Shown in pieces: positions 1 through 44,257 of a DNA stretch of 44,257 nucleotides (its first letter is position 1; the number at the start of each line of letters is the position of its first letter). The stretch is from the NCBI GenBank assembly GCA_025201805.1, contig MU619351.1:61349-105605 (forward strand), read 5' to 3'. The DNA is from Parasitella parasitica (taxonomy: Eukaryota; Mucoromycota; Mucoromycetes; Mucorales; Mucoraceae). The notes below the pieces were generated by a model, which saw nothing but the letters and a program-made list of their open reading frames with translations, had not been told where the DNA came from and made no database searches. A program made the translations under genes and the position numbers.

Positions 1-29
<29 letters not shown>
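1..29. repeat. poly(A) run at window edge
   Basis: 29 A's open the window, directly before what looks like the 3' end of an SRP19 intron. It may be a true homopolymer inside that intron, or the place where assembly stopped. The upstream exons of SRP19 lie beyond it. Confidence 0.9.
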
Positions 30-32
<3 letters not shown>

Positions 33-44
33 AATTTAAATTAG

Positions 45-377
45 GGCAAACGCCATCCCCGTGATTGGGCAAACGTTGGTCGTGTTCGTGTTCAAATCAA
101 AAACAATAACTTTTTCATTAACCAAGAAATCACTTCTCGAAAAGAGCTATTTGTTGCAATTGCGAAACTATTGCCTCAATGCCAAAAGGAAGGAGAAGTT
201 CCCAACTCCATTGTGGCTCCTACCACTACTTTGGCTGAAATTGAAGCCCTTGCTGATGAACAGCGAAAAGCTCAAGGCCTTCCTACAATGGCGGAAATGC
301 AGGCTCAGCAAACTGCTCAACAACCTCAAATTCCTTCTAAACCTAGAAAGCAAAAAGTCAAGTATGTTCGTGGTTAA
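45..377 (+). CDS. SEC65: SRP19 / Sec65, signal recognition particle 19 kDa subunit (3' exon, partial)
   Basis: This is the C-terminal exon of the SRP subunit that binds SRP RNA helices 6/8 and lets SRP54 assemble; SRP targets nascent secretory proteins to the ER. An intron end (CTAAT branch-like site, then ATTAG) stops at 44. The exon opens with GKRHPRDWANVGRVRVQIKN, which matches the conserved SRP19 signature (basic, R/P-D/E-W, then GRVRVQ). It continues through a segment like SRP19's SRK...LxxxIAKLLP and ends in a Lys/Arg tail, KQKVKYVRG, then TAA. About 110 residues are present. The N-terminal exons, including the start, are outside the window, and the first codon phase is inferred from the frame. 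A TTG-initiated short frame from 171 is only the end of this exon. Identification is strong from the RVRVQ block; the family is otherwise diverse. Confidence 0.85.
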   Translation, partial: GKRHPRDWANVGRVRVQIKNNNFFINQEITSRKELFVAIAKLLPQCQKEGEVPNSIVAPTTTLAEIEALADEQRKAQGLPTMAEMQAQQTAQQPQIPSKPRKQKVKYVRG

Positions 378-611
378 AATACCCTACATTTGTACTGTGC
401 GCAAGCGCTATTTGATTCTTTTCGGAGGAAGAGAGTTGTACAGCATTAAACACTAAAAGTGAATAATAAATCAGATTTTATACATAATACCAGTAAACCA
501 TTTTGTATTGCGAGATGTAATATTTTTAAAGCCGATGTTGTGCTGTTGCTGTGTCAAAATAAAAATGACATGTCCGCATCCCGTTTGGTCTGTTTTGTTG
601 CTTTTTTGACA

Positions 612-612
<1 letters not shown>

Positions 613-682
<70 letters not shown>
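613..682. repeat. (ATT)n trinucleotide microsatellite
   Basis: About 23 uninterrupted ATT units downstream of SRP19. It creates artificial poly-Tyr and poly-Ile reading frames on the two strands, which are not genes. Confidence 0.98.
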
Positions 683-685
<3 letters not shown>

Positions 686-1841
686 AGGACGATTGTTGAT
701 ATATTCTATAATACATCGTTGTAATATCGTCGTGTGTATCTATTATAGCCTTTTAAATATAAAAATGTTCCATGTAATATGAATGTCTGCAAATTTTGCG
801 ATAAAATGAATAATTAAGAACGCAGCAACGTGTATTTTAGACTTGTTGCTGACTGATCCAGACGCAATTAGGGTTGTAAGACACATACTTTTATTAAGAT
901 CTGAGTGGTACGTATGTTATATAAAAATATCCGCAGAAAACAATAATTTTCATCAAAAATTGCATATGAATGCTTGAAGGTTTTGATAAACAATAAAGCT
1001 AGGCAAGTTCAGAGTTAGCTGATACAGGCACGGTCAGGGCTATATCATGTATACCCATTTTCACTAGGCGACGTGCATATCAAAAGTTATACTTTAATTT
1101 TCATAAATAATAGACATTTGGTCATAACTTCTGCCAAATGAACCGTAGAATCAAGATCAAGCCAGAAAAACACAAGATTGACTCAGTGCTATCTGATACA
1201 ACCATCTATTTGACGTAATAAATGTGTATATATAAAAGTATCCCCAGAAATCAACGACTTTTATGAAAAGTTGCAGCAGCTAGCAGATGGAAGTATACCT
1301 TTATCCTGTTTTGATACTTTTAATGATAATCATGTATAGAAAAAAGTTGAAACTGGTGATGACATCTAAGTTTTATTATTTAATATGAAATATAATGATC
1401 AATGATCCAATACTATTGCTCTATCTACGCAAGTCAGGGCAAGCTATCAGCTTTCCAAGTTATTATGTAGTATCATCTCCAATGCCCGAGAAAGGGCAAA
1501 ATCAACCTAAGAAAGCCAACCTTTATGTTTTTGTTAAAAACAATTGAAACTGGAAATTTTGAATTAAGAATATTACTTTTCATCTTCATTTGTGGTTCAA
1601 TTTTTCAGGGCCAAAGACGGAAGTAGTATTTTAGGTTACTCTAGATGGTATGCCTCTGATGCCACAACTGCCACCGCCGCTTGTCAAACACAGAAGCATA
1701 GTGAAAATGATAGTTTTTCTTTGGTTTGTCGATGTATTTCTTAATGGTTAAACAACCCAAAGGGATCCTGAAAGCAGTGGGGGGGGAATTTTTTTTTTCT
1801 TTTTTGAATTCGGATGAACATTCCTTTTTATTTCGTTTGAT
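683..1841. other. intergenic AT-rich region with diverged repeat remnants
   Basis: No supported gene. It contains two diverged direct copies of a roughly 53 bp block (about 911-963 and 1221-1274, both with TATATAAAA-TATCC-CAGAAA) and a 115 bp block (1089-1203) related to a segment beside the assembly gap at 21449-21574. These look like relics of a dispersed element. Confidence 0.6.
1089..1203 (+). repeat. dispersed repeat, copy A
   Basis: Shares blocks with 21449-21574 in the same orientation: CATAACTT(C/G)TGC, AATGA-CC-TAGAA, and GACT-(A/G)-GCTATCTG. The similarity is visible by eye but diverged. It carries no obvious ORF. Confidence 0.6.
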
Positions 1842-2690
1842 TTATACAGCTCTCTTGACCTCGAAAAAGCGTTTAAGATAATACACTTGCCAAAGGCAAA
1901 CTGAAATCAACAGACCCAATTGAGCCATAGACCACCATTTGACACGCGCATTGGTGCTTTCAGCAGCTGTTGAATAATACTTAACTTTTTTGAAGACAAA
2001 GGCTGACGCTGTAATACACTTACTATCTCTGTGTTGACGTTCTCTAACGACAATGTATTCCTGTTGAGCTTTGACTGCAAAGATACTCTCTGCCAACTCA
2101 GCAATTTCCTTTTCAAGGGGGTAGGTATGTTCTACATGCAATCTGTTAAATTCATGGCGGGTAGGCTCCATATATCTTGAGATGTACCTTTGATGCTATC
2201 GTGGATCTTTTGAATGTTTTCATGGACGTTGAATCCAACTTTTTTTTCGCTCACAGTGGAAAATTCATTGCTAAAACAATAGGTATATCTGCCTTCAATG
2301 TTAGCTTGAAGTGAGTGGGAGTTGGAAGAAATTTTGGTAGTTGAAATAACGATTGCATCTGTTGGATCTTTAAACTATAAAACAATCATAGAAAATCAGA
2401 AAAAAAAAAAACGGGTTGTTGTTTCTCTTTGTAGTAACACACCAGAAAGTCAATGTCGTGATTACCTCCATCACCAACCTAAATAATTTTACAATAATAA
2501 TTCGTTCAAGTTGTGTATACAAAAAAGCCTATACTCTACTTCATACCTGATAAGACACGGTGATTTTTTCTCCTACTTCAAGATCTTCGTGATAGCATTG
2601 AACTTCCCCGGGCTTAATAATGACAGACATCGAGCAAACATGTTTTATAAACAATAGAAGTGTTGCAAGTCCAAATAAAAGTCGATTCAT
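1842..2690 (-). CDS. EMP24: p24 / TMED2-type (Emp24) cargo receptor, apparent frameshift
   Basis: Exons on the minus strand: 2690-2547, 2478-2443, 2374-2026, 1966-1842. The p24 proteins are single-pass COPI/COPII vesicle proteins cycling between ER and Golgi. Seen in order: a hydrophobic signal peptide (MNRLLFGLATLLLFIKHVCS), a GOLD domain (CYHEDLEVGEKITVSY, then VGDGG, then YCFSNEFSTVSEKKVGF), a coiled-coil stem, the conserved VRERQHRDTAESTNARV block, a membrane span, and the tail YLKRFFEVKRAV. The tail is almost the TMED2 tail, with its FF export motif. Full length would be about 205 residues, like TMED2. Oddity: in exon 3, near 2171-2177, the frame slips by two bases (GATATATGG where GATATGG would keep the frame). 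No intron of suitable length repairs it without deleting conserved GOLD residues. Either this is an AT insertion (a damaged gene) or a sequence error. Confidence 0.85.
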
Positions 2691-3325
2691 TCCTAGAAAG
2701 TTTTGCAAAACGGAAAGGGGAAGATAAAACGATTCGAGAAGGTATTGGTTGAAATAACGCAAATTATCGGTTATTGAATAGTAAATGATGATGAAGGTAA
2801 AAGAAGAACGATGAACATGAAGAGAGCCTCTCTTCATCGACTGTTACCAAACCTTCTTTCTTTTCCTCCCTTCTTCCTTTGCTATCCAAGTTGCTGTGTC
2901 AATCTTGATTTTAATGTACTTGTATTTTGTTGAGCACCGCTTGATTCAGCCTTACATTCCATCTCTACGACAACAAAAACGAGGCGAATCAGTTTTACTC
3001 AAGTAATTTTTAAATGATAGCTCAAGAAGTTTCTTATAGTATACAACATCACGGCTACAAATGATATCTGAATTGCCGCTTGAATACCCTTATAAGTAAA
3101 GATGATCAAACTATTGAAAATAGATGAATATCCCAATATGGCAGTGAAATATTGTATATTTCGGCTTGATTAAAATGATGGCTTTCGATGAGCTCACCTT
3201 GTGATATCCATAAATATATCAAGTATGCCGGTGGCTTGCAGAAAAGAGTTTTTATTCATCATTAAATAGTTGGCACTGAAATATGTGCAATACTATTTAC
3301 ATTTTATGTTGAGATGATGCTACAT
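2691..3325. other. intergenic region
   Basis: 635 bp between the p24 start and the end of the small Lys-rich gene, both on the minus strand, so it holds the p24 promoter and the upstream gene's 3' end. I see no other gene. Confidence 0.5.
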
Positions 3326-3555
3326 TTAGGAGCTTTTAGAATTGACATTGCCAGTTTCAAAACCTTTTTTAGCCATTGCAACCTTTTCATTTTTCTATTC
3401 AAAATTTAGATATGATCCCATTTGGTAAATCAAATTATAATACTGACCATTAGCTTGTGCTTCTTTTGTTCTTCTTTCTTTTCATTCTTTGACTTTGGGC
3501 GATTCTTATCGACCTTTTGAGTCATATCTTTGTTGGAGTTATTCTTCTTGGGCAT
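3326..3555 (-). CDS. small lysine-rich hypothetical protein (58 aa, two exons)
   Basis: I do not recognise the family. Exons 3555-3448 and 3394-3326 join in phase across a 53 bp intron (GTCAGT donor, TAG acceptor). The 36-residue first exon starts MPKKNNSNKD and is dominated by Lys, Asn, Glu and Gln; the second adds 22 residues (AMAKKGFETG) and stops at TAA. The sequence is highly charged, with no membrane segment or signal peptide. Its composition recalls small nucleolar or ribosome-associated tails, but that is only composition. The intron with sound borders and conserved phase is the main support; it could still be chance. Confidence 0.45.
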
Positions 3556-5448
3556 TTTTAAAATAATTTTAAACAGAAAATGAGATATCTTGTCTTTTTT
3601 TTATGCTATTTGTGCTAAGCAATTCCCAGCAAAACTAACAAGGGTATTCAGCATGAATAGTTGATATTATTGGCAGTGTATAAATTGACACATGAACAGG
3701 ACACATTAGTGTTATATAGCAACAAACAAATGGATAATAAGAAAATACGCAATCTAGACTTTTACAAAATCTCTTACATTATGCACGATGAATATATATC
3801 TAAAAGTAGATAGGTATAACATCATGGTATCATACATTGTATAGAAAAATACGATATGAACGGAATCTTGTCAAATTTTGCAGACAGTCAATGTCTTGGT
3901 TCCAGCTACTTATGATTTTATCCACATTTACTAACTTACATTTATCTCGGGTAAGGTTAAGACATCCTTCGTTGAGTCGGTAGAGTTGATTTAGACGTTA
4001 TTCAAGATGGTACTGACAACATTGTGATCAACACAAACGTAAGGTGTTCTTGAAAAAAGCAAAGTTGGCGAGGAAGCAAATCTTCAAATACAAGAAGCTC
4101 GAGACTGATATTAATGGTGTGTTTTATCTGAAGAAAACTTTAACATGGAAACTATAGGCACTTAAGTTCTTTAACTACAGTTAAGAGTTCTTTAGTTTGT
4201 AAGCTTGTAATTTGAGATTGCCAAGGGAGAAGATTCTTTTCATTCGGATAAAGGCAGTGCTCTATATTGTGCAAGAAAAAAACAACTTGACAGATACAAC
4301 GTATTATAGCACGACGTAGAAAGGTTTTGTTACAAGATTTTTTTCTAAATAAGGATAAATAATTTAATGGCAACATGACATGTCGAGAGAAAAGGGATCT
4401 AGATGCAAAGCATACATAAGCTGCATAATATTTAGTTAGGATTTCGCGTGGAAAGGGGATTTATAAGCGAGCGCGGACGAAGGAATTGTTGATTTGCAAT
4501 TGTTTAGATCTGCAAGCATTCTTAAATCTACAAGCGGGTCAATTATCTTCCGTTACGTATACTATAATAATTCAACTTGAGGGTTCAGTCTGTAACAAAG
4601 AAAATTGGAAGAAGTATGAACAAGAGGTTACACGATGCATATGCCTCGATGTATGGAACAGACAACACTCTATAAGGAAAACTATAGTGATCATAATGTG
4701 ATACTAATGTCTAGGCATCAGATATCATGAAACTGATAAGTGTTTCCTTGATTCAACTTCTAGACTTTATAAACAAATCAGGTAGAGTCTTGCTTGCATT
4801 TCTGTATAACCATTCCAACAATTATAAGCCAAAAGAGAGGGAAGAAATGTTTTTGTTACTAAAGATATAGCGTGGATAATGTTACACACACACACACACA
4901 CACACTTCACGTATTGATGGAAAACCGCCATGTGCGAGAAGTGTATAATGAAAAGAGAAAATATCTGCACAAACGCTATTTTAGTGATGTCTACCATTTT
5001 TGTGTCATCTTTTTTCCATTTAGACATGTCCCACAGTTGATGAATAATGAAATGTGATTTTCTTTCCGGCGGAAAGGAGCGAGCGAGATCAAACATTACA
5101 CACACACCGGTCTATCATTTATACAAATTTATACAATTCCAGACTCTTTTTTTTTTTTTATTCTACCAAGAAAAGCCGCTTGTTTCCAAGATCTAGAATC
5201 TTGGGTTACAACTTCCATGCCTGTTGACTCAATGTGAGAAATGCCATCACTGATATCAATCAGTTATATTTGTGATATTAAAATGAATGAAATACGAGAT
5301 ATTTTAGTAAACAAAAAGAGATAGCAACACATCGGATTTACTCTCGGTCTCACCGGGCCCATATTTTTCCATAAATCTAAAAGAGAAAGCTTCTTTCGGA
5401 TCTATCTTTACCACCATGACTTTCCCTTAATTATCCGAACCGTCCGCA
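3556..5448. other. long intergenic region
   Basis: About 1.9 kb without a supportable gene. Around 4030-4130 the plus strand has a short Lys-rich open stretch, interrupted upstream by stops, that may be a decayed coding remnant. Minus-strand frames near 4152-4376 and 4767-5105 have no recognisable domain. A CA microsatellite lies at 4884-4905. The right end holds the HAL kinase promoter. Confidence 0.5.
4884..4905. repeat. (AC)11 microsatellite
   Basis: Eleven uninterrupted AC units inside the spacer upstream of the HAL kinase. Confidence 0.95.
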
Positions 5449-5640
5449 GTAAGTTTCGTTATGTTTTATTATTATTGATGCCATAATACCCGCCGATATT
5501 ATGGTGTATAGAATTTAGAATATAATGAATGCATCTTACGTCAATTTCCACTCCTGATTTTTCGCAAAATCAAAGAAAAAGGTAGTGAATCAATTCAAAC
5601 GGCTTTTCATGTTAATAATATACACAATTTCCTATTTTAG
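5449..5640 (+). other. possible 5'-UTR intron of the HAL kinase gene
   Basis: A consensus donor GTAAGT at 5449 and an acceptor CCTATTTTAG ending at 5640 bracket 192 bp upstream of the kinase start. If real, it removes the spacer between an upstream leader (with a tiny ATG...TAA frame at about 5416) and the coding exon. It is inferred from splice motifs only. Confidence 0.35.
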
Positions 5641-5745
5641 GCAATCCTACTCCCCCCACTTTGCCATGTATGACATTAGTGCTTGAAAGATATAAAAAGA
5701 CAATCATTTTTACCTTTCCTTTTTACTTTTCCTCTCTTCTTCAAA

Positions 5746-7460
5746 ATGACTTCTCAACATTCCATCATCATTGATTCAACACACGTTACATCTAATCATC
5801 AGTTAGCAGATAAATTGCATAAAGCCGATTTCAATCAGCCTGCAAAAATATTTCAAAATAAGCATGCCATCCATCAATTTGAAAATGTTACTCCAGATGT
5901 ATCCATGCCCGGCACACCATTATTGACACCACATCGATACCATGGCAACAATAATGATGGAGCATCATCAGCGGCTTCATCGGTTGGATTTCCCTCACCT
6001 TCGTTACCACCTACAGCGGTGCACACTCCACCATCCTTATCTCCTCAACATAGTGGGGATGAGAACGTCAGCAATACAAAAAAATCATCCTCTTCTGACG
6101 ATATATCTTCAACTGCATCATTCTCAATTGATGCAAAGGGCATCCCTCATTCTGCAAGTGTTTCATCATTACCTGTTCGACCTACTACACCGTCTCAATT
6201 CATATTTAAAAGACCAACATACAACAAAGAGTATCATCACACACATTTCCATCATCTGGAGAAAAAGGAAACAATTTTCAAAGACCTGAAGAAACTGTTC
6301 AAGGGTGACAAGAATAAAAAGAGATCTTCCAAGAAGGACACTGACAAGAAATCAAAATCACCATCCATCAAAAGCTCGAGCGAGCTTTCGTTTGCTAACG
6401 AGTTTAATCGAGATCTGGAAGGCAAATATGGCAAATGGGGTAAGTTGTTTATTAGTAATATGCGTGTTTTAAAAAAAATTCTAACTGTGAGTGAATAAAA
6501 GGCCGCTTTGTTGGCAAGGGTGCAGGTGGCTCTGTTCGTTTGATCCGTCGTAGCACAGACGGAAAAACATTTGCAGTTAAACAATTTCGAAAGAGATCGC
6601 CTAACGAACCCGAAAAAGAATACATAAAAAAGGTTACCGCTGAATTCTGTATCGGGTCTACCTTACATCACATCAATGTAATTGAAACACTAGACATCAT
6701 CCAAGAAGGCCAGAACTTTTATGAGATTATGGAGTTTGCGCCTAATGATCTATTCAACATTGTCATGAGCGGAAAGATGTCTCGCGAAGAAGTTGCCTGT
6801 TGCTGGCGCCAGCTGTTGAACGGTGTCTCCTATATGCAAAGCATGGGCTTAGCTCACAGAGATCTGAAGCTGGATAATTTGGTTCTGGACGAACGTGGCA
6901 TTGTAAAGATTATTGATTTTGGCTGTGCTGTTGTCAATAAATATCCTCACGAAACAAGAGTGCATAAATCCAAGGGCATTTGCGGCTCTGACCCTTATAT
7001 TGCGCCTGAGCAATTCACAGAGCCAGATTACGATGCCCGTCTTACTGATCTGTGGTCTTGTGCCATTGTCTTTATTTGCATGTCGATTCGTCGTTTCCCA
7101 TGGCGTTTGCCTCGTCCTGAAAAAGACCAATCTTACAAGAACTTTGTCACTCCATCCACGCTCGGCGCTGACAAGCTGTTCAAAATGCTGCCCCGTGAAT
7201 CAAGACCCATTATGAAACGTATTCTTAACCCTGACCCTCTGGAGCGCTGCACATTGGAGCAAGTTTTGGAAGACGAGTGGGTCAAGAACATCCCTATGTG
7301 CACACACGCAGCACCTGAACTGTCTCATGCACATCACCTTGCAGTTGAACCTAGTCCAGAAGTCAAGGAAACCTGCAACATTGTTGTGCTCGACATTGCT
7401 CCTTCTGTTTCTGCTGAAGATGAGAAACCTTCTTCATCAGGCAAATCAAACAGAAAATAG
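5746..7460 (+). CDS. HAL-family serine/threonine protein kinase (Sat4/Hal4-Hal5 type)
   Basis: Exons 5746-6439 and 6502-7460, a 62 bp intron, about 550 residues. Yeast relatives Sat4/Hal4 and Hal5 stabilise plasma-membrane K+ and nutrient transporters. The N-terminal ~230 residues are low-complexity Ser/Thr/Pro with TP/SP sites and a basic stretch ([17 protein letters not shown]). The kinase domain follows: glycine loop GKGAGGSV, split from its preceding KYGKWG by the intron; catalytic Lys in [19 protein letters not shown]; activation segment GSDPYIAPE; and the fungal HAL/NPR1 feature of a Trp-rich MSIRRFPWR after the DLWS motif. All catalytic residues are intact. I chose the ATG at 5746 (AAAATG) over one 21 codons upstream because the upstream stretch looks like a pyrimidine-rich leader. 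The C-terminal ~50 residues are Ser/Glu-rich. The 3' end faces the FMP46-like gene 103 bp away. Confidence 0.93.
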
Positions 7461-7563
7461 ATTAATTTATACGTGTATATAATGTGATTCCCCACCCCCC
7501 TTTTTTTTCTGTAAACATATATATAGCATCTCTTCATTCTGCATAGATATAATAATAAACATC

Positions 7564-7959
7564 TTATTTATTTCGTTCTTGAATCAATTTCTCAACTGCA
7601 TCTAGTGTAGGCGATCCAATCGCGGCTTTTCCCTTTTCCCAGTCTACTACTATGGGACAATTGAGCAAATCCGGCTTTTTTTCTAATGCTTTGAATGCGT
7701 CATGTGCATTAGTAATTTGATCATTCAGCATCATTTCCTTCCAGGGCGTAGGGCTGCTGAGAAAGCTGGCGATTTGTTTGAGCTGTGTGTCGGTAGGCGC
7801 TTGCTGATTTTCATCAATGACATCAATGCGATATCTCTCTTCTCCAGATGCGTTCTTTTGTTTGTTTTCAAGCAAGGCAAGCGCCGCTTTGGATCTTTCA
7901 GACTTGATATTATGAAATAATGTTAGGATGGGCAAGGACCGAGGTGGACGAAAAGACAT
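7564..7959 (-). CDS. FMP46-like thioredoxin-fold protein (DUF1687)
   Basis: Single exon, 131 residues, starting MSFRPPRSLPILTLFHN. The family (yeast Fmp46) is a putative mitochondrial redox protein related in fold to arsenate reductase/glutaredoxin. Seen: the N-terminal beta strand plus the LTLFHN block, a Lys/Ala-rich helix (SKAALALLENKQ), the YRIDVID strand, TPTDTQLKQI-like helix context, and the C-terminal signature CPIVVDWEKGKAAIGSP, where the family has P-hydrophobic-VVDW and a Gly-rich turn. One Cys precedes that block. The N-terminus is Arg-containing but short, so mitochondrial targeting is only inferred from the family. Convergent with the HAL kinase; divergent from aconitase. Confidence 0.8.
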   Translation of the reverse strand: MSFRPPRSLPILTLFHNIKSERSKAALALLENKQKNASGEERYRIDVIDENQQAPTDTQLKQIASFLSSPTPWKEMMLNDQITNAHDAFKALEKKPDLLNCPIVVDWEKGKAAIGSPTLDAVEKLIQERNK

Positions 7960-8379
7960 TTTTTGCTTGTGAAAAGAATATGGGAAAGAAAAAAAGAGAC
8001 GTTACTCAGGTTTGGACAAACATCGCGTAGCAATCTTAGTGGATAGCGAATTGGGATGACGGTATATACATGTCAACTGGCCCATTGTACAATAGATAGT
8101 GTAGCAAAGTGCGCTGGCAGTATTGGAAAACGTTTACCCTGTTTCTAGTAATACAAAATGTCAACAAACAAATGTCACAGAGCTCTTTCATTTATGCAGC
8201 GGACTTGTGTAAAATGCTACATGTTAATGCAAACCCAAGAAGAAAGTTGCATTTAATGCAATGGTTAACGTTCATAAATACATGAATATACGGTGACGTA
8301 CCATGCCTATTCCAGATGTTTTGTCTTGCGAGGTGTTTGTTTATAGTAGCTTATTTCCTCTTTCTATCTACCATTAAAA

Positions 8380-8418
<39 letters not shown>

Positions 8419-8439
8419 CTCTCTATTCTTTAGTTGTAA
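7960..8439. promoter_or_regulatory. divergent spacer between FMP46-like gene and aconitase
   Basis: 480 bp shared upstream region. It ends in a (CT)16 tract at 8384-8416 that merges with a pyrimidine-rich stretch immediately before the aconitase ATG, a common core-promoter/leader feature in fungi. No specific factor sites are claimed. Confidence 0.4.
8384..8416. repeat. (CT)n microsatellite in aconitase leader
   Basis: About 16 CT units ending 23 bp before the aconitase start codon. Confidence 0.95.
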
Positions 8440-10860
8440 ATGCTTCTCTCCAGAAACGTGTTCTTGAATGTGGCCAAGGTTAGTATTGTATGTGACAATT
8501 GCTTTGTCTCATCTAATCGACTTTGTACAAAAGACATCTCTGTCAGCTCGGTCCTACAGCTTAGCCTCTCATAAAGTAGCCATGTCTAACTTTGAGCCTG
8601 ACAAGTATATAAACTACCAGCGCATTGAAGATAACCTCCAGATTGTAAGAAAGCGGTTAGTAACTAAAAGCTGCGTTGTTGGCACATACGCATGCTCACA
8701 CAACAATGCAGATTGAATCGTCCCTTGACGTTGTCTGAAAAAATTGTCTATGGCCATCTAGACGAGCCTGAAACGCAAGATATCGAGCGTGGCAAGTCCT
8801 ACCTCAGATTGCGTCCAGATCGTGTTGCATGCCAGGATGCTACAGCCCAAATGGCATTGCTACAGTTTATGTCTGCAGGTCTACCATCTGTTCAGGTCCC
8901 AACCACTGTCCATTGTGATCACTTGATCGAAGCTCAAGTTGGTGGCAGTAAAGATCTTTCTCGCGCCATCGACATGAACAAGGAGGTATACGACTTCTTG
9001 GCCACTTGCACTGCTAAATACGATATTGGTTTTTGGAAGCCAGGATCTGGTATCATCCACCAGATTATTCTAGAAAACTATGCTTTCCCGGGTGGCCTCA
9101 TGATTGGCACCGATTCTCATACACCAAATGCTGGCGGATTGGGCATGGTGGCTATTGGTGTGGGTGGTGCTGATGCGGTAGATGTCATGGCAGGTATTCC
9201 CTGGGAACTCAAATGTCCCAATGTCATTGGCGTCAAATTGCATGGCAAATTGCATGGCTGGACGTCTCCCAAAGACATTATATTGAAAGTTGCTGGTATC
9301 CTCACCGTCAAGGGTGGCACTGGCGCTATAGTCGAGTATTTTGGCGATGGCGTGGATTCCATCTCCTGCACTGGTATGGGCACTATTTGTAATATGGGTG
9401 CTGAAATAGGCGCAACTACATCTTTATTCCCTTTCAATAATCGTATGAGTGATTATCTCTGTGCAACAAAGCGAGGCAGCATTGCCAAGTATGCAGAATC
9501 TTTTGCTTACAACTTAAAGGCTGATCCGGATGCCCATTACGACCAAGTCATTGATATTGATCTGGATAAGCTTGAACCTCACATCAATGGGCCATTTACC
9601 CCAGATTTGGCTACTCCTCTGTCTAAATTCAAGGAAACCCTCCATAAAAATGACTGGCCGCAAGAGCTTAAAGTAGGCCTGATCGGTTCTTGCACAAACT
9701 CTTCGTACGAGGACATGGCTCGCTCAGCATCTCTTGCCAAGCAAGCTACTGATCACGGCATCAAGACTAAAAGTAAATTCACTATAACCCCAGGCTCAGA
9801 GCAAATTCGTGCGACTATTGAACGCGATGGCATTATGGACATCTTGACTAGTGCTGGTGGTATTGTTTTGGCTAATGCATGTGGACCCTGTATCGGTCAA
9901 TGGGATCGTAAAGATGTGCAAAAGGGCGAAAAGAACTCCATCATTACTTCATACAACCGCAATTTCACTGGTCGCAATGATGCCAATCCTGCCACTCACG
10001 CGTTTGTGGCTTCCCCTGAACTTGTTACCGCAATTACCATCTCAGGCGACATGACCTTCAACCCCATTACCGATTCGCTGATCGATTCCAATGGAAAGCC
10101 CTTCAAACTGGAAGCTCCCAATGGTCATGAATTGCCTCCTCGCGGATACGATCCTGGAGAAAACACCTTTCAAGCACCTCCCGCTGAGCGTAGTCAAGTC
10201 GATGTTGCAATTGATCCCAAGTCTAACCGCCTTCAGCTGTTGAAGCCTTTTGCAAAATGGGATGGAAAAGATATTACCAATGCCCCTATTTTGATCAAGG
10301 TTCAAGGTAAATGTACCACGGATCACATCTCCATGGCCGGTCCTTGGCTTAAATACCGCGGCCACTTGGATAATATTAGCAACAACTTCCTCATTGGCGC
10401 AAAGAGTAGCGAAGGTAAAGTTAATAGCATCAAGAATGCCTTTACTGGAGAATACAAGGGAGTACCTGAAACTGCCCGAGATTATAAGAAGGCTGGTGTC
10501 CGTTGGATTGTTGTAGGCGACGAAAATTACGGTGAAGGATCTTCACGTGAACATGCTGCTTTGGAGCCTCGATTCCTCAACGGCGCTGCAATCATTACTA
10601 AATCTTTTGCTCGTATTCATGAAACCAATCTTAAAAAGCAAGGTATGCTTCCCTTGACTTTTGCAAATCCTAAGGATTACGACAAAGTTGAGGCTACCGA
10701 CAAGGTGGATATTCTTGGCTTGACAGATTTCCAAGAAGGAAAGCCTTTGACGCTTCGCTTACACAAAACAAATGGCTCTACTGTCGATATTCCTTTGGAT
10801 CACACTTTTAATAACCAACAGATTGAATGGTTTAAACACGGGTATGATGTTGTATTGTGA
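8440..10860 (+). CDS. ACO1: aconitate hydratase, mitochondrial
   Basis: Exons 8440-8478, 8534-8655 and 8712-10860 (introns 55 and 56 bp), 769 residues, close to the yeast protein. It isomerises citrate to isocitrate in the TCA cycle using a 4Fe-4S cluster. Seen: an Arg/Ser presequence ([13 protein letters not shown], then TSLSARSYS), [33 protein letters not shown], the first cluster cysteine in [11 protein letters not shown], the other two in [13 protein letters not shown], the substrate-binding [25 protein letters not shown] and a C-terminal [13 protein letters not shown]. All three cluster ligands are present. The targeting sequence is spread over exons 1 and 2, so an unspliced transcript would lack a targeted enzyme. 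A second ATG inside exon 2 ([10 protein letters not shown]) could in principle give a protein without presequence. Confidence 0.98.
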
Positions 10861-11253
10861 ATGTCTTTCTTGTTACTCATTCATTTTTTCTTTAGATCTG
10901 CCCTTAATCTCATGAAGGAAAACAGTGCCATAAACAAACAGTCGTAAGCATGACCAGAATGATTTAAACCAGCATATAATATTCAAGGGATATACATGGA
11001 ACTCGTTTGCAATTGTCATAATAAAATGGACATAATAAAACCTATGCAAGCATAATACACTCTTGTCTTTGAATATCGAATCTTTTCTCAAAGTCTTCTA
11101 ACGCACTGTAGTATATTACTATTTATGTAAGATAAAATATCTCGCACATTCACCACCCAAATCCTAGAGAAGGTGACCAAGGTTTATTGAGATATTTTGT
11201 AGGTGCGTTGATCCAATCGTTATAAATATATCACTGAATGTCACTTTATGACG
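10861..11253. other. convergent 3' spacer
   Basis: 393 bp between the stops of aconitase (plus) and the Dsn1-like gene (minus), holding both 3' UTRs. Nothing else seen. Confidence 0.6.
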
Positions 11254-12624
11254 CTAAAGACGACTTTTACAGAAATGAATCATTCGCTGAATATTTCGTA
11301 ATTCGCTCTCTTTTTTACGGTCTTCACGGTAGAATACACCAGTTGCGTATTGATAGTCGTATTCAGTTGGTATGATTCTTTCTCTCTCGCAAATCTGTTT
11401 AGCTAACTTTGAACGTCGGTGATTAATAAGTCGTTGTGAAACCAATGTGAACTGATGTGTAGTGTTTAATACTTGACGAATCTGAGTGGCTCCAGGAGAA
11501 ATGGCTCCGTAATTTTTTTGAAGCATTGCTGTCTCTTGCTGTTGTTGTTTACAGTATTTAAGATAAAATCTCTGTTGTTGTTCATCAAGGCTTTGAAACA
11601 TGGCTTCTTCATTGATATTATTATACTCCAAAACAGCAGATGGAAGGATTTCATCTTTTGCTTCCGCGTGAGCTTGATATGTCTCTCCTGAACAAGTCTT
11701 CCAGTCATCAATTTCGGCTTGAAGCCTATTGTTGCATTTACAAAAAAAAAAAAAAAACTAGATTAAGAAGCCTACACACGAATCCACATCTGCCACAACT
11801 ACATCTTACATCCTGTTGTTTTGCGTCAATGTATCCAATTTTTCTTTGTTGCGTATATTTATCGGGTTTTCCTGTTCTTCAAGTTCTTCCATTTTGTCAG
11901 GTCTGTTGTACCAGGAAAGATTAACATCTCCTCTTTTCAAACCATCGATGAACTTTATTTTCAATTCTTTGGCAATGACTTTGGTTTGTACAGCCTTTGG
12001 GTCTCCTTGAGTTTCTGGTGCAATGTCCTTATTCAGCTCTCTTTCAGCAATCCATATTAACAACTGTCGTGTCTTGCCTATTGGTGTTAATTTGCGTGAC
12101 GCATAGATATAAAGATCTGATAATTTGACATGAGAAGGAGGTGCTGGTGCTATTATTTTAAGTATCGAATAAATCTGTATGTACAGTATCTGTGCTAAGG
12201 TATAAAATGTACCTACCATTTAGCCCTACAGACGAACTGGTAGATGTGTGGGATATTGTTGTTGCTGATGCTCTTAGGTTGAACGAGACAAGTTTCTCAT
12301 CTACCACTGACTCTGTAGCTGTTGAAGTTGAAGATACGGAATTAAACGCATAGCGATTGTGCACTGGTGGCCGTGATTCACTTTCATATACTGGAGGATA
12401 TGGCTCTGGTGTTGGAGTAAACTGTAGTCTAGTTAAGACATATTTTCTTTGGCATTATTTCGAGTAAAAAAAATAATAACTCACAGCAAGATATTCGATA
12501 GGATTAGCCCTTCGGTAAAAAAATCCTGGATCAAATCTCCCTGGAAGAGCATGCCATTATTATTATACCAATGCATAAATAATTTAAAGAGCTTACAAGT
12601 TTGTCTACGCTTAGAATCCTGCAT
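11254..12624 (-). CDS. DSN1: Dsn1/Mis13-type kinetochore protein (MIND complex subunit)
   Basis: Five exons: 12624-12597, 12540-12485, 12421-12217, 12149-11810, 11725-11254, all phases agreeing; 366 residues. Dsn1/Mis13 is part of the Mis12/MIND complex linking inner centromere proteins to the Ndc80 complex. The core evidence is the Mis13 block in exon 4: YIYASRKLTPIGKTRQLLIW (family: LP-x-x-R-x-R-QLL-x-W), then FIDGLKRGDVNLSWYNRP and the following NP-N-I-x-N...KLD, and RLQAEIDDW-like sequence across the exon 4/5 junction. The N-terminal 100 residues are Pro/Ser/Thr-rich. The C-terminal 150 residues are Gln-rich and helical. The first exon is only 28 nt (MQDSKRRQT), so the start is less certain than the core. 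Intron 4 (11726-11809) carries a T run on the coding strand. Confidence 0.78.
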
Positions 12625-13336
12625 GTTTACAAGCTCAAATGCTATCGTATGTAAGTCTGTATTTGTTCATTCAAAAAACATATTTGTAATTTACAAACTG
12701 TGAAGGTAATATTTATGCTTCTTTAGTTTACAAGAAGACAAAAGGCCAATAATGGCGAATAAACTTGTGTTTTATTAGCTCGATCCTATTTTATAAAAGC
12801 CAGCCGTCATATATTGAGGTTCATCAGTAACATCAAATATATATTACAGGCGTTATCCAAAAGCTTTTAAATGCATTGTTTCTTGAACTGAAAAAATCCA
12901 TTTAGCGTTGTAAACAAACTTTACCAGCTCGACTGTACGAAAGAATAAACAAGACACACAGATTCAAATAGAGTAATAAAATGAGCACCGTTGCCTTTGC
13001 TATATTCCTCTACCGACGCCATTACCATTTAGTCTTTGGATATGTGCCGTACGTTTACATCCAAGCGGCTCTAAATCAAAACTTATTTACAAAGACAAAA
13101 TTCAAAAAAATTAAGCTATCAGAAGGTAAAGACAGTTGACTCTGATGCTACAAGAGTGGGCATATGTATAGAGATCTGTCACTGCAGTCTGACCAAGAAG
13201 GAGATTTTGCATTTGGTGGTGTACAACACACACCAATGAGCACATCCAATCATATCCAACAAGCCAAACAATATAAAATAGCTTCTGAAAGGAAGCAAGT
13301 AAATTTTCTCCTTCCTCTTTTTTATTTGTATCCAAT
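12625..13336. promoter_or_regulatory. divergent spacer between Dsn1-like gene and RPL10A
   Basis: 712 bp shared upstream region. A minus-strand open frame of 74 codons at 13111-13335 has no family signature. A T/C-rich stretch at about 13306-13330 precedes the ribosomal protein start. No specific regulatory site is claimed. Confidence 0.45.
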
Positions 13337-14167
13337 ATGAGGTAAATTCAAGCATCCATCCATCTATCTATCCATTTATCCATCCATCCATCCACGTCTT
13401 TCCTGTATAAATCCATCTGTATGATCTTTGAAATTGTACAGATTGGCTCTTATACCCACATCTTTGACATTGCCCTGATCAAATTAGTATAAAAGCTAAC
13501 ATTCAAACATGATTTTTGTAGTAAGGTTAGCGCTTCTGCCGTCAGAGAACTTGTCAACCAAATCCAAGCCGCCTCTGCTGAAAAGCAACGCAAGTTTGTT
13601 GAAACCATCGAACTTCAAATTGGTTTGAAGAACTACGATCCCCAACGTGATAAGCGTTTCTCTGGTACCATCAAGCTCCCCAACGTTGCTCGTCCCCGTA
13701 TGACCGTCTGTGTTCTCGGTGATGCTTTCCACTGTGATCAAGCCAAGAGTGCCGGTATGGAATTCCAATCCGTTGACGATCTCAAGAAGCTCAACAAGAA
13801 CAAGAAGCTCATCAAGAAGCTCGCCAAGAAGTACGATGCTTTCCTTGCTTCCGAAGCTTTGATCAAGCAAATTCCTCGTCTTTTGGGTCCTGGTCTCCAC
13901 AAGGTCGGTAAGTTCCCTACTCCCGTCTCTCACAACGACTCCTTGACCGATAAGGCCAACGAAATCCGTGCCACCATCAAGTTCCAGTTGAAGAAGGTTC
14001 TCTGTCTTGGTGTTGCTATTGGCCACGTTGGTATGACCGAAGATGAATTGATCTCCAACATCATGTTGTCTGTCAACTTCCTCGTTTCCTTGTTGAAGAA
14101 GCACTGGCAAAACGTCAAGTCTTTGTACTTGAAGTCTTCCATGGGTAAGCCTTACCGTCTCTTCTAA
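13337..14167 (+). CDS. RPL1: 60S ribosomal protein uL1 (RPL10A)
   Basis: Exon 1 is only five coding bases (13337-13341, ATGAG); exon 2 is 13522-14167. Together they give 216 residues, the usual length of eukaryotic uL1, starting MSKVS. uL1 forms the mobile L1 stalk that moves deacylated tRNA out of the ribosome. Near-invariant blocks: [95 protein letters not shown] and [20 protein letters not shown], ending MGKPYRLF. Codon use is strongly biased (AAG, CTC, GTC, CGT), unlike neighbouring genes, as expected for high expression. The 180 bp intron directly after the start codon is about three times longer than others here, and contains a TCCA/TCTA tandem repeat and a GCTAAC branch site. Confidence 0.97.
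13353..13394. repeat. CATC/TCCA tetranucleotide repeat in RPL10A intron
   Basis: About ten imperfect ATCC/ATCT units inside the first intron of the uL1 gene. Confidence 0.9.
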
Positions 14168-14925
14168 GGCTGCAAACATACTTTTTTTTTGAGAGGGTAT
14201 ATATGTCTTGATTTTATGCGTGAACAAACTGACGGTGAACCAAGATTTTGGACACAGGTGCCAATATCATTTGGGAGCTCATAACTTTTTGGTTGTATAT
14301 AATTTATTTTATTTACAATTTTATATATACATTCTACATTAAAAACGTGTTTAAAAAACATTTAAAATCCAAGTTTGTGTATTATTTTGTTGATCATCAT
14401 TTACTCCAAAGCAAAGACAGTTGCCAGGATACGAAAACTGTTTCAGCATACGCTAAATATCAGTGAATCATGAGCGCAGCAAACCCTTTGAGTGTAATAA
14501 TTGTGGCTTACCAACGATATTAGTAGTTAGGATATTGTTTACTGATAAAAATATATCTTAGTCATTTGATGCGGTGAATACTATTGCTAATGCTACTTCT
14601 AATCATGCCATAGCAAGTGAGTACGTTAGATTTTTCTTGCTGCAGTTTAACTAGTAATAATGAATCGGGGCCATGATTCATATTACATTGAGAAGCACAT
14701 TTCTGCAATCAAACTGAACTGCTCGATAGATCGTGTTGACGCATTGAATTTGATCTTTTTTGGCTTTGTCCAACTGACTTGATTGGGCAACGATATCAAT
14801 TTGGTTGACCAGTGACATTGGTTTTGATTGGCTGTGACATTACTGACTGGAAGCACTGTACATAGCAAGGATTTTGGTAACCCAGTACATTTTGTTTACC
14901 ATCGATATTCTTACTGCGAATTATT
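14168..14925. other. intergenic region
   Basis: 758 bp between the RPL10A stop and the Mgm1 start. AT-rich; open frames on either strand have no recognisable domain. Contains the Mgm1 promoter. Confidence 0.5.
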
Positions 14926-17880
14926 ATGCTTTCCAGTATTATTCGCTCAAGTAGGGCTACAATACACCCTAGAACAACAGCAGCCCGACCTAGAGTGGCG
15001 CTGCATCATCTGCACAATACACCAGTTCGCCAAATACCCCCATCCTTGCTTTTTCATTCAGGGCGAGCTCATACATATCATACTACCACTCCTTTGGCAC
15101 TGCGGCCCCAAGTTAGAGCCATCAGCTTATGGACACTTCCAAAGCTGGCCTTAAGGACCGTACGCATGCCTTTTATTGTTGCCGGGACAACCATCACAAC
15201 GGCAAGCATTGCCTCAACTAAATTCCAAGGTAAATCTTTGTCTGGCCATACTATGAGATGGTTTCTCAATCCAAATATAGATTTGGCAAACAAAAGCAAA
15301 GGATTTGTTCAGGACAGTTTATACTCTATCGAAGCAGCCTTTCAAAAGGCCCAAAATGTAATGGACAACGTAGACTTATCAATCCCAGAAATGCATCTAC
15401 GGTTGCCTCAGTCTGTTCGAAATTTACTCTTGTCAAAGACGACCAAAATAGAAGAAACCAAGGTTGTAAGTTATAATTCAACAAACAGAAAATCTGGAAG
15501 TGGCGGTGGTGAAGGAGGAAACAACGGAGGAGGAGATTCTTCCGCTGCTGCAGCGGCAGTGGCAGCAGCAGCAGGATTTACGCTATACTCAAATGAGGAG
15601 GACGAGGCGAAAGAAGAAGAAGAAGAAGGCGAGAATGATCCCATCGAAAAAACCCGCAGCAAAAAGAAAAGGAAGAATGATTATGGAATCAGTGTTCAGG
15701 ACGAACAGTTGATGATGCTCACAAAGAAATTGATAGAGATTCGCAGCATTTTAATGTCTATTGACCACAACGAGACCTTAAAATTGCCCAGCATAGTTGT
15801 CATCGGATCGCAAAGTTCTGGCAAAAGTTCTGTGCTCGAAGCGATTGTTGGCCATGAATTTCTTCCAAAGTAAGTGCGGTTATACCAGAGTGTGAGAAAC
15901 TGCTTTTAATATGGCATCTCAGAGGAAGCAACATGGTTACCAGGAGGCCCATTGAATTGACACTGATCCACACGCCTCACCAAGACGAAGAGTATGGCGA
16001 ATTCCCTGACCTCGGCTTGGGAAAGATCTTTGATTTCAAAAAGATCCAAAAGACACTGATGGATTTGAACATGGCCGTTTCTGAATCTGAGTGCGTGTCT
16101 GACAAGCCCATTGAACTGCGGGTCTATTCTCCCAACGTTCCAGACCTGACTCTAATTGATTTGCCAGGATACATCCAGATATCAAATAGGAACCAGCCTG
16201 AAACGCTAAAGAACAAGATTGAGGATTTGTGCGAAAAGTATATTCGTGGACCCAACATTATTTTAGCTGTTTGCAGCGCTAATGTCGATTTAGCCAATTC
16301 TCCTGCGCTCAAGGCCAGCCGAAAATGGGACCCTCTTGGACTTCGTACAATTGGTGTTATCACCAAAATGGACCTCGTACCACCTCAGGTCGGTGCTGCC
16401 ATCCTTCGGAATACTGATTATCCACTTCACTTGGGGTACATTGGAGTTGTTTGCAAGGCTCCTGAAAACATGGCAGACACAAACATGACTCGGGCTTTGG
16501 TCAAGAACGAAGAATCGTTTTTCAGATCGCACCTCATCTTCAACCAACGAGACATTCAAGTCGGCACTTCGACGCTACGACACAAGTTGATGAACGTATT
16601 AGAGCAAAGTATGGGAAAGTCATTGTACAGCATTGTAGATGCAGTGCAGCGCGAATTGGAAGAGGCTAGGTATCAGTTTAAAGTGCAGTACAACGACAGA
16701 CGAGTTACGGCTGAATCGTACGTTGCAGAGACCATGGACTGCTTAAAGCATGATTTCAAAGACTTTGCCAACAATTTTGGTAAGCCCCAAGTACGACATG
16801 AAGTGCGCACGATGCTGGAGCAGAGGGTGCTTGACATATGCGCCGAACAATACTGGTGCGACCCTAAAATTGCGGAATTACCAAAGGCCTCATCAGAAGA
16901 CATCTATTGGCTGTACAAGGTAGACTTCGCATCAGCCGCGCTAACAAAGAGTGGCATTGGCAGATCAACGACCCAATTGGTCGTGGACGTATTGATGAAC
17001 AATATGGAGAGATTGGCCAATGCAGAATCTTTCAGCTGTCATCCGGAGACTAGAAATCAGATTATGAAGTTTACAAGTGAGATCCTGAGGACAAAATTCC
17101 TAGCCACCAGTGACCAGGTCGAGAATACTATCAAGCCTTACAAATTTGAAGTAGAAGTAACTGACAGTGAGTGGAATGATGGAGTCAAACGCTCCATTAG
17201 CTTACTCGAGAAAGAGCTTGAATTGTGCGATGAGATGGCAAGTTCCATCAAGAACTCGGTAGGCAAAAAAAAGCTGAACAGTGCCATAAACTACGTGCTT
17301 GATAAAGAGAAAGAAGAGACCAAACGCCAAGGGAGTGCTCAACAAGATGATGCAGAGGAAGAAGAAGAGGAGGAAGTCGTCAAGTCATTATATAACCCCA
17401 AGCTGCTTGAGAAGGCCAAAGACACCATTTATCTGCGAGATAGAGCTATAATTCTCAAGTATAGAATTGCAGCACTAAAGAGCCGTCAATGCAAATCGTC
17501 TGAAAATAAGCAATACTGCCCTGAAGCTTTTTTGAATGTGATTGCAGAAAAGCTGACATATACAGTAAGTGGAAACCATCTCTCAGAGGCTTTCTCGTGT
17601 TGATAACTTTTTTTCGTTGCAGGCTGTCATGTTTATTCAGGTTGAGTTATTAAACGAGTTCTTCTTTCAATTCCCTCGTGAGGTTGATAATAGATTGGTG
17701 TACGAGATGGATCGCCGTCAAATACAGCAGTTTGCAAGAGAAAATCCGCCCATTCAAAAACATCTTGAACTGCAAGAACGCAAAATGAAGCTGGAGGAGG
17801 TGATGGATAAATTAAATTATCTTGTTAAACGACAAGCAGATAGAGCTAATAACGCAAAACGCACTGCAAATTCTTATTAA
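14926..17880 (+). CDS. MGM1: mitochondrial inner-membrane dynamin-like GTPase Mgm1/OPA1
   Basis: Exons 14926-15869, 15923-17564, 17623-17880; 947 residues (yeast Mgm1 is about 900). It fuses mitochondrial inner membranes and shapes cristae. Seen: an Arg/Ser/Thr-rich presequence, a hydrophobic segment at about 81-99 ([15 protein letters not shown]) fitting the inner-membrane anchor, a disordered linker with Gly and Ala runs (about 190-220) and an acidic Glu run, then GTPase motifs: P-loop GSQSSGKSS (about 294-302), the G2 Thr in [15 protein letters not shown], and TKMD. The first intron falls just after the P-loop helix (FLPK). The C-terminal exon ends with a GED-like helix. The Ala/Gly linker is the likely site of rhomboid-type processing by analogy with Mgm1; no site is seen directly. 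Confidence 0.95.
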
Positions 17881-18037
17881 CCTTGTTGCACCAAATTATA
17901 TAAACTTTTTTTTTTTTCTTTTTTTTTTTTGTAATCTTTAAAACCGAAATTAATAAATACCCTTCTCTTTCTATTTTCAACATTCTTCTTCCTCTTTTTC
18001 CTTCCTGTCGTCTTGCTACATTTTCCCTTTAGACACT

Positions 18038-19375
18038 ATGAATCTTGCTGATAAAGACTTTGTAGTTCAGCAGGACTTGCTAAATCAGCTGCAATATGAT
18101 CTCCTGGCATTTGACGACTTGCATTTTTTAGCAGACGAGCAGATTAATAGTAGTAGATCAGCTATGACAGATGCCACCGTCTCATTTCCACCGGAAAATG
18201 CCCTATCGACACCTTTGTCAACTCCAAATCACTGTACACCCTTGATGCATCCCCATGCAGAAGAATTGGAGGTAAAAATACAGATTCTGTTTTTTTTTGG
18301 CATGCCAAATATAGACATTTTGCTCTTAATTTGTATAATTACACTGTATATTTACAATACTTTTGAATAGGAGTTTCTGACGCCTCTTGTGTCGCCAGCA
18401 ATCACACCAAGCTACAACGAAATCTACCAATTTTTAGATCCGCCAAATGAGCAATACTTTACACCTCTCAGCTCGCCTGCATTACTGCCTAATCTTGATC
18501 AGAGTAGCACGTTATCCACTTCTACACCTGTCAATGTGGCTCAGGATTCATACCTACTAGCTCAGCAGCTGGCTCAAATTGAGCAAAAACAGCTCAAATT
18601 AAGAGAACAAATGAGGGTGTCACCGGCAGTATCCCCAAACTACCGAAAGAGCCCGCTGGCCTTGTTCTCTAGTAGAAATCAACCCCCTCCATCTCCCTTG
18701 CCCTATAGCAATAATAGCAAAAAAAGACCCAGTCTAAGACAAAAGATCGCACTAGCAAGTCCGCAACTGCATTCATCTCAAAATCATCATATTAGCCTTC
18801 CAACAATACCTGCTACACCTGGATCTCTCATGAAGATGAGTCACCATCTAAGTCAAGCACCACTAGGATCTCCCAGGCAAGAAAGAGACCTTGTAGACAT
18901 CATCCCAGCATTACCGCCATCAGCTATAGTTGAATCACCTCCCAAGATAGCGAAAAGAAAGCTAGCACCCTACTCTCCTCTAAACACACCTTCACCAAGA
19001 GCGCTTAAACCTCTGATATCGCCATTCTTACAGCCTGATCTCCGAAACAGTAATTTGATCATCCAGACTCCTGGAATAGAAAATAGACGTTCAGCACATA
19101 AAGTAGCAGAGCAAAGAAGGAGGGACACGCTGAAACAAAGCTTTGATTCTTTGAGGAAAGAAATTGTGGACATCATGGTGCAAGATTCAGATAAAGATGA
19201 AGTGTCTGTCAGAGAAGAAAAAGAGAAAGAAGTTAAATTGATGAGTAAAGTTTTATTGCTACAGCATTCATACGAATATATTGTTCGGCTCAAGTCGGAT
19301 TCACGCCTGAAAGATGATAAAATATCAACCATGCAAACCGAGATTGATAGATTAAAAGAATTGACTCAAAGATAA
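18038..19375 (+). CDS. bHLH transcription factor
   Basis: Exons 18038-18271 and 18371-19375, 412 residues. The C-terminal ~100 residues form a basic helix-loop-helix: RRSAHKVAEQRRRDTLKQSF holds the His/Glu/Arg pattern that recognises E-boxes of the CACGTG/CANNTG class, followed by SLRKEIVDIM, an acidic loop, and helix 2 (KVLLLQHSYEYIVRLK) that runs into a leucine-zipper-like helix (ISTMQTEIDRLKEL). The N-terminal 280 residues are disordered and packed with SP/TP sites (STPLSTP, FLTPLVSPAITPS, RVSPAVSP), typical targets of CDK/MAPK, plus a Gln-rich helix (LAQQLAQIEQKQLKLREQM). Which fungal bHLH subfamily (Ino4-, Cbf1- or Myc-like) cannot be settled by eye. The stop is 46 bp from the convergent CK2 beta stop. 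Confidence 0.88.
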
Positions 19376-19421
19376 AGGAATAAAACATGCTCAATTTTTC
19401 ATAGCTGAAGAGAAGGACAGA

Positions 19422-20405
19422 TCAAGCGTTCATATTGTTGCTATCATCCGCATCTCTACTGCCTGGTGTTATAGCCTTGTCTTTCACCATCCTCAACCAT
19501 TGCATACGAGGACCAGCAGCAGATAATCCACTGATGCGAAATCCAAATAGTTTGGCTACGTATATATTTGGCTCAACTTCTTTGAAACATTCAGGAAATG
19601 CCTGGGAAAATAAATGAGGGAATGTAGTACCGAAATGTGAACCTGTACGACAAGTTAATGCTCTTTTATCATTGTATACCAATACATAATGCTTTTTACC
19701 ATCGATAGTTTGATGTTTTGGGTTGGGTGGTATATATATATCTTTGCAATTCGGGCAGTAGAGACGTACCGAGCTCTGTTTTGGCGTATCATGCTCGCCA
19801 CACGGCAGTAAATGAGAGTCATTGCAAAACACTCTTGGACATTTACCAAAGTCTCCTGATTCGTATTTTTCGTACTGATAATAAGCTGTCAGCCTTTTAC
19901 ATTGATATATTCATGTATATATACCGCAGTATCTATCATCAGCCCTTACCATTTGAAGCATGCCGGCCTTTGTTAAAATGAAGCGCTGGTGAATAAGTCC
20001 ATATAAGAGCTCTGCTGCAGGCTCCAGTAAGCTTAGGTCAGGCACACGATTGTACATGGCATCGTCAGGTTCCAAATCGAGAATCACTTCTAGTGTCTCC
20101 TTGTATAAAGGAATGTGCTGATTCAATCCAATGAGATTAAACGGGTCTTCGATGAATTTCTCATCGACTTCTGTATAATAACGATGCTTTTTAGTGGAGC
20201 AGAACCAACTAATCCACTATAAAATGATGTGATCAATACGTAGACTCTTTTTTTTCTTTCTTCTTCTATTGTTGGTTACCGATAATGCTGTGCGCTCATC
20301 TGTATCCATAGGCGTCATATGACCCTCTTCTACAACAACATATTAGCTCAAGGGTCGTTGTTATGTGCCGATAAACCACTTACGTGGGTCGCTATATTGG
20401 TCCAT
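19422..20405 (-). CDS. CKB1: casein kinase II regulatory subunit beta
   Basis: Five exons: 20405-20384, 20329-20280, 20216-19950, 19874-19700, 19642-19422; 244 residues. CK2 beta dimerises through a zinc finger and tethers the CK2 alpha catalytic subunits. Hallmarks: WISWFCSTKKHRYYTEVDE, FIEDPFNLIGLN, an acidic loop (LDLEPDDAM), AAELLYGLIHQRFILT, then CPRVFC and YCPNC giving the four zinc Cys, HFGTTFPH, and LFGFRIS. The intron at 19643-19699 is 57 bp (19 codons) with no in-frame stop, so the reading frame runs straight through it. Splicing it out joins DG to SHFGTTFPH and restores the family spacing, so I treat it as an intron. The N-terminus (MDQYSDPQEG) is encoded by two very short exons. 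Confidence 0.95.
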
Positions 20406-21448
20406 TTGATATTGTTTGACTCTCTTGTGATGAGATAGAGATATTGTGTGGTTAATGAAATATAATTAAACAGGTAAAGAAGTAAAGAAAAGTGCTTGTA
20501 TGCATGTTATTTAGCCAACATTCACTTTCTTCGAGAGTCACGACAGCTTTTTTCTGCTGCGACAAAGGTTTGCAAAAGTAACATCCATATCATTCATTGC
20601 CAGTGTGTGCTGTTGTCAAAGGAAGTTAAAACAGACTAAATTGGCGCCATTCTCAATTCGATTTGTGGTATAAACTCTATTTACTAACTGGTAATAGGGC
20701 TTCTGAGCAATGATAATTTTTTTCAAATAAGTGGTTAACGAAGACCAAAAAATTGAAGTCATTTTTTTTTATCAACAATCATTCGAATACAACCAAGCCG
20801 TTATAGAGATAATCCACCCTATAATTTTTTAGTTTACTTTATAGGGTTTCAGACCACATTTGACTAACTAGATCATTGTATTTCCTCTATAATCTATCTG
20901 CTTTCCTACCAAGTTCCATACATATTCGCTTTTTGATTAGCTATAGTAAAGTTCAGCGTTACACAAATTGCAATAGAAACTCTTGCATTTGATCTGATTA
21001 CTTATTACCAGTAGACATATGTGGAATTTAAAGAAATTTGAAGTAGCCAAAATAATTTTTGCAACAATGCCAACATCCATCAATGTAAGAATAAGTGTGT
21101 TGATCATGCAGAAGAACAAATCAGAAAGTGAATTAAGGTCCAGAATATTGGTTGCCACGTTATCATATTCATTAGGTTGTTATTGTTGTATTTATAAAAA
21201 AAAAACGAAGGTGTTCTGGCATCCGATTAGATGCACCCAAAGTCAAGCATGCTGTGTACTACAGATAATAATAAAAAGATTTCAAGAAATCTTTCACTTG
21301 CGACTCTGATTCTACGACCTTCCGGCCCTTTATTCAGCCTTAAAATTGCTTTTCTTTTGAGGAGTATCGTGATATCATGACCATGTCCATAAAATATTAC
21401 ATTATTATCAACCAGAACAACCCAATTTAAAACAGAATTGTCTAAAAA

Positions 21449-21574
21449 TACTTTTATTTTTCAACATTTATCATAAATATCACATATTTGCTCATAACTT
21501 GTGCTAAAATGACCTTAGAACCGAGATCTAACTTGGAGAACTTAGCATTGACTTGGCGCTATCTGGCAACAACA
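21449..21574 (+). repeat. dispersed repeat, copy B
   Basis: Related to 1089-1203 in the same orientation. It ends within 5 bp of the N gap, so the repeat may be what broke the assembly. Confidence 0.6.
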
Positions 21575-21578
21575 TTGG

Positions 21579-21618
21579 NNNNNNNNNNNNNNNNNNNNNN
21601 NNNNNNNNNNNNNNNNNN
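21579..21618. other. assembly gap (40 N)
   Basis: Unresolved bases; true length unknown. Not coding, despite an open frame passing through it. Confidence 1.
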
Positions 21619-23442
21619 ATCATCGCTATCTGAGCATACCTTGCTTTCCATTCGCCAATGTCTCTATCAAACGTTTCTTGGTTTTCTGTATCGGAGTTGG
21701 AAATAAATCGCGTGATTTATGTTGTGCGGTGTTTGTAGATATTATCACGGTATTAATGAAACTGAAGCTGCAATGTGTGATTTATTATTTTTGATCCTCA
21801 TGGATCGTAATAATAATATCGGATAATTAAGTAGTTGCATTGCAGCAGGGATTGTGGAGGTACTCTAGATGTCATTTAATTTAAAAACTAATAGAAAATA
21901 ATTATCAACTTGCGGTAAAGGTGTAGGTTTTATTATCTAATCGACAGTTGCGTGAAACCCCTGTTTATCTACTGGCCAGGTATATGAATCTTTTAGTACT
22001 TAGCAACGAATAAACAATAATATCATAAATTAACGTGTACAACAACCATTATGATCAATTAGCATCTTTGTATTGTGCTAAACGACATTTTAGCAGACTA
22101 AAGTTGAATTAGATCTACCTGAGTAAGTAGATGGACTTTAACTGAATTACCTTGACCAATTCCCCATACAAAGTTTATTAACATTGATCCATAAGCGTAT
22201 ATCATTCCTAGCATAGTCTTATTCAGTCTATATCAATTGTACTTGTCTGAGTGTATATTACTTGGTTTTCATTTTAGCAAATATCGGTATATGTGGCATG
22301 TCATAAGCATGTCATAAGCATATCTATAACATTGCACGTATTGTACAAGTCTTTAGTACATAATGTTTCTGTAGTTAGTATCATGGATATAAGTATATGT
22401 CTTGTAGTAGGTATCTAGAAACTGGGAATGTGCATCTGAAGCATAGATCTTATATGGTATACGCTCGTGATATATTCTAAGTCTAGTAGATGTCTAAGGC
22501 TGGTGTCGAGATATAAGTACAAGTCTATGGCGTCATCCATCCTAATGGTGTCATCTTTAGCCTATGTCCTATATCCTATAGAGTATAAATTTGTCTTGTA
22601 CATCATCTTATTAACTGTGCACATATGTAGTCCTGATCAATTTAAGGTAACTGGATGAATCTAGAAGTGGAATGCAAATCATCATAGTGAATGTATTTCT
22701 TAGATATATTGTATATTGATGTCAAGCTACGACTATCGTGCATGCTTTTTGAACGGAAAATACCTGAGGATTTATAAATTGATATATCTCAGGTATCTCT
22801 ATTTTTCCAATGGCCCTTTCTTCACTTCTTTTCCTAAATGCCTTCTATTTAATTCTTCCTCTAAAGTTTGGTTTTAGTTTGCCACTGAATCGATGTGTTT
22901 TTTCTGAATGTGAACAATCGTCTAATTTTAGAGTAAAACCCTGTAGCTAGAGCAATGTACTGGATGTCTCGTCAAAAGTTTGAGTAACACGTAGCTGGCC
23001 AAGATGAATTAGGTTTTCATATTTTTTTAAAAAAACTTAATAAAGAGCTGTATCCAACAAAAATAGCAAGATGAAATTGTACAAATTGATACCTGTGTTA
23101 TAAAGGTATGCAGCAATGACAATAGTTTTCTTTATTTTATTATAGCATGATAATTTTACTCCATATAAAAGTGTATAAAATGGGAGCTTATTGAGTAACT
23201 CGTCCATACTTGCAAGAGGCAGCTGCTTTCAATGATGATGTTAAAAGTGATATACCTCAACTAGCATACCATACTGAGATTTATGCGATCAACATTAACA
23301 TGCAGCAACTCATGTAACCAGAGCAACAGTTGTGAATTCACGTCACATTAAGCGTGTTTAAACGAGGCTCATCAGACCTTTACAGAGTTTTCCTTTTTTT
23401 TTTTCTCTTTACGAAAAAGATTAGCTAAAATAAGCTGGCAAA

Positions 23443-24661
23443 ATGTGAGTCGTAGACATCAAAATGGCCCACGAAAACAGCTGCTAACTTCAGATAAATA
23501 GGGTCTCTCCCAGATCTGCATATTCAAGATCTCCTTCACCTCGCTCAGCTAGAAGTCGCTCGCGTTCGCCTTTACGTCGAGGCAGCCGCTCCCATTCAGC
23601 TAGCCTTGAGCACCTTCACTCTATTTTAGTCACTAATTTGACGCGAAATGTCAAAGAGGATCATGTACGAGAGATATTTGGTGAATTTGGTAAAATTAGC
23701 TACCTCGAATTCCCCATCAATAAGCTCTGTAAGTATGCTTGTAAAAATACCAGATCCCAACATAAACGTATCTCAATACTGATACCAAAGCGCAGTGAAA
23801 ACAAACAAAGGAAAAGCGTACATTGATTTCGAAACCCAGGATGATGCTGATAAGGCCATCAGTTATATGGATAATGTAAGCTCTCTATATTGAATGTTTA
23901 ATTTCCACATTCTCAATGTAAAATCTTCTTTTTTTTTTTTTTTTTTTTTTGACCATTAGGCACAATTGGATGGTAAGAGAATTGCTTGTGTAGTGGCTCC
24001 CAAGCATCGTGAAAGATCGCCTTCACCGCGCAGAGGTAAGTAATGGTTATTGAGTTGACAGCAATAAGCATTTGGCCTAAATGGGTATGTAGCTCGTTAT
24101 TCTCCTCCTCCCTTCAGAAAAATCAACAACCGTGGTCCTCCTCCACCTCCCTTAAATCGCCGTGGAGATCGATTTGGAGGCGGCAGAGACAGAGGAAGAC
24201 GTTATTCTCGCTCGCCATCCAGATCACCGATACGCCGAGGAAGACGCTATTCCTACTCTCGCTCAAGATCTCCTAGCCGTAGCTATTCCCGTGGAAGAAA
24301 GCGATCTTATTCTCGTGGGCGACGCAGCTACTCTCGTGGACGTAGTTATTCTCGTAGCAGAAGCTATTCTAGAAGCTTGAGTCGCAGTCTTAGTCGCAGC
24401 CTGAGCCGTAGTCGCAGTAGATCACCTGTGAGAAGAAGCCGATCACCCATCAGAAGAAGAAGCAGATCTATTCGTCGTAGCAGATCACCTATTAGACGTA
24501 GCAGATCGCCTATCAGACGCAGCAGATCACCTATTAGGCGTAGCAGATCTATCAGACGTAGCAGAACCCCTATCAGAAGAAGTAGATCTATTAGACGTAG
24601 CAGATCAAGATCATACAGCAGATCACTCTCCAGGCGCAGAAGCTCAGGCGTCAGACGCTAG
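23443..24661 (+). CDS. RNPS1-like RRM + RS-domain splicing protein
   Basis: Five exons: 23443-23444, 23502-23728, 23796-23875, 23960-24035, 24093-24661; 317 residues. RNPS1 is a peripheral exon-junction-complex/ASAP factor acting in splicing and mRNA surveillance. The RRM starts [20 protein letters not shown], very close to the RNPS1 block LTRNVTKDHIMEIF, with RNP1-like NKGKAYIDF and the C-terminal [16 protein letters not shown]. It is flanked by a short N-terminal SR segment ([18 protein letters not shown]) and a ~170-residue C-terminal RS domain built of tandem SRSPIRRSR and SYSRGR units. Unusual: the start codon is split, with AT in exon 1 and G in exon 2 (donor GTGAGT, branch GCTAAC, acceptor AATAG). 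No other upstream in-frame ATG was found. Convergent with the SAP-TKL kinase, 104 bp apart. Confidence 0.88.
24377..24640 (+). repeat. tandem RS-dipeptide coding repeat
   Basis: Imperfect 24-27 bp units encoding SRSPIRR / SRSIRR, within the last exon of the RNPS1-like gene. Confidence 0.9.
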
Positions 24662-24765
24662 GAAAACTGTTAAACAAAACTAAAATTAAGAAAAAAAGAG
24701 CTCGAATTACATATCACATCAATGAAAGAAGAAAAGTTTGTAATAATAAAAAAAACATGCATGTT

Positions 24766-26793
<2,028 letters not shown>

Positions 26794-27648
26794 CTTCTTT
26801 CTTTCTTTGTTACAAAAAAAAATACTTGCAACGATGAAAGGATGGAACGAAAAAGAAAAGAAAATCCTTGGTTTTGGCAAAGAAAAAAAAAAGGTGCGTG
26901 CACAAAATAAGATTTAGTATACTTGTACATTTGAATCAGCAGGTCAAAATATAATGTACCTTTACAAGAAGGAGGTGCCCGGCTTTTCCGCATTAAGATA
27001 CTGTGCTTTGCTTTGGGCTTATTTTGCTTTGCTATATCAAGTTTTCTACCTGTGTGTGTCTAGATCATGCATGTGTAATCCAAGTTCAATAGCATTGTTT
27101 ATTACGAAACATGCATAGTAACAACGAGTTTCGCTGCTAAACTGCGGTTGCTTATATCAAAACAAAGCGCCATGGGTAAAAACAACAATGTTTAACGACA
27201 CGTCAAAGAATCTTTTTTTAATGTTTTACTCTTATCGTCGTTCTCTGTAATGTTGAGGAATCCTTTCTAACAAAGTCTTTTTAACTAAGCATGCAAGTTA
27301 AAAATATGGTTGCTTGGCTGCAAATGTATCCCCATTCTCAAGAATACGTACAGTGTCATTAATGTACATGTCTTGCCATCTCATACATTCAACATTCTAT
27401 CATGGACTTTCACATGAAATCTTTCGATTTAGGCCATTTTGCTTGAAACAAAAGAGAAACATCAAGTATCATTTAGAAAAAAATTTAATCTGTTTGCAAT
27501 GACAATATGTATAGAGAACGAAAAAGAGAAATGCTAATATGTATATGAAAGGAGATAAAAACGTTTCTCTTCAAGAGAAACAAGAAGAATGCGTTATTAT
27601 ATGAAATGAATCCAGTGTAGAAAATGCTATACTATGAGATGCTTTGGT
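26794..27648. other. intergenic region
   Basis: 855 bp between the kinase start and the Whi3-like stop (both minus). It contains the kinase promoter and a short A-rich run near 26880. No other gene seen. Confidence 0.5.
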
Positions 27649-29127
27649 TTATAGATCGGCTAATAAGGCTGTACCCATTTGCTTGAAACTGAACGCATGG
27701 TTGTTGTTTTCCTTGTTTGGCTTGATAAACAAAGGATTCTTTGAGAAAGAGAGTCTGATGCCACCTTTGACGGAGTTGGACAAAACGTGTCCTTGATGTT
27801 TGCTCATGGCTTGAGTAGCAAACACAACATCATCGAACTCTACAAAACACATAGGACCTTGCGGTTTTTGGCGGAAGCACATACGCTTATAGCCTTCACA
27901 AGACGAAAACAGGGAACGTAATTCATCCTCGTTTGTAGTAGGTGGCAAATTGCCCACATAAAGAGTGTTGCAGGGAGGATTTTGGTCTGCAGGATTGCTG
28001 GGCGCGCGTAAAGTGCTAGCGGATCGCTCAATGTTGGGTGATGGCTGTAACGAGTTCTTGCGATTGACAGTCAGCAAATCTTCCCCATAGAAACAGTTAT
28101 TCATGGAGAATGCGAAATCATGATGTGGAGCAGGTGTTGATTTCGACAAATAACTGAATGGATCGGTATCGAGTTCGGGTGATTTCGAAAACAGATTGAA
28201 TGTTCGCTGCTGCTGCTGTTGTGCTGCAGTAGGGTTAGAGTTAAGGTTTCGGCCATCAAAAGAATGCGAACGGAGACCAAGCAGAGAGTCGCCAAAGGAA
28301 GGTGTGTTAGGCATTGTCATGAGCGGTTCATTCAGAAAAGGGTCGTCTTTGTAGTCTCCTGGAGACAGTAAATCGCTTGGAAGGGGAGAGAAGGATTCAT
28401 AGCCAGGACCAGTACCGACGGCAGAGGACTGTGATGTAGAGAACAGATTAGCTTGAGGTTGGCTAAACCTTCGGGACATGATTGACATTGGAGAGCTGGA
28501 AGGTTCGGGTAGCAAAACGGCAGTCGGTAACAAATTGTTTGCTAAGGTTGCAGTAGATGGAATAATGGAATTGCGTTTGATGTGCAAGTTCTTCTTTGCC
28601 ATCTGAGCCTTTAAAAAGTATCCCTTTTCAGCATCCACCCGCTTGCCATTCATCTCCATGGCAGCATCTTGGGCTTCTTGACGATTGTGGAATCTGGCAA
28701 AACCAATCTTTTCTTGCAGTGTTAGAAGTCATCACATTTTTCATCCTAATTGCATATATTCGCATACCATTTGCTTTTTACTCAAATTGTTCAAAAGACT
28801 ATAAAAATCCTGATCGTCCTGTTGATCCTTAGAATGCCATTTAAGTGATGCAGCTTCAAACCCCTTTGCAAAGATAAACATATTCTGGAACTCTCTTTCT
28901 TGCATGTCGTCTGGGAAACCGACAACAAAGATCGTTGTAACATCATCTTGTTGTTGGGACGAAAGCAGCGGAGGGGAGGAAGGTACAGAGCAAGTGGGCG
29001 AATTTGAGGCACTGCTGTTTGCGTTACTGATAGTCATTGCTGGTGAGGGTGTCAAAGGATGGATCCCATTGCAGGATATAGTTGGGCTTGAAAGTGTTGT
29101 ATCACCACTGTTTGTCATTTTTCGCAT
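27649..29127 (-). CDS. Whi3-like RNA-binding protein with two RRMs
   Basis: Exons 29127-28768 and 28707-27649, a 60 bp intron, 472 residues. Whi3 in yeast binds mRNAs such as CLN3 and controls cell-cycle entry; in filamentous relatives it forms RNA condensates. RRM1 (about 64-160) opens TTIFVVGFPDDMQEREFQNM and includes IGFARFHNRQEAQDAAMEMN. RRM2 (about 367-445) is the diagnostic Whi3 one: NTLYVGNLPPTTNEDELRSL, GPMCFVEFDDVVFATQAM and KGGIRLSFSKNPL. The linker is Ser/Pro/Asn-rich with a short Gln run (AAQQQQQRTF), suited to condensate formation but far shorter than the polyQ of Ashbya Whi3. The intron falls inside RRM1. An ATG three codons downstream of 29127 is an alternative start. Confidence 0.9.
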
Positions 29128-29534
29128 ATATTTAATTTAGAAAAGGAAAAAAAAGATAATGAAATGCAAGATAAAATATGTGAAATTTATACATGAAATG
29201 GGATATGTTCGTCTGTGTCTGTCTGCGCGGGGAATGATGTTATGACATTATTGAAATTTTCTCTTTTTCCATTGTTTTCAAGGGCAGAAATCTTGCAATA
29301 TATGGAAAATGTGTCCTGTCATATTTAGCCTGTCAAATAAACAAAACAATAAAAATTTACAAAAAAAAAGGACCATTATTCAAGAAACCATGCTCTATGC
29401 ATTCAACTACAATTTGGCAATGTATTCTGGTATGTACGTATATACATATAAAAACAGAAAACAACTATACAATTTCTTAAACACAAATATTGTTGTTCCG
29501 ATTTATCAGCAGAGATCTTTTTGAGATGTTATGA
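29128..29534. other. intergenic region
   Basis: 407 bp between the Whi3-like start and the CHY zinc-finger stop (both minus); promoter of the Whi3-like gene. No gene seen. Confidence 0.5.
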
Positions 29535-32321
29535 TTACGATGAGGAAGAAGGTTCGATTTGATGGCGTTCTTTGCCAGCAATGCCCACTCTTTCCTGCTT
29601 CTTAGATGTTGTTTTTCCCAATCCTTTGTGTTTATGCGGGTCCTTTTTTTTTAAAAAAAAAAGAAAAAAATAATATTTTTGAGTATATTTATAGCATAGA
29701 ATAAAAAATAAAATTCATGTACTTACCTTTCGGCTCATAGTAGTCTTATTTCTGACACCTTTACCACCTTCCCAGAAAGACTGTTTCTGAGGTGCTTTTT
29801 CAAACTCATGTCCGCAAACACAGGGCTTTCCACTGACAATGTTTTGCTCTCTGGAACATAGCCCACAAACATGCTTTTTAGCCAATTCGACATGGTGATC
29901 CTCATGGCTGTCGTGGCAAATATCGCAAGGATACAGTTTGTTGCAACACGAGAACCTAAACCATCGTTTTGATTTGCGATAATGAGAGCATGTCCCTTGA
30001 TCCGGCAACGGTTCGCCAATGGTCAACGGATCGTCTTTTGACTTTTTCTTCTTTTTGAGCTTCATGACTTGGTCTTCATTGGCGATTAATCGCTCGCCTC
30101 CTTCGCTACCAATCTTGACCAGCTTGTAATCACCTAGCCCACATATCATCTTTGAATGACAAGAAAAGCAGTTGAATGTACGAGGTGGATCATGAGGAGA
30201 TAGCCGGACGGTAGATTCCATGTCAGCCATACAGGAGCCACAAGTGCCGATGTAAGCCGATGGCAGTATGTCGTATGCAGTGCAGCCTGCTAATTGCAGT
30301 AAGCCAACAGACAGCGCACCCTGATGAATAAGCTCTATATTAAACACATCTACTTAGCCCTCCCCGCAGCTCAGTAAATCGACCGAGTGTTCTTACCTCC
30401 AAGAAATTTAATGCCTAGCACGGAGGAACATGTTGGACAAGACATCCACCTCTCAGTCTTGGGAGTTTTCTTTGATGAAGAAGCGGATGCTGCTTGTTTG
30501 TCTTCCTGCTCAGGTTTAATATTCTCCACTTCTACTGTATCTTTGCATCTGGCGCATTTCACCATTATATGGAGCAGAGAACACCGAAACAGCGAAATGT
30601 TTTCCAGCTTCGAATCGACCAGTCGAATCTCTGTTCCTCTTCGAATGACAGGTTGGCTAAGGTCCACTAGTGTCTTTTCTCCATCTTGCTGCTCCAAGTG
30701 ATTCTGGTATTCGTCCTCTCCTTCAGCCAATTCGACCTCAATTTCCTCTTCATCTGCTTGCTCAATAATGAGACTGGGATCGTTTACAATAATGACCTTG
30801 TTCTTCTTGATGTCGCCTTCCTCATCAAACAGAGATGTTTTCTTTTTCGGCTTCGATGGATTAAGCAGACGCTGCTGCTGAGGTGTGAATTCTGGCGCGG
30901 CCACAGAGAGCTGTGATGCTTTTACAGGTGGTTTAATATCTTTCTGCTGTGCAGCAGAAATGGTGTCTGCTTCTATCTGCTCTTCAGTCTTTTGAGTAGG
31001 TGGTGTGCTCAGCAAGCTCTCCAGGTTTCGATTGAGCCAATTTAAATTCTCGAATAAGGTGTAGTTGCCACGTGCGACATGTTCATCAAACCCCAAAGAC
31101 ACCCAATTTGCTCTTGTTCTGTCCAGTTTCTTGTTGTCAATTTCAATAGAACAAGGTTCGAGGGGGTATAATGCAGGTATATGGTATTTTACATACAAGT
31201 CATTTCCTCCAATGAGTTGCTCATGAGTGAAATCTGTATCATTGGCTGTCATGACGAGAGTAACGATAGTTTCTCTGGAATTGCTACTTCTGTTATCCGA
31301 GTTCGTTAACGATGAGCCCTTCACGCTTGAAAATTTTATACATACCTCATCATTTTGAAAGAATCACAAAAGCGAGTTTGGAGCTGCCTATACTCGTGTT
31401 TACGTCTTTTATCGGCAACAGAAAGCTCGCTGGAAGTGTAATGCTTGTTCAAAGTTGCTTCGACGATAGGCAGGTCGACCTGCTTTTGTTTTACGCTCTG
31501 TGCAGTCTTTCCAATAGGTGCCGACGATGACGAGCTAGATTTGGTTGGTTGTTTCGCTGAAGGGAGTTGCTTAGCATTTGCAAAACTGATTGGTGTAGCA
31601 GTGGCGTTAATGAATTGTTTGACAGGCTGCTGCGGTGCTGCTGTTAGCGCCGTCGATTCTGCTGCGGTAGAAGCAGGCTCTTTTTGGTTGGCGATAAATC
31701 TAACAGTGGGAGCAGGAGCTTTCTGCAATAAGTCTTCCATGTTGCGATCGAGCCAATTCATTTGTCTAACCAGTGATTGGTGAGCTGCGGATGTAGCTAC
31801 TCGAGCACCATATCCCTTTTCAAGATTTCTATATCCCACGTTAATAAACACGCAACATTTGGTCATTTGTATGAGAGACACTACATTGCAAATCCCATTG
31901 GAATATCTGAATTCAGGACTTGAACCGCACATGCTACTTTGGGATAGTCTGCAGGTACGGTCAATTGCAGCTGAAGCGCTTCTATTTCGTAGGGGAAATC
32001 TGGATCTGATGGTTTGATGGCGAGTCTGACGACAGATTCGTCTTTGTTTTCGCTTGAACAATATTTCAGCATCATTACCATGTAGAATATGTATCGTTGA
32101 GATTGACAAAAAAGAAAAAAAGGGTGGTTACCTGACAAGTCTAAATGAGGATTTGTAACGGGTTTCCAGCTGAATCAGTTCCAGTTTTCTTTTATCAAGA
32201 TTGCTTGCACTCTAACATGTGCTGAATGTGAGCTGAAATGCAGGCATAAAGAGCGGGAGCCTCCACTTACCAAAGCTGCCTGAGGCTTCCTGACTGTCGG
32301 TCTATGAGGTTTGTCTGTCAT
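29535..32321 (-). CDS. RWD-like and CHY zinc-finger protein
   Basis: Seven exons: 32321-32271, 32211-32132, 32052-31885, 31828-31346, 31289-30397, 30334-29727, 29642-29535; phases agree; 796 residues. The biological role of the fungal proteins is not established. Seen: an N-terminal RWD-like segment (VVRLAIKPSDPDFPYEIEAL, LTVPADYPK, DIPMGFAINLEKGYGARVA), a second similar unit (TIVTLVMTANDTDF, YHIPALYPLEPCSIEIDN, VARGNYTLFENLNWLNRNLE), an acidic linker, Cys pairs (KCARCKDT, SCPTCSSVLG, GTCGSC, CFSCHSKM), then the CHY finger: GTCSHYRKSKRWFRFSCCNK, PCDICHDSHEDHHVELAKKH, CGLCSREQ. The duplicated 'NWLxRNxExLL' end of each RWD unit supports an internal duplication. The acceptor of exon 6 could be 15 nt earlier in the same frame; the branch site favours the one given. 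Confidence 0.85.
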
Positions 32322-32507
32322 GGTAATTACTATCTAGTGTACAAATGAAAAGTGCAACATATCAGACCGCCTGCTATATTTATAGCTCTGTATTTTTCGT
32401 GACGTTTTGGTCGGCGAATGGCATGAACAACAACATGCTGTTGTTGATAAATGTTTTACACACGCAATGCCATTTTTCTAGCATTTCTTTTACTTGCACG
32501 CCTCTGG
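32322..32507. promoter_or_regulatory. 186 bp divergent promoter
   Basis: Separates the start codons of the CHY zinc-finger gene (minus) and the MAEA/Fyv10 gene (plus), so both core promoters must lie here. No motif is claimed. Confidence 0.6.
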
Positions 32508-33957
32508 ATGAATACCATAAAATCTGACCAAATCATAGAGCTAGAGCCCTCCCTCATAAAAGTAGGTCTATCCTTGCTACTTGCATCGGAAATAATAACG
32601 CTGTACATACATTGGGCCTGTAGGTTCCTTTTGAGCAACTTCGCAAATCCTTCCGATATCAGCATAAATATATTGAGAAAGAATTGACATTGCTCCATGA
32701 TAAAATTGAGCGCTGTGTGAGAGACACTTCGCTATCTCCTGAAAAAACTGGCTCAGTCATCGATGACCTATTAAAGCAAGTAGACAAGCTAACTCGCAAG
32801 GTAAGTATCCCAAATAGACGTTGTGATTGTGCAAGCCTATAATATACTTAAATGCCTGTATGTTGTATTTCCTCAGCTGCAGAAAGCAAAGACTGACGAA
32901 TTGGCTTATTCTGGCCGAATTGAAAAGAGAATCCAAAATCTGCGACAGATTGAGAACGTTACGCTAGCCAAGACACCCGAATTCATGGCATGGAACAAGA
33001 CACGGTTAGACAGAGTCATTGTAGATTATCTACTTCGAGAGGGGATGACAAAGTCAGCGAGACGAGTAGCTGAAGATGGCCGCATAGAGGTAAGCAGTAG
33101 TGTGCATGTGTCTATATCTGTGTCTGTGTCTGCAGCAATCCTAAAACATACCCAAAGGACATGGTGGACATTCAGCTATTTGCTCAATCAGAAAAGATAG
33201 AGCAGGCATTACGAAACCACAGCTGCAAAGAATGCCTCTCGTGGTGCAGCGAAAATAAGTCAAGCTTGAGGAAAATGAAGAGTACACTAGAGTTCAATTT
33301 GAGGCTGCAAGAACATATTGAATTGGCAAGGTCATCCAGAGGGCTCGATGCGATTGCTTATGCAAACAAGCACTTGACCCCATGGAAGACGACCGAAGGG
33401 AAGCGAATCGGGCAAGCCATGGGATTACTAGCGTACAAAAGCGATACACAATGCCAGCCCTACAAGGACATGTACGATCCTAGTCGCTGGCAAGAGATAA
33501 TCGATCAATTCAGGTCAGATTTCTATGCTCTCTGCTCACTCACTTCCCATCCACTCCTATCCATCACTCTACAAGCTGGCTTATCTGCGCTTAAAACACC
33601 GCAATGCTATGAACATGAGAACCAGAATGTCAATTGCCCTATCTGCGATAATCAGACGTTGGGCGGTTTGGCAGAGAAACTTCCGTTGAGCCATCATGTC
33701 AATTCTACCATTGTATGCCGCATCAGCGGTAAAATAATGAATGAAGACAACCCACCATTGTTACTACCTAATGGAAGGGTATATAGTTTAGATGTAAGCC
33801 ATTGGCTGTGTGCGTGCGTCTACGATACTAAACGAGATACCCTTTTTTTTTTTAGGCATTGCAAGATATGGCGTTGAAAAATGATGGAAAGATTACTTGT
33901 CCCAGAACTGGAGATGTGTATACAATGGATGTGCTTAAGAAGGTGTTTATTTCGTAA
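32508..33957 (+). CDS. FYV10: MAEA/Fyv10 (Gid9-type) subunit of the GID/CTLH E3 ubiquitin ligase
   Basis: Exons 32508-32561, 32624-32800, 32877-33089, 33158-33793, 33856-33957; 393 residues, matching human MAEA (396). The GID/CTLH ligase degrades gluconeogenic enzymes and other targets. Seen: VPFEQLRKSFRYQHKYIEKE (MAEA N-terminal helix), LisH-like RLDRVIVDYLLREGMTKSAR, CTLH region (DIQLFAQSEKIEQALRNHSC, CLSWCSENKSSLRKMKSTLE), CRA region (LDAIAYANKHLTPW), and a degenerate RING (CPICDN, CRISGKIMNEDNPPLLLPNG, then KITCPRTGDVYTMD). The spacing matches the Gid-type RING of Gid2/Gid9. The last intron interrupts the RING. The start MNTIKSDQIIELEPSLIK is the only ATG in frame with good phase to exon 2. 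Confidence 0.93.
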
Positions 33958-34112
33958 ATACATTTTTGATTATGCTGTAATTTTACATATGATTAAATCA
34001 TGTCATACGCTCGTCTTACATAATCATTTACCCGCCTTTTCTCCATTCATTTTTCTCCCTCTCTTTCTCTGGTTTTTTCTTTTCTCTTTACTCTCTCTAC
34101 TTGAATATAAAA

Positions 34113-35982
34113 ATGCCACCTATCGTATTGAAAATAGAAGGGAACGAATCCTTTCTATCTTTCTCGAATCTCGACCAAGACGAATTGTCAAAGACTTGGC
34201 GAGTATGCACCAAAGTTAAAGATTCACTTGAAAACGGCTCCAGGCTTGAGAATTTGTCATGGAGGCTATGGTTCATACAGAATGTTACAGTCGCAAATGA
34301 CGCCAAAACAACCTCCAAACACCCAAAGACGACAGAAAAGATGGAATTGCAGAAGGAAATTGAATCAACAAAGCAATTGGAGCCGCGAAAACAGCAACCA
34401 CTGCCAGTGAATGAAATAGAACTACAACCAGCAATACTGCCACAACCACCACAGTCAGTTTTGGACTATAGCCTCGATGAAATCAAGCCTGTAGCGACAG
34501 AGAATTTCATACTAAATCAGTTTACCTCTGATCAAGAAGGTGATTTAATGGTTGAATTGAAGGACATTTTCCCTCTTGGAATGCAGGATTTCATGCACAA
34601 CACGCCAGAGGGAGTCAACGCCGAGAAACAGCCTTGGATAACAAGCGAAGGTAGCATGAACAACTATCCAGTATCATGTACCACGGCATCGACAACTCCT
34701 GCGGTGTCACAATCATTCAGCAGCAGCAGCAACAATGTTGATTCAGACTTAATCATGGGCCCCATTTCTGGGATTTACTCCTTGTATGCAGACCCTCTTG
34801 AGGTCCCATCATTATCCATATCTTCCAATATCAATGCTGCCACACCAAGCTACGAACAGCCGGAATTCCATCAAGACCAGCACGAATTAATAGCAGAGTT
34901 GAATAAAGCCGCCGCCACAGCAGCTGCTGCATTAACAACGCTACCAAATGCGACACTCCACAATAAATTATTGGCTACCTTACCACCACAGACTCTAGCC
35001 TCTGCAGAAAAATTACTCTCTCCTGCAAAAAACCGTCCTGTAGTGCAACCGATATCACAAGAACAAAAACAGCAACAAAGAGCACACACATCATTACCAT
35101 TAAGTGTTATACCAAACAACAACAGCCAGCAGCATTATTACAACACATTTCAGCTAAATCCCTACAAAAATTCTTTATCATCTACCACCAAGAGGAGATA
35201 TCACAGCTCAACAGCGACATCACCTTCTTTAACCACATTAGATGAAATCCCACCAGCGTGTAGTAATTGCGATGCCACCTCTACGCCGCTTTGGAGGCGA
35301 TCTGCCGATGATGAAATTCTTTGCAATGCTTGCGGACTATAGTAGGTTTTTCTCTCGTAAAAAGTTTGGTCGATCTATCCAATATGCTGAATAATTCTTT
35401 GTATGTCTATAGCCTCAAACTCCACAATACATCGAGACCAAAGCATTTGAATCCAACTGCAACAGGAAGAAAGCAGACAGAGGCCAATGATTCAACGCAA
35501 AACAGCAATACACAGCAACGGGAAGATAAATACCAACAGCAATTCACAGAACCACATACTGCATGTTCAAATTGCGGAACCATTAAAACACCATTATGGC
35601 GACGAGATACAGAGGGAGCACCATTATGTAATGCTTGTGGACTATAGTAAGTGTGTGTGTTTTTTTTTATTGACAAAAAAAATTATCTTGTATCAATCAA
35701 TTAACATTTACAAGCTTGAAACTTCACAACGAAAAGCGTCCGCTTTCTATGAAAACAGATGTGATCAAGAAGAGACAAAGAACGGAGGCTCTCATTGCGT
35801 CGACAATTTCTGATGATCCGTCCAAAAAGCCTCGCTATTATGACCAACAATCACTTTATTCATCAGAGCTCGGGTCTACATTGGGCTATAGAAATGCTTC
35901 TTCATCCCTACCAGGTACTGGCATTCTAATGATGACAACTATCAATACTAGCAGTAGCACTAGTAGTCAAAAATCACCTTAA
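34113..35982 (+). CDS. GATA transcription factor: DUF1752 N-terminus and two zinc fingers
   Basis: Exons 34113-35341, 35413-35646, 35715-35982; 576 residues. The N-terminus has [20 protein letters not shown] followed by ENLSWRLWF, the fungal nitrogen-regulator GATA N-terminal domain (DUF1752; AreA/Nit2 group). A Gln/Ser/Thr-rich middle follows. Finger 1 (about 383-410) [14 protein letters not shown]...CNACGLY and finger 2 (about 461-488) [14 protein letters not shown]...CNACGLY are both C-X2-C-X17-C-X2-C. Each is interrupted by an intron at the identical place, inside the Tyr codon after CNACGL (CTATA then GTAGGT or GTAAGT), and each continues LKLHN. The inter-finger stretch (about 50 residues) lacks the Cys-rich region found in Sre/Urbs1 siderophore regulators. 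AreA-type factors normally have a single finger, so the target pathway (nitrogen or other) is uncertain. Confidence 0.93.
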
Positions 35983-36044
35983 TAGCCACATGGATAAAAT
36001 ATAAAGAATTATCGCTTACCAATGCCTGAATTTCTGTCAGCGTG

Positions 36045-36047
<3 letters not shown>

Positions 36048-36111
<64 letters not shown>
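36048..36111. repeat. poly(T) tract
   Basis: 64 bp of T interrupted by one G, just beyond the GATA factor stop. Confidence 0.95.
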
Positions 36112-36252
36112 CATGATTTTGACTTGTCATGAATAAAATTCTTCGACGTAGTAAAAGCAGTTTGTATATGAGTACGTTTCTTTTCAAGATAATAATAATT
36201 TGTCATCTCAAGTAATGGGTTCTGTTATTTTAAAATTGTAAATTTTACTTAC

Positions 36253-36540
36253 GCCACCATTCGTGGGATTTGCAAATCTCGAAATTCTTTTGCAGACTGT
36301 ATCTGGGAGATTTCTCAGGGTTATTTGAGTACAAAGATGGTACGTTATGATAGAATTGAATAGCTTTCAGTTTTGGAATTTTGATATAGGAATTGTATGC
36401 CAAATCGTAACAGTTAGTCTTTTGCAAGTGGGTGTCTGAATACACCAAAAGATCCGTTGTAGAAACAATGATTTGAAGACAAATTGCTTTTTCGGTTGAA
36501 AAAAAAATACGTTTTGTTCTGTAGCTATTGTAGATGTGAT
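36253..36540 (-). pseudogene. possible orphan exon fragment
   Basis: About 95 open codons in one minus-strand frame, bounded upstream by a TGA and downstream by a GTAAGT donor after EWWR. There is no start codon and no identifiable family. It could be the remnant of a gene disrupted by the neighbouring mobile element, or chance. Confidence 0.25.
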
Positions 36541-36835
36541 ATAAAAGTCATAGCATTTTGGGTTCTACACCCACGTCTCTCTTGTCTATTACTTCAATAT
36601 TATAAGTTTTAAGACCAATTTAAACACTTTACATGGAGCCAGGAGAGATTTGGATGTTAATAGATAGTACCTTTCTTTTTGCTATTAACCAAGTTTTCTG
36701 GAAAATATCATTTTTCGGATTACAGTGTTAAGCCATTAAGGATTACATCGCCTTTGATAGTATTGTAACCTTTAAAGTCTCACCATGCATGTAGGTTAGT
36801 AAAAAAATATGATCCATAATTATTTGAGTCCGCAC

Positions 36836-36864
36836 TATACACCTTTTGCCAAAACGATGTCGCA
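36836..36864 (+). repeat. left terminal inverted repeat
   Basis: 29/29 match to the reverse complement of 39907-39935; the base outside it (36835) no longer matches. Confidence 0.95.
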
Positions 36865-37060
36865 TTTTTCTGGGAAAAAGTGTCGTGTATAAAATATCAA
36901 TCTTTTTTTCAATCCATACAGTCAGTAAAATACAGTATTTCAGGTTTTTTTTTGGCGAAAACATTTTTTTTCTGGACGATTTCCTATTTTTTTTAGGCAC
37001 TTTGGTTTTTATTTTGGACAAAAATTTGGATAACTCAAAATGTTCTTGGTACCTCTTTTG

Positions 37061-37570
37061 GGGTGTAGGCAATTTTGTAGGGCATTTTTGCATGACTTGT
37101 TACCTTTTACCCTTGATGCCGATCAAAATTTAGTAGGACATTTTTATTAGTAGGACATTTTTTTTTATTAGCAAGACTTTTTTTTCTATGTAAATTTATT
37201 TGCAGATGTTGATAAAGTATTAATTAATGTATTGGTTTGAAGTGTTATAGACCAGTCTTGCGGGTTCGGCGCATGATATATCGAACATGCTTGAGATCTA
37301 GGGACGTTGTCTTTTTAGTGGCTTTGCCTTCGAAATAGTCTTCTGCGATGATTCTGCTAATATCTCTGGTATAACCACAAGCGTCTTGAAAAGAAACAGG
37401 AAATCTGTTTTGAAAATATTGTCTGAATGGCATAGCTTTTTATAGGATCAAGTCAAAAGAAAAAGGCACTGATGTGGAAGGGAAGAATCAACGTCAGGCA
37501 CAATTTTATTTAATGGCTTGGTTCCAAAAAAATGTCCTGAAAGAAATGTCCTACAGAATTACCTACACCC
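37061..37570. mobile_element. nested ~510 bp inverted-repeat element (MITE-like)
   Basis: Left end GGGTGTAGGCAATTTTGTAG (37061 on) and the reverse complement of the right end GGGTGTAGGTAATTCTGTAG (ending 37570) match over about 27 bp with a few differences. Subterminal TAGTAGGACATTT motifs near 37130-37160 and inverted near 37532-37550 strengthen the pair. I could not see a convincing target duplication. It contains a 62-codon minus-strand ORF. Confidence 0.6.
37245..37433 (-). CDS. small ORF inside the nested element (62 aa)
   Basis: Complete ATG-to-TAA frame, MPFRQYFQNRFPVSFQDACG at the start and a basic end (YIMRRTRKTGL). I do not recognise it. It occupies most of the centre of the inverted-repeat element and could be an element-encoded peptide, an exon of a captured gene, or chance. 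Confidence 0.3.
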   Translation of the reverse strand: MPFRQYFQNRFPVSFQDACGYTRDISRIIAEDYFEGKATKKTTSLDLKHVRYIMRRTRKTGL

Positions 37571-37766
37571 TTCCTAAAAGGCCCTCTCAGAGAGGAGTGT
37601 TTTACTAGCTTGTGGCGTCATTGTTCGTTCCTGGAAGCACATATTAGCCATTGATCATGCACGGCTTTTAAATGATTGTTTCTTACCCTACTTTGGAGCC
37701 GGATGATCTTTATGTGATTGCATTAAATGTAAATTACACAATGAAGTATTACTCTGCGTAATAAAA

Positions 37767-38010
37767 TAAAATAAACAAGAGCTTGTCAGTTGTCTTTGAT
37801 AGCACTGCCTCAATCAGCCCATGCCAACAACCATGAACGCTGTCTCAATCAACCCACGTTCCAAGCAAAAGTTCAGAAGGAAAAAAACATAGTAAAATAA
37901 ACAAGAGCTTGTTGGTTGTCTATGATAGCACTGCCTCAATCAGCCCATGCCAACAACCATGAACGCTGTCTCAATCAACCCACGTTCCAAGCAAAAGTCT
38001 AGAAGGAATA
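37767..38010 (+). repeat. 126 bp tandem duplication (two copies)
   Basis: Copy 1 starts at 37767 and copy 2 at 37893, nearly identical (TAAAATAAACAAGAGCTTG at each start; copy 2 is slightly truncated). Each copy contains the related sub-units CTCAATCAGCCCATGCC and CTCAATCAACCCACGTTCC. It lies about 200 bp upstream of the element's gene, in its presumed promoter. Confidence 0.93.
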
Positions 38011-38211
38011 AAGAGGTAACTGTTGACAGTGCAAAACCATTCCTTCATAAAAAAAAAAGAAAAAACTTGATTGGATAGAAAAATGACGTCTCGAAAATGA
38101 TTGCGTGTCCGCGTCACGTCGACAAAAAAATTGTGGTTGGTGAAGTGCCTTGGAACAGAGTTTTTGGCAACGCTGCTATTTTTTTTTTATTTAGACTCTT
38201 CCGCAGCAAAA

Positions 38212-39782
38212 ATGCTCGACAACTTTACTTTGAATTTAGAGGAGGACAAGAAAAGAATTTGTGAGATTGTTGTTGATTACTTGGAGAAGCATACTATTTC
38301 TGATTGGAAATACGAAGCTGCTTTGAAAACTCTTGTTGACAAACAACTTGTAGTTGAGCCCACGAATAACAACATGGAAAAATTAGGCGAAATATATTTA
38401 AAAGAAGCTCTAAACAAATACCAGGATCGAAACACCAATTGTAGTCTGAAGAGAAAGAAAAAATTGAATCATTGCAGCAGTCCATTTATAAAATCTGTAC
38501 CTCTACGCCAATTAAGAAGTTGTTGAACGTGGCTAGACATACAAGCCAGTTTTTGGATGAAGCTGTTACAAATAGAGCCCAAAAAGACCAACAAGACCAA
38601 CAAGACCAACAAGCCAGCCAAGCCGCACCCATTAACAACTTTGAAAATATGACTCCTGCTGAAAGAATGGTGTTTTTATGCGACAAATTTGGTGTAGATG
38701 GATATTTGGACTTGATGGAGGACAAGATTGCAGGCCGGTTCAAACAATACCTTAAAGACACCGCTAATGAATTACAATTGAGCTTACAACCTATGACAAC
38801 AAAAAAAGAAAGAGAAATGTTGATGAAGATAGCTGAATGCAAAAGTCGAATGGATATTGACAATTTGTTGGCGATTTTTTATGCTCAGCAAAGTATGGAT
38901 CCTATGTGCCGATACATTAGATTAGCCTTTGCCACAGCAGCAGAACTCTGGTCTTCACGTCTTTTATTGAAAATAGATCACAACGAATCTTGGTTCCGTA
39001 CTCATGTTTACTCGGCTGTTTTCGACAATGCATTTATGTACGATGATAAGTTCACTTCAAAAAGAGCAGACTGCTACTCCAATATCACCAAAGAATTTGA
39101 AGATGTTGACAATCAACGTGTAGATTTTATTTTAAGAAATATCAATGACGATAATGACTATCTCTCGGCAGAAGAAAAACCTAGCTTAAAAGGTGTGAAA
39201 GGTGATATGATAAAAGGCAAAGCGTTACAGAAAGCTATGTTAAGGAAATGGACTGGCCGTCTTGGAAGTGTAGAAATTATGAAACGACTTGAAGCTATCA
39301 CATGTCAATGGCAAGGATTGAAACTCACAGTATATGGTACACGATTCATTTCAAAAGATCACTTAATCACATACAGAAAAGGCAGCTTTGCAATGCCCAA
39401 AGAGGAAACCCACGCAGCATCATTTGCTCATGTATTGGCGGCCGTCTTATCTTTGAGGCGATTGGTGCACTCAAACTATACCAAGCTTAATATAATTTTG
39501 GAAGCCAAATATGCTCATGAACTTGAAACAATGTATTTTTCCTCGGACGATGAAACGAACTTTCGGTCAGACAGTACTGCAGGCTTAGAACACCAGGAAA
39601 AAATACAGACTATTGATGCACAGACTAGCAGTTGCCAAATTATTGATGCTGAATTGGAAACACACATAATACAAGCTTTATGCGACATTGAACCTGAAGC
39701 AGATATAGTAACTTTCGAAGACTGGGAGGAGTTTATTATGGAGAGAACATCAAAAAAGAGAAAGGCAACATCATCCAATTAA
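38212..39782 (+). CDS. element-borne protein of unknown family, possible PD-(D/E)XK nuclease
   Basis: Exons 38212-38349 and 38445-39782, a 95 bp intron with a CTAAAC branch-like site and TTGTAG acceptor, 491 residues. Without this intron the two halves are out of frame; with it the junction is phase 0 (DKQL|SEEKEKIESLQQ). I do not recognise a named family. Order: a helical N-terminus, a Gln/Asp tandem run (DQQDQQDQQ), a helical middle, then a region with Asp273 (QRVDFILRN), Glu-Glu-Lys at 289-291 (YLSAEEKPS) and a following Lys-rich helix (KGDMIKGKALQKAMLRKW). This spacing fits a D...ExK nuclease core, though no fold test was possible. Then comes a beta-rich stretch (WQGLKLTVYGTRFI) and a helix (AHVLAAVLSLRRLV), and a basic NLS-like end (RTSKKRKATSS). 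Its position between inverted repeats suggests it moves the element or is its cargo. Confidence 0.7.
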
Positions 39783-39906
39783 ATAAAGTGTTGAAAAAAA
39801 AGCAAACTTTTATTTTATTAATGCGACATCTTTTTTCTCACTCTTTTCTTAATTTATACGACATTATTTTTTTACAAACTGCGTGCGACAGCTTAAATTT
39901 TTTGAG

Positions 39907-39935
39907 TGCGACATCGTTTTGGCAAAAGGTGTATA
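39907..39935 (-). repeat. right terminal inverted repeat
   Basis: Perfect inverted partner of 36836-36864, ending GGCAAAAGGTGTATA. Confidence 0.95.
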
Positions 39936-40059
39936 AACGTTGATTATGATTAGAAATCAAATTAAAAGCTTGAGTAAAAAATCTGGAGAAACATTCTGCC
40001 TTATAGAAATATTTAAGCATTTGCGAGAGAAGTGATCTTTTCTACTCCTTTATTCCTAA

Positions 40060-41192
40060 ATGTCTCTTACTCACTGCACACAAAAAATATCTCCTTTTGA
40101 TATCGCATCAAACACCTTATTCTTGGGGAAATCTAACAGAGACACTTTTATCTTCACCGGTGTTGCTAGTAACGTAAGTTCCAAATGGCTTGCTCAAAGA
40201 AAGACTTCTTGATTAACAAGTAACACTCTAAAAGAAATGGTCTATTGGTGATGTGCCTAATGTAACTTCAAACATGGCATGTATTGAAATGTGTGTATAT
40301 GTTTAATTATATTGTTATATAGGGTGGCTATGTCATGGCAATCATCATTGACAGTGTTATCAAACACTTTGCTGAAAAGCACCAAACTGATCCTGTTGCT
40401 CTGAACTGCTTCTTTTTCAACAAAACTATCCCAGGAAATTTGATTATAGAAATTGATGAGCTAAAGATGAGCAAGAAAGGATATTGTTTAGTTCGTGCCA
40501 TTTTAAAACAAAGAAAGGATTTACAACCATTAACCAGCTTAGACAGCTATGATCCATCTCAATGGCAAGACAAGGTACAAGGCATTTTCACCATGGGAAA
40601 TATGGACAATGAACAGGGGCCTACGCATTTTTACAAGAATCCTTCACCACCATCTGACCAGCATTTAGAACCCTACAACTATGTCTTTATGGGCGAATTT
40701 TTGGAAACAACATTTGACATGCGAAGTTTTCCCAAGTCAGATACAGAGGCAGGAAAACCAGAGGTCACGCAAACAATGGGGTTCAAGGACGGAAGACCTA
40801 TTGATTTCAAAAGTATTCCTTACTGGTGTGATATGTTCCTCACTCCAGCTACATTGCTCGGTCCTGCCATCTTGGATGGTCCTGTTTGGTGTCCTACGAT
40901 GCAGCTTGAGGTGCAATTCAAGAGAAAACCCAGTGGAAAAAGAATCAGAGGTCATTATGTTGCTCCTCACATCATCAATGGTAGATTTGACATTTCTGGA
41001 GAGGTTTGGGATGAAAAAGGAGAGATTTTGGCAATTACAAGGTATTATACGTTTCAATAACTCCAACACAGCTACTAAAAATCATTTTTATACAGACATC
41101 AATGTTTAGTGGTTCCCTGGAGTCGCAACTCGAAAGACGAGACCAAGGCCAAGGAACGAATAGAGATTATGATGCAAAAATCAAAGATTTAA
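40060..41192 (+). CDS. acyl-CoA thioesterase-like protein (4HBT_3 / TesB-like)
   Basis: Exons 40060-40173, 40323-41041, 41096-41192; introns 149 and 54 bp; 309 residues. Hot-dog thioesterases of this kind hydrolyse acyl-CoA to free acid and CoA. Seen: an N-terminal half-domain with the GGYVMAIIIDSVIKHF helix (first hot-dog helix after a Gly pair), a middle RAILKQRKDLQPL strand, and a second half with PYWCDMFLTPATLLGPAILD, the conserved WCPTMQLEVQFKRKP, and FDISGEVWDEKGEILAITRH continuing across the last intron into QCLVVPWSRNS. Reading through intron 2 would replace that C-terminus with a short false end. The catalytic residues of the double hot-dog fold are not certain by eye. It begins 124 bp beyond the mobile element. 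Confidence 0.85.
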
Positions 41193-42120
41193 ACCATTAG
41201 ACAGTTAATAAATTCACTATTTATTGTATTACAAAACATTTTATTGTTTGTTCAAATGTGGTAAGAGCTTGAGATGTCTGCAGTATTTTCTGCTTGACGT
41301 GTCAAAGTCCCAACCGGGAATCAAATACAAGTAAACTCAATCCATAACACAATCCTGTACCAAATCTCGCTAGATCATGTTCCATGTTTGAAGTTTGTTT
41401 AGAAAAATACGAAGACTGAGCGGTGTGATTAGAGCATTATATCTGAAAACTGTCTTGGAGAAACCCATGTATGTCAATGTAATGGTGCTGGGTTGGTGTT
41501 GTGCCTGAGATCCAACTCGGGTATTCTCGCAATAATGCAAAAGGATTATACCGTTTTTACGCTCATATGGGGATTCTCTATACCAAGCATATCATACTCT
41601 TTCTCAAGACCACTACCTCTCTTTCTTCCTGGTAACAAATGGTTAAGATTACTCATACTAGTATTACATAGCAAGTAGTTGGTTTTATCTGTTGCAGACT
41701 TATCAATCTTTGATCCCACAATCATGAACCCGATGTCCCCGCACTCAAACGTATAAATAGTCTGGGCAAATGTTGTGTAGACAAAATCATCTTATTTCAT
41801 TTATACGAATAAATATATTTACTTTTGATTGTATATCTATTTTGTATAATAAAACAAAGTTAAGTTTACCAGAGAAGAAGGTTTTTTATTCAGATTTCAT
41901 CATTGACAACGATATGTAACACAATGCCAGATCATCTTTTACTGCTCAATGTGTAGCCATAAATTTATACAACTATTATTTCAAAAGTCAAATCGAAATA
42001 AATCTGCCAATTTATTAAGGATATATCCTACAGATGATGTATTCAAAAAAAAATTCATTATGGATTAGCGTAATGTATGCCATATCAAAGGTGTTGGATA
42101 CGAAAAAAATGAAATTGGAG

Positions 42121-42655
42121 GTTAACGAGATACGAAAACTTAAAGATACTTTATTTAGGATCAAAATTGCATTTGCTATTTATACTTTTTACAACTACAC
42201 AAATTTATGGTGACCTATTTAGATTACTAATTGACAAGACTAATTTCCAGTAACGATCTACTTGGCAAGGTACAATGTAAGGCCATACAACAAGGGCTAC
42301 CTGTCGTCTTTAATATGACACAGTACCTCAACCTTTATCCTGGTGCTCAGATCTGTATTAATACAGGAATAACCTTCTTGATTTTTGAAACAGAGACTTT
42401 ATTCTCCAGTTGACACAAGCATATCACATCACATCATTGGGCAATCTTCAATCTTTGATTGGAGTACATTGCCATGATTTCCTATCTAAAATTATGGCAG
42501 ATCATCTATTATACAGTAAAAAAAAACTTAGTTACAGTCGTACATTATGACGTTAGAATATAATGTTGGTTTATATAAATACATTCAAAAGATAAAAGTG
42601 TTAATATTTGGCACATTTATTTTACTGACTTGTTTTGACAAATAACAGTTCGACA
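42121..42655 (+). repeat. dispersed repeat family, direct copy 1
   Basis: Begins TTAACGAGATACGAAAACTT and runs through TTTACAACTACACAAATTTA, GACTTTATTCTCC and TTATGGCAGATCA blocks that recur in order in 43330-43815. Confidence 0.75.
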
Positions 42656-42786
42656 AGCATGAGCCAATTTTTTTCTTTTTACGTTAAACTTTGTTCACCT
42701 GTTTCTCAAAAAACTACTATGACACTTTGGCTTGAGTGATTATTAATTTTTTTTTTTTGAAATCTGATTCTCTACTAGATGCATTA

Positions 42787-42955
42787 GTATCAACTAGTAT
42801 TTTAAATAAGCCACCAAAAATTTATGTAGTTGTAAAAAGTATAAATAGCAGATGCAAAGTTGAATCTTTAATAAAGTAATCTCAAGTTTTCGTATCTCGT
42901 TAATTCAACGTTTTATTTAATACTTTTTCTTATTTCGATCTTTCAGATCTCAACA
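42787..42955 (-). repeat. dispersed repeat family, inverted partial copy
   Basis: Reverse complement of about 43287-43455, with long exact stretches (AAGTTTTCGTATCTCGTTAA, TTCAACGTTTTAT). With 43287-43455 it could form a hairpin with a loop of about 330 bp. Confidence 0.8.
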
Positions 42956-43286
42956 ATGCCTCTCGAGTAAACAACGATTAAAACGTTACAAATCAAATCG
43001 GAGTTCAAAATGACAATTTAAACACCGACCGTATGGTAACTTTTTATTTTTCCAGCAATACCAAAAAAACATGCAGTAAAAACAACAACTTTGGTCGACA
43101 CTTATGTATCAATCACTCGTGATTTTTGTCAACCTTGCTGTTATATCAATAACATCCCATAGACCTTGTAGCAAGATCAGGGGCTAAAAGCCAATGTGCG
43201 TGGTAAATCAGGGATTTACACCGCATGCTCCATATATAAATCTTGGTTGCAGTTGTGTATGATGACGTTAGCACGTAATATTAGTG

Positions 43287-43815
43287 TTGAGATCTGCAAG
43301 ATCGAAATAAGAAAAGTATAATATAAAACGTTGAATTAACGAGATACGAAAACTTGAGATTACTTTATTAAAGATTCAACTTTGCATCTGCTATTTATAC
43401 TTTTTACAACAACATAAATTTTTGGTGACTTATTTAAAATACTAGTCGATAGTAATCGATAAGAATAATTTGCAAGCAACATCATATCCTTAACAGGGTA
43501 CGATATATTATTATACTACAAGGTTATTGATCCTTGATCTGACAGTACCTTATTGTTTGTCAATCATACAGATCTGTGTTACAGATAACCTTCCTGATTT
43601 GAAACAAAGACTTTATTCTCCTGCTTCGACCAGTATAACAACACATCATTGGACAATCTCCAATCTTTAATTGAAGTACACTATCATGATCGCCTAACCT
43701 ACATTATGGCAGATCAATTAGTTTATATTATTACATCCAGAGGATGTATTTCAAATAAAAGTGTAACTCTTTGGCAGATTCATTTTACTGACTTATTTCT
43801 GACATAACACTTGCA
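43287..43815 (+). repeat. dispersed repeat family, direct copy 2
   Basis: Its first 170 bp pair with the inverted copy at 42787-42955; the part from 43330 aligns with 42121-42655 in direct orientation, about 1.2 kb apart, with substitutions and small indels. Confidence 0.75.
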
Positions 43816-43896
43816 ATCTCTTTCTTGTCGGGTACGGCACTATATTTAAGCAATGTATACAAACACTTTACATTTTCACAAAAGAAGCAAGTGTAC

Positions 43897-44034
43897 TATT
43901 GTCGGTCTCAAATATACCACGCTGGCCGGTCTCAATATATTGGTCGGTCATATCTTCAGCGACAAAGTACCGCTGGGTATATTCGTCGGTCTCATCTCTG
44001 CCCACTCGGTATAACTCTCGGTCTTATCGTACCG
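43897..44034. repeat. loose CGGTCTCA repeats
   Basis: Five or six copies of (T/C)CGGTCTCA or a truncated CGGTC/CGGTAT form in 140 bp, spaced about 15-45 bp, three followed by ATAT or TCT. It may be a degenerate tandem array or a cluster of binding sites. Confidence 0.5.
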
Positions 44035-44257
44035 AGGAAAATATTTAAACACCGAAACACGTAAACTTTTTATGGCTGGAAATATAATACACTTTAATTG
44101 TTGTATAGCACTGTATGATATATGTGGACGAAAAAAATAAAATTTTCTCCTACCCAGATTGCAATTAGCAGAGTATTCTTATGTTTGTTTTTCGCTGTTG
44201 TGTTATATTTTATACAGATAAATGGGGTAAAGCCTATTCGGTAGTGACCTAGTAGTC

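What the first reader, a model, noticed from the sequence alone, without database searches (positions are those of the whole stretch)
36836..39935. Intact 3.1 kb inverted-repeat element whose only large gene is not a recognised transposase
Perfect 29 bp terminal inverted repeats, palindromic TATA at both outer edges (possible target duplication) and subterminal TGCGACA motifs near both ends mark a DNA transposon that appears recently active. The only substantial gene is an intact two-exon 491-residue protein with no DDE signature I can see. It could be a transposon family with a new type of mobilising enzyme, or a non-autonomous element carrying cargo.
Basis: partly seen in the sequence, partly recalled or inferred. 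Interest (0 to 1): 0.85.

Follow-up and report, generated by a model that had tools for sequence, protein, structure and literature searches.

The report
Fungal jumping DNA carrying passenger gene
A 3.1 kb piece of jumping DNA in a mould has the ends of a well-known transposon type but, instead of the usual jumping enzyme, carries an unstudied gene that looks like a DNA-cutting enzyme and occurs in many related moulds.

Summary
The element is real: a 29-bp perfect inverted repeat (simulated maximum 18) whose end occurs at 24 genome places, against 0 for the reversed control pattern. The host is Parasitella parasitica. The true boundary is TA|CACC...GGTG|TA, a TA-flanked Tc1/mariner-type element. 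Sister elements with these ends encode DDE_3 transposases; one (C8, 1,700 bp, 439-aa open frame) matches published Tc1-MP1 in size, repeat length and DD34E spacing. The simplest reading is a non-autonomous Tc1-MP1-like element moved in trans and carrying a passenger gene, not a new mobilising enzyme. The gene is not shown to be intact or two-exon: homologs keep the residues that the proposed intron would remove, and the frame shifts near 38,445. The protein belongs to a family whose named members are all Mucoromycota, without a Pfam match. D227 and E243 are invariant in 34 aligned rows and K245 is kept in 33, a D...ExK nuclease pattern; fold searches gave no match. Homologs lie within 2.5 kb of Tc1-type sequence at 3 of 10 other places, one between two inverted transposase copies. 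The most novel reading, a nuclease gene repeatedly carried between moulds by Tc1 elements, is open but unproven.

The parts
36840..39931 (.). non-autonomous Tc1/mariner-type element (sequence between the two TA dinucleotides)
36838..36839 (.). TA, left copy of the presumed target duplication
   Evidence: TA precedes CACC at 9 of 10 other places
39932..39933 (.). TA, right copy of the presumed target duplication
   Evidence: pattern
36840..36864 (+). left terminal inverted repeat CACCTTTTGCCAAAACGATGTCGCA
39907..39931 (-). right terminal inverted repeat
36858..36887 (+). two left subterminal TGTCGYR motifs (36858, 36881; 23 bp apart), probable transposase binding sites (inferred)
   Evidence: 23-bp steps also in the C8 element
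39822..39913 (-). four right subterminal TGCGACA/TACGACA motifs (39822, 39857, 39884, 39907)
38212..38447 (+). N-terminal part of the passenger gene, first reading frame
   Evidence: aligns with P0002 from residue 1 to about 79
38448..39782 (+). main part of the passenger gene, second reading frame; D...ExK motif residues D227, E243, K245 (numbering of the 445-aa frame from 38445)
37061..37570 (.). nested 27-bp inverted repeat pair (89%); no further match in the genome at up to 3 mismatches; perhaps a separate nested insertion
37760..38011 (.). 126-bp tandem duplication (93%) in the non-coding left part

Best explanation
A non-autonomous IS630/Tc1/mariner-type transposon, close to the published Tc1-MP1 group, that has lost or replaced its transposase and carries a passenger gene. 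Shown: the ends, the TA boundary, sister elements with the same ends and a DDE_3 transposase, and no transposase match here. Inferred: a transposase made by a sister element binds the terminal repeat and the TGTCGCA subterminal repeats, cuts the 3.1 kb unit out and reinserts it at TA. The passenger belongs to a conserved Mucoromycota protein family with a D...ExK motif typical of PD-(D/E)XK nucleases (inference from conservation). It is most likely a gene picked up by, or trapped between, Tc1-type ends, not the mobilising enzyme.
For: 24 end sites against 0 control. TA before CACC at 9 of 10 other places. Of 5 elements with both ends clearly found (window, C8, C43, C58, C207), 4 have TA on both sides and C43 has CA on one. 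The C8 sister, 358037-359736, is 1,700 bp with a 146-bp inverted repeat holding one mismatch and a 439-aa open frame, DDE_3 E 3.3e-28, and a match to Sleeping Beauty transposase at E 1e-4. Tc1-MP1 in print: 1,688 bp, 141-bp repeat, 434 aa, DD34E (PMC9977792 section 5). A C43 frame and a frame beside the C220 end are also DDE_3. No transposase in the window element: one search lists no match on C115, and the 445-aa frame has no DDE family. The C207 element with the same ends carries a different frame without a DDE match. Protein family: 42 then 64 homologs; every organism name printed in those lists is a Mucoromycota fungus. R207, D227, D235 and E243 in 34 of 34 rows, K245 in 33; the pattern is kept in six distant paralogs as CEDK.
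Against: The window's perfect repeat is 29 bp against 146 bp in the C8 element, and its TTTTGCC end differs from C8's TTTTCTC. Elements with the window's own TTTTGCC end have incomplete or unreadable transposases: C220 matches residues 83-402 of 443, C43 is split over two frames, C31 runs into a 3.2 kb gap. No second copy of the whole 3.1 kb unit was found, and no empty site could be examined, so transposition of this unit is not shown. Fold searches gave no nuclease match.
Confidence: 0.85

Rival explanations
1. The 445+ residue protein is itself a new mobilising nuclease and the element is autonomous.
For: It is the only large gene in the element. It has a nuclease-like D...ExK motif. Relatives are dispersed and many are short or partial, like a mobile gene.
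Against: None of the three readable sister elements with both ends carries it: C8 and C43 hold DDE_3 frames and C207 a different frame; a DDE_3 frame also lies beside the C220 end. Of the 10 other homologous places in this genome only 3 lie within 2.5 kb of such ends or transposases. The frame is broken here.
Confidence: 0.06
2. Chance flanking: two separate insertions (solo ends or miniature elements) happen to bracket a resident gene, and nothing moves as a unit.
For: The whole unit was found once only. The left part holds another inverted repeat. In C30 a homolog is bracketed by two transposon copies. Ends without a detected partner are common.
Against: Both ends carry the 25-bp repeat exactly, in the correct inward orientation, with TA on both outer sides and subterminal motifs inside. 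Sister elements of 1.6-2.2 kb have the same arrangement.
Confidence: 0.1

Closest known systems
Tc1-MP1 (DD34E Tc1 transposon of Rhizopodaceae/Mucoraceae; PMC9977792, passages and section 5 seen)
   Same: Host group, TA target, DDE_3/DD34E transposase in the sister C8 element, element length 1,700 vs 1,688 bp, repeat 146 vs 141 bp, protein 439 vs 434 aa
   Different: The window element is 3.1 kb, has a 29-bp perfect repeat and encodes no transposase but an unrelated conserved gene; the Tc1-MP1 sequence itself was not available for alignment
Gene-carrying non-autonomous DNA transposons (Pack-type elements; recalled, not taken from a call)
   Same: Transposon ends bracketing a non-transposase gene, presumed to be moved in trans
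   Different: Here the ends are Tc1/mariner type and the gene is a fungal family with its own scattered distribution
PD-(D/E)XK nuclease superfamily (motif recalled)
   Same: Helix, then strand with invariant D, then E-x-K 16 residues on, then helix with K and Q
   Different: No convincing profile or fold match in Pfam, PDB or PADLOC
Bacterial composite transposons (two insertion sequences around cargo; as described in PMC9977792 passages)
   Same: Five other loci in this genome have two near-identical DDE_3 elements in inverted order around other sequence
   Different: The window element has no transposase copies at its ends; only 1 of the 5 bracketed centres (C30) holds a recognised homolog of the window gene

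Membership tests
IS630/Tc1/mariner superfamily (by ends) | TA target duplication at both ends | tested here: met
   TA|CACC ... GGTG|TA in the window; TA at 9 of 10 other places; occupied/empty comparison not possible
IS630/Tc1/mariner superfamily (by ends) | terminal inverted repeats shared with transposase-bearing elements | tested here: met
   C8 and C43 elements and the C220 end share it and carry or adjoin DDE_3 frames
IS630/Tc1/mariner superfamily (by gene) | element's own DDE/D transposase | tested here: not met
   no DDE family in the 445-aa frame; no transposase match listed on C115; hence non-autonomous
Tc1-MP1 group | about 1.7 kb element, about 141-bp repeats, about 434-aa DD34E transposase | tested here: met
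   met by the C8 sister (34 residues between D and E counted by eye in the frame), not by the window element itself
Tc1-MP1 group | transposase sequence identity to Tc1-MP1 | not tested
   its sequence is in a supplement that was not available
PD-(D/E)XK nucleases | conserved D ... (D/E)-x-K | tested here: met
   D227 34/34, E243 34/34, K245 33/34 rows (rows are the window and 33 of the 42 homologs); CEDK in six distant paralogs
PD-(D/E)XK nucleases | alpha-beta-beta-beta-alpha-beta core fold | tested here: inconclusive
   model pLDDT 78.6 with a compatible order of elements, but no fold match; domain-only model weak, pLDDT 65.5
PD-(D/E)XK nucleases | nuclease activity | not testable with these tools
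   needs biochemistry
Composite transposon | two transposase-bearing elements at the ends | tested here: not met
   the window element has only 25-29 bp ends and no transposase match

The most novel reading that the evidence does not exclude
A Mucoromycota-wide nuclease-like gene family is a recurrent passenger of Tc1-type transposons. It is carried inside short-ended elements (window) or between inverted transposase copies (C30) and has moved between genera, with the mycoparasite Parasitella, a known laboratory donor of nuclei to another mould, as one carrier. The nuclease may help its carrier to spread.
Probability: 0.15. Interest if true: 0.7.

Novelty: new variant of a known kind. Interest (0 to 1): 0.42.

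Why it matters
Tc1/mariner elements normally carry only a transposase. A conserved, nuclease-like passenger gene bracketed by such ends would show how these very common fungal elements move other genes. The gene's identity pattern (closer to Rhizopus delemar than to some Mucor species) makes transfer between moulds testable, in a fungus used as a laboratory donor of nuclei (PMC4807231 abstract).

Tried and rejected
Rejected: a new mobilising enzyme (sister elements carry DDE_3 transposases). Rejected: the two-exon model (intron 38350-38444 would remove residues that homologs keep).

Not supported on testing: I expected the cargo of the other four inverted-transposase loci (C25, C46, C66, C128) to be relatives of the window gene from motifs read by eye; hhalign probabilities were at most 3.6%, so only C30 is a recognised relative. 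The tree (31 rows) does not resolve the window copy's place (no starred set holds it).

The proximity test gave 3 of 10 within 2.5 kb (binomial 8e-4), 2 of 10 within 1.5 kb (0.007) and 3 of 10 within 5 kb (0.004). It treats transposons as evenly spread, which they are not, and one search is itself a lower bound. I gave it 11 places (10, the window's own included, plus C145; the window's own was then left out), 94 transposase intervals typed from the 109 matches (neighbouring matches merged or dropped; counted) and 22 of the 24 ends (the two weakest left out).

Two first attempts at a chance control for the inverted repeat gave simulated maxima of 152 and 64, probably from low-complexity and N runs; the corrected one, with N removed, is.

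Literature: eight answered searches, seen as listings; three papers were opened in part (PMC9977792, PMC7928374, PMC4807231). None of the listed titles or abstract beginnings describes a cargo-bearing Tc1 element of Mucorales. This is not proof of absence. A review of cut-and-paste fungal transposons (PMC5751038) is not held.

Full report
What is there. The window lies on a 105,605-base contig (C115:61349-105605) of a 30.7 Mb fungal genome (contig length). A window dynamin gene is 100% identical to a Parasitella parasitica record on a contig of the same length, so the host is Parasitella, a mould that parasitises other moulds (recalled). At 36836-39935 two arms of 29 bp are exactly inverted. 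100 simulated sequences of the same composition gave at most 18 bp for pairs with ends 200-5000 bp apart. It is the longest such pair in window bases 1-42000. A longer pair of 88 bp at 42829-43410 belongs to a separate repeat region near the contig end.

The ends are a repeat family. A 22-bp version of the end occurs at 24 places (14 forward, 10 reverse; the window's two included), and the reversed control pattern at none. The 7 with 2-3 mismatches include some that may be unrelated. At 10 other places fetched, CACC is preceded by TA in 9 while the bases outside vary; the search patterns contained TA, so this is not independent. Of five elements with both ends clearly found (window; C8:358037-359736; C43:109744-111373; C58:28087-30309; C207:12231-14306), four have TA on both sides and C43 has CA on one. 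A sixth pair at C2:151752 is about 225 bp long with a degenerate second end and was left out. The DNA search found the whole 3.1 kb unit once; its other matches are ends of at most about 97 bp and gene fragments at C145.

The mobilising enzyme. The C8 sister element is 1,700 bp, with a 146-bp inverted repeat containing one mismatch and TGTCGCA repeats in steps of 23 bp with one missing step, and an uninterrupted 439-residue frame. That frame matches Pfam DDE_3 at E 3.3e-28 and Sleeping Beauty transposase at 1e-4. The published Tc1-MP1 of Rhizopodaceae and Mucoraceae has 1,688 bp, 141-bp repeats and a 434-residue DD34E transposase (PMC9977792, section 5); in the C8 frame I count 34 residues between the second D and the E. 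C220 has a 327-residue DDE_3 frame next to its end, and the C43 element an HTH frame and a DDE_3 frame that are separate. The genome holds at least 109 matches to this transposase, none listed on the window's contig. [quoted passage not shown] The window element has the same ends, TA boundary and subterminal motifs, but no transposase. It is therefore best read as non-autonomous and moved in trans. That step is inferred; no empty site could be compared.

The gene. The names printed are uncharacterised, hypothetical or unnamed proteins. Homolog P0002 matches 38212-38514 in one frame and 38448-39773 in another with no residue gap, so the gene as assembled shifts frame near 38,445. The proposed intron would delete conserved residues. 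Conservation over the window and 33 of the 42 homologs: R207, D227, D235 and E243 in 34 of 34 rows; K245 in 33; E181, Q262, E283 and Q288 in 31 each. Six paralog exons from this genome keep the pattern as (L/V)D(F/L)(I/V)...CEDK and match the family profile with hhalign probability 99.4%. D...ExK followed by a helix with K and Q is the usual layout of PD-(D/E)XK nucleases (recalled knowledge). The AlphaFold2 model (pLDDT 78.6) has a compatible order of helices and strands, but neither it nor a weaker domain model (pLDDT 65.5) found a nuclease by fold. I put the nuclease reading at about 0.55.

Passenger or partner. Of 10 other places homologous to the gene, 3 (C8, C30, C207) lie within 2.5 kb of a listed Tc1-type end or transposase; 1.9% of the genome lies that close (binomial 8e-4; clustering of transposons is not corrected for, and the lists are incomplete). 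At C30 the homolog sits between two inverted, 99.3% identical transposon copies. At C8 and C207 it lies outside the element, beside it. Four further loci (C25, C46, C66, C128) show the same double-transposon arrangement around other sequence whose frames are not alignable with this family. The C207 element with the same ends carries a different 217-residue frame, with 13 other matches at about 10 places. So the ends carry unrelated genes, which favours capture over partnership.

Signs of transfer. Over residues 261-445 the window protein is 86.5% identical to R. delemar P0005 (160/185) and 88.7% to M. circinelloides P0057 (165/186), but 66% to M. velutinosus (121/183) and 64% to M. bainieri (119/186). 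Over the conserved core 151-295 the contrast is weaker: R. delemar 93% (135/145), M. velutinosus 87% (126/145), M. bainieri 87% (122/140). For the dynamin baseline M. circinelloides is 94% and R. microsporus 86%; R. delemar and M. velutinosus are not in the list shown. The nearest named tree rows are both R. delemar. This is discordant with the species relations but does not separate horizontal transfer from old paralogs; the tree does not resolve the window's position. Parasitella is a laboratory donor of nuclei and mitochondria to Absidia glauca (PMC4807231 abstract), so transfer is plausible, not shown.

Verdict. A real non-autonomous Tc1-MP1-like transposon with an unusual conserved passenger gene: a new variant of a known kind, of moderate interest, and not a new class of mobilising enzyme.

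Noticed in passing
L065 (C30), L066 (C128), L067 (C25), L068 (C46), L069 (C66): Five loci with two 99.3-99.9% identical inverted copies of DDE_3 transposon sequence (arms about 1.5-2.4 kb) around 1.8-5.6 kb of other sequence; in C25 and C46 the arms run past the inner transposon repeat into the centre, which suggests units or inverted duplications, not two separate insertions.
   Followed up: partly
L036:1932-4007 (C207:12231-14306): A 2.1 kb element with the same ends as the window element carrying a 217-residue frame of unknown family; 13 other matches at about 10 places in the genome.
   Followed up: partly
window 37061-37570: A separate 27-bp inverted repeat pair (89%) with ATGTCCT motifs nested in the left part of the element; no other match in the genome at up to 3 mismatches.
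   Followed up: partly
window 42122-43798: Large inverted and direct repeats (145-nt arms 96% complementary at 42783-42927/43312-43456, with an 88-bp perfect stretch; direct repeats spaced about 1.2 kb), probably another repeat array near the contig end.
   Followed up: no
L039 (C106:86513 onward): A Tc1-MP1-like end followed by frames with a weak C2H2 zinc-finger match, cut by an assembly gap; possibly another cargo-carrying element.
   Followed up: no
C145:56856-57057, C17:78890-78988, C5:394495-394911: Degraded fragments related to the window gene elsewhere in the genome.
   Followed up: partly
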